From Kushneria pakistanensis (GTDB lineage: Bacteria; Pseudomonadota; Gammaproteobacteria; Pseudomonadales; Halomonadaceae): DNA of 64,000 nt. The notes below the pieces were generated by a model. The model ran no database searches. It was given only the letters and a program-made list of their open reading frames with translations, and was not told the DNA's origin. Below, piece after piece: positions 1 through 64,000 of the stretch. The translations under genes were made by a program, and so were the position numbers. The DNA lies in assembly GCF_014652795.1 (NCBI RefSeq), contig NZ_BMZM01000002.1, positions 622,025 through 686,024 of the forward strand. The letters are read 5' to 3'. The number at the start of each line of letters is the position of its first letter. Position 1 is the first letter of the stretch.

Positions 1-8
1 TGGCCGGT

Positions 9-1733
9 CTAGAAGGATTCCCACTCTTCCACATCATTGTGAGCCCTGGCGGCAGGTCTGGAAGGCTGTCTCGCCGGTGTTGCTGCAGGTGCCGGCGTTC
101 TGGCGGTCGGCGCCGGTGTGCGAGCCGGCGCGCTGCTGCGAGGCGACGCGGTGGCAGGGCGTGATGAGACCTCCCGCTCACGCTCGCCGGTAAACCGGAA
201 GTAAGCCACCTGCTGTTTGAGCATTTCGGCCTGCTGTTCCAGCGAGTTGCTGGCCGCGGCGGCCTGTTCGACCAGTGCCGCGTTCTGCTGGGTCATGCTG
301 TCCATCTGGGCCACGGCCTGGTTGACCTGGTCGATACCGGTGGCCTGTTCCTGACTGGCGGTGGTGATTTCGGCCACGATATCGCTGACCTTTTCCACGC
401 TACTGATAATCTCGTGCAGCGTTTTACCCGACAGGTCGACCAGCTCGGAGCCGTCCTCGACCCGCTTGACGCTTTCTTCCACCAGCCGCTTGATGTCCTT
501 GGCCGCCGTGGCGCTTCGGCTGGCCAGGCTTCGAACCTCGGAGGCCACCACGGCAAACCCGCGCCCCTGTTCACCGGCACGGGCAGCTTCCACCGCCGCA
601 TTGAGTGCCAGCAGATTGGTCTGGAAGGCGATGTCGTCAATCAGACCGACGATGTCAACAATCTTGCGGCTTGAGGCGTTGATCTCGCTCATGGCATCGA
701 TGGTTCTTGAAACCACCTCGCCGCCCTTGCGGGCCTGATCGCGCACGCTGCCGGTCAGGTGTTTGGCATGGACCGCGTTTTCGGCATTCTGCTTGACCGT
801 GGAGGTCATCTCTTCCATGGAGGCCGCGGTCTGCTCAAGGCTTGCGGCCTGCTCCTGGGTGCGGCGTGACAGGTCGTTGTTGCCACCGGCGATCTGGCGT
901 GCGCCAACGCTGACGGATTCCGAGTTGCGGCGGACATCATTGACGATCTCGCTGAGCTTGTTGTCCATGCGCCGGAAAGCCTTGAGCAGCCGACCGATCT
1001 CATCGGTGCGTGTCGTTTCAGGCACGGCATTGAGGCGCCCCTCGGCAATGGCATCGGCGGCCATTTCGGCCTCACGCAGCGGGCCCACAATACTGCGGGA
1101 AATCAGAAATCCCAGCACGCCGGCCAGGATGGCGGACATGATGCCGCCGCCGAGACTGACCCAGAAGACATGGGCGCGTCCTTCGCGAGCCTGCTCCAGA
1201 CGGGTAACGTTGAGTGCCTGCTCGGCCTCATCAAGCTCGGCCATCACCACCCGCATGCCATCCATCTGGGTCTTGCCCGTGGCCTGCTGTTCAAAGTCGA
1301 CCACCGCCGACATGCCCGTGCCATCAGGCTGTACGGCGCGGCGCAGTGCCAGCGCCGGAGTGACTTCCACCTTCTGCCACTCTCGCTCCATGCTGCCAAG
1401 CCTTGCCAGACGCTGCTGCTGGGTCGGGTTGTCGGCAGTCAGTGTCGTCAGCAGGGCCAGAGACTTTTCGAAGACATCTGCGCCATGGTGATAGGGTGCC
1501 AGCGACGCTTCATCGCCGGTCAGCAAAAAGCCGCGCTCACCGGTTTCCATATCGATCAGGGCGCTTGCGGCATCGGCGAGCCTGTCGCGGACTTCAGTGC
1601 TGTGTTCACTCCACCGGCTGGCCTTTTCCAGGCCATGCGTGGTGATAAGGATGGTGGTCACCAGCGCGACCAGGATAAGGACGACAGCGCCAAAACTCAG
1701 ATACAGGCGCTGACGAATACTCAGATGGTTCAT
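9..1733 (-). CDS. Methyl-accepting chemotaxis protein
   Basis: Transmembrane chemoreceptor that signals to the CheA/CheW complex. Of 574 residues, an N-terminal membrane segment (about 10-31) is followed by a periplasmic helical region with a CHASE3-like motif ([12 protein letters not shown]), a second membrane segment (about 203-224), a HAMP domain and the conserved cytoplasmic hairpin ([20 protein letters not shown]). The tail is a Pro/Ala/Arg-rich linker ending in EWESF, which resembles the NWETF pentapeptide that tethers CheR and CheB in high-abundance receptors. I chose the ATG at 1733 because AGGGA lies about 9 bases before it; an upstream in-frame start at 1769 would add 12 residues. 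The ligand is unknown. No chemotaxis genes adjoin it. Confidence 0.93.
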
Positions 1734-1992
1734 GTCAAAATTCCCTGTAAGACGGCGCGCAAGCGACACCGGAGCAGAAATGAGATTTCCTACACCGATA
1801 CAGCCGTAAAGCGGGAACCTCTGCTTTCGATGCTGCGGGTGGGGATGCGCTGCTTATCGTCGTTTCAGGAATCAAACTTGAGAACGTTAGTGTAATAATC
1901 ATTCAAGCATGAGCAGGCCATGCCGATACACAAGGGATATCTAATGCATGCTGCGGAAAACGGCGTGCTGATTCCCCTGTCAGGAGCCCTGC

Positions 1993-3498
1993 ATGCTTGC
2001 GATCATCCCCACCCGTGCCAGCGTTGGGCTTTCGGCCCCTGAAGTCGTCGTTGAAGTGCATCTCTCCAACGGGCTACCGGGGCTTGCCATCGTGGGGCTG
2101 CCGGAAGCTGCGGTGAAGGAGAGCCGCGAGCGGGTGCGCAGCGCGCTGATCAACGCCGGTTTCGAGTTCCCCGCCAAGCGCATCACACTGAACCTGGCTC
2201 CGGCCGATCTGCCCAAGGAGGGCGGACGTTTTGATCTGCCGATTGCGCTTGGCATTCTGGTCGCCTCCGGGCAGATCCCGCAGGAGGCGGTGGGCAAGCT
2301 GGAGTGCCTGGGAGAGCTGGCACTCGATGGCCAGCTGCGTGCCGTGACCGGCGTTTTGCCGGCCGCGCTGGCCGTAGCGGAGGCCGGGCGCCAGCTGCTG
2401 CTGCCCACTGCCAATGCCGATGAAGCGGCGCTGGCCGGGAATCTGGAAGTGCTGCCGGTTTCAAATCTTTTAGAGGTGGTGGCACACCTGACCGGCGAGC
2501 GGCGTATTACGCCGCACCATCTGGATGCACCGCCGGCCGCGACGCTTGCTGCCGCGGATCTATGCGATGTGCGCGGTCAGCATCAGGCGCGCCGGGCGCT
2601 GGAAGTCGCTGCAGCCGGTGGACATAACCTGCTCTTTGCCGGCCCTCCGGGTACCGGCAAGACCATGCTGGCCAGCCGCCTGGCGGGCATTCTGCCGCCG
2701 CTGACCGAGAGCGAATGCCTGGAGGTCGCGGCGATTCGCTCGGTCTGCGGGCTCGATATTCTCGAGCGCTGGGGACAGCGCCCGTTTCGCGCCCCGCATC
2801 ACGGCGCCAGCCCCGCCGCGCTGGTCGGCGGCGGCTCCCGTCCCCGCCCCGGTGAAATATCGCTGGCCCATCAGGGCGTACTCTTTCTCGATGAGCTGCC
2901 GGAGTTCGACCGCAAGGTACTGGAGGCCATGCGTGAACCGCTGGAATCCGGTCGCGTTCACATCGCCCGCGCCAGCCATCAGCGCGAGTACCCGGCCCGT
3001 TTTCAACTCGTGGCTGCCATGAACCCGTGCCCCTGCGGGCATCTCGGCGACCCGCGTCAGCAGTGCAGCTGCACGCCCAACCAGATTCAGCGCTATCAGG
3101 CGCGGCTTTCCGGGCCGCTGCTCGACCGCATCGATCTACAAATTGAAGTCCCCGCGCTGCCTGCCGAACAGCTCACCGCCAAAGCACAGGGCGAAAACTC
3201 CGCGACCGTGCGCGAACGTGTGATGGCGGCGCGAAGAATTCAGTACGCTCGTGGCGGGCTCAACGCACACCTCTCCACCAGCGAGCTGGAAACCGCCTGC
3301 GCGCTGGGCGATGACGAGCGTGCCTGGCTCTCCGGCGTGCTGGCACGGCTGAATCTTTCAGCGCGAGCCTATCACCGCGTGCTCAAGGTGGCGCGGACCA
3401 TTGCGGATTTAAACGGTGAGGCGAAGGTCGAGAAGGGCGCGCTGATGGAGGCGATCGGCTATCGCCAGCTGGATCGGATGATGGGGCGGGGCGTGTAG
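1993..3498 (+). CDS. comM: YifB/ComM family Mg-chelatase-like AAA+ ATPase
   Basis: AAA+ ATPase of 501 residues, the normal length for the family. The N-terminal ChlI-type domain is followed by a Walker A motif GPPGTGKT at about residue 217, a Walker B region LFLDELPEFD at about 297-306, and the C-terminal Mg_chelatase_C domain. Four cysteines (CPCGHLGDPRQQCSC) near residue 342 form the zinc-like patch typical of these proteins. In Vibrio and Haemophilus, ComM is a branch-migration helicase that helps integrate transforming DNA. No competence genes are nearby, so that role is by homology only. The gene stands alone on the plus strand. Confidence 0.93.
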   Translation: MLAIIPTRASVGLSAPEVVVEVHLSNGLPGLAIVGLPEAAVKESRERVRSALINAGFEFPAKRITLNLAPADLPKEGGRFDLPIALGILVASGQIPQEAVGKLECLGELALDGQLRAVTGVLPAALAVAEAGRQLLLPTANADEAALAGNLEVLPVSNLLEVVAHLTGERRITPHHLDAPPAATLAAADLCDVRGQHQARRALEVAAAGGHNLLFAGPPGTGKTMLASRLAGILPPLTESECLEVAAIRSVCGLDILERWGQRPFRAPHHGASPAALVGGGSRPRPGEISLAHQGVLFLDELPEFDRKVLEAMREPLESGRVHIARASHQREYPARFQLVAAMNPCPCGHLGDPRQQCSCTPNQIQRYQARLSGPLLDRIDLQIEVPALPAEQLTAKAQGENSATVRERVMAARRIQYARGGLNAHLSTSELETACALGDDERAWLSGVLARLNLSARAYHRVLKVARTIADLNGEAKVEKGALMEAIGYRQLDRMMGRGV

Positions 3499-3531
3499 GT
3501 AAAGCATCGCCTGCCCCGATGTTCGAAAGGG

Positions 3532-3888
3532 TCAGGCGTTGATGGCGCGTTCCATGCGGTCAAAGACCGGCGCGCACTGGCCGTGCCAGTAGCTGTCGAA
3601 GTCGAAGCGGCCCTGCTCGCTTTGATACCAGCGATAGGCATCCGCCTTCAGGTTCGCCGCCTGGCGGCTTTTCATGTTGGCCCCTTTCTGCTTGAAGGCC
3701 GACTGCAGGATATCGAACGCCTCGGGTTCAAACCCCTTTTCGGCGCCGGTCACTGCACAGGTATAGATTGCGACCGCCTGACTGCCGGGGGTATTGAATT
3801 CGTCGCTGATATAGCCCTGTGCCATGACGTTAAGCGATGTCGTGAGCAGAAGGACGCCGGCCCATAGGGTTTTCATGGTCAGTTTCAT
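3532..3888 (-). CDS. Small secreted hypothetical protein
   Basis: A protein of 118 residues whose family I do not recognise. Starting at 3888 it has a clear Sec signal peptide: basic MKLTMK, a hydrophobic stretch to about residue 20, and a likely cut after VMA before QGYISDEF. The mature part has two cysteines (IYTCAV and HGQCAPV) that could form one disulfide, plus aromatic residues near the C-terminus. A longer reading from 3972 would place non-signal sequence ahead of the hydrophobic core, so I rejected it. It is convergent with comM and divergent from the trehalase gene. Probably periplasmic. Confidence 0.75.
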   Translation of the reverse strand: MKLTMKTLWAGVLLLTTSLNVMAQGYISDEFNTPGSQAVAIYTCAVTGAEKGFEPEAFDILQSAFKQKGANMKSRQAANLKADAYRWYQSEQGRFDFDSYWHGQCAPVFDRMERAINA

Positions 3889-4220
3889 GGTGTCTGGCCT
3901 TTGTGGTAAAGCGCGGTGATTCCTGACAGGAGCATTGATACGGCCGGGGGTGTCTGTGCATTTATCATGCATGCGCCCCCGCCGACCGTGCTGGTGTCCC
4001 TGTTGTTATCGGCGGCATGGATACATGTCTTTACGCAGACTTACACGAAATTGACAGAAGGCGGGTCTTTTCAAAGGCTCGAGCGTCTTTTGTGCTGCCA
4101 GGAAAGGTCTGAACACTTCGCCCAATGGCGAGTCGCGATTTGATAGGCGTGCGCTAATATGAATTCCGGCGCTGTAGCGGCGTTTTCAGACAACAAGGCG
4201 ACAGGGACGGGAGAATCATC
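3889..4220. other. Intergenic region between the divergent secreted protein and trehalase genes
   Basis: These 332 bases should hold both divergent promoters. A TAATAT -10-like hexamer lies at 4155-4160, about 60 bases before the trehalase start, without a convincing -35 box. A run of five G (about 3953) and a run of five C (about 3974) could pair weakly. I see no gene, riboswitch or terminator here. Confidence 0.5.
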
Positions 4221-5864
4221 ATGCAGGGAATGGCATCAAGGAGCGCGATAGGCCGCGTGCTGACAGGGTTGGCGCTGACATGCGTACTGGCAGGCTGTGC
4301 CAGTAGCGGTGGGACGAATGGTGATCCCAAGCTTGCCGCGCAGTCTCCGGAGCGCGCCTGGGGACCGGTCATGGTGGCCATTGCCGAGGCCGAGCTGTAT
4401 GAGGATGAAAAGTCGGTGGTGGATCTGGTGCCCCGGCGTGACCCGAGTCTGATCGTGTCGGACTATCAATCGCGCACCAGCGACGGACCGCTCTCCCGGG
4501 AAGCGCTTGAAGACTTTGTGCGTGAGAACTTCGACGAGCCGCCCGAGAATGAGTCGCGCCTGTCCGAGGCGGCCGGCACGCCGATCGATCAGCACATCAT
4601 CAACCTCTGGCCCTATCTGACCCGCGACCCTGCCGCCACCGATGAGGGGCAGTGGAGCAGCCTTGTGGTGCTGCCGCATCGCTATGTGGTGCCGGGCGGG
4701 CGCTTCAACGAGATGTTCTACTGGGACAGCTACTTCACCATGCTGGGGCTGGCGCACAGCGATCGCTATGACCTGGTGCGCGACATGGTCGACAACTTTG
4801 CCTGGCTGATCGATCAGTACGGCTTTATTCCCAACGGCACTCGTACCTATTTCCTGACCCGCAGCCAGCCACCGTTTTTTGCCTCGATGGTAGAGCTTCT
4901 GGCCGAACACGATGGCGACAAGGTCTATCAGCGCTACCTGCCCGAGCTTGAGAAAGAGTACGAGTACTGGATGCGCGGCGGTGATGCCCTCGCGCCGGGT
5001 CAGGCGCAGGAACATGTGGTGAGACTCGAGGATGGCACGCTGCTCAATCGCTACCACGGCAGTGAAAACACCCCGCGGCCGGAATCCTATGCCGGTGAAA
5101 TCGCCCTGGCGCAGAAAGCGCCTGAGCGGCCCGCCGCCGAGGTGTACGGTGCGCTGCGTGCCGCGGCTGAAAGCGGCTGGGACTTCAGCTCGCGCTGGAT
5201 GGCAGACGGCAGCCAGCAGGCCACCATTGCCACCCGCGACTTCGTGCCGGTGGATCTCAACGCGCTGCTGTTCCATCTGGAAAAGACGCTGGCGCACGCC
5301 TGGCAGCTCGAAGGTAACCGCGAGCGCGCCGAGCAGTTTGAGCAGCTGGCCGAGACCCGCCGCGAGGCGATCAATCGGGTGTTCTGGGACGCCGATCGGG
5401 GTCTTTATACCGACTACGACTGGCGCGAAAAGCGCTTGAGTGAGGTGGTCTCCGCCGCCATGGTCTATCCGCTGGCGTTTGAAGTGGCCGACCAGCCCCG
5501 CGCCGAGGCCACGAGCGCGGCCGTCGAGCGCGAACTGCTGCGCCCGGGCGGCATGGTCACCACCAACCGGCACACCGGTGAGCAATGGGATGCGCCCAAC
5601 GGCTGGGCACCGCTGCAGTGGCTGGCGGTGGATGGTCTGACCCGTTACGGCCAGACCCGGCTGGCCGAGACCATCGCCCGACGCTGGATCGATACCAATC
5701 AGCGCGTGTATGACGAGACCGGCAAACTGGTCGAGAAGTACAACGTGGAAAACCCCGGCGTGGGCGGCGGCGGTGAGTATGAAGTGGTCGATGGCTTCGG
5801 CTGGACCAACGGCGTACTGCTGGATCTGATGGCGCGCTACCCCGGGGCTGCCCGCACTCGCTGA
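4221..5864 (+). CDS. treA: Alpha,alpha-trehalase, GH37, lipoprotein form
   Basis: Hydrolyses trehalose to two glucose molecules in the periplasm. The 547-residue protein has both GH37 signatures: PGGRFNEMFYWDSYF at about 157-171 and QWDAPNGWAPLQ at about 455-466. The segment ESGWDFSSRW (about 317-326) contains the catalytic Asp of the family, and the glycine-rich GGGGEYEVVDGFGW lies near the C-terminus. The N-terminus is a lipoprotein signal with lipobox LAGC, so it is probably lipid-anchored, whereas E. coli TreA is soluble. GGGAG precedes the ATG. No trehalose transporter is adjacent. In a halophile it could recover the osmolyte trehalose from outside; that is inference. Confidence 0.95.
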   Translation: MQGMASRSAIGRVLTGLALTCVLAGCASSGGTNGDPKLAAQSPERAWGPVMVAIAEAELYEDEKSVVDLVPRRDPSLIVSDYQSRTSDGPLSREALEDFVRENFDEPPENESRLSEAAGTPIDQHIINLWPYLTRDPAATDEGQWSSLVVLPHRYVVPGGRFNEMFYWDSYFTMLGLAHSDRYDLVRDMVDNFAWLIDQYGFIPNGTRTYFLTRSQPPFFASMVELLAEHDGDKVYQRYLPELEKEYEYWMRGGDALAPGQAQEHVVRLEDGTLLNRYHGSENTPRPESYAGEIALAQKAPERPAAEVYGALRAAAESGWDFSSRWMADGSQQATIATRDFVPVDLNALLFHLEKTLAHAWQLEGNRERAEQFEQLAETRREAINRVFWDADRGLYTDYDWREKRLSEVVSAAMVYPLAFEVADQPRAEATSAAVERELLRPGGMVTTNRHTGEQWDAPNGWAPLQWLAVDGLTRYGQTRLAETIARRWIDTNQRVYDETGKLVEKYNVENPGVGGGGEYEVVDGFGWTNGVLLDLMARYPGAARTR

Positions 5865-5872
5865 ACCTTGCG

Positions 5873-5920
5873 TTATCCACACCCATCTCTATATAGGTCT
5901 GTTCCAGCGCCTGTGGATAG
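5873..5920. promoter_or_regulatory. Inverted pair of DnaA boxes
   Basis: A perfect DnaA box TTATCCACA lies at 5873-5881. An inverted one-mismatch copy (TGTGGATAG) lies at 5912-5920. The pair sits in the 137-base gap between treA and the acetyltransferase gene. The motif match is seen directly; DnaA binding is inference. Confidence 0.4.
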
Positions 5921-6001
5921 ACAGGCGCCGGTTCAGGGCAGCATCGCACTTGTCGGTACGCTATCCTGCACGATCCGTTGACAGGGTACGGAGGCGTTGC
6001 G

Positions 6002-6589
6002 ATGCAGCTGATTCATCTTCAGGGTACACAGATCCGGCAGTGGCTTGATGCGCTGGCGGCCCTGCGTATCCGGGTCTTTCGTGAATTCCCCTATCTCTAT
6101 GAGGGCTCGCGCGACTACGAGCGCGACTATCTGGCAACCTACGCACAAAGCGATGACAGCCTCTGCGTGCTGGTGCTCGACGGTGAGCAGGTCGTGGGCA
6201 TGAGCACGGCGCTGCCGCTGGCCCATGAGGATGAGGCGTTCATGCGCCCCTTCATCGAGCAGGGCATTGCTGTCGAGACCGTCTGCTATTTTGGCGAGTC
6301 GATCCTGCTGCCCGAGTATCGCGGCCAGGGGCTGGGGGTGCGCTTTTTTGAAGAACGTGAGGCACATGCGCGTACGCTTGCCGGCGTGTGTCATACAGCC
6401 TTTTGCGCGGTGGAGCGCCCTGAGGATCACCCCTTGCGCCCAGCCAGTTATCAGCCGCTGGACAGCTTCTGGCACAAACGCGGCTATACACCCCGGCCCG
6501 AGCTTTATGCCCACTATGAGTGGCAGGATATCGACGCCGAGGCGCCCGATCACAAGACGCTGCGCTTCTGGCTCAAGACGCTGGATTAA
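6002..6589 (+). CDS. GNAT family N-acetyltransferase
   Basis: Putative acetyl-CoA dependent N-acetyltransferase of 195 residues. The acetyl-CoA pyrophosphate loop is PEYRGQGLGVRFF at about 103-115, followed by the usual helix. I chose the ATG at 6002, which has GGAGG seven bases upstream, over the in-frame ATG at 5978. The substrate is unknown. It lies 56 bases before a nitrilase-superfamily amidase on the same strand, so the two are probably co-transcribed and may act on the same small-molecule pathway; that link is inference from position. Confidence 0.87.
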   Translation: MQLIHLQGTQIRQWLDALAALRIRVFREFPYLYEGSRDYERDYLATYAQSDDSLCVLVLDGEQVVGMSTALPLAHEDEAFMRPFIEQGIAVETVCYFGESILLPEYRGQGLGVRFFEEREAHARTLAGVCHTAFCAVERPEDHPLRPASYQPLDSFWHKRGYTPRPELYAHYEWQDIDAEAPDHKTLRFWLKTLD

Positions 6590-6645
6590 GTCGGGGCACT
6601 GCCTGCCTGGCACCACTTTCCGATCTTTTTTGACAAGGACTGCCC

Positions 6646-7533
6646 ATGCACCTGGCCCTGTGTCAGTACGCCATCGAGCTTTTTGAACACCCCCGCGACT
6701 ATCAGGCGCATCTGGAATCACTGATCGAGCAGGCCGCCCGCCGCGGCGCCGAGCTGCTGGTCATGCCGGAGTATGCAAGTCTGGTCATGACCGGACAGAT
6801 GCCGCCCGAGGTGCGCGGCGATCTACATGAATCCATTGCGGCGCTCCAGCCGATGCTGCCGGGCTGGCTTGAACAGTGCGAGGCGCTGGCCAGGCGTTTC
6901 GGCATCTATCTGGTGCCGGGCAGTGCGCCAGTGCGCGATGACGATGGCATCTATCGCAACCGCGCCTGGCTGTTTGGTCCCAGCGGGCTGGTCGGCACTC
7001 AGGACAAGCTGATCATGACGCGCTTTGAGCGCGAGTACTGGGGCATCAAGGGCGGCAGCGGTCTGCAGGTATTTGATACCGCCCTGGGCAAACTCGGCAT
7101 TCTGATCTGCTATGACAACGAGTTCCCCATGGCCGCGCGCCTGCTGGCCGAGCAGGGCGTGGACCTGATCGTCTCGCCGAGCTGCACGGATACCGAATCC
7201 GGTTACTACCGGGTACGTACCGGGGCCCGGGCTCGTGCACTGGAAAACCAGATTGCCGTGGCGGTCTCGCCGACGGTCGGCGAGGCGGCCTGGTCGCAGG
7301 CGCTCGATTACAACTACGGTCGCGCCGGGCTGTATGTTCCGGCCGACATCGGCATGCCGGCCAGCGGGGTGGTGGCGCAGAGCGAAAACATCACGATCGA
7401 TCGCAGCTCGTGGCTGCACGTCGAGCTGGATCTGTCCGCCATTGCCAACCTGCGCGAGGACGGGCAGGTGCTCCTGCGTCGCGACTGGCCGGAGCAGTTC
7501 GACCCCGAGCGGATGTATATCATCGAGAAGTGA
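6646..7533 (+). CDS. Carbon-nitrogen hydrolase (nitrilase superfamily)
   Basis: Cytoplasmic amidase-type enzyme of 295 residues with the full Glu-Lys-Cys triad: E42 (VMPEYASL), K121 (TQDKLIM) and C155 (LICYDNEFP). The family cleaves non-peptide C-N bonds through a cysteine thioester; the substrate cannot be read from the sequence. It follows the GNAT gene closely. Its 3' end overlaps the convergent Moco oxidoreductase gene by 14 bases (7520-7533). Confidence 0.9.
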   Translation: MHLALCQYAIELFEHPRDYQAHLESLIEQAARRGAELLVMPEYASLVMTGQMPPEVRGDLHESIAALQPMLPGWLEQCEALARRFGIYLVPGSAPVRDDDGIYRNRAWLFGPSGLVGTQDKLIMTRFEREYWGIKGGSGLQVFDTALGKLGILICYDNEFPMAARLLAEQGVDLIVSPSCTDTESGYYRVRTGARARALENQIAVAVSPTVGEAAWSQALDYNYGRAGLYVPADIGMPASGVVAQSENITIDRSSWLHVELDLSAIANLREDGQVLLRRDWPEQFDPERMYIIEK

Positions 7534-8608
7534 TGTGGCCTTCAACGGCCTGAAACGTGAGCCGGGTCACGGCGTTGTAGCAGCAGCCGTGATCGTTCCA
7601 TGGCACCTGCTCGGGCTGTTGGTGGCCCTGATCATCGGTTGCCCGAACGCTGAGGGTGTGCTGACCCGGTGATGGATCGCACTGCAGTGACCAGCACACC
7701 CAGGCGCCGGCAATATTGGGCGTGTGCAGCTCGGCGCTCTGCCATTTGCCGGTATCAATGCGGTAATCCACCCGGACGATCTGCCCCTCACCGGAAAAGG
7801 CCCGGCCGCGAATCACGGCCCTGCCGGCCTGAATAACGGCGCCTTCTTCCATGTCGATAACGCTCATGACCGGCATGGTGGTGATGGGGACGCCTTCGGC
7901 CTCGCCCTTGGCCGGATAGTCTGGTCCTGCCAGAATGTAGTCCTGCGTGTTCCAGTATGTATTGCGTGGCTGGCGCGAGACCTCGATGCGGCCCAGCCAC
8001 TTGATGCTGGCCGCACCCAGCCAGCCGGAGACGACCAGCCGTGCCGGGAAGCCGTGATCGATCGGCAGCGGTTCGCCATTCATGGAAAGCGCAATGATGG
8101 TGTCATCGGCGAGCGCCTTGTCGATGGCCAGGGGGCGAGCAAAGCGGCCGCTGTCGAGCCCTTCGGGCAGGACATGGAAGGCATCGCTTTCAACGCCGGC
8201 CAGCGCCAGCACGTCGCGCAGACGGACACCGCTCCATTCGGCCACCCCGATGGCGCCAAGGTGCCACTGGGCGCCTTCGGCAGCCTTGCCAAAATCCCGG
8301 GCAAAGGAGGTGCGTGCATTGCCGGCGCATTCGATGGCTCGTATGACGCTGACGCGCGGCAGCCGTTCCAGCGCGGCCATGTCCAGCTTTAACGTCTGGT
8401 GCAGCGCATCGCCTTCAAGGGTCAGCGACCAGTGTTCCGACGAGAGTTCGGGAATATCAAAATGGCTTCGCACGTAAAACTGCCGGTTGGGTGTGAGATA
8501 GCCCGGCAGCCGGGACAGACGTGTCTCGACGTTGGTGGCGCCCCCTTCTTCGGGGTGGCGGAAGTACTCGGCAGGTAGCGGCTTGAAAATGCCGGGGTGA
8601 TAGCTCAT
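7520..8608 (-). CDS. Sulfite oxidase-like molybdopterin oxidoreductase
   Basis: Protein of 362 residues with the sulfite-oxidase fold. The Moco domain contains IECAGNAR, where C94 should be the molybdenum-ligating cysteine, and the segment HGFPARLVVSGWLGAASIKW is typical of the family. The C-terminal third matches the Mo-co dimerisation domain. Unlike many bacterial sulfite dehydrogenases it has no twin-arginine or Sec signal, so it appears cytoplasmic, and no cytochrome subunit gene adjoins it. The electron acceptor is therefore unknown. Sulfite is a reasonable but unproven substrate. Confidence 0.87.
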   Translation of the reverse strand: MSYHPGIFKPLPAEYFRHPEEGGATNVETRLSRLPGYLTPNRQFYVRSHFDIPELSSEHWSLTLEGDALHQTLKLDMAALERLPRVSVIRAIECAGNARTSFARDFGKAAEGAQWHLGAIGVAEWSGVRLRDVLALAGVESDAFHVLPEGLDSGRFARPLAIDKALADDTIIALSMNGEPLPIDHGFPARLVVSGWLGAASIKWLGRIEVSRQPRNTYWNTQDYILAGPDYPAKGEAEGVPITTMPVMSVIDMEEGAVIQAGRAVIRGRAFSGEGQIVRVDYRIDTGKWQSAELHTPNIAGAWVCWSLQCDPSPGQHTLSVRATDDQGHQQPEQVPWNDHGCCYNAVTRLTFQAVEGHITSR

Positions 8609-8683
8609 GACGAAACGCTCCGGACAGGCCGTGACAGGCGACTCTCTTGAGCGTAGCGGTTTTTATCGACAGGTCATGCCGAG

Positions 8684-9712
8684 CTATTGGCTTGAATAGA
8701 GCGGAACGTCGTCGGGCAGAACCGGATGGTTGTGCTCCCAGGCGATAGCCGGCACGTCGGCGTTTTTTTTCGAGGCGCGTACGTTCTGTTCCAGCCAGGG
8801 GCCGTCAATATTGACGGTAGCGGCGGTTACCAGCTTGCGACGCGAGAGGTTCTTGCTCAGTCGATAGCGCAAAGACAGGGCCAGCAGGGCATCGGTGGCC
8901 TCGTTGACGCCTGTCTCGCCGGCAATGCGATATTGCATGGCGCGGGCCTTGGCATAGAGTGTGGGGAAGTCCGCTTCATCGCGACCGTAAAGCTCACGCA
9001 GCATCTTGCCGATCTGCAGGGCGGTGGAAATCGCCGGCTGGGTGACCCCGGTCGTCATCCTGGCGCAGTCGATGGCCCGCAGCGGTGCCTGCGCATCCTG
9101 TGTGGATACCATCAGATTGCCAGTGTTGATATCCAGATGACAGATGCGGGCATGATGAAAGTCGCGCAACAGGTCTTCAAGGCGCTGCAGCAGCGATCGG
9201 CGCTGGTGGCTGTCGGCTGTATCAAAGGCCTCGCCCAGATTGATCCAGCCCTCGAGCCAGGGCTGAATCAGCAGCTGGCGGTCCGGTATGCCGCCGCGCA
9301 GAAGTTCGCCCAGACACAAGACCTCAAGGCCCTGCCCGGTACGTTCATTAAGCGTCAGGGTGTTATCCACTTCGGCACTGCCGTGGTCATGACCAAAAAG
9401 CCGGTTTTGCACGCCAAGTAGAGCGCCAAGGCGCTTTCGCAGCGACGGCAGGGCGATCTCCTTGGCAAACAGATCACCCTGTTCGGCCTTGAGGCGAAAG
9501 ATGCTGCGTCCCTTGCGCTCACGCAGGGTCGTGATGCGATCGTCTTCACTGCCGCGCAGGTATTGATCCATGCGCTGCGCCGCCTCGTGCGAGCGCACGT
9601 CATCGGCCAGCCACCACTGCCAGGGGGAGCCGGCAAATTTGATGGGGCCATGAAAGTGGCGCTGAAGAACATCGGGACGTCCACGACGGCGCTGACGATC
9701 GGAAATATTCAT
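8684..9712 (-). CDS. Protein kinase-like fold protein (LPS kinase/WaaP-like)
   Basis: Putative kinase of 342 residues. Counting from the ATG at 9712, a possible ATP-binding lysine is K84 (FAKEI). The catalytic loop is HLDINTGN (192-199), an HxDxxxxN motif, and AIDCARM (D215) replaces the DFG metal-binding motif. This is the arrangement of the lipopolysaccharide kinase and RIO-like families. The start is uncertain: neither the ATG at 9712 nor the in-frame TTG at 9781 has a good Shine-Dalgarno. A promoter is visible at 9812-9840. The substrate is unknown, and no LPS-core genes are near. Confidence 0.72.
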   Translation of the reverse strand: MNISDRQRRRGRPDVLQRHFHGPIKFAGSPWQWWLADDVRSHEAAQRMDQYLRGSEDDRITTLRERKGRSIFRLKAEQGDLFAKEIALPSLRKRLGALLGVQNRLFGHDHGSAEVDNTLTLNERTGQGLEVLCLGELLRGGIPDRQLLIQPWLEGWINLGEAFDTADSHQRRSLLQRLEDLLRDFHHARICHLDINTGNLMVSTQDAQAPLRAIDCARMTTGVTQPAISTALQIGKMLRELYGRDEADFPTLYAKARAMQYRIAGETGVNEATDALLALSLRYRLSKNLSRRKLVTAATVNIDGPWLEQNVRASKKNADVPAIAWEHNHPVLPDDVPLYSSQ

Positions 9713-9811
9713 GATGGGAAGTACCGGTACAGATCCTGGGCAAGCGATGGGATCGAGCACTGTGTCACGGTATTGAGGCAAGACTTCGTTAACAGGCTAA
9801 ACCTTTCCTGC

Positions 9812-9840
9812 AATATAAGAACACTGTTCGCTTATGTCCA
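9812..9840 (-). promoter_or_regulatory. Sigma70-type promoter for the kinase-like gene
   Basis: On the minus strand the -35 hexamer TGGACA (9840-9835) is separated by 17 bases from the -10 hexamer TATATT (9817-9812). The predicted start of transcription is near 9805, in a locally AT-rich stretch. Confidence 0.5.
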
Positions 9841-9941
9841 GAGCCTTTTTAACAAGTTCTTAACAATTTGGTGGTAGAGCACAGGCCGGTTGTCATAAAA
9901 CCTGGCGTCAGGTCACAGACATGGCGGTGTGAAGGGTTGCT

Positions 9942-9966
9942 TTCTGCCCTTGAGGAAAGGGCAGAA
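9942..9966. repeat. Perfect 10-bp stem-loop downstream of the aminotransferase gene
   Basis: TTCTGCCCTT and AAGGGCAGAA form a perfect 10-bp inverted repeat with a five-base loop. It lies 34 bases past the stop codon of the minus-strand aminotransferase gene. It lacks a T-tract, so it is a poor intrinsic terminator but could protect the 3' end of the mRNA. Confidence 0.4.
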
Positions 9967-9999
9967 TGTGATGAAAGGGAGGTAAGGGAAATCGCTGTT

Positions 10000-11088
10000 T
10001 CAGCGCGCAAGCGCGCTTTCGAGTGCCGCCAGGCGACCCGGCATCAGCGCATCCTCGACGGCTGAAATACGCAGGACATTGGCCAGGCCCGGGTGAGGCG
10101 GGCGGTGAACGATAACGCCATCTTTCAGCAGGGCCTGCTGTGCCTCAAGGGTGCGCTCGGCATCCGGCAGGCGAATGGTCACGAAGTTGGTCGCCGAGGG
10201 TAAAACGTCCGCTCCCCACGCCAGTAGCTGCGCGGCCAGGCGCTCGCGTCTTTCGATGACGGCCTGAACATGCTGTTCGACCTCATCCTCATGGGTCAGC
10301 ACGATCCCGGCGGCGGCAAGGGCTATCGATGAGACGGCGTAATGAATGCGCACCTTGTACATCACCTCGAGCAGTTCGGGCAGGGCGATGGCGTAGCCGA
10401 TGCGCAGACCGGCCAGACCATGCGCCTTGGAGAAGGTGCGAAGGCGTATTACACCCGCCAGAGGCGTGCTGTCGCCGCGATCAGGGCGAAACTCGTGATA
10501 GGCCTCATCCAGCAGGAGATGACACGTTGGCGGCAGGTTGTCGACAAGATGCGCGATGTCGGCCTCGGTCAGGCAATGGCCGCTGGGGTTGTCCGGATTG
10601 GCCAGATACACAAGCCTTGCGTGATGCTGCCAGGCGGCCTGCAGCAGGGCATCGACATCGGGGGCCAGCCTGCCGGGCGCCTGATGATAGGCCACCTCGA
10701 CCAGACGACAGCCGTGTCCTTCGGCGAAGTAGCGAAAGGTCGGGTAGGTGCCGGCACTGGTCACGACGGTGGCACCGGTGTCGCACAGGGCGCGAAGGGT
10801 CAGGGCAATCAGACTGTCGGCGCCGGCATCCACCAGCAGAGCCTCAATGGGTATGCCCAGTGTTGCTGCCAGTTGCTGGCGCAGATCAAATGCCTGGGCA
10901 TCGCCGTAGGTGCGCGCCAGTGTGGCAATTGAATCGCCCAGTGCCTCGGACAGCGCCTGATGTGGCATGTCCAGCCCTTCGTTGGAACCCAGCTGATGAG
11001 GCAGCACGTGGCCCAGCCGGCGCTCCAGTGCCTTGCGTCCCGGGAAGGGGTTGTCCGGCCCTTCGCGATCCAGATGAGATGCCCGCAC
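10000..11088 (-). CDS. PLP-dependent aminotransferase, histidinol-phosphate aminotransferase-like
   Basis: Class I/II fold aminotransferase of 362 residues. The cofactor lysine is in RTFSKAHGLAGLRIGY (K221 with this start). Upstream landmarks are LGSNEG, YLANPDNPSG and LLDEAYHEF, all HisC-like. The start is a GTG preceded by GGAG nine bases upstream; a TTG at 11118 is a less likely alternative. No histidine genes adjoin it, so it may be a paralogue acting on another amino acid, as often seen with solitary HisC-like genes. The substrate is not decidable from the sequence. Confidence 0.82.
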   Translation of the reverse strand: MRASHLDREGPDNPFPGRKALERRLGHVLPHQLGSNEGLDMPHQALSEALGDSIATLARTYGDAQAFDLRQQLAATLGIPIEALLVDAGADSLIALTLRALCDTGATVVTSAGTYPTFRYFAEGHGCRLVEVAYHQAPGRLAPDVDALLQAAWQHHARLVYLANPDNPSGHCLTEADIAHLVDNLPPTCHLLLDEAYHEFRPDRGDSTPLAGVIRLRTFSKAHGLAGLRIGYAIALPELLEVMYKVRIHYAVSSIALAAAGIVLTHEDEVEQHVQAVIERRERLAAQLLAWGADVLPSATNFVTIRLPDAERTLEAQQALLKDGVIVHRPPHPGLANVLRISAVEDALMPGRLAALESALAR

Positions 11089-11155
11089 GAAAACACACTC
11101 CAGTTCATGAATGAACAATGATCAGATGAATGAACGATGCTCCGGTGGATGGTGA

Positions 11156-11677
11156 TCAGGGCGCCGGGGTCACGGCTGCCGCCGACAGGGGCAGGCCACG
11201 CTCATCCAGCGCGCCATCGATCTCCTGCTGCCACCAGATATCGTCACTGCTGCCGCGTTTGAGCGTCAATGTCAGCGTATAGGGGTAGAGCTTTCGATCC
11301 GACAGCGTGATGGCCCCCAGTGGCGCCTGCAGGGTCGAAAAGAGTCGCCATTGGTTGGACGGGGCATCTGCCTGTGCGGGCGCATCGGCCACGGAAAGTA
11401 TCTGTGGTCCCTGCCGGGCGCTGAGCAGCCGGCGGGTCAGAGCGTCATTGAAGCGCGCATCGGCCTGCTCGCCAAAGTCGACATCGGCCTGAACGGGCGT
11501 GACAAGAATGACGCGGCTGCCCGTGGCACCCTGCCAGGGCGGTTCATCGAGCACTTCAAGGGCGGCCGTCTCGCCCAGATTTTCCAGCGGGGTGCGATGG
11601 CGCGAGGTGTCGCTGTCCATTCCGGCACAGCCCACCATCAGCAGGGTCAGCAGCACAAGAGGCGCCCATCGCATCAT
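11156..11677 (-). CDS. Putative lipoprotein of unknown function
   Basis: A 173-residue protein with a lipoprotein signal ending in the lipobox MVGC (lipidated Cys 17). The mature region contains VILVTPVQADVDFGEQADARF and an extended, probably beta-rich C-terminal half. I do not recognise the family. The start is an ATGATG pair overlapping the stop codon of the alpha/beta hydrolase gene by four bases, so translation is probably coupled. Lipid attachment at the cell envelope is the only function-related statement the sequence supports. Confidence 0.75.
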   Translation of the reverse strand: MMRWAPLVLLTLLMVGCAGMDSDTSRHRTPLENLGETAALEVLDEPPWQGATGSRVILVTPVQADVDFGEQADARFNDALTRRLLSARQGPQILSVADAPAQADAPSNQWRLFSTLQAPLGAITLSDRKLYPYTLTLTLKRGSSDDIWWQQEIDGALDERGLPLSAAAVTPAP

Positions 11678-12681
11678 CGTGAAGGGGGCTCGGAGGTGTC
11701 GGCAGTGGTGACGCATGAGCCTTCGGTCTGTGTGATCAAAAAATGATGCAGATCCCTGAAAAGGGTCTGGCGGATATCCGGTGATTCATTGACCAGATGG
11801 TGTCGGGCGTCCTGATGATAGACGATGTGAGCGGCGGGCAGCAGCCGACGCAGCACTCCGAGATTCCAGCGCCAGTCCACGGTGGCGTCCTGCTCGCCCT
11901 GCAGAATCAGCGTGGACAGATCCGTAGGCGGCAGCCGGCGAACATGGGACATCCAGTCGCGCATGGCCCCGACCCAGACCAGCGGCAGGGTGTCGGTCTG
12001 CAGCGGATCCTTGTGGTGCAGAAAGTCGGTAAAGGCCAGATGGGTGGTGTTGGGACGGTGACTGCGCGGAATGCTGCGAATAAAGGGTGTGGCCAGCCGA
12101 TGCATCACACGCGAGCGCTGCCACTTGCAGGGGCGCACCAGCGGGGCCAGCAGTACCAGAGACTGCCACGGATGATGGCCTGAACGCTCCAGGGCATCGG
12201 TGGCGAGAATGGCCGCGCCGGTACTCTGTCCGATGCCGATCAGCGGCGCCGTCATCAGTCCTTTCGCCTCGATCTGCGTGAGCAGGGCGCGAAGGCACTG
12301 CGTATAGGTGGCAAAGTCATCGATGGCGGCGCGTTCGCCGCTGGACAGGCCGTGGCCCGGCAGGTCCCAGAGCACCACACGAAATCCGGCGTCCAGCAGC
12401 AGGCGCAGCAGGTGCCCGTAAAGCGCCAGGTGATCAAAGTAGCCGTGTACGACCACAATCGTGCCGCGAAGTGCGCCCTCCTGCGGGGTCCAGACCTGTG
12501 TCCAGAGACGGAACTCGCCCACCTGTACATGACCTGATTCGATCCCGCCGACCTGCGTGATCAGATCCTCCAGCCCATAATGACGAAAATACTGCGCCAT
12601 CACGCCTGTGGGTGGCAGGGCAAGGGGCGCCAGCGGGCCGGCATTCAGCAGGTTGGAAAAATCGGGTAAGGACATTGTCAT
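11674..12681 (-). CDS. Alpha/beta hydrolase, monoacylglycerol lipase/lysophospholipase type
   Basis: Serine hydrolase of 335 residues. The oxyanion-side motif VVVHGYFDH precedes WDLPGHGLSSGER, and the nucleophile elbow is GIGQSTGA with S153. The probable acid is in QGEQDATVDW and the histidine in DARHHLVNE near the C-terminus. This set matches Hydrolase_4/PldB-type lipases. It has no signal peptide. It is the upstream gene of a two-gene unit with the lipoprotein gene, which it overlaps by four bases. The physiological ester is unknown. Confidence 0.88.
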   Translation of the reverse strand: MTMSLPDFSNLLNAGPLAPLALPPTGVMAQYFRHYGLEDLITQVGGIESGHVQVGEFRLWTQVWTPQEGALRGTIVVVHGYFDHLALYGHLLRLLLDAGFRVVLWDLPGHGLSSGERAAIDDFATYTQCLRALLTQIEAKGLMTAPLIGIGQSTGAAILATDALERSGHHPWQSLVLLAPLVRPCKWQRSRVMHRLATPFIRSIPRSHRPNTTHLAFTDFLHHKDPLQTDTLPLVWVGAMRDWMSHVRRLPPTDLSTLILQGEQDATVDWRWNLGVLRRLLPAAHIVYHQDARHHLVNESPDIRQTLFRDLHHFLITQTEGSCVTTADTSEPPSR

Positions 12682-12725
12682 GAACGCTCATGCTCGCGCC
12701 ACGCCGGTCGCGCAGCCAGAGGTCA

Positions 12726-13112
12726 TTATGCGGGCTCGGGGCGTCGACGCAAGGCAGTCACCCCCAGCATGACCCAGCCGGCCATCATCACAAGCCCGCC
12801 CACGGGGGTGATCGGCCCCAGCAGGGCAGGGCCGCCCAGCGCCAGCACATACAGCGAGCCGCAAAAGAGCAGCATGCCGGCACCCCATAGTGCCAGCACG
12901 GTACGCTGGCCCTTGAGCGGCACGCTTTCCCGCCAGACAAGAATCATCATGAAGGCCAGCGTATGCCAGGCCTGATAGCGTACGCCGGTATGCCAGGCGT
13001 TGAGGGCCTGCGCATCCAGCCGATCGGCCAGGCCGTGGGCACCCCAGGCGCCCAGAACGACCACACTCAGTCCGGAGAGGGCAGCAACGAGCCAGAGAAG
13101 GCGCGATGGCAT
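12726..13112 (-). CDS. DUF423 (YgdD) family small membrane protein
   Basis: Integral membrane protein of 128 residues with four predicted hydrophobic segments. It carries the family signature GAWGAHGL near the N-terminus and YQAWHTLAFM further on. E. coli YgdD has no firmly established function. It ends 44 bases before the alpha/beta hydrolase start on the same strand and diverges from agcS. Confidence 0.87.
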   Translation of the reverse strand: MPSRLLWLVAALSGLSVVVLGAWGAHGLADRLDAQALNAWHTGVRYQAWHTLAFMMILVWRESVPLKGQRTVLALWGAGMLLFCGSLYVLALGGPALLGPITPVGGLVMMAGWVMLGVTALRRRPEPA

Positions 13113-13237
13113 GGGAACATACTCCTATTGAATCGGGCATTTGGCCCTGAATCCGTGTATGGTCGCACGCACGCGCCCGAGCCACCAGGTAGCGCGCTCG
13201 GTTCGGTGGCTCTGATCAATAACACACCATAAGAGTA

Positions 13238-13260
13238 ATGCCTCCGTGACAGTGAGGCAT
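13238..13260 (+). repeat. Stem-loop in the agcS leader
   Basis: ATGCCTC (13238-13244) pairs with GAGGCAT (13254-13260) across a nine-base loop, ending only 14 bases before the agcS start codon. A second arm pair, AGCCACC/GGTGGCT, occurs about 50-70 bases upstream. Position near the ribosome-binding site suggests a possible translational effect; I did not find a glycine riboswitch core. Confidence 0.35.
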
Positions 13261-13274
13261 GGCGGGGATTTCCC

Positions 13275-14756
13275 ATGGAATTTATCACTACCGTTGAAAA
13301 CGCCATTTATGCCGTGATGAATCCGATCAGTGGCTTTATCTGGTCGTTCATACTGGTCTATCTGCTGCTGGGCGCCGGTATCATCTTTACCATCGCGACC
13401 CGATTCATGCAGTTTCGTCTGCTGGGACACATGGCCCGCGTGACCTTTACCAGCCGCGGCAGCGGTGAGGGCGTGAGCGCCTTTCAGGCCTTTGCCACGT
13501 CGCTTGCCGCCCGCGTGGGCACCGGCAACATGGCCGGTGTCGCGCTGGCGCTGTGGGTTGGCGGTCCCGGTGCCATCTTCTGGATGTGGATGACCGCCAT
13601 CATCGGTCTGGCCACGGCCTTTATCGAGTCCACCCTGGGCCAGGTCTACAAGATCGAGCACAAGGACGGGGTCTTCCGCGGCGGGCCTGCCTATTACATC
13701 GAGCGTGGTCTGGGGCAGCGCTGGATGGGCTGTCTGTTTGCGGTATTTTTGATCATCGCCTTTGGTCTGGCCTTTTGCGGCGCGCAGTCCAATACCATCG
13801 CCCAGGCCGTCGACAGTGCCTTTGCCGTTCCGACCTGGATCACCGGGGTGGTACTGGTGGCCCTGACCGCGCTGGTCATCTATGGCGGGATCAAGTCGGT
13901 GGCGCGTGCCGCCGAAAAGATCGTGCCGGTCATGGCGATCGCCTACCTGCTGGTGGCGCTGTATGTGCTTTTTGCCAATATCACTGAAGTGCCGGAGATG
14001 CTGGCACTGATCGTCAAGAGTGCCTTCGGCTTCGGCCCGGCCATCGGCGGCGCGGCAGGCTACTCCATCAAGATTGCGATGGAAAACGGCATCAAGCGCG
14101 GGCTTTTCTCCAATGAGGCCGGCATGGGCTCGGCGCCCAACGCGGCCGCCACGGCCACGGTCAAGCATCCCGCGGCCCAGGGGCTGGTGCAGTCCTTTGG
14201 TGTGGTCATCGATACGCTGATCATCTGTACCTGTACGGCCGTGGTGATTCTGCTCTCCGGTGTCTATGACACGCTGATGACCACTTCGCCGGGGCAGTCG
14301 GTGGAAGGCATTACCCTGACGCAGGAGGCAATGGTGGATCACCTGGGCAGCTTCGGTGAAATCTTCGTTGCCATCGCGATCTTCTTTTTTGCCTTTACCT
14401 CGATTCTGGCCAACTTCGCCTACAGCGCGGTCAACGTTGAATACCTCTTCCCGCGTCACAGTGATCGTGCGGTGTCCGTCATTCGCGTCATGATTCTGGC
14501 CATGGTAATGATCGGCGCGGTGGCCAATCTGACGTTTGTGTGGAACTTTGCCGACCTGGCGATGGGGCTGATGGCCACCACCAACCTGATCGCCATGCTG
14601 CTGCTGGCCCCTGTGGCCCTGCGTGTGCTGAAGGACTATGAGCGCCAGCGCAATAGCGGGGTCAAGGAGCCGGTCTTTGACCCGGGCGTGCTCAAAAAAC
14701 CCGAGCAGCTGGCGAAGGGTGTCTGGACGTCACCTGAAGGCGCGGCGAAACGGTAG
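13275..14756 (+). CDS. agcS: Alanine/glycine:cation (sodium) symporter, AgcS family
   Basis: Inner-membrane transporter of 493 residues with about ten hydrophobic segments. It matches the AGCS (AlsT/DagA) family: GEGVSAFQAFATSLAARVGTGNMAG is the family's N-terminal signature region, and FSNEAGMGSAPNAAATA is the second conserved loop. Members import alanine or glycine with Na+ or H+. Sodium coupling suits a halophile, but this is inference. It is transcribed alone, divergent from the ygdD-like gene and about 60 bases before thiS. Confidence 0.92.
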   Translation: MEFITTVENAIYAVMNPISGFIWSFILVYLLLGAGIIFTIATRFMQFRLLGHMARVTFTSRGSGEGVSAFQAFATSLAARVGTGNMAGVALALWVGGPGAIFWMWMTAIIGLATAFIESTLGQVYKIEHKDGVFRGGPAYYIERGLGQRWMGCLFAVFLIIAFGLAFCGAQSNTIAQAVDSAFAVPTWITGVVLVALTALVIYGGIKSVARAAEKIVPVMAIAYLLVALYVLFANITEVPEMLALIVKSAFGFGPAIGGAAGYSIKIAMENGIKRGLFSNEAGMGSAPNAAATATVKHPAAQGLVQSFGVVIDTLIICTCTAVVILLSGVYDTLMTTSPGQSVEGITLTQEAMVDHLGSFGEIFVAIAIFFFAFTSILANFAYSAVNVEYLFPRHSDRAVSVIRVMILAMVMIGAVANLTFVWNFADLAMGLMATTNLIAMLLLAPVALRVLKDYERQRNSGVKEPVFDPGVLKKPEQLAKGVWTSPEGAAKR

Positions 14757-14814
14757 GAGCGCCTTCGGCCTCGACGCTATAATGCGCTTTCCCGATGCCA
14801 ACGCAGGATGTGAC

Positions 14815-15015
14815 ATGCAGCTATACATCAATGGGGAAGCGCGCCGGGTCGATCAGGTCAGCCATGTGGCTGACCTGATTGCCGTGCTGGGGCTGACCGG
14901 ACGACGTATTGCCGTGGAAGTCAACGAGGTGATCGTGCCTCGTACCCGCCATGCAACAACGCCGCTCAATGACGGCGACCGTATCGAGATTGTTCATGCC
15001 ATCGGTGGCGGCTGA
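14815..15015 (+). CDS. thiS: Sulfur carrier protein ThiS
   Basis: Ubiquitin-like sulfur carrier of 66 residues for thiazole formation in thiamine synthesis. It ends in the Gly-Gly tail (HAIGGG) that is adenylated by ThiF and thiocarboxylated. The internal ATG at 14815 defines the true start; the longer reading frame upstream is non-homologous and overlaps agcS. thiG follows 59 bases later. No ThiF gene is in the window. Confidence 0.95.
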   Translation: MQLYINGEARRVDQVSHVADLIAVLGLTGRRIAVEVNEVIVPRTRHATTPLNDGDRIEIVHAIGGG

Positions 15016-15074
15016 AAGGCTCGCCCCGAAGGTGATCGCACCAGAGCCCGTCAGATGGGTTTGAGGAGAACATC

Positions 15075-15878
15075 ATGAGCACTGATTCATCGTGGGACAC
15101 CCCCCTGACCATTGCCGGGCGACGTTTCGCCTCGCGTCTGCTGGTCGGTACCGGCAAGTATCGTGACCTTGAAGAAACGGGCGCAGCCGTCCAGGCCAGC
15201 GGTGCCGAGATCGTGACGGTCGCCGTGCGCCGCTCCAACATCGGGCAGAACCCGGACGAGCCCAACCTGCTCGATGTCATTTCTCCCGAGCGCTATACCA
15301 TTTTGCCCAATACGGCCGGGTGCTATAACGCCCGCGACGCGGTGCGCACCTGCCAGCTCGCCCGCGAGCTGCTTGACGGACACAACCTCGTCAAGCTGGA
15401 AGTGCTGGGCAATGATCACACGCTCTATCCCAACGTGATCGAGACCATCAGTGCGGCGCGTACGCTCATCGAGGATGGCTTTGATGTCATGGTGTATACC
15501 AGTGACGACCCGATCGTGGCCGCCGAGCTTGAATCGATGGGCTGTTGCGCGGTCATGCCGCTGGGCTCGCTGATTGGCTCGGGTCACGGCCTGCTCAATC
15601 CGCACGCGCTGTCCCTGATTATTGATAATGCACGCGTACCGATTCTGGTCGATGCCGGTATCGGCACGCCTTCTGATGCGGCCATGGCCATGGAGCTTGG
15701 CTGTGACGGCGTGTTGATCAATTCGGCCATTGCCCACGCGCGCCAGCCGATTCTGATGGCCAGTGCCATGAAAAAGGCCGTTGAAGCCGGCCGCGAGGCT
15801 CGACTGGCCGAGCGCATGGGCAGAAAGACCTATGCCGCAAGCCCCTCATCGCCCAGTGAAGGCCTGATTACCGGCTGA
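15075..15878 (+). CDS. thiG: Thiazole synthase ThiG
   Basis: TIM-barrel enzyme of 267 residues that combines 1-deoxyxylulose 5-phosphate, ThiS-thiocarboxylate and dehydroglycine into the thiazole phosphate of thiamine. The Schiff-base lysine is K107 in [10 protein letters not shown]. Phosphate-binding loops are [10 protein letters not shown] and [17 protein letters not shown] precedes the ATG. The gene sits between thiS and trmB, the arrangement also found in Pseudomonas. I saw no THI-box upstream, so TPP riboswitch control is not supported here. Confidence 0.97.
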
Positions 15879-15922
15879 TGTGCTGGGGACATACCCGTTC
15901 CACCGTTGTTGACGACATTGTG

Positions 15923-16642
15923 ATGAAAGAAGAAGAGATAACGCAGGATGCCCAGGCCCCGCAAACGCCCCATCGTGGCGTCAAAAGCTATGTGGTGCGC
16001 AGTGGGCGCATGACCCTGGCCCAGCGTCGCGGCCTGGAGGTTGTCTTTCCACGCCTGGGGCTGAGTCTGGCACAGGGACGGCTGGATCCGGTGGCGCTCT
16101 TTGGCCGCCAGGCACCGCTGGTGGTCGAGATCGGCTTTGGCATGGGCGGTTCGCTGCTGGAGCAGGCTAGGGCCAATCCGGATACCGATTTTATCGGTAT
16201 CGAGGTGCACCCGCCCGGCGTGGGCAAGCTGCTTGACGAGGTCGACAAGGCCGGCCTTGAGAACGTGCGGGTATATCGTGAAGACGCCCTCAAGGTGCTC
16301 GATGACTGTCTGCCGGCCGGATCGGTGGATACATTACAGCTCTTTTTCCCCGACCCCTGGCCCAAGAAGCGCCATCACAAGCGCCGGATCGTCCAGCCTG
16401 CCTTCATCGAGCGCGTGCACCGTGTTCTCAAGCCGGGCGGGCGTTTCCACATGGCCACCGACTGGCAGCCGTACGCCGAGTATATGGTCGAGGCGATGAA
16501 CGAGACGCCGGGATTTACCACCCAGGCCCGGGAAGGCGACTACGTTCCGCGCCCGGACTTTCGACCGCTCACCAAGTTTGAAACCCGCGGCGAGCGCCTG
16601 GGGCATGGTGTGTGGGATCTGATCTATCAGCGCAACGCATAA
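15923..16642 (+). CDS. trmB: tRNA (guanine-N7-)-methyltransferase TrmB
   Basis: Makes m7G46 in tRNA using S-adenosylmethionine. With the ATG at 15923 it has 239 residues; an ATG at 15878 overlapping the thiG stop would add 15 residues, and neither start has a strong Shine-Dalgarno. The SAM site is [14 protein letters not shown], and the tRNA-binding catalytic segment is [20 protein letters not shown]. The C-terminus [17 protein letters not shown] is typical. Probably in one transcript with thiSG. Confidence 0.95.
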
Positions 16643-16683
16643 GGTGACAGGTGAGGCTGCCGGGCAGGCTCGCCGTATGCCAC

Positions 16684-16796
16684 ATAAAAAAGCCGCCCAA
16701 TCGGGCGGCTCAAGGACCGTGACTAGCTTGATGAGGAGATGAACCACTCGATACCTGACATATCGGGTTGTTCATGTGATGACTGGCGATCACCAC
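16684..16796 (-). ncRNA. Candidate Fur-regulated small RNA
   Basis: The predicted minus-strand transcript is about 110 nt, from near 16796 to a T-tract ending near 16684. It can fold into a 5' hairpin (GTGAT/ATCAC, 16793-16776), a second hairpin (TGAAC plus CGATA paired with TATCG plus GTTCA, 16774-16740), a single-stranded stretch at 16739-16711 beginning TCTCCTC, and a terminator stem. CUCCUC could pair with Shine-Dalgarno sequences. The only ORF inside is 21 codons without a ribosome-binding site. With Fur-like sites over the promoter, this is the plan of RyhB and PrrF RNAs. I see no clear sequence identity to either, so it is an unnamed candidate. Confidence 0.55.
16685..16710 (-). terminator. 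Intrinsic terminator of the candidate small RNA
   Basis: AGCCGCCC (16691-16698) and GGGCGGCT (16703-16710) form a perfect 8-bp GC-rich stem with a four-base loop. On the minus strand it is followed directly by TTTTTT. On the plus strand no T-tract follows the stem, so it does not fit as the trmB terminator. Confidence 0.8.
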
Positions 16797-16802
16797 ATCT
16801 CA

Positions 16803-16831
16803 AAGATAACCATTCTCATTTGGGCGGTCAA
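16803..16831 (-). promoter_or_regulatory. Sigma70 promoter of the candidate small RNA
   Basis: On the minus strand the -35 hexamer TTGACC (16831-16826) and the -10 hexamer TATCTT (16808-16803) are separated by exactly 17 bases. This is one of the best promoter matches in the window. Predicted initiation is near 16796. Confidence 0.65.
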
Positions 16832-16844
16832 GCCAAATGAGAAT
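16804..16844. promoter_or_regulatory. Fur-box-like palindromic region
   Basis: A perfect 12-bp inverted repeat, ATTCTCATTTGG (16812-16823) and CCAAATGAGAAT (16833-16844), brackets the -35 box. The stretch at 16804-16818 matches the 7-1-7 Fur consensus at 11 of 14 informative positions and covers the -10 box. A second, weaker match begins at TGAGAAT near 16838. Occupancy by Fur would block the minus-strand promoter and possibly a plus-strand promoter for the gene at 16937. Confidence 0.5.
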
Positions 16845-16936
16845 ATTTTTTAAATGAATGTCTGCTGTTGTAGAGACTGTTACATCTGTCTTCAGACGTT
16901 ACCCAATGCCTATCCGGTCACTGGATATCTGCCCCC

Positions 16937-17431
16937 ATGTCGACGCCCGTGTCTTCTGCTCAACTACCCTCGCTTCGCTGGCTCAATACGCTGGTCATTG
17001 TCACGCTGATGACGGTCACCGTGGCCATTACCTACCTGGGCTATTACTACGTCGGGGCCGGCAACAGTTCGCAGGTGACCTGGTTTGCGCCCGAGCTTGC
17101 CTGCGAGCCACTGGACGAGCGTTGCTTCACCGCGCTGGGGCGCTTTGGCGATATGCACACGCAGTGGGATTATCAGAAAGGGCAACTGAGCGTGGACATG
17201 GTGCTGGGCGGTCTTGGCGCAAGCCAGGTCAGGGCGCAGCTTGAAGAGACCGGTACCCGTCGAGGAGATGCAGACATGGCGCTGACACCTGTGGCGCCCG
17301 GTCATTACCGCGGGACATTTGATCTTCCGGTGTGTGAGGGCGCAATCCATCGCGTGCGGGGCAGTCTTGTGGTGACAACAGACCGGGGCGTGCTGGGCAG
17401 CTGGTACGATCTGGCGCTACCGTGTCGTTAA
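16937..17431 (+). CDS. Membrane-anchored hypothetical protein (FixH-like layout)
   Basis: A 164-residue protein with one N-terminal membrane segment (about 18-41, ending LGYYYVGAG) and an extracytoplasmic domain. Cysteines in LACEPLDERCF, LPVCEGA and the C-terminal LPCR could pair. The beta-rich tail with APGHYRGTFDLP and GVLGSWYDLAL recalls FixH/YtkA-like domains, but I cannot assign a family. The ATG at 16937 has no visible Shine-Dalgarno. It lies 93 bases from the Fur-like palindrome and is flanked by non-coding sequence on both sides. Confidence 0.65.
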   Translation: MSTPVSSAQLPSLRWLNTLVIVTLMTVTVAITYLGYYYVGAGNSSQVTWFAPELACEPLDERCFTALGRFGDMHTQWDYQKGQLSVDMVLGGLGASQVRAQLEETGTRRGDADMALTPVAPGHYRGTFDLPVCEGAIHRVRGSLVVTTDRGVLGSWYDLALPCR

Positions 17432-17807
17432 TGCACAACGGAGCGGGTGCTGAAACATGAATTTCCCTATTAATTATCCACACGACGTTGGGAATTTTTG
17501 CTTGACAGAAAGCAAAGCACCACAAAGTGGGTTTTCTGACGGCCGTTGGTCATGTTTTTCTAAATAATGATCAGAAACAGAGAGTTATACGTTCTACGAC
17601 ATTTTTCTTTGCCAGATGGGCTGTGAGCATAACAGCGTGGTGCGACATTTATGCACAGGCTGTAGGCAGGGGATAAAACAGTACCTCACAACCTTATCCA
17701 CAAGCCCTTTCGGCAAGGTTATCCACCGGCTGTTAGAGTCCGTCAGACATTAAAAAGCCACCGGGCGATCAGGCCCGGTGGTTGATCAACCCTGCCATGT
17801 TCCAGCG
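17432..17807. promoter_or_regulatory. DnaA-box cluster between convergent genes
   Basis: This 376-base gap lies between two 3' ends, so promoters are not expected. It carries perfect DnaA boxes TTATCCACA at 17474-17482 and 17694-17702, plus one-mismatch boxes TTATGCACA (17649-17657) and TTATCCACC (17719-17727), all in the same orientation. The stretch 17530-17620 is visibly AT-rich against the GC-rich surroundings. The last two boxes are 25 bp apart. No dnaA, dnaN or gidA gene is near, so it is more like a titration or DARS-type site than oriC. The motifs are seen; the role is inference. Confidence 0.45.
17752..17781 (-). terminator. Intrinsic terminator of the FKBP gene
   Basis: CCACCGGGC (17758-17766) and GCCCGGTGG (17773-17781) form a perfect 9-bp stem, followed on the minus strand by CTTTTTA. 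It lies 27 bases past the FKBP stop codon. Confidence 0.85.
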
Positions 17808-18662
17808 TTAGCTGGCCGGCTGGGTCTCGGGATTGCTGGCCGGAGCGGCGTTGGTATCACCGCCTTCAGCGTTGATGGCATCATCGCCTACGCCAAGCAG
17901 TTCCACCTTGAAGATCAGGGTCTGATTCGGGGCGATCGGGCCGGTACCGGCTTCACCGTAGGCCAGATCAGAAGGGACGTAGATTTCCCACTTGTCACCC
18001 GGATGCATCATCTTCAACGCTTCCTGCCAGCCAGGAATCACCTGATTGACCTGGAAGGTGACCGGCTCGCCACGCTCATAGGAGCTGTCAAAGACTTCAC
18101 CATCAATGGTGCGGCCTTCGTAGTTGACGCGGACCTGATCCTCATCACCGGGCTGTGCGCCACTTTCATCACCGGCTTCCATGACGCGGTACTGCAGACC
18201 TGAATCGGTGGTCTCCACGCCATCCTTGGCAGCATTTTCTGTCAGAAACTGCTGGCCGGCCTGAGCATTTTCCTCGGCTGCCTGCTGCATCTGCTGCTGC
18301 TGCTCGGCAATCATCTGCTGCTGATACTGCTGCAGGGCATCGCCAATCTGTTGATCGTTCAGGCGAATATCACTGCCGTCGTAGACGTCCTTGATACCAC
18401 TGGTGAAGTGATCAACATCCAGATCCTCCATGTCTTCATGAAGATTGCGGGCAAGCGTCACACCCACGGCATAGGCCAGACGCGCCTGATCGGACTCGAA
18501 GTCGTCCTGCTGCTGGGCGCCTGTATTGTTGCCGGTCTGCTGGGCCTGCTCCTGCTGCGTGGCCTGGTCATCGGCGCTGTTGTCCTGGCTGTCGTCGGCA
18601 TCGGAACAGCCGGTCAGTACGATCAGCGTGCTCAGAGTGACCGCGCTCAACAGTTTATTCAT
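17808..18662 (-). CDS. FKBP-type peptidyl-prolyl isomerase lipoprotein (FkpA/Mip-like)
   Basis: Envelope proline isomerase and chaperone of 284 residues. The start at 18662 has AGGAGC upstream and gives a lipoprotein signal with lipobox LTGC. A low-complexity Asp/Gln-rich linker (to about residue 55) is followed by the alpha-helical dimerisation domain (RLAYAVGVTLARNL), a Gln-rich helix, and the FKBP core (DQVRVNYEGRTIDGEVFDSSYERG, GDKWEIYVPSDLAYGEAG, LIFKVELLGV). The acidic mature sequence suits high salt. It is monocistronic with its own terminator. Confidence 0.92.
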   Translation of the reverse strand: MNKLLSAVTLSTLIVLTGCSDADDSQDNSADDQATQQEQAQQTGNNTGAQQQDDFESDQARLAYAVGVTLARNLHEDMEDLDVDHFTSGIKDVYDGSDIRLNDQQIGDALQQYQQQMIAEQQQQMQQAAEENAQAGQQFLTENAAKDGVETTDSGLQYRVMEAGDESGAQPGDEDQVRVNYEGRTIDGEVFDSSYERGEPVTFQVNQVIPGWQEALKMMHPGDKWEIYVPSDLAYGEAGTGPIAPNQTLIFKVELLGVGDDAINAEGGDTNAAPASNPETQPAS

Positions 18663-18764
18663 GAAAGCTCCTTGTACATGGTCATCAAGGGATGTTGGAC
18701 AACATCCCGTGAAAAAAATCACGCCAATCCCCGAAGGAATTCAGGCTGTCTTTCAACAGACATA

Positions 18765-19277
18765 TCAGCACGATGGGGGCGCCATATTCTCACTTTCAAG
18801 TCGCAGATGGGAAATCAGGTATTGATGACCGGTGGAAAGTGCTCCCGTTATCGGGTGCAAAAGCTTCTCGTCGGGCGGCTCGGGGACTGACATCAGAGAG
18901 GACGAAAGCGCCTCGAGCCGACGCAGGGCTTCGCGCTCTCCCAGCAGTTCGGCCTGCTTGATGTGCGTGCGCATCTGTTCGAGTTCGGGTTGGCCCACGG
19001 CCTGTGGCTTGAGATCGCGCCGCAGCTGACGCAGCGTCTGCGTATAGTGCTGCTGCCACTGGCGAATGGGGCTCAACTGCTTGTCGGCTTCAGCGTCCGG
19101 TGCCCGGCCATGAGCCAGCAGCCAGAGCCCCCACAGCAGCTCGCAGACATCAAGGCCTGCCTCATCCTGGAGTTGCAGCAGGGCCTCCTGTACACCCGGA
19201 CGGGCATAAAGCGCCAGCGCCCAGGGCCAAAGCGGCGTGAGATTTCGGTTAGAATGGGAACCCATTGACTTGTTCAT
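18765..19277 (-). CDS. TIGR02444 family protein
   Basis: A 170-residue, probably cytoplasmic, helix-rich protein. The N-terminal PLWPWALALYARPGVQEALL and VCELLWGLWLLAHGR match the uncharacterised TIGR02444/DUF2390 family found in Pseudomonas and relatives. No catalytic motif is visible. It diverges from the ABC-F gene with only 39 bases between the start codons; this adjacency is also known in pseudomonads. The function is unknown. Confidence 0.82.
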   Translation of the reverse strand: MNKSMGSHSNRNLTPLWPWALALYARPGVQEALLQLQDEAGLDVCELLWGLWLLAHGRAPDAEADKQLSPIRQWQQHYTQTLRQLRRDLKPQAVGQPELEQMRTHIKQAELLGEREALRRLEALSSSLMSVPEPPDEKLLHPITGALSTGHQYLISHLRLESENMAPPSC

Positions 19278-19316
19278 TCGACCACTTCATCGGCAACCGG
19301 CCGGACAGGATACTGC

Positions 19317-21233
19317 ATGATCGCATTTCGCCAGCTTGAGCTCCAACGCGGCGGTGTCCCGCTGATCGAGTCCGCAGACTTCATGCTCTCGATGGGGCAC
19401 CACGCCGGCATCGTGGGGGCCAACGGCACGGGTAAATCGAGCCTTTTCCAGCTGATTCTGGGGCAGTTGACGCCCGAGCGCGGTGAGGTGGCGCTCAATG
19501 GCGGCGTGCGCATTGCCCACATGAGCCAGGAGATCGTGACGCTCTCGCGCAGTCTGACCGACTTCGTGCTGGATGGCGATCACGCCCTGCGCGAGACGCA
19601 GGCCGCGCTGGACGCCGCTCGCGAAGCCGGTGAACACCAGCGGGAGGCCGAGCTGCATGGCACGATCGAGTCGCTGGATGGCTATACGGCCCGCGCCCGG
19701 GCCGAGCAACTGCTGGTCGGGCTCGGCTTTGCCCAGCGCGACCTTGGCCGTCCGCTGTCGGATTTCTCCGGCGGTTGGCGCATGCGCGCCAACCTGGCGC
19801 AGACGCTGTTCAAGCCCTCGGATCTGATGCTGCTTGATGAGCCGACCAACCACCTGGATCTGGACGCACTGTTGTGGCTCGAGCAGTGGCTGGTGCGCTA
19901 CCCCGGCACACTTTTGCTGATTTCACACGACCGCGACTTTCTCGATGCGGTATGCGATCACATCGTTCATTTCGATCAGCGCCACGTGCAGCTCTATCGC
20001 GGCAACTTCACGACCTTTGAGCGCACCCGCGCCGAGCGTCTGGCCCAGCGCGAGGCCGAGCGAGAGAAGCAGCAGGCCCGCCGTGCCGAGATCGAGGACT
20101 TCGTGCGCCGCTTTCGCGCCAAGGCGACCAAGGCCAAACAGGCCCAGAGCCGGCTCAAGATGCTCGAGCGCATGGAAGACATTGCCCCGCTGCGCGCCGA
20201 GTCTCCCTTTCGCTTCCGGCTGCCCTGTTCCGACAAGGTGTCTCACCCGCTGCTCTCCATTGATCATGCCGCCATGGGCTACGGGGACGCGCCGATTCTT
20301 GAAAACGTGCGCCTGTCGCTGGCACCGGGCAGTCGCATCGGCCTTCTGGGCCCCAACGGCGCAGGCAAATCCACGCTCATCAAGGCGCTGACCGGCGAGC
20401 TTGCCCTGCTCAGGGGCGAGCGCACCGAAGGCGAGCATCTCGCCGTGGGCTACTTTGCCCAGCATCAGCTGGACGCGCTGGATTTGAACGCCAGTGCCTT
20501 CACCCATGTGCAGCGCATGTCGCCGCAGGCTTCCGAGCAGGTGATTCGCGACTTTCTGGGCGGCTTCGGCTTTCGCGGCGACGAGGCCTTCGAGGTGATT
20601 ACCCGCTTCTCCGGGGGGGAAAAGGCGCGCCTGGCGCTGGCTCTGATTGCCTGGCAAAAGCCCAATCTGCTGCTGCTCGATGAGCCGACCAACCACCTTG
20701 ATCTGGATATGCGCGATGCGCTGACCGATGCGCTGGCCGCCTTTGATGGGGCGGTGCTGATTGTCTCGCACGATCGTCATCTGCTGCGTGCCAGTGTCGA
20801 TGAATTCTGGTGTGTGGCCGATGGCCGGGTTGCAGAGTTTGACGGTACGCTGGAGGACTACCGGCTGTGGCTGAAAAATCGTCTTGCCGAGACCACTCGA
20901 AGTGCCACTTCTGAAGCCGACGAAAGCGGCGCGCCGAAGGAAGACCGCAAGGCCGCTCGACGTGCCGCGGCCGAGCTTCGCGAGCAGCTCAAGCCCTTGA
21001 AGAAAAAGCGCGACGCCGCCGAACAGTCGATGGAAAAGGCCCAGAAGGCGCTGGAAGACATCGAGACGCAGCTCTCGGACCCCGCCGTTTACGGGGCCGA
21101 TCAGAAGGCGCGGCTCACCGAGCTTCTGCGCGAGCAGGGCGAATGGAAGTCACGCCTTGAAAGCGATGAGCAGGCCTGGATGGAGGCCGAAGAGGCGCTC
21201 GAGGAGATGCAGGCGCAGCTCACCGCCTCCTGA
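19317..21233 (+). CDS. yheS: ABC-F ATPase, YheS type
   Basis: Soluble ribosome-associated ABC-F protein of 638 residues with two ATPase domains and no membrane segment. Domain 1 has Walker A GANGTGKSS (about 36-44), signature FSGGWRMR and Walker B LMLLDEPTNHLDL. The linker is Arg/Gln-rich. Domain 2 has GPNGAGKST (about 345), FSGGEKARLAL and LLLLDEPTNHLD. The C-terminal charged coiled coil (about 540-638) is typical of YheS and Uup. ABC-F proteins act on stalled ribosomes; the specific role of YheS is less well defined. Confidence 0.93.
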   Translation: MIAFRQLELQRGGVPLIESADFMLSMGHHAGIVGANGTGKSSLFQLILGQLTPERGEVALNGGVRIAHMSQEIVTLSRSLTDFVLDGDHALRETQAALDAAREAGEHQREAELHGTIESLDGYTARARAEQLLVGLGFAQRDLGRPLSDFSGGWRMRANLAQTLFKPSDLMLLDEPTNHLDLDALLWLEQWLVRYPGTLLLISHDRDFLDAVCDHIVHFDQRHVQLYRGNFTTFERTRAERLAQREAEREKQQARRAEIEDFVRRFRAKATKAKQAQSRLKMLERMEDIAPLRAESPFRFRLPCSDKVSHPLLSIDHAAMGYGDAPILENVRLSLAPGSRIGLLGPNGAGKSTLIKALTGELALLRGERTEGEHLAVGYFAQHQLDALDLNASAFTHVQRMSPQASEQVIRDFLGGFGFRGDEAFEVITRFSGGEKARLALALIAWQKPNLLLLDEPTNHLDLDMRDALTDALAAFDGAVLIVSHDRHLLRASVDEFWCVADGRVAEFDGTLEDYRLWLKNRLAETTRSATSEADESGAPKEDRKAARRAAAELREQLKPLKKKRDAAEQSMEKAQKALEDIETQLSDPAVYGADQKARLTELLREQGEWKSRLESDEQAWMEAEEALEEMQAQLTAS

Positions 21234-21315
21234 CGTGTGGGTTGGTTGGCAGGTGTGAGCAGCCGTCTACACTGAAAGCGTGTCCATTGACATCGGCTGA
21301 CTTCAGGGAGGAGCA

Positions 21316-21546
21316 ATGCCTTACGACAATCGTGACGACATTCCGGACAGTGCGCGCAAGGTGCTGCCACCGCATGCGCGTACCATCTACAAGGAAGCCT
21401 TCAACAGCGCCTGGGACGAGTATGCCAGCCCCTCCGATCGTCGCGGGAACGCCTCGCGTGAAGAAACCGCCCACGCGGTCGCCTGGAAGGCGGTCGAATC
21501 GAAATACAGCAAGGGCGATGACGGCAAGTGGCATCCGAAACACTGA
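21316..21546 (+). CDS. chaB: ChaB family protein
   Basis: A 76-residue protein matching ChaB: DIPDSARKVLPPHARTIYKEAFNSAW and the C-terminal HAVAWKAVESKY. E. coli ChaB is described as a regulator of the ChaA cation antiporter, but the family is broader and often annotated without function. GGGAGGAG precedes the ATG. It lies downstream of yheS and has its own terminator; no chaA gene is near. Confidence 0.92.
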   Translation: MPYDNRDDIPDSARKVLPPHARTIYKEAFNSAWDEYASPSDRRGNASREETAHAVAWKAVESKYSKGDDGKWHPKH

Positions 21547-21569
21547 AGTATTGCCACCTGATGTGTCTG

Positions 21570-21601
21570 CGGGCCGCCACGTTGATGTAGCGGCCCGTTT
21601 T
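21570..21601 (+). terminator. Intrinsic terminator after chaB
   Basis: CGGGCCGC (21570-21577) pairs with GCGGCCCG (21590-21597), followed by TTTTG. It sits between chaB and the convergent SDR gene. Confidence 0.8.
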
Positions 21602-21624
21602 GTGTCCGGCTGCCCCGAGGCGCG

Positions 21625-22398
21625 CTACTCGGCGTAGATCATCTTTCGGGTCATGCCGCCATCGACAGGGAAGTGCTGGCCGGTAATGAAGCCGGCTTCC
21701 GGACCTGCCAGAAAGGCGACCAGCGCGGCGATGTCATCAGGGTGACCGACGCGGCCGACCGGATGCTGTTGACGGTCGGTGTCGCTGTGAGACGGCGCCT
21801 CGCGATCGGCAGCCTTTTGATGCTCGCCGGTTTCAATCCAGCCGGGGCAGATGGCGTTGACCCGAATGTCGGGGCCAAGGCTTGTCGCCATGGCATGGGT
21901 CAGCGCCAGCAACCCACCCTTGCTGGCCGCGTAGCCCTCGCTTTCGGGCTCGGACTGCAGGGCTCGGGTCGAGGCCATGTGAATGATGCTGCCCTGGTGT
22001 TGACGCAGCAGGGGAATCGCCGCGCGCGAGCAGAGAAAGGCGCCAGTGAGATGGTTGTCCAGCCAGTGATGCCAGCGCTCAAGCGACAGCGACTCCAGCG
22101 GACCGCAGTACGGATCGGCCGGGCCTGCGTTATTGACCAGCAGATCCAGCCGGCCCTGCCAGCCTTCCAGCTGCTCGAAGGCCTCATTGACCGCTGCTTC
22201 GTCACTGACGCTGGCAGTGATGGCCAGAAGCTGTGCTTCGTCATGACGCTCGCGCATTTCCTGCACGGCATCATCATCGATATCCATGATGGCCACGCGC
22301 CAGCCGCGGGCGATGAGATAGTCGGTAATACCGCGCCCGATGCCCTGCGCACCGCCGGTGATCAGCGCCACGCGCGTATCGGATGAAGATGGGCTCAT
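21625..22398 (-). CDS. SDR family oxidoreductase
   Basis: NAD(P)-dependent short-chain dehydrogenase of 257 residues. The nucleotide loop is TGGAQGIG (about 15-22), the structural motif is NNAG, and the catalytic pair is YAASK. An Asp at the end of beta 2 (IMDIDDD) suggests preference for NAD over NADP. It resembles 3-oxoacyl-ACP reductase-like enzymes, but the substrate is unknown and no fatty-acid genes are adjacent. It lies 33 bases upstream... in order of transcription it follows dtd on the same strand. Confidence 0.88.
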   Translation of the reverse strand: MSPSSSDTRVALITGGAQGIGRGITDYLIARGWRVAIMDIDDDAVQEMRERHDEAQLLAITASVSDEAAVNEAFEQLEGWQGRLDLLVNNAGPADPYCGPLESLSLERWHHWLDNHLTGAFLCSRAAIPLLRQHQGSIIHMASTRALQSEPESEGYAASKGGLLALTHAMATSLGPDIRVNAICPGWIETGEHQKAADREAPSHSDTDRQQHPVGRVGHPDDIAALVAFLAGPEAGFITGQHFPVDGGMTRKMIYAE

Positions 22399-22430
22399 GG
22401 TGTGTCGCCTGTTCGAGAGGGTGAGGGTGG

Positions 22431-22868
22431 TCAGCTTTCCAATATGAAAGTGACAGGGCCATCGTTGATCAGCGAGACCTGCATGTCGGCACCAAAGCGC
22501 CCGATCTCGACAATCGGGTGCGCCCTGCGGGCAGACTCGACCAGATGGTTGAACAGCCGCTCACCGTCGGCCGGTGTCGCGCCGCTGGAAAACCCCGGGC
22601 GCAGTCCCTTGCGGGTATCGGCCACCAGGGTGAACTGGGAGACCAGTAAAAGCCCGCCCTGGGTGGTTGAAAGCCCCAGGTTCATGCGGCCCTGGTCATC
22701 ACTGAAAATGCGGTAGTTGAGCATCTTGTGCAGCAGTTTTTCGGCGCGCTCGGGCGTGTCGTCACGTTCAACGCCTATCAGGGCCAGAAGGCCGCCTTCG
22801 ATGGCGCCGATGCGCTCGCCATCAACATGAACGCTTGCCAGGCTGACGCGCTGAATCAGGGCCCGCAT
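22431..22868 (-). CDS. dtd: D-aminoacyl-tRNA deacylase
   Basis: Homodimeric proofreading enzyme of 145 residues that removes D-amino acids from tRNA. Family motifs are [13 protein letters not shown] at the N-terminus, LLLVSQFTL in the middle and [10 protein letters not shown] at the end, which holds the Gly-cisPro pair. The length is typical. It is transcribed just before the SDR gene with a 32-base gap. Confidence 0.96.
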
Positions 22869-22922
22869 GGTTTCTCCGTGGTGAACATCGTTCTATTGAT
22901 CAGGGGCGTGTAGCGCCTTCGG

Positions 22923-23777
22923 CTACCAGGTACGACAGAGCATCAGATCGCCGCGGGTTTCGGTGAGCAGGCGCTCCAGCAGGCTGTCAGTGGCGCGGCC
23001 GATGCCGACGCGGATATGGCTGCCCAGCGCCAGAAGATCGGGCGGCTGCTGGCACAGACGATCCAGCAGCACCTGGGAGGGATCGCCCTGCTGCAGGACC
23101 AGTTCCAGATCGGGTCTGGCATGCAGATCGCTCATCAACCGCTCGGTCTCAAGCTCAAGCTGCTGGCGCAGGCGCTGGCGTTCCAGATCGCGCCAGTGCT
23201 GATAGTTGGTGCCTTCGCAAAGCTCCATCGCCACCGGCATGTCCCAAGCGTGCAATAGCGTCAGGCGCACGTTGGGAAAGCGCGTCAGCACTTCCTTGAG
23301 GGTGTGGCGCGAGGCCAGCGAGAAGTCCACGGGGACCAGGATGTCCTGCCAGTCCGGCTCGCCGTCATGGGGGATGCTGACGACCGGACAGGGCGCCCGA
23401 CGCATGACGCGCGACAATGTCGTGCCGCCGATCAGATCCGGCTGCCCCTGCTTGCGGTGGGTGCCCATGACGATCATCGAAGCGCTGCGCTCATAGGCCT
23501 CGCGGATGATTTCGGCATAGGGCACGCCGCTGACAATGTGAATCTCGGTGGCCGGGCGCGTCAGCTCATGGTGCTCGCACAGCGCGTTCAGCGTGCGATC
23601 GATCTCTTCCTCGATGGCATGGACCAGCGCCGGGAAGGTGTGCTCAGGCAGATAGGGGTCCACCACATGCAGGATATCCAGCCGCGACTGACTGCGCTGC
23701 GACAGGTGCAGCGCCCGTACCAGGGCTGCCTGACATTCATGGGAGAGATCAGTGGCCAGTAGCAGCGTCGTATTCAT
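22923..23777 (-). CDS. Tandem-domain universal stress protein
   Basis: A cytoplasmic protein of 284 residues with two UspA domains. Domain 1 begins TTLLLATDLS and carries the ATP-type loop MGTHRKQGQPDLIGGTTLS. Domain 2 begins DILVPVDFS and ends with LGSHIRVGIGRATDSLLERLL. Both loops keep the glycine spacing of ATP-binding UspA proteins such as UspE and MJ0577. The start at 23777 has AGGAT upstream; the frame extends to 23876 but would overlap thiD. It lies downstream of thiD. Confidence 0.9.
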   Translation of the reverse strand: MNTTLLLATDLSHECQAALVRALHLSQRSQSRLDILHVVDPYLPEHTFPALVHAIEEEIDRTLNALCEHHELTRPATEIHIVSGVPYAEIIREAYERSASMIVMGTHRKQGQPDLIGGTTLSRVMRRAPCPVVSIPHDGEPDWQDILVPVDFSLASRHTLKEVLTRFPNVRLTLLHAWDMPVAMELCEGTNYQHWRDLERQRLRQQLELETERLMSDLHARPDLELVLQQGDPSQVLLDRLCQQPPDLLALGSHIRVGIGRATDSLLERLLTETRGDLMLCRTW

Positions 23778-23869
23778 GGCTGAATCCTTGCCCGGTGATT
23801 GGGGGCGCTTGCAGATGTCGGTAATGGCAGGAGCACCGCTGAAATGATAGTGGTTGCCTGGCCCCACAG

Positions 23870-24670
23870 CTACCACCAGGCATGAAAGTGATGCACCGGC
23901 CCCTGGCCCTTGCCGATATCCAGGCGCTCTGCCGCCGTCAATGCCTGTGTCATGTACGTCTTGGCCTGCCGGATCGCCTCGATTGGCGTGTCATGTCGGG
24001 GTAGCAGTGCCGCAATGGCAGAGGCCAGCGTGCATCCCGAGCCATGTAGTGCGCGTGTTTCGATACGCGGCGCTTCCAGCCAGTGGTTGCCCTGGGGGGT
24101 GTGTACCAGATCATTGCTGGTCTCGCCATGCAGGTAGCCGCCCTTGAGCACCACGGTATCCGCGCCCAGCACGCTCAGCCCTGGCAGGAGGGCGGCCATT
24201 TCCTCATGACTGGCCGGAATGTCGGACTCCAGCAGGACCGCTGCTTCCGGCAGATTGGGCGTGATGACATCGGCAATGGGTATCAGCACATCTCGTACGG
24301 CGTGAAAGCCTTCACGGTCCACCAGCATGTCGCCGCTCTTGGCCACCATGACCGGGTCCAGCACTACATGGGCCGGCCGGTAGCGCTCGATGAACTCCCG
24401 AATCAGACGGGCCGTGGTGAGATCACTCACCATGCCGATCTTGACGCAGTCGATGTCGATATCCTCGAACACGGCGTCCAGCTGGGCGCGAATCACGTTC
24501 TCGGGCAGCGGCAGGACGCTGCGCACGCCGCAGGTGTTCTGGGCGACCACGGCGGTCAGCACGCTGGTGGCGTAGGCGCCCAGGGCGCTGGCGGTCTTGA
24601 GGTCAGCGGATTGTCCGGCACCTCCGCTGGGGTCGGTGCCGGCAATGCAGAGAAAGCGAGTCGCGCGCAT
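23870..24670 (-). CDS. thiD: Hydroxymethylpyrimidine (phospho)kinase ThiD
   Basis: Phosphorylates HMP and HMP-phosphate for thiamine synthesis. It has 266 residues from the ATG at 24670, preceded by AGGA; an ATG at 24697 would add nine. Motifs are GTDPSGGAGQSADLKT (substrate and phosphate loop), VLDPVMVAKSGD, VLKGGY and the anion hole HGSGCTLASAIAALL. It is separate from the thiSG cluster 8 kb away. A GC-rich hairpin lies in its leader (24702-24721). Confidence 0.95.
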   Translation of the reverse strand: MRATRFLCIAGTDPSGGAGQSADLKTASALGAYATSVLTAVVAQNTCGVRSVLPLPENVIRAQLDAVFEDIDIDCVKIGMVSDLTTARLIREFIERYRPAHVVLDPVMVAKSGDMLVDREGFHAVRDVLIPIADVITPNLPEAAVLLESDIPASHEEMAALLPGLSVLGADTVVLKGGYLHGETSNDLVHTPQGNHWLEAPRIETRALHGSGCTLASAIAALLPRHDTPIEAIRQAKTYMTQALTAAERLDIGKGQGPVHHFHAWW

Positions 24671-25014
24671 GTCATGTCCTGGTATTGAAAACGTCATGTG
24701 ACAGGGCCGACGACGGCCCTGACATCGACCGATTCAGGAAAACCTAAACTAAAGTCTAATGCCGTCGGGCGATATTTTCGTTGGATACACGAAGGCTACA
24801 GGGGGAGCATGCCAAAATCGATATCAAAAAAGCCGATGACGGTATTGGTAAAATCATGCATCGGCTTCTAATGTAACGATGGCGATCTCGAGGCAGACCT
24901 GACCTTCCGCAATCGAGAATTTCCTGTCATCCGGGCGTGGTTTCCGGATGGTCGAATAACGAAAGTTCCAGTCGATGCAATGTCGCTGGAGCAGACCGCG
25001 ATGAGTGAGCGTCC
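24671..25014. other. Intergenic region between thiD and the nuo operon
   Basis: This 344-base gap must hold the divergent thiD and nuo promoters. Visible structure: hairpin CAGGGCCG/CGGCCCTG at 24702-24721 in the thiD leader, a 9-bp stem at 24830-24867, and a 7-bp pair CATCCGG/CCGGATG near 24930-24950. An AT-rich stretch at 24740-24790 is a plausible promoter zone but no hexamer pair with good spacing stands out. I find no ORF with a ribosome-binding site. Confidence 0.5.
24825..24867 (-). terminator. Minus-strand terminator-like hairpin upstream of nuoA
   Basis: AAGCCGATG (24830-24838) pairs perfectly with CATCGGCTT (24859-24867). Read on the minus strand the stem is followed by TTTTTT. No annotated minus-strand gene ends here, because thiD begins 155 bases further on. 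It may end an unannotated short transcript, block antisense transcription, or act only as a leader hairpin on the plus strand. Confidence 0.5.
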
Positions 25015-25449
25015 ATGGATCTGGCAACGCAGCTGGCCCAAAACTGGTCAGTCGGTGTTTTCATTGTCGCCGTACTGGCTTTGTGTACCTTCATGGTCAC
25101 CGCCTCCGCATTGCTTGGCGGACGTGCCTGGGGACACAACAAGGAAACGCCCTACGAGTCCGGTATCGTGCCGGCCGGTAGTGCCCATCAGCGTTTCTCG
25201 GTCAAGTTCTACATGGTGGCCATGCTCTTCGTCATCTTCGATGTGGAAGCCCTCTATCTTTTCGGCTGGGCCATCTCCATTCGCGAGACCGGCTGGACCG
25301 GCCTGATTGGCGCCAGTGTTTTTATCTTCATTCTGCTGGCCGGTCTGATCTATGACAGCCGGGTTGGCGCGCTGGACTGGGTACCGAAAAGGCGTGTACA
25401 GCCGGATCGTGTTCACCAGCCCGCCCAGCGTGACCATACCGACGACTGA
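25015..25449 (+). CDS. nuoA: NADH-quinone oxidoreductase subunit A
   Basis: Membrane subunit of complex I, 144 residues with three transmembrane helices. The conserved segment NKETPYESGIVPAGSAHQRFSVKFYMVAMLFVIFD includes the acidic residues near the quinone region (FDVEALYLF). It is the first gene of a 13-gene nuo operon on the plus strand. Its charged C-terminal tail (about residues 120-144) is not conserved. Confidence 0.96.
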   Translation: MDLATQLAQNWSVGVFIVAVLALCTFMVTASALLGGRAWGHNKETPYESGIVPAGSAHQRFSVKFYMVAMLFVIFDVEALYLFGWAISIRETGWTGLIGASVFIFILLAGLIYDSRVGALDWVPKRRVQPDRVHQPAQRDHTDD

Positions 25450-25523
25450 GTACTGGCCGAACATGCCAGCCGCCTGAACAAGGCTTCAGTATCGATCAAT
25501 GACGTTTTTCGGGAGGACCCTGG

Positions 25524-26201
25524 ATGTCCTACAAGCTTACGCGCATCGATCCCGATGCTCCCCAGAACAGCCAGTACCCGGTCGGGGAGCGACGCATTGT
25601 CGATGACCCCATGGATGATCAGGTGCACCGCAATGTTTTCATGGGCAAGCTCGAAAACATCATGCACAACGTCGTCAACTGGGGCCGCAAGAACTCTCTT
25701 TGGCCGTACAACTTCGGCCTTTCCTGCTGCTACGTCGAGATGACCACGGCCTTTACCGCGCCGCATGACATCGCCCGCTTTGGCTCCGAGGTACTGCGTG
25801 CCTCCCCCCGTCAGGCCGACGTAATGGTCATTTCCGGTACCTGCTTCGTCAAGATGGCGCCCATCATCCAGCAGCTTTATGACCAGATGCTCGAGCCCAA
25901 GTGGGTCATTTCGATGGGAGCGTGTGCCAACTCCGGCGGGATGTATGACATCTACTCGGTGGTCCAGGGCGTCGACAAGTTCCTGCCCATCGATGTGTAT
26001 ATCCCGGGCTGTCCGCCACGACCCGAAGCCTTCCTGCAGGGACTGCAGCTGTTGCAGGACTCCATACAGGAAGAGCGTCGCCCGCTGACCTGGGTAGTGG
26101 GCGATCAGGGGGTCTACAAGGCTGAAATGCCCTCCCAGCGCGACAAGCGGCGTGATGAGCGTATTGCAGTCACCGAACTGCGCTCACCTGATGAAGTGTA
26201 A
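25524..26201 (+). CDS. nuoB: NADH-quinone oxidoreductase subunit B
   Basis: Peripheral-arm subunit of 225 residues that holds [4Fe-4S] cluster N2 next to the quinone site. The cysteine ligands are visible in [22 protein letters not shown] and [16 protein letters not shown] precedes the ATG. The 74-base gap after nuoA contains no ORF with a convincing ribosome-binding site. Confidence 0.97.
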
Positions 26202-26264
26202 TGACCGGTACGGGTGCCACCACGCGGCAGCCAGATCCGGTTCACTGGCGATGGAAAACAACGG

Positions 26265-28034
26265 ATGACGACCGAGACTTCACAGGCAGGCGATACAACC
26301 TTCGCCATTGTTGATGAGCTGAAGGCCCGCTTTGGCGAGGCGAATCTGGTAGTACAGCCCACGCTGACCGGTATGCCGGTGGTGTGGGTCGCGCGTGAGC
26401 GGCTCATCGAGGTCATGCAGTTCGTGCAGCAGGTCAGAAAGCCGTTTGTCATGCTCTATGACCTGCATGGCGTGGACGAGCGTCTGCGCATGCATCGAAG
26501 CGGATTGCCGCCGGCAGACTTCACCGTGTTCTATCAGCTGATGTCGCTTGAGCGTAACAGCGAGCTGATGATCAAGGTGGCGCTGCACGAGGATGATCTG
26601 CGCGTCCCGACCCTGTGCAACGTCTATCTCAACGCCAACTGGTATGAGCGTGAAGTCTTTGACATGTTCGGTATCGAGTTCACCGGACATCCCCATCTGA
26701 GTCGCATGCTGATGCCGCCGACCTGGCACGGCCACCCGCTGCGCAAGGACTACCCGGCGCGCGCGACCGAATTTGACCCCTATACGCTGACGATGGAAGG
26801 GCAGGACCGCGAGCAGGAAGCGCTGCGTTTCAATCCCGAAGAGTGGGGCATGAAGCGCCAAAGTGGCGATACCGACTACATGTTCCTGAACCTGGGACCC
26901 AATCACCCTTCGGTGCATGGGGTCTTTCGTATCGCGCTGCAGCTTGATGGCGAAGAGGTGGTCGATTGCGTGCCCGATATCGGCTATCACCACCGTGGCG
27001 CCGAAAAGATGGCCGAGCGCCAGTCCTGGCACAGCTATATTCCCTACACCGACCGAGTTGATTACACCGGCGGGGTCATGAACAACCTGCCCTATATTCT
27101 GGCCGTTGAGAAACTGGCCGGCATTACTGTCACACCGCGCGCTGAAACCATTCGCGTGATGATGGCAGAGATGTTTCGCATCAACTCCCACCTGCTGTTT
27201 CTGGGCACCTTTCTGCAGGATCTGGGCGCAATGTCGCCGGTCTTTTATACCTTCAGTGACCGTCAGCGCGCCTATCACGTGATCGAGGCGATTACCGGCT
27301 TTCGCATGCACCCGGCGTGGTTTCGTATCGGTGGCGTGGCACATGATCTGCCGCGCGGCTGGGACCGGCTGGTCCGCGAGTTTCTCGACTGGATGCCGCC
27401 GCGGCTGGATGAGTACGAGCGCGCCATGATGGACAACTCGATCGTGCGGGAACGTACGGTCGGCATCGCCACGCATACCACCGCCGAGGCGCTGACCTGG
27501 GGCGTGACCGGGCCCAATCTGCGTGCCACCGGTCTCAAGTACGATTTGAGAAAGGCCAAACCCTACTCGGGTTATGAGAACTTCGATTTCGATATTCCGG
27601 TCGGCACCAACGGCGATGTGTTTGATCGCGGCATGCTGCGTATCGAGGAGATGCGCCAGAGCCTGCGCATCATCGAACAGTGTCTGAAAAACATGCCCGA
27701 GGGTGATTACAAGGCCGATCATCCGCTGACCACACCGCCGCCGCGCCACAAGATGCTTCAGCATATCGAGACCCTGATCACGCACTTCCTGCAGGTCTCC
27801 TGGGGGCCGGTGCTCAAGCCCAACGAATCGTTTCAGATGATCGAGGCGACCAAGGGGCTCAACAGTTATTACCTGACCAGCGATGGCAACACCATGAGCT
27901 ATCGCACCCGAATTCGTACGCCCAGCTTTGCCCATCTTCAGCACATTCCAGCCGTCATCAACGGCGGCTTCGTGCCGGATCTGATCGCGCATCTGGGCAG
28001 CATCGACTTTGTAATGGCCGACGTGGATCGATAA
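26265..28034 (+). CDS. nuoCD: NADH-quinone oxidoreductase subunit C/D (fused)
   Basis: Fusion of NuoC (about residues 1-190) and NuoD (about 200-589), as in E. coli and most gammaproteobacteria. NuoC has [23 protein letters not shown]. NuoD has [29 protein letters not shown] and [12 protein letters not shown], and ends DFVMADVDR; it contributes to the quinone pocket. I placed the start at the ATG 26265; the frame is open back to a GTG at 26214. Neither start has a strong Shine-Dalgarno. Confidence 0.95.
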
Positions 28035-28036
28035 CC

Positions 28037-28594
28037 ATGACCATGGATACTCCCGCAACCGGCAATACCCGTACCAGCAAGGCCAGTCAGGGCAACCTGA
28101 TTGCCAGTGCCGGACGCCTGAATGATTTCGAGCTCACCGATGAAGAGCGCCATGAAATCGAGCATGAAATGGGGCATTACGAGAACCCGCGGGCGGCCTC
28201 CATCGGGGCGCTCAAGATCGTGCAAAAAAGCCGCGGCTGGGTCTCGGACGGCGCCGTGATCGCCATCAGTGACGTGCTGGGCATCCCCTCCAGCGATATC
28301 GAAGGTGTGGCGACCTTCTATAGCCTGATCTTTCGCCAGCCGGTCGGGCGCCACGTCATCCTGGTCTGTGACAGCAGCTCCTGCTTTCTGACCGGCTACG
28401 ACGAGCTGCGTGATGCCATCTCCAAAGAGCTTGGCATCGGGCTTGGCCAGACCACCGGGGATGATCGATTCACGCTGTTGCCGGTGTGCTGTCTGGGCGC
28501 CTGCGATCGTGGTCCGGCGCTCATGATCGATGAAGATCTGCATGGGCCGCTTGAACCCGGCGACGTGTCGGCACTTCTGGAGCGCTACACATGA
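28037..28594 (+). CDS. nuoE: NADH-quinone oxidoreductase subunit E
   Basis: Thioredoxin-like subunit of 185 residues that binds [2Fe-2S] cluster N1a. Ligands are in CDSSSCF and [10 protein letters not shown], giving the C-x4-5-C plus CxxxC pattern. The first 30 residues are a variable extension. Its stop overlaps the nuoF start by four bases (ATGA). Confidence 0.96.
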
Positions 28595-29928
28595 CCAGTC
28601 ATCTCTTTTCCACCAGTACCAATGGCGAGACCCATCCGCTGACCTATCGTCTGCGCGAGGATCGCGGCTATGTGGGGCTGGACGAGTTTCAGCAAAAGGA
28701 CGGTTACGAGGCGCTACGCACCACTTTGCGTGATCTGTCGCCGGATGATTTGATCGAGAACATGAAGACCGCCAACCTGCGCGGTCGCGGCGGTGGCGGT
28801 TTCTCGGCCGGCACCAAGTGGAGCCTGACGGCACGCGGTGATGAGCATCCGCGCGGTTACATCGTCTGCAACGCTGACGAGATGGAACCGGGTACCTTCA
28901 AGGACCGCATGCTGATGCAGGAGATTCCCCATCTGTTGATCGAGGGAATGATCCTGGCCGGCTACGCCAACAATGCGCGCATGGGCTACATCTTCCTGCG
29001 CGGCGAGTACGTGCTGGCGGCCGAGCGTATCGAGCAGGCGCTGATCGAGGCTCGCGAGGCCGGCATTCTGGGGCCGAAGGTGTGCGGTAGTGACTTTGAC
29101 TTCGACATCTTCCTGCACACCGGCGCCGGGCGCTACATCTGCGGGGAAGAGACCGCACTGATCAACTCACTGGAAGGCCGGCGTGCCAATCCGCGTTCCA
29201 AGCCGCCGTTTCCGGGCCAGAGCGGGGCCTGGGGCAAACCGACGGTGGTCAACAACGTCGAGACCCTGTGCAATGTGCCGGCCATCGCCCTGCACGGCGG
29301 CGAGTGGTATCAGAATCTTTCCGGCGGTCGCAGCGAGGATGGCGGGACCAAGCTCTTTGGCGTCTCCGGCCGGGTGAAAAGACCCGGGCTGGTCGAGTTG
29401 CCGATGGGCGTGTCCGGCGCCGAGCTGCTCGACATGGCCGGCGGCATGCGTGATGGGCTGGAGCTCAAGACCTGGCTGCCGGGCGGTGGCAGTACCGGTT
29501 TTCTGCTGCCGGAACACCTGGAACTGCCGCTGGATTTTGATGCCATCGGCAAGGCCGGCAGCCGTCTGGGCACGGGGCTGATGACCGTGGTGGCGCACAA
29601 CCAGAGCGTGGTATCGCTGACCCGCAATCTTGAAGAATTCTTTGCCCGTGAGTCGTGCGGCTGGTGCACGCCATGTCGCGACGGCCTGCCCTGGAGCGTG
29701 CGTCTGCTGCGCGCCATCGAGCATGGCGAAGGGGAGGAGGGCGATATCGACATGCTGTTATCGCTGGCCAGGGATATCGGTCCCGGCAAGACGTTTTGTG
29801 CCCACGCGCCGGGTGCCGCGATGCCACTGGAGACCGCCATCAAGCATTTTCGACACGAGTTCGAGGCCGGTATTCGTCACCAGAAGCAAGAGGCGCATGC
29901 CGAGCCAATACCGGTGGGCTCGGTGTAG
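28591..29928 (+). CDS. nuoF: NADH-quinone oxidoreductase subunit F
   Basis: The NADH-binding, FMN-containing entry subunit, 445 residues. The glycine-rich [15 protein letters not shown] binds NADH. FMN contacts lie around [13 protein letters not shown] and [14 protein letters not shown]. The N3 [4Fe-4S] ligands are [12 protein letters not shown] plus a later cysteine in FCAHAPGA. Translationally coupled to nuoE. Confidence 0.97.
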
Positions 29929-29957
29929 TGGTCAGAAGTGCAGTGGTCGAGGTATCA

Positions 29958-30059
29958 GTGCCCGAACATGGCACAACGCGTGAGACAACGATCAAGGTGC
30001 CCGGTGATCGCCGGGCCGTGACAGGCAAAAGGCAAGCTTCATGGCAACCATTCATGTAG
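29958..30059 (+). CDS. Possible small ORF in the nuoF-nuoG gap
   Basis: A 33-codon frame starting at GTG with GAGGT four bases upstream fills most of the 112-base gap and ends 19 bases inside nuoG. Its product would be basic and hydrophilic. No family is recognisable. Chance occurrence is quite possible; I list it because the nuoL-nuoM gap shows a similar, stronger case. Confidence 0.2.
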
Positions 30060-32782
30060 ACGGCAAGGACTACGAGGTCGACGGCAGTGACAATCTGCTG
30101 CACGCCTGCCTGTCGCTGGGCCTCGACATTCCCTATTTCTGCTGGCATCCGGCGCTGGGCAGCGTGGGCGCCTGCCGCCAGTGTGCGGTCAAGCAGTACA
30201 AGGATGCCGACGATGAGCGCGGCATGCTGGTCATGTCCTGCATGGCGCCGATCAAGGACGATTCCTATATCTCGATCGATGACGAGGAGGCGAAAGCCTT
30301 TCGCGCCAGCGTCATCGAGTGGCTGATGACCAATCACCCGCATGACTGCCCGGTCTGTGAAGAGGGCGGTCACTGCCATCTGCAGGACATGACGGTCATG
30401 ACCGGTCATGACCGCCGGCGCTATCGGTTCAAGAAGCGTACCCACAAGAATCAGTATCTTGGCCCCTTTATCGGGCATGAAATGAATCGCTGCATTACCT
30501 GCTATCGCTGCGTGCGCTTTTACAAGGACTATGCCGGCGGCGAGGACCTGGGCGCGTTCGGTGCCCACGAGAACATCTATTTCGGCCGCACGGTCGACGG
30601 CACACTGGAAAACGAGTTTTCCGGCAACCTGACCGAGGTCTGCCCCACCGGCGTGTTCACTGACCGTACCCACTCCGAGCACTACACGCGCAAGTGGGAC
30701 ATGCAGTTTGCGCCCAGCATCTGCCATCAGTGCTCCAGCGGCTGCAACACCAGCCCGGGCGAGCGCTACGGTGAAGTGCGCCGAATCGAGAATCGCTACA
30801 ACGGCGATGTGAACCACTACTTCCTGTGTGACCGTGGGCGTTTTGGTTATGGGTACGTCAATCGCAGTGACCGTCCGCAGCAGCCGACCCTGCGTCATGA
30901 CGATCAGGCCCCCGAGCTGTTAACCGTTGACAGTGCGCTGGATCGCACCGCTGCACGATTGAGAAGCAGCAGACGCGTCATCGGTATCGGCTCGCCGCGC
31001 GCAAGCCTTGAAAGCAACCATCTGCTGCGCGAAATGGTGGGCGCCGAGAATTTCTCGACCGGCATTGCCGGGCGCGAGCTTGAATGTCTTGAGCTGATCC
31101 AGACGCTTCAGCGCGAAGGACGCTGGCATATTCCGTCCATGCGCGAGATTGAGGAGCATGACGCGGTCATCGTGCTGGGTGAGGATCTGATCCAGAGTGC
31201 GGCACGCGTGGCCCTGGCCGTGCGTCAGGCCGCCAACGCCCGCGGTGGAGACCTGGCCGAAGCCAACGGTATTCCGGCCTGGAATGCCAACGCCGTGAAT
31301 ACCCTGCGTCAGGAACGTACCCGTCCGGTCTTCATTGCCTCACTGACCGAGACGCGTCTGGATGATATCGCGCGTGACACCTGGCACGGTGCACCGGAAG
31401 ACATCGCCCGACTGGGCCAGGCGCTTGCCCATGCGCTGGATGCCTCGGCGCCTGCCATCGAGGATCTGGATGACGTGGCGCTGGCGCTGGTCGATACCAT
31501 GGCCGAGGCGCTCAGGGGTGCTGAACGTCCCCTGGTCATCTCCGGGACCAGCCTCTGTGATACCGGCGTCCTGCAGGCGGCGGCCAATCTGGCGTACGCG
31601 CTGAGCACGGTGGGCAAGACGCCGTCGGTGTCACTGATCAGCGGTGAGGCCAACAGCACCGGTCTGACCATGCTGGGCGGTCACTCGCTGGAATGGGCGC
31701 TGGAAGCCATGCAGGCCGATGAGGGAAGCGCCGATGCGGCCGTCGTGCTTGAAAACGATCTCTACCAGCGTCTGGCCAGCAGCACCGTCCACCAGGCACT
31801 GACCTCGCTTGAAACGCTGGTGGTGATCGATCACCAGCGCACCCCCACACTCGAGCATGCCCATCTGGCCCTGCCAGCGGCCACCTTTGCCGAGGGCGAT
31901 GGCACGCTGGTCAGCCATGAAGGCCGCGCCCAGCGGTTTTTCCAGGTCTATGACCCGAGCTATTACCGCCCCAATGATCTGACCCATGAAAGCTGGCGCT
32001 GGCTGCACGCGCTGCATACCACCATGGAAGGGCGGGGCGTTGACTGGACGCAGATTGACGATGTCACGGCGGACTGCGCGCGTGTGCATCCCGAGCTTGC
32101 CGGCATTCGTGATGCTGCCCCCAGCGCCTCGTTTCGTATCCGCGGGCAGAAACTGGCACGCTCGCCGCACCGCTCCAGTGGCCGTACGGCCATGCGCGCC
32201 AATCTCAGCGTACATGAGCCACGCACCCCGCAGGATACCGACTCCGCCTTTGCCTTTTCGATGGAAGGCTACAGCGGCTACGGTGAGCCCCGCTCGCAGG
32301 TGGCCTTTGCCTGGGCGCCGGGCTGGAACTCTCCGCAGGCCTGGAACAAGTTCCAGGATGAGATCGGGGGGCATCTGAGCGCCGGTGATCCGGGGGTTCG
32401 ACTCTTCGATCAGCAGCGCAGCGAAGAAGGCCGCCGGACCTGGTTCACCGAGGTTCCTCGCGCCTTTGAGCCGCGCGATGACTGCTGGTATGTCGTGACC
32501 CTGCCGCAGCTTTTTGGTGGTGAAGAGACATCGGCGCGCGCCGAGCCCATCCAGGAGCGCATGAGTGAGGCCTTTGTGGTGCTGGGGCAGGAAGATGCCG
32601 ACCATCTGGGCGTCATGCCAGGCGAGGCGATCTATCTACAGACCTCCGGCCATCAGTTGCATCTGCCGGTACGTATCAGCCGTGAGATGCGCGCCGGTCT
32701 GATCGGTTTGCCGCATCTGCCCGGCATTCCTCGCGGGCTTGCCGGGGAGTGTGCCACCGTGACCGTGGAGGTAAGCGCATGA
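30041..32782 (+). CDS. nuoG: NADH-quinone oxidoreductase subunit G
   Basis: Large electron-transfer subunit, 913 residues. The N-terminal [2Fe-2S] domain has [18 protein letters not shown]. It is followed by [16 protein letters not shown] (His/Cys-ligated N5), then [11 protein letters not shown] with a further cysteine in EVCPTG, and the 4Fe-4S Mo/W bis-MGD domain with CHQCSSGCN. The C-terminal half is molybdopterin oxidoreductase-like without metal cofactor. Length matches E. coli NuoG (about 908). AAAGG precedes the ATG. Confidence 0.97.
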
Positions 32783-33756
32783 GCTGGATGAGTACCGATG
32801 TGCTGCTTGCCATCGCGGTAGGCGTTTTGAAGGCAATCGTGATCCTGCTGGCGGCTGTGCTGTCCGGTGCCTTTCTGACCGTGGTCGAGCGCCGTCTACT
32901 GGGCCTCTGGCAGGACCGCTATGGTCCCAACCGGGTCGGGATATTCGGCTCGGCGCAGCTGATCGCGGACATGATCAAGATCTTTTTCAAGGAAGACTGG
33001 ATCCCGCCGTTTGCCGATCGCAAGCTTTTCGTGCTGGCCCCGGCGATCGCCTTTGCCTCGCTGCTGCTCTCGTTTCTGATTATTCCCATCACCCCGACCT
33101 GGGGGGTGGCAGATCTCAATATCGGCATCCTCTTCTTTTTCGCCATGGCCGGCATCAACGTGTATGCCGTGCTCTTTGGTGGCTACGCCAGTGCCAACAA
33201 GTACGCCCTGATCGGCGCCATGCGTGCCTCGGCGCAGACGCTGTCCTATGAGGTGTTCATGGGGCTGTCGTTGATGGGGATCGTTGCCATGACGGGCTCG
33301 TTCAACATGCGTGACATCGTCAACGGGCAGGAGGGGCTCTGGTTCATCGTGCCGCAGTTCTTCGGTTTTCTGACCTTTCTGATCGCGGGCGTGGCGGTGA
33401 CCCACCGGGCCCCCTTCGACCAGCCCGAGGCCGAGCAGGAGATTGCCGACGGTTACCACGTGGAATATTCGAGCATGAAGTTCGGCATGTTCTTCATCGG
33501 CGAGTATGTGGGCATCGTACTGGTGTCGGCGCTGTTGACGACCCTGTTTCTGGGCGGGTGGCACGGGCCGCTGCTGCCGCCGATTGTCTGGTTCCTGCTC
33601 AAGACAGCCTTTTTCATCATGCTCTTTATTCTGGCGCGTGCGGCACTGCCCAGGCCGCGCTATGACCGGGTGATGCAGTTCGGGTGGAAGTTCTGTCTGC
33701 CACTGACGCTGATCAATCTTCTGGTGACCGGTGTGGTCGTCCTGCTCACGGCCTGA
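32779..33756 (+). CDS. nuoH: NADH-quinone oxidoreductase subunit H
   Basis: Membrane subunit linking the peripheral arm to the proton pumps, 325 residues with about eight transmembrane helices. Conserved loops: [28 protein letters not shown] and [25 protein letters not shown], both close to the quinone tunnel. The start at 32779 overlaps the nuoG stop as ATGA; a frame extension to 32749 is rejected for that reason. Confidence 0.97.
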
Positions 33757-33790
33757 TCCCTTTCACCGAACAACGAACGAGGCAGAAAAC

Positions 33791-34339
33791 ATGCTGCATT
33801 CGATCATTAATGTAGTGACCGGTACCGGGACGCAGCTGCGTACCGGCTGGATGGTATTCAAGCATGCCTTCCACAAGCGAGAGACGCTCAACTACCCCGA
33901 AGAGCAGCCCTACCTGCCACCACGCTATCGCGGGCGTATCGTGCTGACCCGCGACCCCGACGGGGAAGAGCGCTGTGTGGCCTGCAACCTGTGTGCGGTG
34001 GCCTGTCCGGTATCCTGCATTTCGCTGCAAAAGGGTGAGAAGGAGGATGGCCGCTGGTATCCGGAGTTCTTTCGCATCAACTTTTCCCGCTGCATCTTCT
34101 GCGGCTTTTGCGAGGAAGCCTGTCCGACCTCGGCCATTCAGCTCACGCCCGATTTTGAACTGGGCGAGTACAACCGTCAGGAACTGGTCTTTGAAAAGCG
34201 CGATCTGCTGATTTCGGGGCCGGGCAAGGATCACAACTACAATTTCTACCGTGTCGCGGGAATGTCGGTGGCCGGCAAGCCCAAGGGCGCGGCGCAAAAC
34301 GAGGCCGAACCGGTCGACGTCAAAACGCTGCTGCCCTAG
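33791..34339 (+). CDS. nuoI: NADH-quinone oxidoreductase subunit I
   Basis: Ferredoxin-like subunit of 182 residues carrying two [4Fe-4S] clusters (N6a and N6b). Ligands are [12 protein letters not shown] and [15 protein letters not shown]. The ATG at 33791 has GAGG nine bases upstream; the frame opens earlier, inside nuoH, and was rejected. Confidence 0.97.
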
Positions 34340-34366
34340 GGCGCAGCAGCATCGGGGGATTTCGTC

Positions 34367-34933
34367 GTGGAAATTGCTTTTTATCTGGCCGGACTGGTCG
34401 CCATCGTCGCCACCTTTCGCGTGATCACACATACCAATGCCGTGCATGCGCTGCTGTATCTGATCATCTCGCTGATGGCGGTCGCGGTCGTGTTCTACAG
34501 CCTCGGTGCGCCCTTTGCCGCCGCGCTGGAAGTGATCGTGTATGCCGGGGCCATCATGGTGCTGTTTGTCTTTGTGGTCATGATGCTCAACCTGGGCAAC
34601 CAGACAGCGCATCAGGAGCGCAGCTGGCTGGCGCCACGCATATGGGTTGGCCCCTCGATCATGGCCGCACTTCTGCTGGGGGTGCTGGTGTTTTCCTTCT
34701 GGCATGGCGGCAGCATCGGCACGATTTCCGGCGAAGAGCTTGGTGCCAAAGAGGTCGGTACCCGGATGTTCGGCCCCTACATTCTGGCGGTAGAACTTGC
34801 TGCCATGCTGCTGCTGGCCGCACTGATCACGGCCTCGCACATCGGGCGTAATGATGAGCCTCAGCTTGAGCGCGACATGAATGAACGCGAGCAGCGCGTA
34901 CCGGCAGGCAACGATGAAGGGGGGCGGGCATGA
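34367..34933 (+). CDS. nuoJ: NADH-quinone oxidoreductase subunit J
   Basis: Membrane subunit of 188 residues with five transmembrane helices; the segment [19 protein letters not shown] is the family signature with the TM3 pi-bulge region. The start is GTG with GGGGG upstream. Its stop overlaps the nuoK start (ATGA). Confidence 0.95.
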
Positions 34934-35238
34934 GCGGCATACCACTGGAACATGGCATGGCGCTGGCCGCCATCCTGTTTGTACTGGGGCTGGCGGGGCT
35001 TCTGGTACGGCGCAACCTGCTGTTCATTCTGATGAGTCTTGAGATCATGATGAACGCGGCAGGCCTTGCCTTTATCGTGGCCGGCATGCACTGGGGCCAG
35101 GCTGACGGGCAGGTCATGTTCATCGCCATCATTACGCTGGCGGCGGCCGAAGCCAGTATCGGACTGGGCTTTCTGATTCAGCTGCAGCGCCGTTTCAAAA
35201 CGCTTGATATTGACGCAGCCAGCGAGATGAAAGGATGA
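34930..35238 (+). CDS. nuoK: NADH-quinone oxidoreductase subunit K
   Basis: Antiporter-related membrane subunit of 102 residues, three transmembrane helices. The conserved glutamates lie in [15 protein letters not shown] and [13 protein letters not shown]. It overlaps nuoJ and nuoL by four bases each. Confidence 0.96.
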
Positions 35239-37088
35239 ATATACTTTTCCTGACACCCCTGTTCCCGCTGCTGGGCGCGCTTGTCCTGGCATTCAATCCG
35301 CGTCTGCCCACACGGCTTGCAGGTCTGGTCGGCGTAGGGTCGGTCGGTCTTGCGGCGCTGGTCATGGTCTGGCTCAACGTGGCCTTTTACAGCAGCGGTG
35401 GCGAGGGCGTGACTCAGACGCTCTGGCAGTGGGTGGCGGTGGAAGACTTCCGGATGGGCTTCTCGCTCTATCTGGATGGCCTGTCGCTGACCATGATCAG
35501 CATCATCACCGGTGTGGGCTTTCTGATTCATCTCTTTGCGGCCTGGTACATGCGCGAGGATCTTGAAGGTGGCCCCGGGTTTGCGCGTTTTTTCGCCTAC
35601 ATGAACCTGTTCGTGTTCAGCATGCTGTTGCTGGTGCTGGGCGATAACCTCTTTCTGCTCTATCTGGGCTGGGAAGGCGTCGGGCTCTGCAGCTATCTGC
35701 TGATCGGTTACTACTACGAGAGCGAGGACAACGCCTGGTGCGCCTTCAAGGCCTTTATCGTCACTCGCATCGGCGACGTGTTTCTGGCCATCGGCATGTT
35801 CCTGCTCTTTGCCCAGTTCGGCACGCTCAATATTCAGGAGCTGCTGCGTCTGGCGCCCGAGGCCTGGGGTCGCGGCGATCTGATGGCGGAACTGGCTGCA
35901 TTGATGCTGCTGGGCGGGGCGGTCGGCAAGTCGGCCCAGCTGCCGCTGCAGACCTGGCTTGCCGATGCCATGGCAGGCCCCACGCCGGTGTCGGCCCTGA
36001 TTCACGCCGCCACCATGGTCACCGCCGGGGTCTATCTGATCGCCCGCACCCATGTGATCTTTGAGCTGGCGCCCTTTACGCTTGATCTGGTGGGTCTGAT
36101 CGGCATGCTGACGCTGCTGGTGGCCGGATTTGCGGCGCTGGCGCAGACGGACATCAAGCGGGTGCTGGCCTACTCCACCATGAGTCAGATCGGCTACATG
36201 TTTCTGGCGCTCGGAGTTCAGGCTTGGGATGTGGCGATCTTCCACCTGATGACGCATGCCTTTTTCAAGGCGCTGCTCTTTCTCTCGTCAGGCTCTGTCA
36301 TCATTGCCTGTCATCACGAGCAGAACATCTTCAGGATGGGTGGCCTGCGCAAGACGCTCAAGCTGCCCTATGCCTGCTTTTTGATCGGCGGGGCGGCGCT
36401 GTCGGCGTTGCCGCTGATCTCGGCCGGTTTCTACTCCAAGGACGAAATCCTCTGGCTCGCCTTTGATCACGGCCATACGTGGCTGTGGCTCGGGGCATTG
36501 TGCGGGGCCTTCCTGACCTCGGTTTATACCTTCCGCATGATCTTCATCGTGTTCCACGGGCGTGAGCAGATTCATCCGCATGCCGGTCGCGGGATCGCGC
36601 ATCATCTGCCGCTGATCGTGCTGGCGGTACTCTCCACCTTTGTGGGCGCGCTGATTCATCCGCCGCTGGAGAACGTGCTGCCGGCAGGCCCGGATGGGCA
36701 GTTCGGCCACAGTGTGCAGTTGATGCTCGAGATCCTGGCCGCGGTCGTGGCCATCGTGGGTGTCGGCATTGCCGCCGGATTGTTCCTCGGCCGTCGTCGA
36801 CTGGTGACCTCGCTTGCCCAAACAAAGGAAGGCGATCGCCTGTGGCGCTTTTTCAACAGCGCGTTCGCTTTCGACTGGCTCTATAACCGGGTGCTGGTCA
36901 GGCCGTTTCTTTTCATTGCCCGTCTGCATCGGCTTGACTGGGTCAATGGCCTGATGAACCTCTGGCCGGGGCTGGCTTTGCTGCTCAACGGCATCCTGTC
37001 TGATACCCAGAGCGGGCGATTGCGCTGGTATGCCGCGGTCATGACCGGTGGCGCCATTGCCACGCTGGTGCTTCTGCTGCTGCTATGA
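35235..37088 (+). CDS. nuoL: NADH-quinone oxidoreductase subunit L
   Basis: Mrp-antiporter-like proton-pumping subunit, 617 residues, about 16 transmembrane helices with the long lateral helix at the C-terminus. Conserved: [18 protein letters not shown] with the TM5 Glu, [31 protein letters not shown] with the TM7-TM8 region, and [21 protein letters not shown]. It is followed by a 130-base gap before nuoM. Confidence 0.97.
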
Positions 37089-37099
37089 GAGGAGGTGAC

Positions 37100-37222
37100 A
37101 TGACCAGGTCGTTTCGATGCAGGGCAGTTGCCTTGGCGAGATACACCGCAGGTGACAGGGCTGTCCGGCTGCCTGTCTCCACTGTGCCCACAATAACGAT
37201 CAAGGATGCGATCACGCCATGA
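37100..37222 (+). CDS. Candidate 40-codon small ORF between nuoL and nuoM
   Basis: This ATG is preceded by GAGGAGGTGA (37089-37098), nine consecutive bases complementary to the 16S rRNA tail and among the strongest Shine-Dalgarno sequences in the window. The frame runs 40 codons and its TGA (37220-37222) overlaps the nuoM start ATG (37219) in the ATGA arrangement used elsewhere in this operon. The product would be a basic, non-hydrophobic peptide, with RSFRCRAVALARY near its start and TITIKDAITP at its end. It has no family I know. It may be a real peptide or a translated leader that couples nuoM translation. Confidence 0.45.
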   Translation: MTRSFRCRAVALARYTAGDRAVRLPVSTVPTITIKDAITP

Positions 37223-38742
37223 TGTTGCCCTGGCTACTCCTCATACCCTTTATCGGGGGGCTGCTGTGCTGGCAGTTCGAGCTGATCAGACCCAACACGG
37301 CCATGCCGCGCTGGATTGCCCTGATTTCGATGGTGCTGCTGCTGGTAATGGCGCTCGTTCTGTGGGTGAGCGGCGATTACAGCCTGTCGCAGGTGGTGGG
37401 CAATACGCCTGAATGGCAGAGTCAGTTTCAGCTGCCCTGGATTTCCGCCTTTGGCATTACGTTCCATCTGGCGCTGGATGGACTGTCGCTGATCATGGTC
37501 ACCCTGACCGGGATTTTGGGTATCATGGCGGTCGTCTGCTCCTGGAAGGAAATTGATCGGCGTATCGGCTTTTTCCACCTCAACCTGATGTGGGTGATCG
37601 GCGGTGTGGTCGGGGTGTTTCTGGCCATCGATCTTTTCCTGTTCTTCTTTTTCTGGGAAATGATGCTGGTGCCGATGTACTTCCTGATTGCCCTGTGGGG
37701 GCATGAATCGGAAGGCAAATCGCCGGTATCGGCAGCCATCAAGTTCTTTATCTATACCCAGGCCTCGGGGCTTTTGATGCTGGTCTCCATTCTGGGGCTG
37801 GTGTTCATGCACTATACCCAGACCGGGGTGTTCTCCTTTGATTACGGCATTCTGCGTGAAACGCCGATTACCGGTGTCATGTCGTGGGTATTGATGCTGG
37901 GCTTCTTCATTGCCTTTGCCGTCAAGCTGCCGGTGGTGCCGCTGCATGGCTGGCTGCCGGACGCGCACGCCCAGGCACCGACGGCAGGCAGCGTGGATCT
38001 GGCCGGGATTCTGCTCAAGACCGCGGCCTATGGCCTGTTGCGTTTTGCGCTGCCGCTGTTTCCGGAAACCTCACAGGCCTTTGCGCCGATTGCGATGACG
38101 CTGGGGCTGGTCGGTATCTTTTACGGCGGTGTGCTGGCCTTTGCCCAGACCGATATCAAGCGTCTGATTGCCTGTTCCAGTATTTCCCACATGGGCTTTG
38201 TCCTGATCGGCATCTATTCCGGTACGCTGCTTGCACTGCAGGGCGTGATCCTGCAGATGGTGGCGCACGCCTTCTCGGCGGCCGGGCTGTTCATGATCAG
38301 CGGTCAGCTCTACGAGCGTCTGCATACCCGCGACATGCGTCAGATGGGCGGGTTGTTCGGCCGGCTCGGGGCGCTGCCGGGGTTTGCGCTGGCCTTTGTC
38401 ATGGCCTCGCTGGGCATGCCGGGTACCGGCAACTTCATCGGTGAGTTCCTGATTCTGTTCGGGGCCTTTGATGTCGCGCCCTGGGTGGTCGTGATCGCCA
38501 GTGCGGGCCTGGTGCTGTCGGCCATCTATTCGCTGATTCTGATGCATCGGGTCTACTGGGGGCCGCCGCGCGAGAAGAGCACCATTGCGCGTCTTGATGG
38601 TCGCGAGTACGCCATGCTGCTGGGCACGCTGGTGCTGACCATTGCGCTGGGGCTTTACCCTCAGGTAGTGCTCGATATTTCGCAGGGCGCGATGCATGAA
38701 GTGCGTCACTGGTTTGCTGTTTCACCTTCGTTTGCGGGCTGA
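37219..38742 (+). CDS. nuoM: NADH-quinone oxidoreductase subunit M
   Basis: Second antiporter-like pump subunit, 507 residues and about 14 transmembrane helices. The conserved TM5 Glu lies in FFFWEMMLVPMYFLI, followed by KLPVVPLHGWLPDAHAQAPTAGSVDLAG and FAQTDIKRLIACSSISHMGFV. Two ATG codons are adjacent (37219 and 37222). Its own upstream AAGGAT is about 11 bases away and weak, so coupling to the small ORF before it is plausible. Confidence 0.97.
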   Translation: MMLPWLLLIPFIGGLLCWQFELIRPNTAMPRWIALISMVLLLVMALVLWVSGDYSLSQVVGNTPEWQSQFQLPWISAFGITFHLALDGLSLIMVTLTGILGIMAVVCSWKEIDRRIGFFHLNLMWVIGGVVGVFLAIDLFLFFFFWEMMLVPMYFLIALWGHESEGKSPVSAAIKFFIYTQASGLLMLVSILGLVFMHYTQTGVFSFDYGILRETPITGVMSWVLMLGFFIAFAVKLPVVPLHGWLPDAHAQAPTAGSVDLAGILLKTAAYGLLRFALPLFPETSQAFAPIAMTLGLVGIFYGGVLAFAQTDIKRLIACSSISHMGFVLIGIYSGTLLALQGVILQMVAHAFSAAGLFMISGQLYERLHTRDMRQMGGLFGRLGALPGFALAFVMASLGMPGTGNFIGEFLILFGAFDVAPWVVVIASAGLVLSAIYSLILMHRVYWGPPREKSTIARLDGREYAMLLGTLVLTIALGLYPQVVLDISQGAMHEVRHWFAVSPSFAG

Positions 38743-38748
38743 GCCGAC

Positions 38749-40197
38749 ATGAATCTGACCCTGTCACATCTGATCGCCCTGTTACCGCTTCTGATCGTGT
38801 GCGCCACGGTCATCATTGTGATGCTGGGCATCGCCTGGCGGCGCCATCACGTGGCGACGGCCTCGCTGACCACAATCGGGCTCAACGCAGCGCTTGTCTC
38901 GCTGCTGGCCGTGCTCACGGTCACGCCGATTCGCGTCACGCCGGTACTTTTGATCGATAACTACGCCGTGCTCTACATGGCACTGATCCTGATTGCGGGA
39001 CTGGCCTCGACGACGCTGGCGCATGCCTATCTGGAAGGGTTCGACGACCAGAAGGAAGAGTTCTATATGCTGCTGGGCTGCTCGGTACTGGGCGGCCTGA
39101 CCATGGTGGCCAGTGACCATCTGCTGTCGCTGTTCTTCGGGCTTGAGCTTTTGAGCGTGCCGCTTTACGGCATGGCGGCCTATGCCTATCGCACTCGACT
39201 GTCGCTGGAGTCGGGCATCAAGTACATGGTGCTGTCTGCTGCGGCCTCGGCCTTTCTGCTCTTTGGCATGGCGCTGTTGTATGCCGAGTCAGGATCGCTG
39301 GCCTTTGCCGATCTGGGTGCGCGGCTGACCGAAGGCGGCGGGCATGCCAGCTGGCTGCTGATGGGGATCGGCATGATGGTCATCGCGATGGCGTTCAAGC
39401 TGTCGCTGGTACCGTTTCATCTCTGGACAGCCGATGTGTATGAAGGGGCGCCGGCACCGGTCACGGCCTTTCTGGCCACGGTCAGCAAGATCGCGGTCTT
39501 TGCGCTTTTGATGCGTCTTTTCCTGAGTGCGCCGGTGACCGACATGGCCAGCCTGCACACGATCGTGGCCATTATTGCCTTCCTGTCGATGCTGGTCGGC
39601 AACCTGATGGCGCTGCGTCAGGACAACATCAAGCGCCTGATGGGCTATTCCTCCATCGGTCATCTGGGCTATCTGTTGACCGTGGTGGTCGCCAGCGACG
39701 ACCTGGCGCTTTTGACCACCGGTATCTATCTGATCACCTATGTGGCAACGACGCTTGCCACCTTTGGTGTGATCGCGCTGGTATCGAGCCCCTGGCAGGG
39801 CAGCGATGTGTCATCACTGAAGTTCTATCGCGGCCTGTTCTGGCGCCGTCCCTATCTGGCAGCGGTCATGACGGTGATGATGCTGTCGCTGGCTGGCATC
39901 CCGATGACGGCAGGCTTTATCGGCAAGTTCTATGTGCTGGCCACCGGCGTGGAAGCGGGGCTCTGGTGGCTGGTGGCCGGTGTCATCATCGGCAGTGCCA
40001 TCAGTCTCTATTACTATCTGCGTGTCATGGTGATGCTCTACCTGCACCCCATCGAGGAGCAGCAGTATGATGCTTCCAGCGACTGGGGCCAGCGGGCCGG
40101 CGGCATCATGGTCATTTTGCTGGCATTGGCGGTGCTGATCCTGGGCGTGTATCCGCAGCCCATGATTGTACTGGTCAGCGGTGCCACGCTGGGCTGA
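38749..40197 (+). CDS. nuoN: NADH-quinone oxidoreductase subunit N
   Basis: Third antiporter-like pump subunit, 482 residues and about 14 transmembrane helices. It has LFFGLELLSVPLYGMAAYAY, KLSLVPFHLWTADVYEGAPAPVTAFLATVSK and RQDNIKRLMGYSSIGHLGYLL. It begins six bases after nuoM and is the last gene of the operon, followed by a strong terminator. Confidence 0.97.
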   Translation: MNLTLSHLIALLPLLIVCATVIIVMLGIAWRRHHVATASLTTIGLNAALVSLLAVLTVTPIRVTPVLLIDNYAVLYMALILIAGLASTTLAHAYLEGFDDQKEEFYMLLGCSVLGGLTMVASDHLLSLFFGLELLSVPLYGMAAYAYRTRLSLESGIKYMVLSAAASAFLLFGMALLYAESGSLAFADLGARLTEGGGHASWLLMGIGMMVIAMAFKLSLVPFHLWTADVYEGAPAPVTAFLATVSKIAVFALLMRLFLSAPVTDMASLHTIVAIIAFLSMLVGNLMALRQDNIKRLMGYSSIGHLGYLLTVVVASDDLALLTTGIYLITYVATTLATFGVIALVSSPWQGSDVSSLKFYRGLFWRRPYLAAVMTVMMLSLAGIPMTAGFIGKFYVLATGVEAGLWWLVAGVIIGSAISLYYYLRVMVMLYLHPIEEQQYDASSDWGQRAGGIMVILLALAVLILGVYPQPMIVLVSGATLG

Positions 40198-40222
40198 CAC
40201 TCGAGCTTTTCCGGCGTCATGC

Positions 40223-40256
40223 AAAAGCGCCCCATCCGCAGGGATGGGGCGCTTTG
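40223..40256. terminator. Bidirectional terminator after nuoN
   Basis: A 14-bp perfect stem (AAAGCGCCCCATCC at 40224-40237 with GGATGGGGCGCTTT at 40242-40255) and short loop, with A- and T-rich edges on both sides. It lies between nuoN and the convergent endonuclease-like gene and can serve both. Confidence 0.85.
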
Positions 40257-40298
40257 TCGTGTCTTTACCAAAACCGGGGGCAACGCGTGCGAAAAGGG

Positions 40299-41123
40299 CT
40301 AGCGCACGCTGTTCGGGGTTGTGCCCCCCAGTCTGGCGATGGAAATGCTGCGGGCACAGGGCAAGGGAAGGGTGACATCCACGGCCAGCGGCAAATGATC
40401 GGAAAAAAGCGGTGGCAGCGCGCGTAGATGATTCATCCTGAGCGAGGGTGACACGACAATATGATCCAGTGCGCGGGCAGGCTGCCAGGCCGGGTAGCTG
40501 GGAATGCCGCGGCCCTGTTCCAGCGCAAGCGCGCGGGAAAAGCGTGGATGTGACCTGAGCTTGTCGTAGGTACAGTTCAGATCGCCCATGATGATGACGT
40601 TTCTGAGCGGCTCGATCAGTTCACTGATGTAGTCCAGCTGAAGATGCTGGGTGCGCGTTCCCAGTGCCAGGTGCAGCACGAAAAGATGCAGCGCTTCAGG
40701 ACCCTCGCCAAAACGGACATGCATGGCGCCGCGTCCCTTGGGACCGGGCAGGCGATGGTTGTCGGTATGGCTGATGGCCAGGCGACTGAGCAGGCCGTTG
40801 CTGTGCTTGGCAAATCGCCCGAAGTCGCGGTTGAGCTGCTGCGAGGCGTGGGGAAAGCCGGCCTGCGCGGCCAGATATTCCACATGGTTGATGTTGCTTG
40901 AACGAAAGCTGCCACCATCCACTTCCTGCAGACCGATAAGATCAAACTGGCGGAAGGTGTCGCACATGACATCCAGCCGGGTCGCCCGACCGCGATTGGG
41001 GAGAAAGTGCTGCCAGCTGCGCGTCACATAGTGATGATAGGCATGCGTATGAATGCCGACCTGCATGTTGAAGGTAAGCAGTTTAAGAGACGTGATGCGT
41101 TCGCTTTGGCTGTCGTCCTGCAT
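40299..41123 (-). CDS. Endonuclease/exonuclease/phosphatase family protein
   Basis: A metal-dependent phosphoesterase-fold protein of 274 residues. Catalytic landmarks: LLTFNMQ at the start, LIGLQEVDGG (metal-binding Glu), IIMGDLNCTYD (Asp-Asn pair), and near the end ALDHIVVSP and FSDHLPLAVDV with the Asp-His pair. The substrate could be DNA, RNA, phospholipid or phosphoinositide-like; nothing discriminates. It has no signal peptide. It lies 66 bases upstream... in transcription order it follows dsbA at a 66-base distance. Confidence 0.88.
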   Translation of the reverse strand: MQDDSQSERITSLKLLTFNMQVGIHTHAYHHYVTRSWQHFLPNRGRATRLDVMCDTFRQFDLIGLQEVDGGSFRSSNINHVEYLAAQAGFPHASQQLNRDFGRFAKHSNGLLSRLAISHTDNHRLPGPKGRGAMHVRFGEGPEALHLFVLHLALGTRTQHLQLDYISELIEPLRNVIIMGDLNCTYDKLRSHPRFSRALALEQGRGIPSYPAWQPARALDHIVVSPSLRMNHLRALPPLFSDHLPLAVDVTLPLPCARSISIARLGGTTPNSVR

Positions 41124-41189
41124 TCAATCTTCCGGTTGGCAAGGCAGGAAGGCCCGATACGGCGCGTATCGGGCCACCGGCACAGTGAA

Positions 41190-41855
41190 TCAGGGCGTGC
41201 CCTGTTCCTTTTGCTCCTGACGTGTTTTCTCGATCAGGGCTTCGGCAATGTTGGGCATGTTGTCCAGACCGTTGGCCGAACGCGGGGTAATGACATACTT
41301 GCCATCAACGATCAGCGCTGGCACGCCCATGAGCTTGTAGGCCTTCATGCGGGCGTTGGCCTGATTGAGCTGGCTTTTAACACCGAAGGACTTGAGCGCC
41401 TTGAGGGCCTCATCCTTGCTCACGCCATATTTGGTGAAGAACTCGGCGATGTCGTTGTCATCGGTCAGGCGCTGTCCATCCTTCTGGATGGCATCAAAGA
41501 AGTCACGATGAAACTGGGTGTCGAAGATATTGAGCTCACGGGCCGCGTAATAGGCCGTGGCATGGCGCATCCAGACCTTGCCCATGGTGGCGGGCAGACG
41601 GTCAAAGGTGACGTCATCCGGCAGGGTATCCACCCAGGTCTCCAGCGGGCCTTCAAGCTCATAGCAGTGCGGGCAGCCATACCAGAACACTTCCGTAACA
41701 CCGATCTTGCCCTTGGGCAGACCGGTCGAGACCGGCTTGTCGAGTACCTCGTAATCCTGACCGGCGACCGGCTCGGCGGCCATGACCATACCGGAAAAAC
41801 CACAAACGGCAACGGCGGCCAACAGCCAGCGCGCGCCTGGAAAGTGCTTGAGCAT
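41190..41855 (-). CDS. dsbA: Thiol:disulfide interchange protein DsbA
   Basis: Periplasmic oxidase that introduces disulfide bonds, 221 residues. The signal peptide ends near GMVMAAEP. The active site is CPHC in EVFWYGCPHCYELEG, identical to E. coli DsbA, and the cis-Pro loop is MGVPALIVDGKYV. The start is ATG at 41855; a GTG one codon earlier shares the same GGGAG. It diverges from engB. The EEP gene may be co-transcribed. Confidence 0.95.
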   Translation of the reverse strand: MLKHFPGARWLLAAVAVCGFSGMVMAAEPVAGQDYEVLDKPVSTGLPKGKIGVTEVFWYGCPHCYELEGPLETWVDTLPDDVTFDRLPATMGKVWMRHATAYYAARELNIFDTQFHRDFFDAIQKDGQRLTDDNDIAEFFTKYGVSKDEALKALKSFGVKSQLNQANARMKAYKLMGVPALIVDGKYVITPRSANGLDNMPNIAEALIEKTRQEQKEQGTP

Positions 41856-42030
41856 CACAATGTTACTCCCTGAACGGCAAACATGTTTTCAATGGTGCTT
41901 AAAAGCTGGTGTTATCAGCATGTTATTCAACGTTACTTTGAACGCCTGCTGGGCAAAGGGTTCCCTGCTATCCTGGCAGACCCGGACACGACTGACGAGC
42001 GGGGCATCAGGCGGGGGTGTTACACTCGCC

Positions 42031-42066
42031 CCATTGTCTCATCGTTGCCCATTGTCCCATCGTTGG
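42031..42066 (+). repeat. Tandem 18-bp repeat before engB
   Basis: Two adjacent copies of CCATTGTCYCATCGTTGS (42031-42048 and 42049-42066) differ at two positions. They end 10 bases before the engB start codon, and the second copy supplies GGAAG of the ribosome-binding site. Confidence 0.6.
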
Positions 42067-42076
42067 AAGTTCCCCC

Positions 42077-42712
42077 ATGTCGGATGTCATGCGTCATCAT
42101 TTTCAGTCGGCCACGTTTTTGACCAGTGCGCCGACGCTGGCAAGCTGTCCGGCGGATACCGGGCTCGAGGTAGCCTTTGCCGGGCGCTCCAATGCCGGCA
42201 AGTCCAGTGCCATCAATACGCTGACCAATCAGAAGGCGCTGGCGCGTACCTCAAGAACCCCCGGGCGTACGCAGCTGATCAATTTTTTCACCGTGGGTGA
42301 TCCACAGTACCGGCTGGTGGATCTGCCCGGCTATGGTTTTGCCAAGGTGCCGGAGGCCGTACGTCGTGAATGGCAAAAGCATCTGGCGCAGTACCTGCGT
42401 GAACGTCGCTCCCTGCAGGGCACGGTACTGGTCATGGATGTTCGCCACCCCCTGACCGAGTTTGATCAGATGATGATGGGCTGGGCCGATGAAAACGACA
42501 TGCCCCTGCACATCCTGCTGACCAAGGCCGACAAGCTCAAGCGCGGCGCCGCCATGGGCGTACTGTCAAAGGTGCGTCATCAGCTCAAGGAGTGGGAAGA
42601 CCTGATCAGCGTACAGCTGTTCTCCTCCCATGACCGTCAGGGCGTGGATATGCTCAATGAGCGCCTTTGCCAGTGGCTGACGCCCGCTGAACCGCCGCAC
42701 GACCAGGCCTGA
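42077..42712 (+). CDS. engB: Ribosome biogenesis GTPase EngB (YihA)
   Basis: Essential GTPase for assembly of the large ribosomal subunit, 211 residues. GTPase motifs: G1 [10 protein letters not shown]2 region [11 protein letters not shown]3 DLPGYG, G4 TKADK. The ATG at 42077 gives a typical N-terminus (about 30 residues before G1); the frame opens earlier at 42017. It is convergent with the small anchored protein gene. Confidence 0.96.
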
Positions 42713-42733
42713 GTCAGCAAGGACCGTCGCGGT

Positions 42734-43078
42734 CTAGAAACTGTAGATCTGTCGGCCGGTGGGGTAGCGCATGCTCATTGAGGGGGCAGGTGTCTCCGGC
42801 TCGAGAAAAAGGCCGGGCACCGGCATGTTCTGCATCGGCAGGGTGTTACGGCCTTCCCGGTCGGGGTCAAAGAGCATGGGCTGTGACTGCGCCTGATCAC
42901 CCTCGAACTGCAAAAGCGCAGCGGCATGCTGCTGCTGTCCCGGATAGTGAAGGGTTGTGCCATGTGTCAGGCTCGCGTCACTCGACAGCGTCGCCTTGTT
43001 GTCCGTCATGGGCAGGGCAATAACCAGTGCCATGGCACAAAGCACCAGCGTAATGCTGAGTATATCGAGAGGACGCAT
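42734..43078 (-). CDS. Small membrane-anchored hypothetical protein
   Basis: A 114-residue protein with a single N-terminal hydrophobic helix (LDILSITLVLCAMALVIALP, about 4-23). The rest is hydrophilic, rich in Gln, Pro and Met, with no cysteine outside the helix. I recognise no family. The helix has no clear signal-peptidase site, so it is probably an inner-membrane anchor with the tail in the periplasm. Shine-Dalgarno weak (GGAT). It stands alone between engB and the HAD gene. Confidence 0.6.
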   Translation of the reverse strand: MRPLDILSITLVLCAMALVIALPMTDNKATLSSDASLTHGTTLHYPGQQQHAAALLQFEGDQAQSQPMLFDPDREGRNTLPMQNMPVPGLFLEPETPAPSMSMRYPTGRQIYSF

Positions 43079-43149
43079 GATCCAAAGAGCCTATCAGGGT
43101 CGATAAAAAAGGGATGAACACCCACGTCAGGCAGTCATTATTATCTACA

Positions 43150-43169
43150 GGGGCATATCGCGATGCCCC
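43150..43169. repeat. Stem-loop in the gap before the small anchored protein gene
   Basis: GGGGCAT (43150-43156) pairs with ATGCCCC (43163-43169) around a six-base loop. It lies about 70 bases upstream of the small anchored protein start. No T-tract follows on either strand, so it is more likely a leader element or an operator than a terminator. Confidence 0.3.
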
Positions 43170-43261
43170 GTGAACCGCGGTAAAAAGCGGGCTTATTATT
43201 TCATGTCCTAATAATAGGCGAGTGTTTTAAAAGGTAACTGAATTTTTCAATCCTTCAGTTG

Positions 43262-43984
43262 TCATCCGTGATCATTGTCCGCCTGTTCAAGACTTGCCAG
43301 CAGCGTTTCAAGCTCACGAATGTGGCTCAGGCGATGAATACCGGCCGGGCAGGCAGCAGGCAGCCCCACATTTTTGGCATCAATCCAGGCCACATGCATG
43401 CCAAGACGCTGAGCGGGCAGGGCATCCTCGGCCCATGAATCCCCCACGTGTACCGCTTCACGCGGCGACTGGGCGCCCAGTCGCGCCATGGCCGACAGAA
43501 AGCAGCGCGCGTCAGGCTTGGGTGCCAGCGCCACGCCGGCCTTGATGATGACGTCAAAGTGTTCGGCGATGACCAGCCGTTCCAGATCCACGTTGCCATT
43601 GGTAATGGCGCCCAGGCGTACCCCACGGGCGCGCAGCCCCTCAAGCATGGCCGGCACCTCTTCAAAGATGGCGACATCGTGGCGCAGCGTCAGCATGTGT
43701 TCGATGGTGTCATCCGCCCAGCGACCTGCCTCGTCCTGGGCCAGACCAAATTCAACCAGCATGTCGGTCAGGGCGCGATGACGCAGCCAGGTAAAATCGC
43801 CCCGTCGCAGCGGATGCTGCTGTGCCAGCGCCATGCGCCGACGCTGATACTCCTCCAGCGGGAAGTGCGCCGCATGGCCGACCCGCTCATCGAGCCATTG
43901 ATAATGGCCGGGCTCAACCGCGGCCATGACCGGGCCGTTGTCCCAGAAGGTGTCGTCGAGATCGAAAGTGATGGCCTTGATCAT
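43262..43984 (-). CDS. HAD-superfamily phosphatase, YigB-like
   Basis: Cytoplasmic HAD hydrolase of 240 residues. Motif I is FDLDDT with a nucleophile Asp, motif II AITNGN, motif III lysine in APKPDAR, motif IV HVGDSWAEDAL. Position directly after xerC matches E. coli yigB, which dephosphorylates FMN among other substrates; the substrate here is unproven. It overlaps xerC by four bases and is the last gene of the argH operon. Confidence 0.9.
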   Translation of the reverse strand: MIKAITFDLDDTFWDNGPVMAAVEPGHYQWLDERVGHAAHFPLEEYQRRRMALAQQHPLRRGDFTWLRHRALTDMLVEFGLAQDEAGRWADDTIEHMLTLRHDVAIFEEVPAMLEGLRARGVRLGAITNGNVDLERLVIAEHFDVIIKAGVALAPKPDARCFLSAMARLGAQSPREAVHVGDSWAEDALPAQRLGMHVAWIDAKNVGLPAACPAGIHRLSHIRELETLLASLEQADNDHG

Positions 43985-44955
43985 GAGGGCGTGTCCTGAT
44001 TGTCCGAAGGTCTGGAGGAAAACACATCGCTGGAAGCGGGTACATCGCGTGCGCCGTGCACTGCATCGGGCCGGCGACGGGCTCGTGGATGGGCGCGATC
44101 AAAGGTGTCTGCCAGATGCTGCCAGTCCAGCCGGGTGTAGACCTGGGTGGTAGAGAGATGGGCATGGCCCAGCAGCTCCTGTACGGCGCGCAGATCCTGG
44201 CTGGATTCCAGCAGATGACTGGCAAAGCTGTGGCGCAGGCGATGGGGATGCAGGTGCTCGGGCAGTCCGCGCTCGCGCCCCAGATGCGCCATGCGAAGCT
44301 GAATGGCGCGATGCCCCAGCCGCTGTCCGCGGGCGCTGACGAAAAGTGCCGGCTCATGAGGGCCGGCCAGCATGCCCCGCACCTTCAGCCAGGCCGCCAG
44401 TGCCGTGGCCGCGCGGCGGCCGATGGGCACCTGACGGGGCTTGTCGCCCTTGCCGCGCACCCGGGCGCGGTGCGTATCGATATCGGTCAGGTCGATGCCG
44501 GCAAGCTCGGCCAGTCGCAGGCCGCTGGAATAGCAAAGCTCCAGCATGGCCTGATCGCGCAGCGCCAGCGGCGAGCCGTCGTGAGGGGTGTCAAGAAACT
44601 GCCCCAGCACGTCGACATCCACCGGTCGCGGCAGGTGCCGCGGCATTTTGGGGGTATCCAGCAGCCGGGCCGGGTTGTGGCTCAAAAGGTTGTGTTCGAT
44701 CAGCAGATCGCAGAAACGGCGGAAGGCCGCCTGACGCCGCGCCAGACTGCGCGCCGCCAGTCCGCGGGTGCGTTCGCGTCCCAGAAAGCGGCGCAGGTGA
44801 TGGATATCCAGGGCGTCCCACGACGTGATCTCCTCGCGCGTCATGAAGGTCATCAGCGCCGTCAGATCGCGGCGATAGGCATCAACCGTGGCCGGGCTGT
44901 GCCGATGGCGCAGACGCTCGATGAAGGTATCGAACAACGGCTGCAGGTCGCTCAT
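43981..44955 (-). CDS. xerC: Tyrosine recombinase XerC
   Basis: Acts with XerD at dif to resolve chromosome dimers. It has 324 residues from the ATG at 44955, which overlaps the DUF484 stop. The SAM-like N-terminal DNA-binding domain is followed by the catalytic residues Arg (SGLRLAELAG), Lys (GKGDKPRQVP), HxxR (HPHRLRHSF), His (LGHAHLSTTQ) and Tyr (VYTRLD). The C-terminus carries about 30 extra disordered residues beyond the usual end. Neighbours dapF-DUF484-xerC-yigB have the E. coli order. Confidence 0.95.
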   Translation of the reverse strand: MSDLQPLFDTFIERLRHRHSPATVDAYRRDLTALMTFMTREEITSWDALDIHHLRRFLGRERTRGLAARSLARRQAAFRRFCDLLIEHNLLSHNPARLLDTPKMPRHLPRPVDVDVLGQFLDTPHDGSPLALRDQAMLELCYSSGLRLAELAGIDLTDIDTHRARVRGKGDKPRQVPIGRRAATALAAWLKVRGMLAGPHEPALFVSARGQRLGHRAIQLRMAHLGRERGLPEHLHPHRLRHSFASHLLESSQDLRAVQELLGHAHLSTTQVYTRLDWQHLADTFDRAHPRARRRPDAVHGARDVPASSDVFSSRPSDNQDTPS

Positions 44956-45641
44956 GAGGCGGTTCGAAGCAGAAGGCGCGCCATGACTTCGCCCAGATAC
45001 GCCATGTTGTCTGCTTCCATGATCCACGGCAGGGCTGTTTCGCCCCGGCAGGCCAGTACCAGGTAGCCATGACGCTCGCCCAGCGCCAGTCGACTGATGC
45101 TGCACCGGCCACCCTGGTGCAGGGGTGCGCCGGGCAGCAGGCGTGTGGCGTCAGCGCTGTCCAGCGATGCACTGTGGCTCCGTGCTGCCAGCCACTGGTC
45201 CGTATCGTCATCGAGCCGGTATGTCGGCGGCTGGATCCATTCCCCGGGTGGCAGCTGCCGCCACAGGGCCAGATGATGCACGTTGAAGCGCTCGTTCAGC
45301 TCGGCGGTCAGGGTCTGTACCAGCGCGTCAGGGCTGTCGGCCTGCAGCAGCGACAGGGTCAGGGCGCGCATGGCCCCGGCCTGCTGATCAAACTGCCGCG
45401 CGGCGTTCAGGATCGCCTGGCGCTGGCCCTCGGCCTGCTCGGTGCGCGCTCGCAGGGTCGCAATCAGACGCTCGACCAGCGACACGGCGCCGCCGGTCTG
45501 TGGATGGGAAATCTGCATTGACGCCAGAAGCGCCTCGCGCCCTTCAAAAAAATCGGGGTGGCGTGAAAGCCAGTCGCTGACCTGATCGGCCTCAAGCGTC
45601 TCGTGGCGCTGGCGATCAGGCGCACTACTGTCATCCGTCAT
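44952..45641 (-). CDS. DUF484 (YigA-like) protein
   Basis: A 229-residue protein of the GAF-like DUF484 family that sits between dapF and xerC in many gammaproteobacteria. SDWLSRHPDFFEGREALLASMQISHPQTGGAVSLVERLI at the N-terminus is the conserved helix-rich block; the GAF-like part includes LALGERHGYLVLA. The biochemical role is unknown. It overlaps xerC by four bases. Confidence 0.9.
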   Translation of the reverse strand: MTDDSSAPDRQRHETLEADQVSDWLSRHPDFFEGREALLASMQISHPQTGGAVSLVERLIATLRARTEQAEGQRQAILNAARQFDQQAGAMRALTLSLLQADSPDALVQTLTAELNERFNVHHLALWRQLPPGEWIQPPTYRLDDDTDQWLAARSHSASLDSADATRLLPGAPLHQGGRCSISRLALGERHGYLVLACRGETALPWIMEADNMAYLGEVMARLLLRTAS

Positions 45642-45676
45642 GTCATCTCCCGGGGGCTTTTCGATACAACACTGGG

Positions 45677-46507
45677 CTATACAGCGATACGTCCGTCAAA
45701 GACGCGCTCGGCCGGACCGGTCATGATGACCGACTGTCCCGAACCCGCCCATTCAATACTCAGTGATCCGCCGGGCAGGGTAACACCCACGTGCTGATCC
45801 AGCAGGCCACGACGAATGCCACTGACCACGGCGGCGCAGGCACCGGTGCCGCAGGCCAGGGTCTCGCCCACGCCGCGTTCGAAGACGCGCAGTCGGATCT
45901 GCTGGCGTGACACGATTTCCATGAAACCCACATTGACGCGCCGGGGAAAGCGCGGGTGCGCCTCGATCAACGGGCCCAGCGTGGTCACGGGAGCCTGCGC
46001 CACGCTCTCGACATCGAGGACGGCATGCGGATTGCCCATCGACAGGGCATCGAGATGCACCGTTTGCCCGTCAACGTCCAGGGCGTAATCGTGGCTCTGG
46101 GTGTCGGCCGTCAGCGGGATCTCGTTCGGAGCGAAACGCGGCGTGCCCATGTCGACGCGCACCCGGCCGTCGTCGGCCACCTTCAGCAGCAGATTGCCGC
46201 CGGCAGTCTGCACGGCAATCTCGCGCCGGGCAGTGAGTTTTTGATCCAGCACGAAGCGGGCAAAGCAGCGGGCGCCGTTGCCGCAGTTTTCGACTTCACT
46301 GCCGTCGGCATTGAAGATGCGGTAGCGAAAATCCATGTCCGGGCGTGACGGCGGCTCGACCAGCAGCAGCTGGTCGAAGCCGATACCGAAACGACGGTCA
46401 GCCAGTGCGCGGATGCGTTCGGGCTCAAGCCGGGCACGCTGGGTGACCAGATCGACCACCATGAAGTCATTGCCCAGACCGTGCATTTTGGTGAAATGCA
46501 GCATCAT
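45677..46507 (-). CDS. dapF: Diaminopimelate epimerase
   Basis: Converts LL- to meso-diaminopimelate, the precursor of lysine and peptidoglycan. It has 276 residues. Both catalytic cysteines are present, in [13 protein letters not shown] and [12 protein letters not shown]. The N-terminus KMHGLGNDF is invariant. Start ATGATG overlaps the lysA stop. It works immediately before LysA in the pathway. Confidence 0.97.
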
Positions 46508-47790
46508 GAGGTCTGATTTCCCCGCGGTGCGATGGCCGCTTCCGGTAGCAGTGCTTCACCGGCCCAGAGCGTGGCCAGCGGTTCGCGCTCGCGCACCAGA
46601 TGCATCTGATCACCGACCACCATGACCTCCGGCGGACGCGACCGAGTGTTGTAGTTCGAGGCCATGACAAAGCCGTAGGCGCCGGTGGAGTGCACCGCCA
46701 GCAGATCCCCCGGTGCAACGGCAAGCTCACGATCCTTGCCCAGATAGTCACCGGACTCGCACACCGGACCGACGATATCCCAGGGCTTCGTCTCGCGCGG
46801 CTCGCGTCGGTCCACACGGGTGATGTTCTGCCAGGCCTGATAGAGCGTGGGCCGGATCAGGTCGTTCATGGCGGCATCGACGATGGCGAAGTTTTTGGTC
46901 TCGCCCGGCTTTAAATACTCGACCCGGGTCAGCAAAACGCCGGCGTTGGCAGCAATCGAGCGGCCGGGCTCAAAGATGAGCTCGACCTCGCGGCTACCGA
47001 TGCGCTGGCGCAGGGCGGCGATATAGTCCGCCACCGGCGGTGGCGTCTCGCCGGCGTAATCCACGCCCAGACCGCCACCCAGATCCAGATGGTCGATGTG
47101 GATGCCCTGATCCGAGAGGCGATCATAAAGTGTGAGCAGGCGATCCAGCGCATCCAGGAAGGGCGAGAGCTCGGTGAGCTGGGAACCGATATGGCAATCG
47201 ATGCCTACCGGATTGACGTGCGTCAGTTCGGCAGCGCGCTGATAGACGCGCTCGGCATCGGCAATGGCGATGCCGAACTTGTTGTCCTTGAGCCCGGTGG
47301 AGATGTAGGGATGGGTGCGGGCATCCACATCCGGGTTGACCCGAATGGAGATCGCGGCCACCTGACCGCGCGCCTCGGCGACCTGGTTGAGGCGCTCCAG
47401 CTCTGCTTCGGATTCCACGTTGAAGCACTTGATGCCCACTTCCAGTGCCCGCGCCATCTCATCAATGCGCTTGCCCACGCCGGAAAAGACCACCCGACCC
47501 GGGTCGCCACCGGCAGCGAGTACTCGCTCAAGCTCGCCGACAGACACGATGTCAAAGCCCGCTCCAAGGCGGGCCAGCAGATTGAGTACGGCCAGATTCG
47601 AGTTGGTCTTGAGCGCGTAGCAGATCAGATGCGGCGTGCCTTCAAGCGGGCGAGCGTAGTCCAGAAAGTGCTGGCGAAAGGCCGCTGCCGAGTAGACATA
47701 ACACGGCGTACCAAAGCGCTCGGCGACGCTTGAAAGGGGCAGCTGCTCGACGTGAAGCTGCTCATCGTGCCAGACAAAATGCGTGCTCAT
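46504..47790 (-). CDS. lysA: Diaminopimelate decarboxylase
   Basis: PLP enzyme that decarboxylates meso-diaminopimelate to lysine, 428 residues. The cofactor lysine is in CYALKTNSN; phosphate binding in [12 protein letters not shown]; the cross-subunit cysteine in [12 protein letters not shown]. Overlaps both neighbours by four bases, with the lptM-type gene upstream and dapF downstream. Confidence 0.97.
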
Positions 47791-48113
47791 GAGCCCCCCT
47801 GACCGGAAACGGACGGCGCGGCAGGCGCGCCGGTCGAGGCCGCACCGCCGGTCGTGCCTGCCGTAGTGGTCTCGGGGCGGCTGTCACCCTCGGGAACGCC
47901 GGAGGTCTGCGCCGGTGCCGTACCTGTCGAGGTGCCCGGACCATCGCTTGTCGAGCCGGTGCCCTGTTCGGCATCGCTGCCGGCATTGTCATAGGCGCCC
48001 TGCGGGTCGTAGCGCTCGCGGGACTGCTGGTCATCGGGCATATACAGCGGGCCGGTCTGGCCGCAGCCGGCCAGCACCAGCGCGGTCATCATGGCGGGTA
48101 TCAGGCGGGTCAT
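47787..48113 (-). CDS. lptM: LptM (YifL)-type small lipoprotein
   Basis: A 108-residue outer-membrane lipoprotein. The lipobox LAGC is followed by GQTGPLYMP, the hallmark of YifL/LptM, which assists LptD maturation in E. coli. The rest is a Thr/Gly/Ser/Pro-rich, low-complexity tail of about 75 residues, longer than the E. coli protein. It shares one base with the argH stop and overlaps lysA by four. Confidence 0.87.
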   Translation of the reverse strand: MTRLIPAMMTALVLAGCGQTGPLYMPDDQQSRERYDPQGAYDNAGSDAEQGTGSTSDGPGTSTGTAPAQTSGVPEGDSRPETTTAGTTGGAASTGAPAAPSVSGQGGS

Positions 48114-49537
48114 TACGCGTGATCCTCATGGTCAGGGGCCGACTCGGGAAGGCGGGCCAGTGCCTCGCGGGCACGCTGCGCGGCAGCGCGGACCTGATCG
48201 GGGGCGGTGCCGCCGATATGGTTACGCGCGGCCACCGAACCTTCCAGGGTCAGGTAGTCGAAAATGTCATCATTGATGTGGCTGGAGAAGCGCTGAAGCT
48301 CTTCAAGCGTCATCTCGGAAAGATCACGGCCCTGCTCGATGCCAAAGGCCACCGCCTTGCCGACGATCTCGTGGGCATCGCGGAAGGCCACGCCCTGGCG
48401 CACCAGGTAGTCGGCAAGATCCGTGGCGGTGGCAAAGCCGCGCCTGGCCGCAGCGTACATGTTGTCGCTCCTGGCGCGAACCGCCGGGATCATGTCGCCA
48501 AAGGCGCGCAGGGAGCCCAGTACGGTGTCGAGCGTGTCAAAGAGCGGCTCCTTGTCTTCCTGGTTGTCCTTGTTGTAGGCCAGCGGCTGGGACTTCATCA
48601 GGGTCAGAAGGCTCATCATGTGACCGTAGACGCGTCCGGTCTTGCCGCGCACCAGCTCCGGCACATCCGGGTTTTTCTTCTGCGGCATGATCGAAGAGCC
48701 GGTGCAGAAGCGATCCGGCAGGTCGATAAAATCAAACTGGGCGCTGGTCCAGAGCACCAGCTCTTCGCTCATGCGCGACAGGTGCATCATCAACAGGCTG
48801 GCAAAGGCGGTGAATTCGATGGCGAAGTCACGATCGCTGACGGCATCCAGCGAGTTTTCGGCGGGGCGCTCAAAGCCCAGCAGCTCGGCGGTCACGTGAC
48901 GGTCGATCGGATAGGTCGTCCCGGCCAGCGCCGCGGCACCCAGCGGCATGATGTTGACCCGCTTGCGGGCATCCAGCAGGCGCTCCTGATCGCGGGCGAT
49001 CATCTCCTGCCAGGCCAGCAGATGGTGACCAAAGGTCACCGGCTGGGCGCTTTGCAGGTGGGTAAAGCCCGGCATGATGGTATCGGCTTCACGTTCAGCC
49101 AGCTCGATCAGGCCCTTTCGCAGGCGCGAGAGCTCGCTTGAGACCGCGTCGATGCCATCGCGCAGGTACAGGCGAATGTCGGTGGCAATCTGGTCGTTGC
49201 GTGAACGCCCGGTATGGAGCTTCTTGCCGACAATGCCGATGCGGTCGGTCAGACGCGCCTCGATATTCATGTGAATGTCTTCAAGCGCCACGGACCACTC
49301 GATTTCGCCACGCTCGATCTCGGCCTCGATCTCCTGGAGGCCGCCGACGATGGCGTCACGCTCGTCATCGGTCAGCACGCCCACGCGCGCCAGCATGGTG
49401 GCATGGGCAATCGAGCCGCGAATGTCATGATGATAAAGGCGCTGGTCGAAGCCGATGGAGGCGGTAAAGGCCGCCACGAAGGCGTCGGTCGGCTCGCTGA
49501 AGCGACCGCCCCAGGATTGATTGGTGGTGTTCGTCAT
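48113..49537 (-). CDS. argH: Argininosuccinate lyase
   Basis: Last step of arginine synthesis: cleaves argininosuccinate to arginine and fumarate. It has 474 residues from the ATG at 49537; an ATG at 49555 is an alternative. The N-terminal [13 protein letters not shown] and the superfamily signature [12 protein letters not shown] are present, as are TGRSRNDQ and the catalytic Ser region. It is the first gene of a seven-gene minus-strand operon ending with the HAD gene, and diverges from hemC. Confidence 0.97.
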
Positions 49538-49734
49538 CTGCTGGCGATCCTGCATCGAAAGGGTCGGGACCGGGAGGCCGGCGACTTGCCGCCTCCATGG
49601 GCGGGTCAGTGTAACAAGAAGTCGATGGCCTGTCGGCACGCCACGCGCGCCACGGCGGCTGCAATGACTGTTTTTATGCCGGGCACGACTGCTTTATCAT
49701 GTACCCCCTCGTTTTGACCTCTACAGGAGCGCTC

Positions 49735-50688
49735 GTGTCCGACAGAGCCACGATCAGAATCGCCACCCGCAAGAGCCAGCTCGCCCTGTGGCAGGCGGAA
49801 CACGTCAAGTCTCGTCTCGAAGCCCTGCACCCGGGTCTTGAGGTCGAGCTTGTAGGCATGTCCACGCGCGGTGATCGCATTCTGGACACGCCGCTGGCCA
49901 AGATTGGCGGCAAGGGACTGTTCGTCAAGGAACTCGAGGAGGCCATGCTGGCAGGCCTTGCCGACATTGCCGTGCACTCCATGAAGGATGTGCCAATGAG
50001 CTTCCCCGAAGGGCTTGGCCTGCACGCCATCCTCGATCGCGGCGCGCCCACGGATGCCTTTGTCTCCAACGACTACCCGAATTTCGACGCCCTGCCGCAG
50101 GGCGCACGCGTGGGCACCTCCAGCCTGCGTCGCGCCCTGCAGATTCGCGCTGCCCGCCCGGATCTGGTGGTGCTGAGCCTGCGCGGCAACGTGCAGACGC
50201 GCCTGGGCAAGCTTGATGCCGGCGAATTTGATGCCATCGTACTGGCGACTTCCGGGCTTGAACGGCTCAATCTGGGCATGCGCATTGCCGATCAGCTGGC
50301 GCCGGAAGTCATGCTGCCAGCCTGCGGCCAGGGCGCGCTGGGCATCGAATGTCGCACCGACGATGACACGCTGCGCGCCCTGATCGCCCCGCTGATTGAT
50401 CAGTCCTCAAGCCTTCGTGTACGGGCCGAGCGCGCCATGAATACGCGCCTTGAAGGCGGCTGCCAGGTGCCCATCGGCGGTTATGCGGTGCTGGAAGACA
50501 ATGACCAGACCCTGTGGCTGCGTGCGCTGGTCGGTGCCCCGGATGGTTCCCAGGTCATTCGCGCCGAGGCGCGTGGCCCCGCCGATGACCCCGAAGCGCT
50601 GGGCATCGAGGTGGCAGAAGAGCTGCTTTCCCGTGGCGCCGGCGCCATTCTGGATGCCGTCTACGCCGATGAGCGCCCGCCCCGCTGA
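49735..50688 (+). CDS. hemC: Porphobilinogen deaminase (hydroxymethylbilane synthase)
   Basis: Polymerises four porphobilinogens, 317 residues. The GTG start at 49735 has AGGAG seven bases upstream; an ATG at 49699 would add 12 non-homologous residues. [15 protein letters not shown] is the N-terminal signature, and the dipyrromethane-binding cysteine is in EGGCQVPIG at about residue 243. First gene of hemC-D-X-Y. The hemC/argH divergent pair is common in Pseudomonas-type genomes. Confidence 0.97.
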
Positions 50689-50697
50689 GTGCCTGAC

Positions 50698-51486
50698 ATG
50701 CCTCATTCGTGTCCGACAGGTAATGCCATCGCCCTGATTGCCCGTCCCGGGGCGAGGGCTCAGGCACTTGAGCAGGCGCTTGCGCAATCAGGTCTCGTGC
50801 CCCGGTCGCTGAATATCATGACCCTGGTCGCGCGCGAGCCGGCGCCACATGAGTGCACGCTGTTGTATGATCTGGACAACTTTCGCCACGTTATCTGTAC
50901 CAGTCCGTTTGCCGCGACCTGTCTGGTCGAGGCCATCGAGTCACGCTGGCCCCAGCTGCCTGTCGGCATCGATTTTCATGCCACCGGCGTCAGCACGGCC
51001 AGCGTGCTGGAAGCAGGCCTGGGGGTTGATGTCAGCGCCCCGGCACCGGGCAGCGGCAGTGCCAGCGAGGCGCTGCTGGCGATGCCGGGCCTTCAGGCCA
51101 TTGGTGGCACGCGTGTTGCGCTTGTCTCGGGAGATGGCGGGCGCGAACTGATCGAGCAGACGCTTGTCGAGCGTGGCGCAGAGGTGTCACGGCTGGCACT
51201 CTATGAGCGTCGGCTGCAGCCGCCCGAGGCAGCGGCATGCGCGCTGCTCTCGCGGGGTGACTTTGCGCTGTTGATCGTGACCAGTCAGGAGCAGCTCGAG
51301 TACCTTGATCAATGGTGTACGCCGGCCACTCGACAGCGGCCACTGGTCGTTTCCAGCCAGCGATTGGCTACAATGGCAGGCAGGTATCACTTCGAATGTG
51401 TTTTCATTGCCGGCGATGCCACGCCGCAGACATTGGCAGAGACCTCGGCAGTGGCCTGGCAGCAGGCGCCGGGCATACCCGATTAA
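50698..51486 (+). CDS. hemD: Uroporphyrinogen-III synthase
   Basis: Cyclises and inverts ring D of hydroxymethylbilane. It has 262 residues from the ATG at 50698; a GTG immediately after the hemC stop (50689) would add three. The family is poorly conserved, but the two-domain layout, VALVSGDGGRELIEQTLVERGAEVSRLALYERRL, and position after hemC support the call. Confidence 0.9.
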   Translation: MPHSCPTGNAIALIARPGARAQALEQALAQSGLVPRSLNIMTLVAREPAPHECTLLYDLDNFRHVICTSPFAATCLVEAIESRWPQLPVGIDFHATGVSTASVLEAGLGVDVSAPAPGSGSASEALLAMPGLQAIGGTRVALVSGDGGRELIEQTLVERGAEVSRLALYERRLQPPEAAACALLSRGDFALLIVTSQEQLEYLDQWCTPATRQRPLVVSSQRLATMAGRYHFECVFIAGDATPQTLAETSAVAWQQAPGIPD

Positions 51487-51503
51487 AAAAAGGGCAGCGA
51501 TAA

Positions 51504-52742
51504 ATGAGCAAGCAGGAAAACGATAACGACAATCGCAGCATCTCTTCTGACAGCACGCCTTCTGACGGTGCGCCGACGAATGTCGGCACCGACACGGGCG
51601 GTGCGGCAGAGAATGCCGCTGTTACCGGCGAGAGCACCCGCACCGGCAACATGACCGGCACCGCCTCATCGGGCGCCGGTGTCAGCAGCAGTGGCCGGCC
51701 GTTTGAGCCCGGTGACATGCGCCCGGAACACCGGCCGCGTCAGAAAAACGGACGTCGCTCTATCCTGCTGCCCATTCTGCTTGTCCTGCTGCTGCTGTCG
51801 CTTGCTGCCATCGGCTTTGGCGCCTGGCTGTTTGAACAGCAGCGCAATGAGATGGATCAGCTGCGCCAGGACGTCAATCAGGTCCAGCAAGGCAGCAGCC
51901 AGTCCTCCCGCGAAATCTCCGGCGCGCTGGATTCGCGCGATCAGCGCATCAGCTCGCTTCAATCCAGGCTTGAAGAAAACGATCAGGCACTGTCACGTGT
52001 GATGGAAGAGCTCACACGCAGTCAGCAGACCGACGAGCGTCAGTGGCAAAACGCCGAGATCGAATATCTGCTGCGCATGGCCAACCAGCGCCTGCAGCTT
52101 GAGCGCGACATCAACGGCGCGCGTTCGCTTCTGCAGACCGCCGATCAGCGCCTGAAACAGATCGATAACCCGGCCCAGCTGCCGGTGCGTCGCGCGATTG
52201 CCTCGGAGCTTTCTCAGCTTGAAAGCCTGCCGGACGTGGATCAAAACGGTCTGTTCCTGACCCTGTCGGCCATGGCCAATCGCATCGAAGAGCTGCCGCT
52301 TTCGCAGGAGAGTGAAGCGCTTGCTGCGCAGCAGGATGATGGCTCGCTCTTTACCGGCGGCTGGCGCGAGCAACTCTCCCGCATGGGCACCCAGCTCAAG
52401 GATCTGGTCACGGTACGTCGTCATGACGAGCCGCTGGAAGCCCTGATCACGCCGGCGCAGGAGGGCTATCTGCGCCAGAATGTGCGTCTGCTGCTCGAAC
52501 AGGCCCAGCTGGGGCTGATGCGCAGCAACGAAGAGATCTACCGTGAAAGTCTTGAGCGTGCCGGCTCGCTGCTCACGACCTATTTCCGCACCGAAGACAG
52601 CAATGTCCAGCGTGTGCGCGATCAGCTCAACCAGCTGGGCCAGCGCAACATCAGCCCGGAGCTGCCTGATATCAGCGGCTCGGTTGAAGCCCTCAACAAG
52701 CTGCAGGATGCCCGTCGCAACGGTCAGGGAGCGTCCTCATGA
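51504..52742 (+). CDS. hemX: HemX-like membrane protein (uroporphyrinogen-III C-methyltransferase annotation)
   Basis: A 412-residue inner-membrane protein. A disordered, Ser/Thr/Gly-rich N-terminus (about 1-80) is followed by a single membrane helix (ILLPILLVLLLLSLAAIGFG, about 88-107), then a long coiled coil. The conserved block is WQNAEIEYLLRMANQRLQLERD. Despite the common C-methyltransferase name, no SAM-binding methylase fold is visible. The role in heme metabolism is inferred from operon position. It overlaps hemY by four bases. Confidence 0.9.
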   Translation: MSKQENDNDNRSISSDSTPSDGAPTNVGTDTGGAAENAAVTGESTRTGNMTGTASSGAGVSSSGRPFEPGDMRPEHRPRQKNGRRSILLPILLVLLLLSLAAIGFGAWLFEQQRNEMDQLRQDVNQVQQGSSQSSREISGALDSRDQRISSLQSRLEENDQALSRVMEELTRSQQTDERQWQNAEIEYLLRMANQRLQLERDINGARSLLQTADQRLKQIDNPAQLPVRRAIASELSQLESLPDVDQNGLFLTLSAMANRIEELPLSQESEALAAQQDDGSLFTGGWREQLSRMGTQLKDLVTVRRHDEPLEALITPAQEGYLRQNVRLLLEQAQLGLMRSNEEIYRESLERAGSLLTTYFRTEDSNVQRVRDQLNQLGQRNISPELPDISGSVEALNKLQDARRNGQGASS

Positions 52743-53959
52743 GAAAGCTGATCCTGTTCATTGTCGTCGGGCTGGCCGCCGGTGCGCTGATCGGCCAGCT
52801 GATGATGTCCACGCCGGGCTATATCCTGATTCGGGTTGGCGACATCTCGCTGCAGACCTCCTTCTGGTTCGGGATGCTGCTGCTGTTTGCACTCTTTCTG
52901 GTGCTGCACTTTATCCTGCGTCTGCTCTGGCGCCTGCGTAGCCCGGTCAGCCGCATGAAGCTCTGGAATGCCCGTACGCGCAATCGCCAGGCCATGCACC
53001 GTACCGTCAAGGGACTGGTGGCCCTGGCGGAAGGGCGCTGGAAGCGGGCCGAACAGTCACTGACCCGTTCGGCGCAGGACTCGTCCACGCCGCTGGTCAA
53101 CTATCTCTCGGCAGCGCTGGCCGCCCATTATCAGGGCCGTCACGAGCAGGCCGACGAGCTTCTGAAAAAGGCGCATCACAGCACCGAAGGCGCCGACAGT
53201 GCCGTCGGGCTGGTACAGGCGCAGATGATGCTGGATCGTCAGCAGTCCGAACAGGCGCTCGCCACCCTGACCCGGCTGCACACCCAGATGCCGGAGCACC
53301 CGCAGGTGCTCAAGCTGCTCAAGCAGGCCTATCTCAACGTGGAAGACTGGGAAGGGCTGCGCCGGCTGCTGCCAAAGCTTGAGCGCCATGATCTGATCAG
53401 CGAGGAAGAACGCCGGGTGCTTGAGCGACGCACCTATCTGGCACTGCTGACCCAGGCCGGCCAGCAGCAGGATACCGAGCGGGCCCGCACGCTCTGGGCC
53501 GAGATGCCTGAAACGCTCAAGGGCGAGGTAGACCTGGTACTGCTGCAGGCCAGCATTCTCGAGCGCGGCAATGACGCTGCCGAGGCCGAAAGCATGATTC
53601 GCCAGTCGCTGCGCAATCGCTGGGACAGCCGTCTGGTGGCCCACTACGGGCTGCTGTCGGTCGAGCCCGAGCGTCAGCTGGTCACCGCCGAGAAGTGGCT
53701 GCAGGAGCGTCCCAACGATCCGGAACTTCTGATGACGCTGGGCCGGCTGTCGCTGCGCAACGCCTACTGGGGCAAGGCGCAGGAGTACTTCGAGGCCAGC
53801 CATCGCCAGCGCCCGAGCGGCGTGGCCTGTGCCGAGCTGGCAAGGCTCTACGCAAGCCTTGGCCAGCACAGCAAGAGCCAGCACTACTATCGCAAAAGCG
53901 TGGAGCTGCTGGACCGCTCACTGCCGGCGCTGCCGCAGCCGAGCGAACATACCAGCTAG
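52739..53959 (+). CDS. hemY: HemY-like TPR membrane protein
   Basis: A 406-residue protein with two N-terminal membrane helices (about 4-25 and 40-62) and a TPR-rich region. The HemY_N signature TVKGLVALAEGRWKRAEQSL leads into TPR units; a later one is GRLSLRNAYWGKAQEYFEASHR. This is the gammaproteobacterial HemY, distinct from Bacillus HemY (coproporphyrinogen oxidase). Its function is not established. Confidence 0.92.
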   Translation: MRKLILFIVVGLAAGALIGQLMMSTPGYILIRVGDISLQTSFWFGMLLLFALFLVLHFILRLLWRLRSPVSRMKLWNARTRNRQAMHRTVKGLVALAEGRWKRAEQSLTRSAQDSSTPLVNYLSAALAAHYQGRHEQADELLKKAHHSTEGADSAVGLVQAQMMLDRQQSEQALATLTRLHTQMPEHPQVLKLLKQAYLNVEDWEGLRRLLPKLERHDLISEEERRVLERRTYLALLTQAGQQQDTERARTLWAEMPETLKGEVDLVLLQASILERGNDAAEAESMIRQSLRNRWDSRLVAHYGLLSVEPERQLVTAEKWLQERPNDPELLMTLGRLSLRNAYWGKAQEYFEASHRQRPSGVACAELARLYASLGQHSKSQHYYRKSVELLDRSLPALPQPSEHTS

Positions 53960-53978
53960 CCTTGTGGCTGAATTCATG

Positions 53979-54001
53979 GAGCGCCTGCGGGCGCTCTTTT
54001 T
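53979..54001 (+). terminator. Intrinsic terminator of the hem operon
   Basis: GAGCGCC (53979-53985) pairs with GGCGCTC (53990-53996), followed by TTTTT. It lies 20 bases past the hemY stop. Confidence 0.85.
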
Positions 54002-54111
54002 CATGGCGTCATCACCTCCTGCGTCGCCCCTGTGGCCAATGAGACGGCCCCCGGGGCCGCCGCGCAGCAACGTCGACGTGTCGGGAGGCAATGTTTTGGA
54101 GAGCAATGGGC

Positions 54112-56823
54112 ATGCAGTTAACAGCCATCATGGGTAACGTCGGCCTTTTATGGCGTGCGCGCCTGTCTCGCTCGGGGCGCGGCCTGGCCGGGTTATGTCT
54201 GGTCATGGCCGGTATGGGGGCGGCCCAGGCGCAGGATCAACAGGATGACGTGCTGCGCACCACCCTCGACAACGGCCTTGAGGTCGTGATCGTGCACAGC
54301 GACCTGGCGCCGGTGGTCACCACCCAGGTCAACTATCACGTGGGCGCCAGTGAAGCCTCCAGCGAATTTCCCGGCACGGCGCACGCCGTCGAGCACATGA
54401 TGTTTCGCGGCGGCCCGGGGCTTTCAAAGGATCAGCTCTCGGTCATTTCGGCCAACCTGGGCGGCAACATGAACGCCTTCACCGAAAATGATCGCACCCA
54501 GTATCACTTCACCGTGCCGGCCGATGATCTGGACGTGGCGCTGCATATCGAGGCCTCACGCATGAAGGCCATCGACATGAGCGAGGAAGACTGGGCGCAG
54601 GAACGCGGCGCCATCAGCCAGGAGGTCTCGGGGTCGCTGTCCAATCCGGCCTTTCGCTTTTACACCCAGCTGGTGCAAGAGCTTTATCGCGGCACACCCT
54701 ATGCCTGGACGCCGCTGGGCACGCGTGAGTCCTTTGACAACACGACCGCGGCTGATCTGAAGGCTTTCCACGATCAGTGGTATGTGCCCAATAACGCCAC
54801 GCTGGTGATCGCCGGTGACGTCGATCTGCAAAAGACGCTGTCCCGCGTGCAGGCGCTGTTTGGTGATATCCCCGAAAGGGCGCTGCCCGAGCGCCCCGGC
54901 TTTGATTTTAAACCGGTCGCGGCGCGCACCATCGAGCTGCCTACCAACAGTCCCTATGGGTCGATCTACATGGGCTGGCGCACGCCCGGGCTGCAGGACG
55001 AGGACTTTGCCACCACCCAGGTGCTGCTGGAAGCGATGGGCTCCGAGCGCGGCGAGCTGTCCGCCATGGGCTACGACGGCACGGCGCTGGCCGGTGGCAT
55101 GGGCGGTCAGCTGCAGCCCCATGCGGGTCTGGCCATGGCCGTTGGCGTCTTTCCCCAGGGTGGTGATCCGGCCCCCATTCAGGCACGTATGCGCGCCATC
55201 ATCGATGACGTGATCAAAAACGGGGTCGACCCCTCGCTGGTCGAGGCGGCAAGGCGCAGGATCATTTCAGGCGTGGATGCCAGCCGTGAATCGGTCTCGG
55301 GGCTGGCCAGCACCTGGTCCGATGCCCTGATCAAGCGCGGTCTTGACTCTCCGCAGGACATGAAGGCGCAGTATGAAGCGGTCACCGTCGATGACGTCAA
55401 CGCGCTCGCCAAAAGGCTGCTGGTGCCCGAGCATGCCATTACCGCCGTGCTGACGCCGGAGGCCTCCGGCGCGCCTACCAGCAGTGAGGGCTACGGTGAG
55501 CCCGAAGAGCTGACCACAACGCCTGACGGCCCGGTTGAACTGCCGCCCTGGGCGGCGCACGCCTTTGACAATCTCGATATTCCAGTCTCGACGCTTGACC
55601 CGAAGGACTACCGGCTGGATAACGGCCTGCATCTGATCGTCCAGCCCGAGACGGCCAGCGATCGCGTCATGGTCAGCGGCGCCATCAAGACCAACGCCGA
55701 CATGCAGACGCCTGAAGGGCTCGAAGGGGTCAGCGATATCCTGGAAGGCCTTTACGGCTACGGCAGCCAGTCGCGCGATCGCCTGACGCTGCGCGCCGAG
55801 GTGGACGCGCTTGGCGCCGAAGAGGGCGCCGGCACCCGCTTCGGGCTGGTCGTGCCAGGGGCACGTTTTGATGAAGGCCTGGCACTGCTGGCCGAGCATC
55901 AGCGCAACCCGAACTTCTCCGAGGACGCCTTTAATACCATCAAGCAGCAGAACGCTCAGGCGCTTCCCGGCAGTCTGAAAAGCCCGGGCTTTTTGAACGC
56001 CAACGCCATGCTCGAGGCACTGCTGCCCGAGGACGACCCGCAGCGGCGTCAGGTGTCGCCCGAGTCGCTTGAGCGCATCACGCTTGAGGACGTAAAGCAG
56101 TATTTTGCGCGTATTTCACGCCCGGACATGACCACGATGGTGGTGGTCGGCGATGTCGATCCCGAGCAGGTACGCGAGCAGGTCGAGCGCTACTTCGGTG
56201 ACTGGCAGGCGCAGGGGGTGACGCCCGAAGTGGATTACCCGGCAGTGCCGCTCAACGGCCCGGGGGCCTATAACACCCCCGACAATGCTGCCAGCCAGTC
56301 ACAGGTCACGCTGTCACAGCTGATCGATGTGACCCGTGACAGCCCCGAGCGATTTGCCCTGTTTCTGGGCAATCAGATTCTCAGCGGTGATTTTGCCTCG
56401 CGCCTGCATCAGGCCCTGCGCGAGCAGCGTGGACTGGTCTACGGCGTCAGCTCGAATCTGGACCTCAAGGCCAACCGCGGGCGCTTTAACGTCCGCTATG
56501 GCAGCGATCCGGAGAAAGCCGTTCTGGCACGCGAGCTGATTGTGCAAAACCTCAGGCGCCTGCAAAACGAGCCGGTCAGTGACAATGAGCTGCATCGGGC
56601 CAAGAGTATCCTGCTGCGCGCCATGCCGATGCAGGAGGCCAGCTATGGCGCGATCAGTGCCTCGCTGCTGGGCCTTGCCATGAGCGACAAGCCGCTGGAC
56701 GCCACCACCCGCGCCGCCGAGCAGTTCGTGAAGCTCACGCCCGAAGAAGTGCAGGAAGCCTTCCGCGCGCATATTCGCCCGGATGGCTTTGTCACCGGCG
56801 TGCGCGGGCCGGCGGCGCAGTGA
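54112..56823 (+). CDS. M16 family zinc metallopeptidase (tandem, periplasmic)
   Basis: A 903-residue protein with two M16 units. A signal peptide ends near GMGAAQAQD. The N-terminal unit has the inverted zinc motif HAVEH (about 93-97) inside GTAHAVEHMMFRG, and NAFTENDRTQYHF typical of the family. The C-terminal unit (about 500-903) lacks HxxEH and probably has a structural role, as in other two-unit M16 peptidases. I chose the ATG at 54112 with GGAGAG upstream; ATGs at 54091 and 54106 are alternatives. The substrate is unknown. Confidence 0.9.
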   Translation: MQLTAIMGNVGLLWRARLSRSGRGLAGLCLVMAGMGAAQAQDQQDDVLRTTLDNGLEVVIVHSDLAPVVTTQVNYHVGASEASSEFPGTAHAVEHMMFRGGPGLSKDQLSVISANLGGNMNAFTENDRTQYHFTVPADDLDVALHIEASRMKAIDMSEEDWAQERGAISQEVSGSLSNPAFRFYTQLVQELYRGTPYAWTPLGTRESFDNTTAADLKAFHDQWYVPNNATLVIAGDVDLQKTLSRVQALFGDIPERALPERPGFDFKPVAARTIELPTNSPYGSIYMGWRTPGLQDEDFATTQVLLEAMGSERGELSAMGYDGTALAGGMGGQLQPHAGLAMAVGVFPQGGDPAPIQARMRAIIDDVIKNGVDPSLVEAARRRIISGVDASRESVSGLASTWSDALIKRGLDSPQDMKAQYEAVTVDDVNALAKRLLVPEHAITAVLTPEASGAPTSSEGYGEPEELTTTPDGPVELPPWAAHAFDNLDIPVSTLDPKDYRLDNGLHLIVQPETASDRVMVSGAIKTNADMQTPEGLEGVSDILEGLYGYGSQSRDRLTLRAEVDALGAEEGAGTRFGLVVPGARFDEGLALLAEHQRNPNFSEDAFNTIKQQNAQALPGSLKSPGFLNANAMLEALLPEDDPQRRQVSPESLERITLEDVKQYFARISRPDMTTMVVVGDVDPEQVREQVERYFGDWQAQGVTPEVDYPAVPLNGPGAYNTPDNAASQSQVTLSQLIDVTRDSPERFALFLGNQILSGDFASRLHQALREQRGLVYGVSSNLDLKANRGRFNVRYGSDPEKAVLARELIVQNLRRLQNEPVSDNELHRAKSILLRAMPMQEASYGAISASLLGLAMSDKPLDATTRAAEQFVKLTPEEVQEAFRAHIRPDGFVTGVRGPAAQ

Positions 56824-56866
56824 TGAGGCGCCTTGTATGACAGTCGCAATGCACGTGTGATGAAAC

Positions 56867-56897
56867 GCGCCGGGGCCATGCCCCGGCGCTTTTTTTA
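56867..56897 (+). terminator. Intrinsic terminator of the M16 peptidase gene
   Basis: A 10-bp perfect stem (GCGCCGGGGC at 56867-56876 with GCCCCGGCGC at 56880-56889), CAT loop, followed by eight T. It runs into the stop region of the convergent deacetylase gene. Confidence 0.9.
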
Positions 56898-57827
56898 CGT
56901 CTGACGCAACATCTCGCGCGCCGCCAGAAACAGCTGGCCATGACGCTCGGCCAGTGCGGCCAGGTTGCGGTCATAGCCCCCGCCGATCACGGCCGCGACC
57001 GGGATATGGCGCGTTCGACACTCGCGCAACACGAAAAGATCGCGCCGGTAGATGCCCTCAAGGCTCAGCTCGAAATGCCCCAGCCGGTCACCGGCGTGCA
57101 CGTCGGCGCCGGCATCATAAAAGACCAGTTCGGGGCGCAGGCGATCCAGCAGGTCGGGGATTTCTTGCTCGAGCACGTCTTGATAGGCCGCATCATCCGT
57201 ACCACGGGGCAGGGCAATGTCCCGATCGCTCGAACGCTTGGTAAACGGAAAATTGTCTGCGCCGTGAATCGAGCAGGTGAACACACGCGGATCATGACGA
57301 AAGGCAAACGCGGTGCCGTCGCCCTGATGCACGTCGCAGTCGATGATCAGGATGCTTTTTATGCCGTGGACGGCCATCGCCTCATGGGCGGCCACGCTCA
57401 GATCGTTAAGCAGGCAGTAGCCGCTGGCGGCATCGGGGTAGGCGTGATGGGTACCGCCGGCCGTATTGCAGGCAAGGCCTGTTTCGAGCGCGGCGCGCAG
57501 CGTTGAAAGCGTGCCGCCCACCTCCAGCAGGGTGCGCTCGACCAGCTGCGGCGACCAGGGAAAGCCGCTGCGCTTTCTGGCCATCGGGTCGCTGTCACCC
57601 AGATAGAAGGCCTGCAACCAGGCTTCCGTGTGGGCGCGCAGCAGCGCGGTACTGGTCGCCTGCGTCGGCGTGACCCAGTCGATCAGCGGGTCATCATCAA
57701 ATCCCTGCGCCGAGAGCCACTGGCGCAGGGCGCGGAACTTGGCCATCGGGAAAGGGTGGCGCTCGGGCCACTCGAACGTATAGCCCGGGTGATGGATCAG
57801 CGGCAGGCGCCTGTCAGCCTCTCGCAT
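56895..57827 (-). CDS. Histone deacetylase-family (class II-like) deacetylase
   Basis: A zinc deacetylase of 310 residues. Catalytic and metal residues lie in GGTHHAYPDAASGYC, IIDCDVHQGDGTAF and YDAGADVHAGDRLG; the glycine-rich end is IGGGYDR. Bacterial relatives include acetoin utilisation proteins and acetylpolyamine amidohydrolases; polyamines or acetylated proteins are possible substrates. The start overlaps the recQ coding end by 14 bases, so it is probably translated from the recQ transcript. Confidence 0.9.
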   Translation of the reverse strand: MREADRRLPLIHHPGYTFEWPERHPFPMAKFRALRQWLSAQGFDDDPLIDWVTPTQATSTALLRAHTEAWLQAFYLGDSDPMARKRSGFPWSPQLVERTLLEVGGTLSTLRAALETGLACNTAGGTHHAYPDAASGYCLLNDLSVAAHEAMAVHGIKSILIIDCDVHQGDGTAFAFRHDPRVFTCSIHGADNFPFTKRSSDRDIALPRGTDDAAYQDVLEQEIPDLLDRLRPELVFYDAGADVHAGDRLGHFELSLEGIYRRDLFVLRECRTRHIPVAAVIGGGYDRNLAALAERHGQLFLAAREMLRQT

Positions 57828-59811
57828 TCAAATGCCCCTCGACCCATGCCCGCACCTGCGGGTATGAATGGCCCTCCAGCGCGGCGAATGTTCTGAGCCC
57901 TCTTGCCTTGAGAGGCGTGAACACCGGCATGGCCAGCCCACAGAGAAAATGTGTGACCCGCTCGGGCGTGGGTGCTCGCTGGAAATGCGCCTGATGGCGT
58001 TCGATAAAGGGCTCTGCCAGCTCATCGAAGTCGAGTTCATCAAGCGCTGCAGGGGCGGGCGGCGCCGGCAGTCGCGCCACATGGCCGTCACACACCGAGC
58101 AGTGGCCGCACTGCGCCGGCACGCGTGTATCGCCAAAGTGCAGCGCCAGACGCCGGGAGAGGCAGGTGTCGGTCTCAAACAGCGAGAGCATCTGCGAGAG
58201 TCGCTCGATATCGGCCTGCTCACGGGTGCAAAAGCCCTCGTGCAGCTCCCCCGCCATGGCCACCGGATCAATATCGGGCTGGCAGACCTCGAAGACATCC
58301 GTCATGCGCTTGCCTTCCAGCACTACCCAGCCCTTGTCCTGAAAGTACTCCAGCGCCGTGATCACGCGCGAGCGCGTCGCATCAATACCGGCGGCCTGGC
58401 CGGCCTGATGCACTCGCTCGAAGTCCACCGTGCCCCAGGTGCGCGCAATGGGGATGTTGTCGATCACCAGTCGGATGAAATCGGCGCGCTCGCCTTCAAA
58501 TTTTGCGGCAAGCTCTGAGGGTGGCATCTCGTAGCGCAGGCGGTATTCAGCCAGATAGGTAAAACGCGGCGCGATCACTCCCATCATTTCAAGGCGCACC
58601 AGCAGGGTTTTCAGCGGCAGTGCCCGGATGTTGCTGTCCCGCGAAAGCGTATTCATCACGACCGGCCACTGGCGCTGCGGCGTCTGCCCGGCCGCCTGAA
58701 TCTCCTCGAGCACCCGCTGGATGCCTTCGCGCTCGGGGGTATCACCATGGGTGAAGTTTTCCAGCACGCCCAGCCCGTCGCGACCGGCCAGCATCAGACA
58801 GGTCGAGGGAGCACCGTCGCGGCCGGCCCGGCCGATCTCCTGGCTGTAGTTCTCGATCGACTTGGGCAGGTCAAAGTGCACCACGTTGCGAATGTTGCGC
58901 TTGTCGATGCCCATGCCAAAGGCAATGGTCGCGACAATCACTGGCACCTCACCGTGCATGAACTGCTGCTGGATCTCATCGCGTATCTCGGCAGCAAGAC
59001 CTGCGTGGTAGGCGCGGGCGCGAATGCCGCGCGCGGCCAGCGCCCTGGCCAGCGTCTCCGCCCCCTGCTGGAGAGTGACATAGATAATGGTCGGCGCTTC
59101 CTGCCCCACCACCTGCTGCGGCGCCAGCCACTGGATCAGTGCATCAACACGCTGGTGTTGCGCAATCGGGCGCACCTGCAGATTCAGGTTGGGACGATAA
59201 AAGCCGGTGGTGATCACATCGTCAGAAGCAATGGCAAAGCCTTGCTGCATGTCCTGGATGACGCCGGGTGTGGCCGTGGCGGTCAGCAGCAGTACCTGGG
59301 GGATATTGAACTCGCGCTGATACTCGGGCAGGCGCAGGTAGTCCGGGCGAAAGTTATGGCCCCACTCGGAGATACAGTGGGCCTCGTCGATCACCATCAG
59401 GGAAATCGGCACCTGATGAAGGAAGTGGCGAAAGCGTTCGTTGCGAAGGCGTTCGACCGACACCATCAAAATCTTCAGCTCGTTCTGGCGCGCGCGCGTC
59501 ATGACCTCGCGCACGGCGTCGCGGTCCATGGTGGAGTCGATGCTTTCAGCGGCAATGCCGCGGGATTTCAAAAAGGCGAGCTGATCCTGCATCAGCGCCA
59601 GCAACGGCGAAATGACCAGCGTCAGATGCGGCAGGTGCAGCGCCGGCAGCTGATAGCACAGCGACTTGCCGGCGCCGGTGGCAAAGATGGCCGCCGTGGA
59701 GCGCCCGGCCAGGACGCGTTCGATGACCGGGGCCTGGCCGGTGCGAAAGTCTTCAAGGCCGAAGACCGTGTTCAGGGTATGGCGCGCGGTCTCGATCGCA
59801 TCAGTGCGCAT
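57814..59811 (-). CDS. RecQ family ATP-dependent DNA helicase
   Basis: A superfamily 2 helicase of 665 residues. Motif I is FATGAGKSLCYQLPA (Gly-Ala-Gly-Lys, against the usual Gly-Gly-Gly-Lys), motif II DEAHCISEWGHNFRPDY, motif VI QEIGRAGRDG. The RecQ zinc region is reduced, with CGHCSVC and an earlier FCTREQ. The C-terminus does not show an obvious HRDC domain. This resembles the divergent RecQ-like group more than E. coli RecQ, so I withhold the symbol. Confidence 0.9.
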   Translation of the reverse strand: MRTDAIETARHTLNTVFGLEDFRTGQAPVIERVLAGRSTAAIFATGAGKSLCYQLPALHLPHLTLVISPLLALMQDQLAFLKSRGIAAESIDSTMDRDAVREVMTRARQNELKILMVSVERLRNERFRHFLHQVPISLMVIDEAHCISEWGHNFRPDYLRLPEYQREFNIPQVLLLTATATPGVIQDMQQGFAIASDDVITTGFYRPNLNLQVRPIAQHQRVDALIQWLAPQQVVGQEAPTIIYVTLQQGAETLARALAARGIRARAYHAGLAAEIRDEIQQQFMHGEVPVIVATIAFGMGIDKRNIRNVVHFDLPKSIENYSQEIGRAGRDGAPSTCLMLAGRDGLGVLENFTHGDTPEREGIQRVLEEIQAAGQTPQRQWPVVMNTLSRDSNIRALPLKTLLVRLEMMGVIAPRFTYLAEYRLRYEMPPSELAAKFEGERADFIRLVIDNIPIARTWGTVDFERVHQAGQAAGIDATRSRVITALEYFQDKGWVVLEGKRMTDVFEVCQPDIDPVAMAGELHEGFCTREQADIERLSQMLSLFETDTCLSRRLALHFGDTRVPAQCGHCSVCDGHVARLPAPPAPAALDELDFDELAEPFIERHQAHFQRAPTPERVTHFLCGLAMPVFTPLKARGLRTFAALEGHSYPQVRAWVEGHLNARG

Positions 59812-60072
59812 GCACAGGCTCCGGTCATGACTGAAAGGGAGCGATAGCCTAACGCCCGGGAGGCCGGACTGTCAGGGGCACAGTCATCATCGCCTGGCCA
59901 TGGTTTGTGTCGCGTCGGCTGATATCGGTCGGATGATGCGTCAGGATGGTGCCCGGACGGGTACGTACGCCGCTTTTGCCCGGCAATTTGCCCTGTATCA
60001 AAACCGTCATCGCACCCCCTGCTAAAGTCGTAGGCAGTGGCTCACCAGAGCAGCCGTCATGTGGAGCGCATC

Positions 60073-61092
60073 ATGAAAGTAACGCTTTATAGTGCCCAGC
60101 CCTACGATGAACGTTTTTTTGAAGAAGCCCGACTCGAGGGCTTCGCCGAGGAGGCGTTTGATCTGATCTATCAAAAGGTCGCCCTGTCGCGTCAGACCAC
60201 CGCGCTGGCCGAGGGCAGCGACGCCGTGTGCGTGTTCGTCAACGACGTGCTGGATGAGGTCGTGCTGGAAGCACTGGCCGCCATGGGCGTGAAGGCGGTC
60301 GTGTTGCGCTGCGCTGGATTCAACAACATTGATCTGGCCGCCGCCGAGCGGCTCGGGTTTTTTGTCGCCCGGGTGCCGGCCTATTCCCCCGAAGCCGTCG
60401 CCGAGCATGCCCTGGCGCTGGCCATGACGCTCAATCGCCATACCCATCGCGCCTTCAACCGGGTGCGCGAGGGCAATTTCGCCCTTGATGGCTTGCTGGG
60501 CATGACCCTGCATGGCAAAACCGTCGGCATTGTCGGCACCGGACGCATTGGCCTTGCCACGGCGAGTATCTTCAAGGGGCTGGGGTGCCGGGTGCTGGGC
60601 AGTGACCCGTTCCCGGCCGAAGGCTTTGAGGCCATCGGCGAGATCGTGGATGTCGATACGCTGCTGGCGCAGTCCGACATCGTGTCACTGCACTGCCCGC
60701 TGCTTGATGCCACCCATCACCTGATCAATGAGGCGTCGCTTGAGCGCATGAAACCCGGCGCGATGCTGATCAATACCTCCCGCGGGGCGCTGATCGATAC
60801 CTGTGCGGTGATCGAGGCGCTCAAGTCACGCCAGCTCGGGGCGCTGGCCATCGATGTCTACGAGCAGGAAAGCGGCCTGTTCTTTCAGGACCGCTCCTCG
60901 GAGATCATTGATGACGACGTGTTTTCACGTCTCATGACCTTTCCCAACGTGCTGGTCACCGGCCACCAGGGCTTTTTTACGGTCGAGGCCCTGCGCGAGA
61001 TCGCCCAGGTCACCTTCAACAACCTGGTCTGCCTGACACGTGGCGCCCCCTGCAGCAATGCCCTGATGCAGGGCGACGGCGCCTCGCGCTGA
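60073..61092 (+). CDS. ldhA: D-lactate dehydrogenase (2-hydroxyacid dehydrogenase)
   Basis: NAD-dependent enzyme of 339 residues that interconverts pyruvate and D-lactate. The Rossmann loop is VGIVGTGRIG. Catalytic residues are Arg in NTSRGALID, Glu in DVYEQESGLFF and His in TGHQGFFT. The N-terminus LYSAQPYDERFF and the DVYEQESGLFFQDRS segment are specific to the LdhA subgroup. The ATG at 60073 has GGAG upstream. A lactate permease gene follows after 27 bases, supporting a lactate role. Confidence 0.93.
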   Translation: MKVTLYSAQPYDERFFEEARLEGFAEEAFDLIYQKVALSRQTTALAEGSDAVCVFVNDVLDEVVLEALAAMGVKAVVLRCAGFNNIDLAAAERLGFFVARVPAYSPEAVAEHALALAMTLNRHTHRAFNRVREGNFALDGLLGMTLHGKTVGIVGTGRIGLATASIFKGLGCRVLGSDPFPAEGFEAIGEIVDVDTLLAQSDIVSLHCPLLDATHHLINEASLERMKPGAMLINTSRGALIDTCAVIEALKSRQLGALAIDVYEQESGLFFQDRSSEIIDDDVFSRLMTFPNVLVTGHQGFFTVEALREIAQVTFNNLVCLTRGAPCSNALMQGDGASR

Positions 61093-61119
61093 AAGGATTG
61101 ATCCCCGGAGGATCTGCTC

Positions 61120-62739
61120 ATGTGGCAACAGCTCTATGATCCGCTGAATCAGCCGCTGCTGTCGGCGCTGGCAGCGGCTGTACCCATGGTGTTCTTTTTG
61201 CTGGCGTTGACCGTGTTCCGGCTCAAGGCGCTGACGGCAGCCGCCATTACGCTGGGCTTGTCCCTTATGATGGCGCTGTGGCTTTTTGGCATGCCGCTGC
61301 AAAAGGCAGTGATGGCAGCCCTTCTGGGCGTGGCCAACGGGCTCTGGCCAATCGGCTATATCGTGCTGATGGCGGTGTGGCTTTATCGTGTAGCGGTCAA
61401 AAGCGGCAAGTTCGAGATCATTCGCGGCAGTATCGCGACCATATCGGAAGACCAGCGCATCCAGGTGCTGCTGATTGCCTTCTGTTTCGGCGCCTTTCTC
61501 GAAGGGGCAGCAGGCTTTGGCGTGCCGATCGCCATCTGTGCCGCGCTGCTGGTGGAGCTGGGCTTCAAGCCGATCCGCGCGGCCATGCTGTGCCTGGTGG
61601 CCAATGCTGCGGCCGGTGCGTATGGGGCGATCGGTATTCCCGTCATTGTCGGAGCGCAGCAGGGCGGTGTGACCACAAGCGCGCTGGCGCCGATGCTGAT
61701 CGCCATTTTGCAGCTCTCCACGCTGTTCATTCCGGCCATGCTGGTGATGATTCTGGACGGCTGGCGCGGGCTGAAGCAGACCTGGCCGGTGGTCCTGCTG
61801 GTGGGCGTGCTCTTTTCGGGCAGTCAGGCGCTGGTGCTGTTTCTGCTCGGCCCGGAGCTGGTGGATGTGGTGCCACCGTTACTTTCCATGGGCGCGCTGG
61901 CCCTGTTCATGCGGGTATGGCGGCCGAAACACATCTATCGCGAGCCCGGTGCGCCGCCGGTCAGTGCCACCCGCTGGCCGCTCAAGGCCGTGCTGCTGGC
62001 CTGGTCACCGTTTTATATCCTGACTGCCATCATCATGGTGTGGAGCCTGCCGGCCTTTCGGGCCCTGTTTGCAGCGGGCGGAGCACTGGCTGCCACTGTC
62101 CTGCAGCTGCCGATTCCGGGGCTTCATCTGCAGGTGCAGGAGCTGCCGCCCATCGTCACGGCGCCCCATGCGCTGGCGGCGCTGTGGAAGATCGAGCTGT
62201 TGGGAGCGGCCGGCACGGCCATTCTGCTCTCGGTGATCGTGACCACGCTGACCTCGAAAACCCTGTCGCTGCGCCAGAGCCTGGATCAGCTTTTAAGCGT
62301 CATGCGCGATCTCTGGCGCCCGCTGGCGACCATTTGTCTGGTGATGGCGGTGGCCTATGTTGCCAACTTCTCGGGCACATCCTCGACGCTTGGGCTGGCG
62401 CTGGCCGAGACCGGACGGGTCTTTCCGCTGATCTCCCCGGTGATCGGCTGGCTGGGCGTGTTCATTACCGGCTCGGTGGTCAACAACAACGTGCTGTTTG
62501 CTCATCTACAGGCCGTGACGGCGGGTCAGATCGGCACCAGCCAGACACTGCTGGTGGCGGCCAATACTGCCGGCGGGGTCATGGCCAAGGTCGTCTCGCC
62601 CCAGTCGATTGCCATTGCGGCAGGCGCTGTCGGGCTGGTCGGTCATGAGTCCGACATCATGCGCGCCACGCTGCGCTTTAGTCTGGCGCTTTTGGTGTAT
62701 GCCTGCCTGTGGACCTTCGCGCTGTCCCTGCTGGTGTAG
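61120..62739 (+). CDS. lldP: L-lactate permease, LldP family
   Basis: Inner-membrane lactate/proton symporter of 539 residues with about 12-13 transmembrane segments. Family landmarks: FGAFLEGAAGFGVPIAI near residue 126 and the C-terminal FITGSVVNNNVLFAHLQ with SPQSIAIAAGAVG. GGAGGA precedes the ATG. It probably forms one transcript with ldhA. LldP homologues also carry D-lactate and glycolate. Confidence 0.93.
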   Translation: MWQQLYDPLNQPLLSALAAAVPMVFFLLALTVFRLKALTAAAITLGLSLMMALWLFGMPLQKAVMAALLGVANGLWPIGYIVLMAVWLYRVAVKSGKFEIIRGSIATISEDQRIQVLLIAFCFGAFLEGAAGFGVPIAICAALLVELGFKPIRAAMLCLVANAAAGAYGAIGIPVIVGAQQGGVTTSALAPMLIAILQLSTLFIPAMLVMILDGWRGLKQTWPVVLLVGVLFSGSQALVLFLLGPELVDVVPPLLSMGALALFMRVWRPKHIYREPGAPPVSATRWPLKAVLLAWSPFYILTAIIMVWSLPAFRALFAAGGALAATVLQLPIPGLHLQVQELPPIVTAPHALAALWKIELLGAAGTAILLSVIVTTLTSKTLSLRQSLDQLLSVMRDLWRPLATICLVMAVAYVANFSGTSSTLGLALAETGRVFPLISPVIGWLGVFITGSVVNNNVLFAHLQAVTAGQIGTSQTLLVAANTAGGVMAKVVSPQSIAIAAGAVGLVGHESDIMRATLRFSLALLVYACLWTFALSLLV

Positions 62740-62749
62740 GGCGTCGGTA

Positions 62750-63952
62750 TCAACCTTCGCGGTGCTGGCGCCGGATCAAAAGGCCCATGGCAGTCAGCGC
62801 CAGTGCCGCGACAATAAGGGAGAAGGCAATGCCGGCCGTGACCAGACTGGTCGCGGCCGCCGTCACGCCCAGCCCCACCACGGGCAGCGAGATCGCCACA
62901 TAGATGACCACGAAGTAGGTCGAGGTGACCTCGCTCTTTTGATCCTTCGGGGATGCGCCCACTACCTCGCCCAGGCCAGCGCGCAGGGTCAGTCCCTGAC
63001 CGGCGCCCGACATGGCGGCCCCGGCGAGCATCAGACCCAGCGAGGCCGTGCCGATGGCGCTGCCCACCACCAGCACGCCGGCAGCCAGAATCAGGCAACC
63101 GCTGGTCAGGCGCTGGCGTTCGGGAATAAGGCGCATGCCTGCCTGGCCCAGCGCCGAGGCGATAAAGAGCGTGATGACTACCACGCCGATCATGGCGAGA
63201 TTGTCGATCGACAGGGTCTTTTGTACGAAGGAGGGGGCAGCGGCGGTGAAAAGCCCCAGCACGGCGGTGCCGGCAAAGCCTGCAATGCCGGCCGGCACGA
63301 AAACGCTGCGCACCTCATCGGGCACGCTCAGCCGCTGAATATGCAGGCGCACGCGCGCGGGACGTTCGATCGTCTCCGGCGCCCACCACACCCCGGCCAG
63401 CGCCACCACGCACAGCACGATGTGCAGGGCGTAGGGCAGATGCAGCGGCCAGATCGCGTACTGGGCCAGCACGCCGGCGACCAGCGGCCCCAGTCCGAGA
63501 CCCATCACATTGGTGGCCGTGGCGGTGAGCGTCGCGCCCTTTTGCCACTCGGATGGGGCCTGCTCAATGACGGCTACCGTGGCCGTGCCGGTAAAGATGC
63601 CGGCCGAGAGTCCTGACAATACCCGGCCGGTCAGCAGTGCTGCCAGCTCGGGGCTGGAAAGAAAAACCAGGTCACTGATCACGGCCAGAACCAGCCCGGC
63701 CATCAATAAACGGCGCCGTCCCAGCTGATCCGACCAGCTGCCGAAACTAATCAGCGCGACAATCACTCCCACGGCGTAGGCAGCAAAGATCACGGTGGTC
63801 GTGATCTGTGAAAAGCCCATCCGGTCCTGATAGATCGGATAGAGTGAGGTGGGCAGGGTGGTGCCCAGCATGGCGATCAGAAAGGCGAAGGTGACCAGCA
63901 AAAACGACACGCGCCCGGGTGAACGCTGTGTTGTTGAGGTGTGGTTGGACAT
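62750..63952 (-). CDS. Major facilitator superfamily transporter
   Basis: A 400-residue protein with 12 predicted membrane segments. The MFS loop 2-3 motif is FGSWSDQLGRRRLL (about 70-83). It belongs to the drug:H+ antiporter-like group, judging by the length and the motif; the substrate is unknown. It is convergent with lldP, leaving a 10-base gap. The sequence from 63953 to the end of the window (48 bases) is its leader; the Shine-Dalgarno is not obvious. Confidence 0.85.
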   Translation of the reverse strand: MSNHTSTTQRSPGRVSFLLVTFAFLIAMLGTTLPTSLYPIYQDRMGFSQITTTVIFAAYAVGVIVALISFGSWSDQLGRRRLLMAGLVLAVISDLVFLSSPELAALLTGRVLSGLSAGIFTGTATVAVIEQAPSEWQKGATLTATATNVMGLGLGPLVAGVLAQYAIWPLHLPYALHIVLCVVALAGVWWAPETIERPARVRLHIQRLSVPDEVRSVFVPAGIAGFAGTAVLGLFTAAAPSFVQKTLSIDNLAMIGVVVITLFIASALGQAGMRLIPERQRLTSGCLILAAGVLVVGSAIGTASLGLMLAGAAMSGAGQGLTLRAGLGEVVGASPKDQKSEVTSTYFVVIYVAISLPVVGLGVTAAATSLVTAGIAFSLIVAALALTAMGLLIRRQHREG

Positions 63953-64000
63953 GGCATGACTCCCGAGTGTGGTGAGAGTCTGGTACAGAACGCGCGGTGC

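Follow-up and report, generated by a model that had tools for sequence, protein, structure and literature searches.

The 64,000-nt window of Kushneria pakistanensis DNA analysed here contains, on its minus strand, a gene for an RNA of about 114 nt (16684-16797) that is very probably a divergent, Halomonadaceae-branch homologue of PrrF, acting in trans as a Fur-repressed, iron-sparing small RNA (sRNA). In particular, reciprocal homology, conservation, covariation and predicted iron-sulfur (Fe-S) targets all favour the original prediction, made from the sequence alone, of an iron-sparing, PrrF-type sRNA under Fur control. Conservation argues that the interval is a real gene, and its sequence that it shares ancestry with PrrF and is organised to function in the same way, which makes it a divergent offshoot of an established type of regulator. 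Under iron limitation, such an sRNA would probably lower the output of enzymes that use iron.

The gene lies between trmB (15878-16642, plus strand; Pfam Methyltransf_4) and a plus-strand ORF of 164 aa (16937-17431). The latter is divergent from the sRNA, belongs to no family in Pfam or NCBIfam, and has relatives close to the sRNA in many loci of the family. The putative sigma-70-like promoter (16803-16831, minus strand) has the composition originally described, with a -35 box TTGACC (16831-16826), a 17-nt spacer and a -10 box TATCTT (16808-16803), and is kept in the copies that were read; the likely transcription start was placed from the -10 box. The predicted Fur operator (16804-16844, minus strand) combines a 15-mer at 16804-16818, which matches a Fur consensus at 11 of 14 positions, with an inverted repeat, ATTCTCATTTGG and CCAAATGAGAAT, whose arms (16812-16823 and 16833-16844) are perfect at 12 of 12 positions. 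The original prediction placed a Fur box over both promoter boxes within a perfect repeat; the repeat is indeed perfect, and the coverage of both boxes proves slightly loose, because the -35 box lies between the repeat arms and the best 15-mer lies over the -10 side. Sites with at least 11 of 14 matches occur twice in the 64 kb, as compared with a mean of 0.3 in 20 Markov resamples; the only other one is TGATCAGCATCATCA at 35494-35508.

Counts of the Fur box, and those of the core, the GTCAGG motif and the ORF below, refer to 83 distinct copies with at most one mismatch in the core. All 83 have a Fur-box score of at least 10 of 14 in the 70-nt promoter part, versus one of 83 in the 3′ part, and in most copies the box lies over the -10. 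Seven divergent or second copies (L013, L020, L023, L025, L038, L048 and L076) carry a Fur-like near-palindrome upstream of the -35 and none over the -10, a displacement that may reflect turnover of the operator's position. By simple scans of 1.1 kb alone, the promoter (one found, 0.5 expected) and the terminator (one found, 0.6 expected) are no better than chance; it is conservation that lifts both.

Across seven Kushneria loci, compared per 20 nt, gene sequences agree with the window copy at 88-100% of positions, versus 35-55% in the intergenic flanks. The original prediction had been staked on conservation beyond background, and this comparison bears it out. Further, the Halomonadaceae alignment conserves the promoter, two covarying hairpins, the core and the terminator, and keeps no reading frame. 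Using blastn, a match, in some cases short, was found in 35 of 58 relatives; the Rfam model of PrrF (RF00444), at E ≤ 0.01, matched 39 of the 58 and none of 14 control genomes. Within the family, 35 of 37 genomes have an RF00444 match, none above the cut-off, and only G019 and G026 lack one. Genus g11 includes G019 and four further genomes that RF00444 fails to match. R1, a covariance model built from 45 Halomonadaceae transcripts without the promoter, finds the gene in all 41 genomes of this genus, 40 of them at E = 1.9e-7 or better and one at 0.0018.

The exact core CUCCUCAUCAAGCUAGUCACGG is present in 73 stretches of named genomes, all from Halomonadaceae genera except one labelled Gammaproteobacteria bacterium MFB021; the family membership of these genera was verified for Kushneria and Larsenimonas and is otherwise our assumption. 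At these loci, trmB is found in 53 of the 73 and is convergent with the sRNA in 51 of the 53, the exceptions being two Cobetia loci (L039 and L066). The window genome holds one copy of the sRNA, and tandem copies occur in relatives; for example, locus L026 of G030 has three (at 988, 1288 and 1553), with CAT triplet insertions in the seed (CTCCTCATCATCAAG and CTCCTCATCATCATCAAG). Carriage of the Halomonadaceae version by plasmids or phages was rejected, as blastn gave no match in the plasmid or phage collection; the core pattern does occur on three viral contigs, where the gene is of the Pseudomonas type.

The RNA, taken as 114 nt, folds with a free energy of -41 kcal/mol (z = -3.6) into a 5′ hairpin, a middle hairpin and a terminator, all given here in minus-strand order. 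The 5′ hairpin (16776-16796) has eight pairs, seven of which show two-sided changes across 45 sequences, and the middle hairpin (16739-16775) carries a GUCAGG stretch (16754-16759) in its loop region. The invariant pairing core CUCCUCAUCAAGCUAGUCACGG (16717-16738) is single-stranded in this fold, and is followed by the intrinsic terminator (16686-16711), where six of seven pairs show two-sided changes; its GC stem at 16711-16690 is directly followed by the six T that were originally noted, and the RNA's end was placed from this T run. A terminator shared with trmB was ruled out, since no T run follows the stem on the plus strand. Overall, two-sided changes are seen in 13 of the 15 pairs that make up the 5′ hairpin and the terminator, and 97.4% of cells pair; none of 500 shuffles reaches any of five covariation measures, and the signal is lost when the partner is shifted by 1-3 columns. 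The alignment behind these numbers was hand-picked (45 of 88 distinct copies); it keeps some copies with a displaced Fur box and leaves out close relatives, copies with seed insertions or replaced middle parts, one truncated copy and the Pseudomonas type. Among the 83 copies, the core is unpaired at 16 or more of 20 positions in 52 minimum-energy folds and not in the other 31, and GTCAGG occurs in 64, being unpaired in 45 of those.

At Rfam's gathering thresholds the window has no match. The covariance search proposed with the original prediction, when run at a relaxed threshold, places PrrF (RF00444) first, with 65.2 bits (E = 5.1e-11) over model positions 1-150 of 150 and window positions 16682-16831. 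Because this score is below the curated cut-off of 90 bits, default annotation is silent and the interval is not filed as a member of RF00444; the homology stands. The runners-up, MicX (25.6 bits) and GcvB (23.2 bits), are far behind, and the RyhB and NrrF models are absent from the 12 Rfam matches at E up to 10, so that both identities were rejected. Accordingly, the earlier statement that there is no clear match to RyhB or PrrF holds for RyhB and has to be withdrawn for PrrF. The RF00444 alignment has in common UUGAC, the Fur box AAAUGA-AAU--UUAU, AUCUCCUCAUCA-GCUA-UCACGGU and the terminator. The parts that characterise PrrF are likewise in place, namely the core UCUCCUCAUCA(A/G)GCUA(A/G)UCACGGU, a predicted Fur site over the promoter (a sequence match of 11 of 14) and a Rho-independent terminator directly after the core.

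The likeness to PrrF could in principle be limited to the Fur box, anti-Shine-Dalgarno stretch and GC terminator of a Fur-regulated sRNA that arose independently; the sub-cut-off score would fit such an origin, as would the 25.6 bits of MicX, which show that these parts alone yield some score. Reciprocal model matches and intermediate families make it quite improbable and largely refute it. In particular, R1 finds the Pseudomonas-type PrrF on viral contigs L105, L106 and L107 with 51.9, 51.9 and 44.6 bits (E values of 1.2e-11 to 9.2e-10), genes that score 153-164 bits with RF00444, and intermediate cores of the form CATCA(A/G)GCTAATCACGGTT occur in other families of the order. As R1 contains no promoter, the homology to PrrF is independent of it. 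R1 also matches 18 of 18 other sources, which were chosen beforehand as carriers of a PrrF-like gene, with a weakest E of 0.007. The PrrF genes of the three IMG/VR contigs (L105, 11032-11176; L106, 496-640; L107, 6099-6246) are located directly downstream of Mu-like phage tail genes and are followed, in L105, by an ORF that carries sigma-70 region 4 and DUF4880; they may be either a host flank beside a prophage or tailocin, or a phage-borne prrF.

By complementarity, the core can pair with genes for Fe-S proteins at their ribosome-binding regions, most notably with acnA in two genera. The acnA ribosome-binding region, GATGATGAGGAGG, forms a predicted duplex with the sRNA of -34.6 kcal/mol, against a background over 49 window genes with a mean of -21.0, a standard deviation of 3.9 and a best value of -32.6 kcal/mol. 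Across the Kushneria acnA loci, pairing is -30 kcal/mol or better in seven of nine and weak in G002 (-20.6) and G007 (-24.3). Another possible target is leuC (-31.2 kcal/mol), where GGACCGTGA is complementary to the 3′ core and pairing is -30 or better in four of nine Kushneria loci. Classic targets of iron-sparing sRNAs include sodB, sdhC and ferritin genes; these were rejected as main targets, as in the window genome the predicted duplexes of sodB (-19.0), sdhC (-24.1) and two ferritin genes (-24.0 and -20.9 kcal/mol) are near background.

A blind search for targets used the pattern TGATGAGGA-N4..12-ATG in 18 genomes, followed by gene calling and Pfam (NCBIfam for acnA of L291). It returned 73 places in 14 genomes with a PrrF match, 17 in G039, G040 and G041, and none in G038; of the 73, 71 were examined, and three places, the remaining two and one among those examined, correspond to PrrF itself. 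ORFs were kept when they had at least 80 aa, started at the ATG of the pattern and had at most 45 open codons upstream, with a 63-aa ferredoxin (L357) added by exception; L280, L282, L337 and L340, having no Pfam family, and narJ of L288, with 97 open codons upstream, were dropped from the count. In the PrrF-match genomes, Fe-S proteins account for 17 of the 27 genes with a family and six of 15 groups with the seed complement at their start codon (16 of 26 and five of 14 without the ferredoxin of L357); the gene counts include same-genus orthologues, which are not independent. The binomial probability of six in 15 groups is 5e-5 if 5% of proteins are assumed to be Fe-S proteins, and 7e-4 at 8%. 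These Fe-S matches are acnA (seven genomes of two genera), a PaoA-type 2Fe-2S subunit (six genomes of two genera) and, once each, a Rieske protein of VanA type, a Mo/Fe4S4 oxidoreductase, a HiPIP and the ferredoxin; the others are FtsX (twice), a cytosine/purine permease, FlgI, an aminotransferase IV, a cupin, DUF4268, BolA, an SRP54-type GTPase and an aldo/keto reductase. In G039, G040 and G041, which have no PrrF match, none of four kept genes encodes an Fe-S protein; this sample is small, and the absence of PrrF there is not proven, since the fast scan also missed genus g11. A 15-mer seed pattern with three mismatches gave 231 matches (148 forward and 83 reverse), with an apparent coding bias among the 100 listed, and was set aside.

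The lack of a clear prediction for sodB and sdhC, together with convergence in 51 of the 53 named loci that hold trmB, could also point to a Fur-controlled RNA with a role other than iron sparing, acting mainly on other mRNAs or by transcription toward the 3′ end of trmB. This role is a shade less probable even than an independent origin, as the sRNA has its own terminator before the end of trmB, its most conserved part is the pairing core and not a trmB complement, and Fe-S genes are enriched among the seed matches. A small protein gene is the least credible reading, with hardly any probability left to it, for the 12-codon ORF readable from ATGTCAGG in the window copy has no start in 36 of the 83 copies and is split over three frames in the other 47 (32, 8 and 7), 31 of which have no stop before the sequence ends, and the sequence changes keep base pairs; no frame is kept across the 83 copies, and the roughly 110 bases originally described as lacking a usable ORF are thus about 114 nt without a conserved one.

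An iron-sparing sRNA of PrrF type would operate as follows. In the presence of iron, Fe-Fur would occupy the operator over the promoter and shut it; in its absence, the RNA of about 114 nt would be made, ending at its own terminator. The single-stranded core CUCCUCAUCAAGCUAGUCACGG would then pair with mRNAs that encode iron enzymes the cell can spare, at their ribosome-binding regions. The chief target would be acnA, alongside genes for other Fe-S proteins, and this pairing would block translation and promote mRNA decay, probably with Hfq. Counted against this explanation are the sub-cut-off Rfam score, the near-background classic targets, the weak acnA pairing in G002 and G007, the 31 of 83 folds in which the core is not mostly unpaired, and G026, which has no RF00444 match.

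The Kushneria sRNA resembles PrrF1 and PrrF2 of Pseudomonas in its order of parts, its Fur box over the promoter, its core AUCUCCUCAUCA-GCUA-UCACGGU, its terminator and its end-to-end match to the model. It differs in the sequences of the 5′ and middle hairpins, in its score (65.2 bits versus the cut-off of 90) and in that sodB and sdhC are not clearly predicted; moreover, PrrF1 and PrrF2 form a pair in Pseudomonas, whereas the window genome has a single copy and relatives have tandem ones. RyhB, NrrF, HrrF and BrrF are described as Fur-repressed, iron-sparing sRNAs of other lineages; FsrA and IsrR are further examples. RyhB and NrrF are alike in role, but have no Rfam match here at E up to 10, and the likeness of HrrF, BrrF, FsrA and IsrR is drawn from their descriptions. 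In P. aeruginosa, the reported targets of PrrF repression include sdhCDAB, acnA and acnB, and ArrF of Azotobacter vinelandii is named as an iron-repressed PrrF homologue (both PMC2851614); ArrF is likened to the Kushneria sRNA by description alone.

Among the matches listed from open-licence PMC full texts for Halomonas, Chromohalobacter, Oceanospirillales and Kushneria, no description of a native PrrF- or RyhB-type sRNA in Halomonadaceae was found, in agreement with the original prediction, which knew of no iron-responsive sRNA in the family. Within the same texts, papers naming both PrrF and Halomonas either employ PrrF1 of P. aeruginosa to build a synthetic scaffold in H. bluephagenesis or mention only the P. 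aeruginosa PrrF, and a 2014 review treats PrrF as a Pseudomonas RNA (PMC4211561). Halomonadaceae are described as industrial chassis (PMC12164125). These chassis gain a candidate iron-sparing RNA, and the PrrF1 scaffold, as used in H. bluephagenesis, may meet a putative native relative there.

Across the order, RF00444 at E ≤ 0.001 matches 51 of 293 genomes. Thirteen of them are above the cut-off, all in family f21, presumably the Pseudomonadaceae; the other 38 are below it and belong to eight families (f1, f2, f7, f16, f20, f34, f36 and f37), Halomonadaceae among them. The Rfam cut-off therefore confines PrrF to f21, though eight further families of the order have genes that score below it; such PrrF-like genes, as identified by model matches, appear to be new. 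At the class level, four of 370 genomes match RF00444, three of them in the order and one weakly (37.5 bits). Sixteen loci were taken from this wider set (one arbitrary, one of g11), and copies were read from ten. Cores in other families of the order include CTCCTCATCAGGCTAATCACGGTT and CTCTCTCATCAAGCTAATCACGGTT, besides the intermediates with CATCA(A/G)GCTAATCACGGTT, and most of the copies from the ten loci have a Fur-like box over the -10, which in L310 is upstream instead. Locus L314 of G266 has five tandem PrrF-like copies at intervals of about 280-300 nt, and two of the five are almost identical to each other.

In genus g11, the pairing core itself differs. Its sequence is CTCCCTCTCATTGCTAGTCACGGTCT in 20 and CTCCTTCTCATTGCTAGTCACGGTCT in one of 21 distinct copies (14 of the 41 genomes), so that the seed is CUCCCUCUCAUUG in 20 of 21 and CUCCUUCUCAUUG in the other, in place of CUCCUCAUCAAG; the complement of CUCCCUCUCAUUG is GAGAGGGAG. 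The copies were located by their 3′ part, GCTARTCACGGT, so any that lack it would escape this count. All 12 of the g11 loci inspected for it retain a Fur-box-like stretch over their -10, and RF00444 gives 35-48 bits in g11 loci. A genus with an apparently rewritten pairing seed, in all 21 copies read, would be new. With slightly more confidence than doubt, we propose that PrrF, rather than being a speciality of Pseudomonas, is an ancient iron-sparing sRNA shared by much of the order, and that in g11 its seed was rewritten with the Fur operator, the 5′ hairpin, the 3′ core GCUAGUCACGGUC and the terminator kept, the regulon having changed or having been kept through compensating changes in the targets. 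The co-evolution of an sRNA seed and its targets thereby becomes testable.

EctD is an iron enzyme, and in six of 14 distinct g11 loci (L293, L294, L297, L299, L300 and L373) ectD has a co-oriented PrrF copy upstream. As a target of the g11 seed, ectD was rejected, the g11 seed pairing better in two of the six loci and worse in four. A D-2-hydroxyacid dehydrogenase gene follows ectD in five of these six loci. In L373, where ectD is above the NCBIfam cut-off for ectoine hydroxylase, PrrF copies are found before, between and after the ectD and D-2-hydroxyacid dehydrogenase genes.
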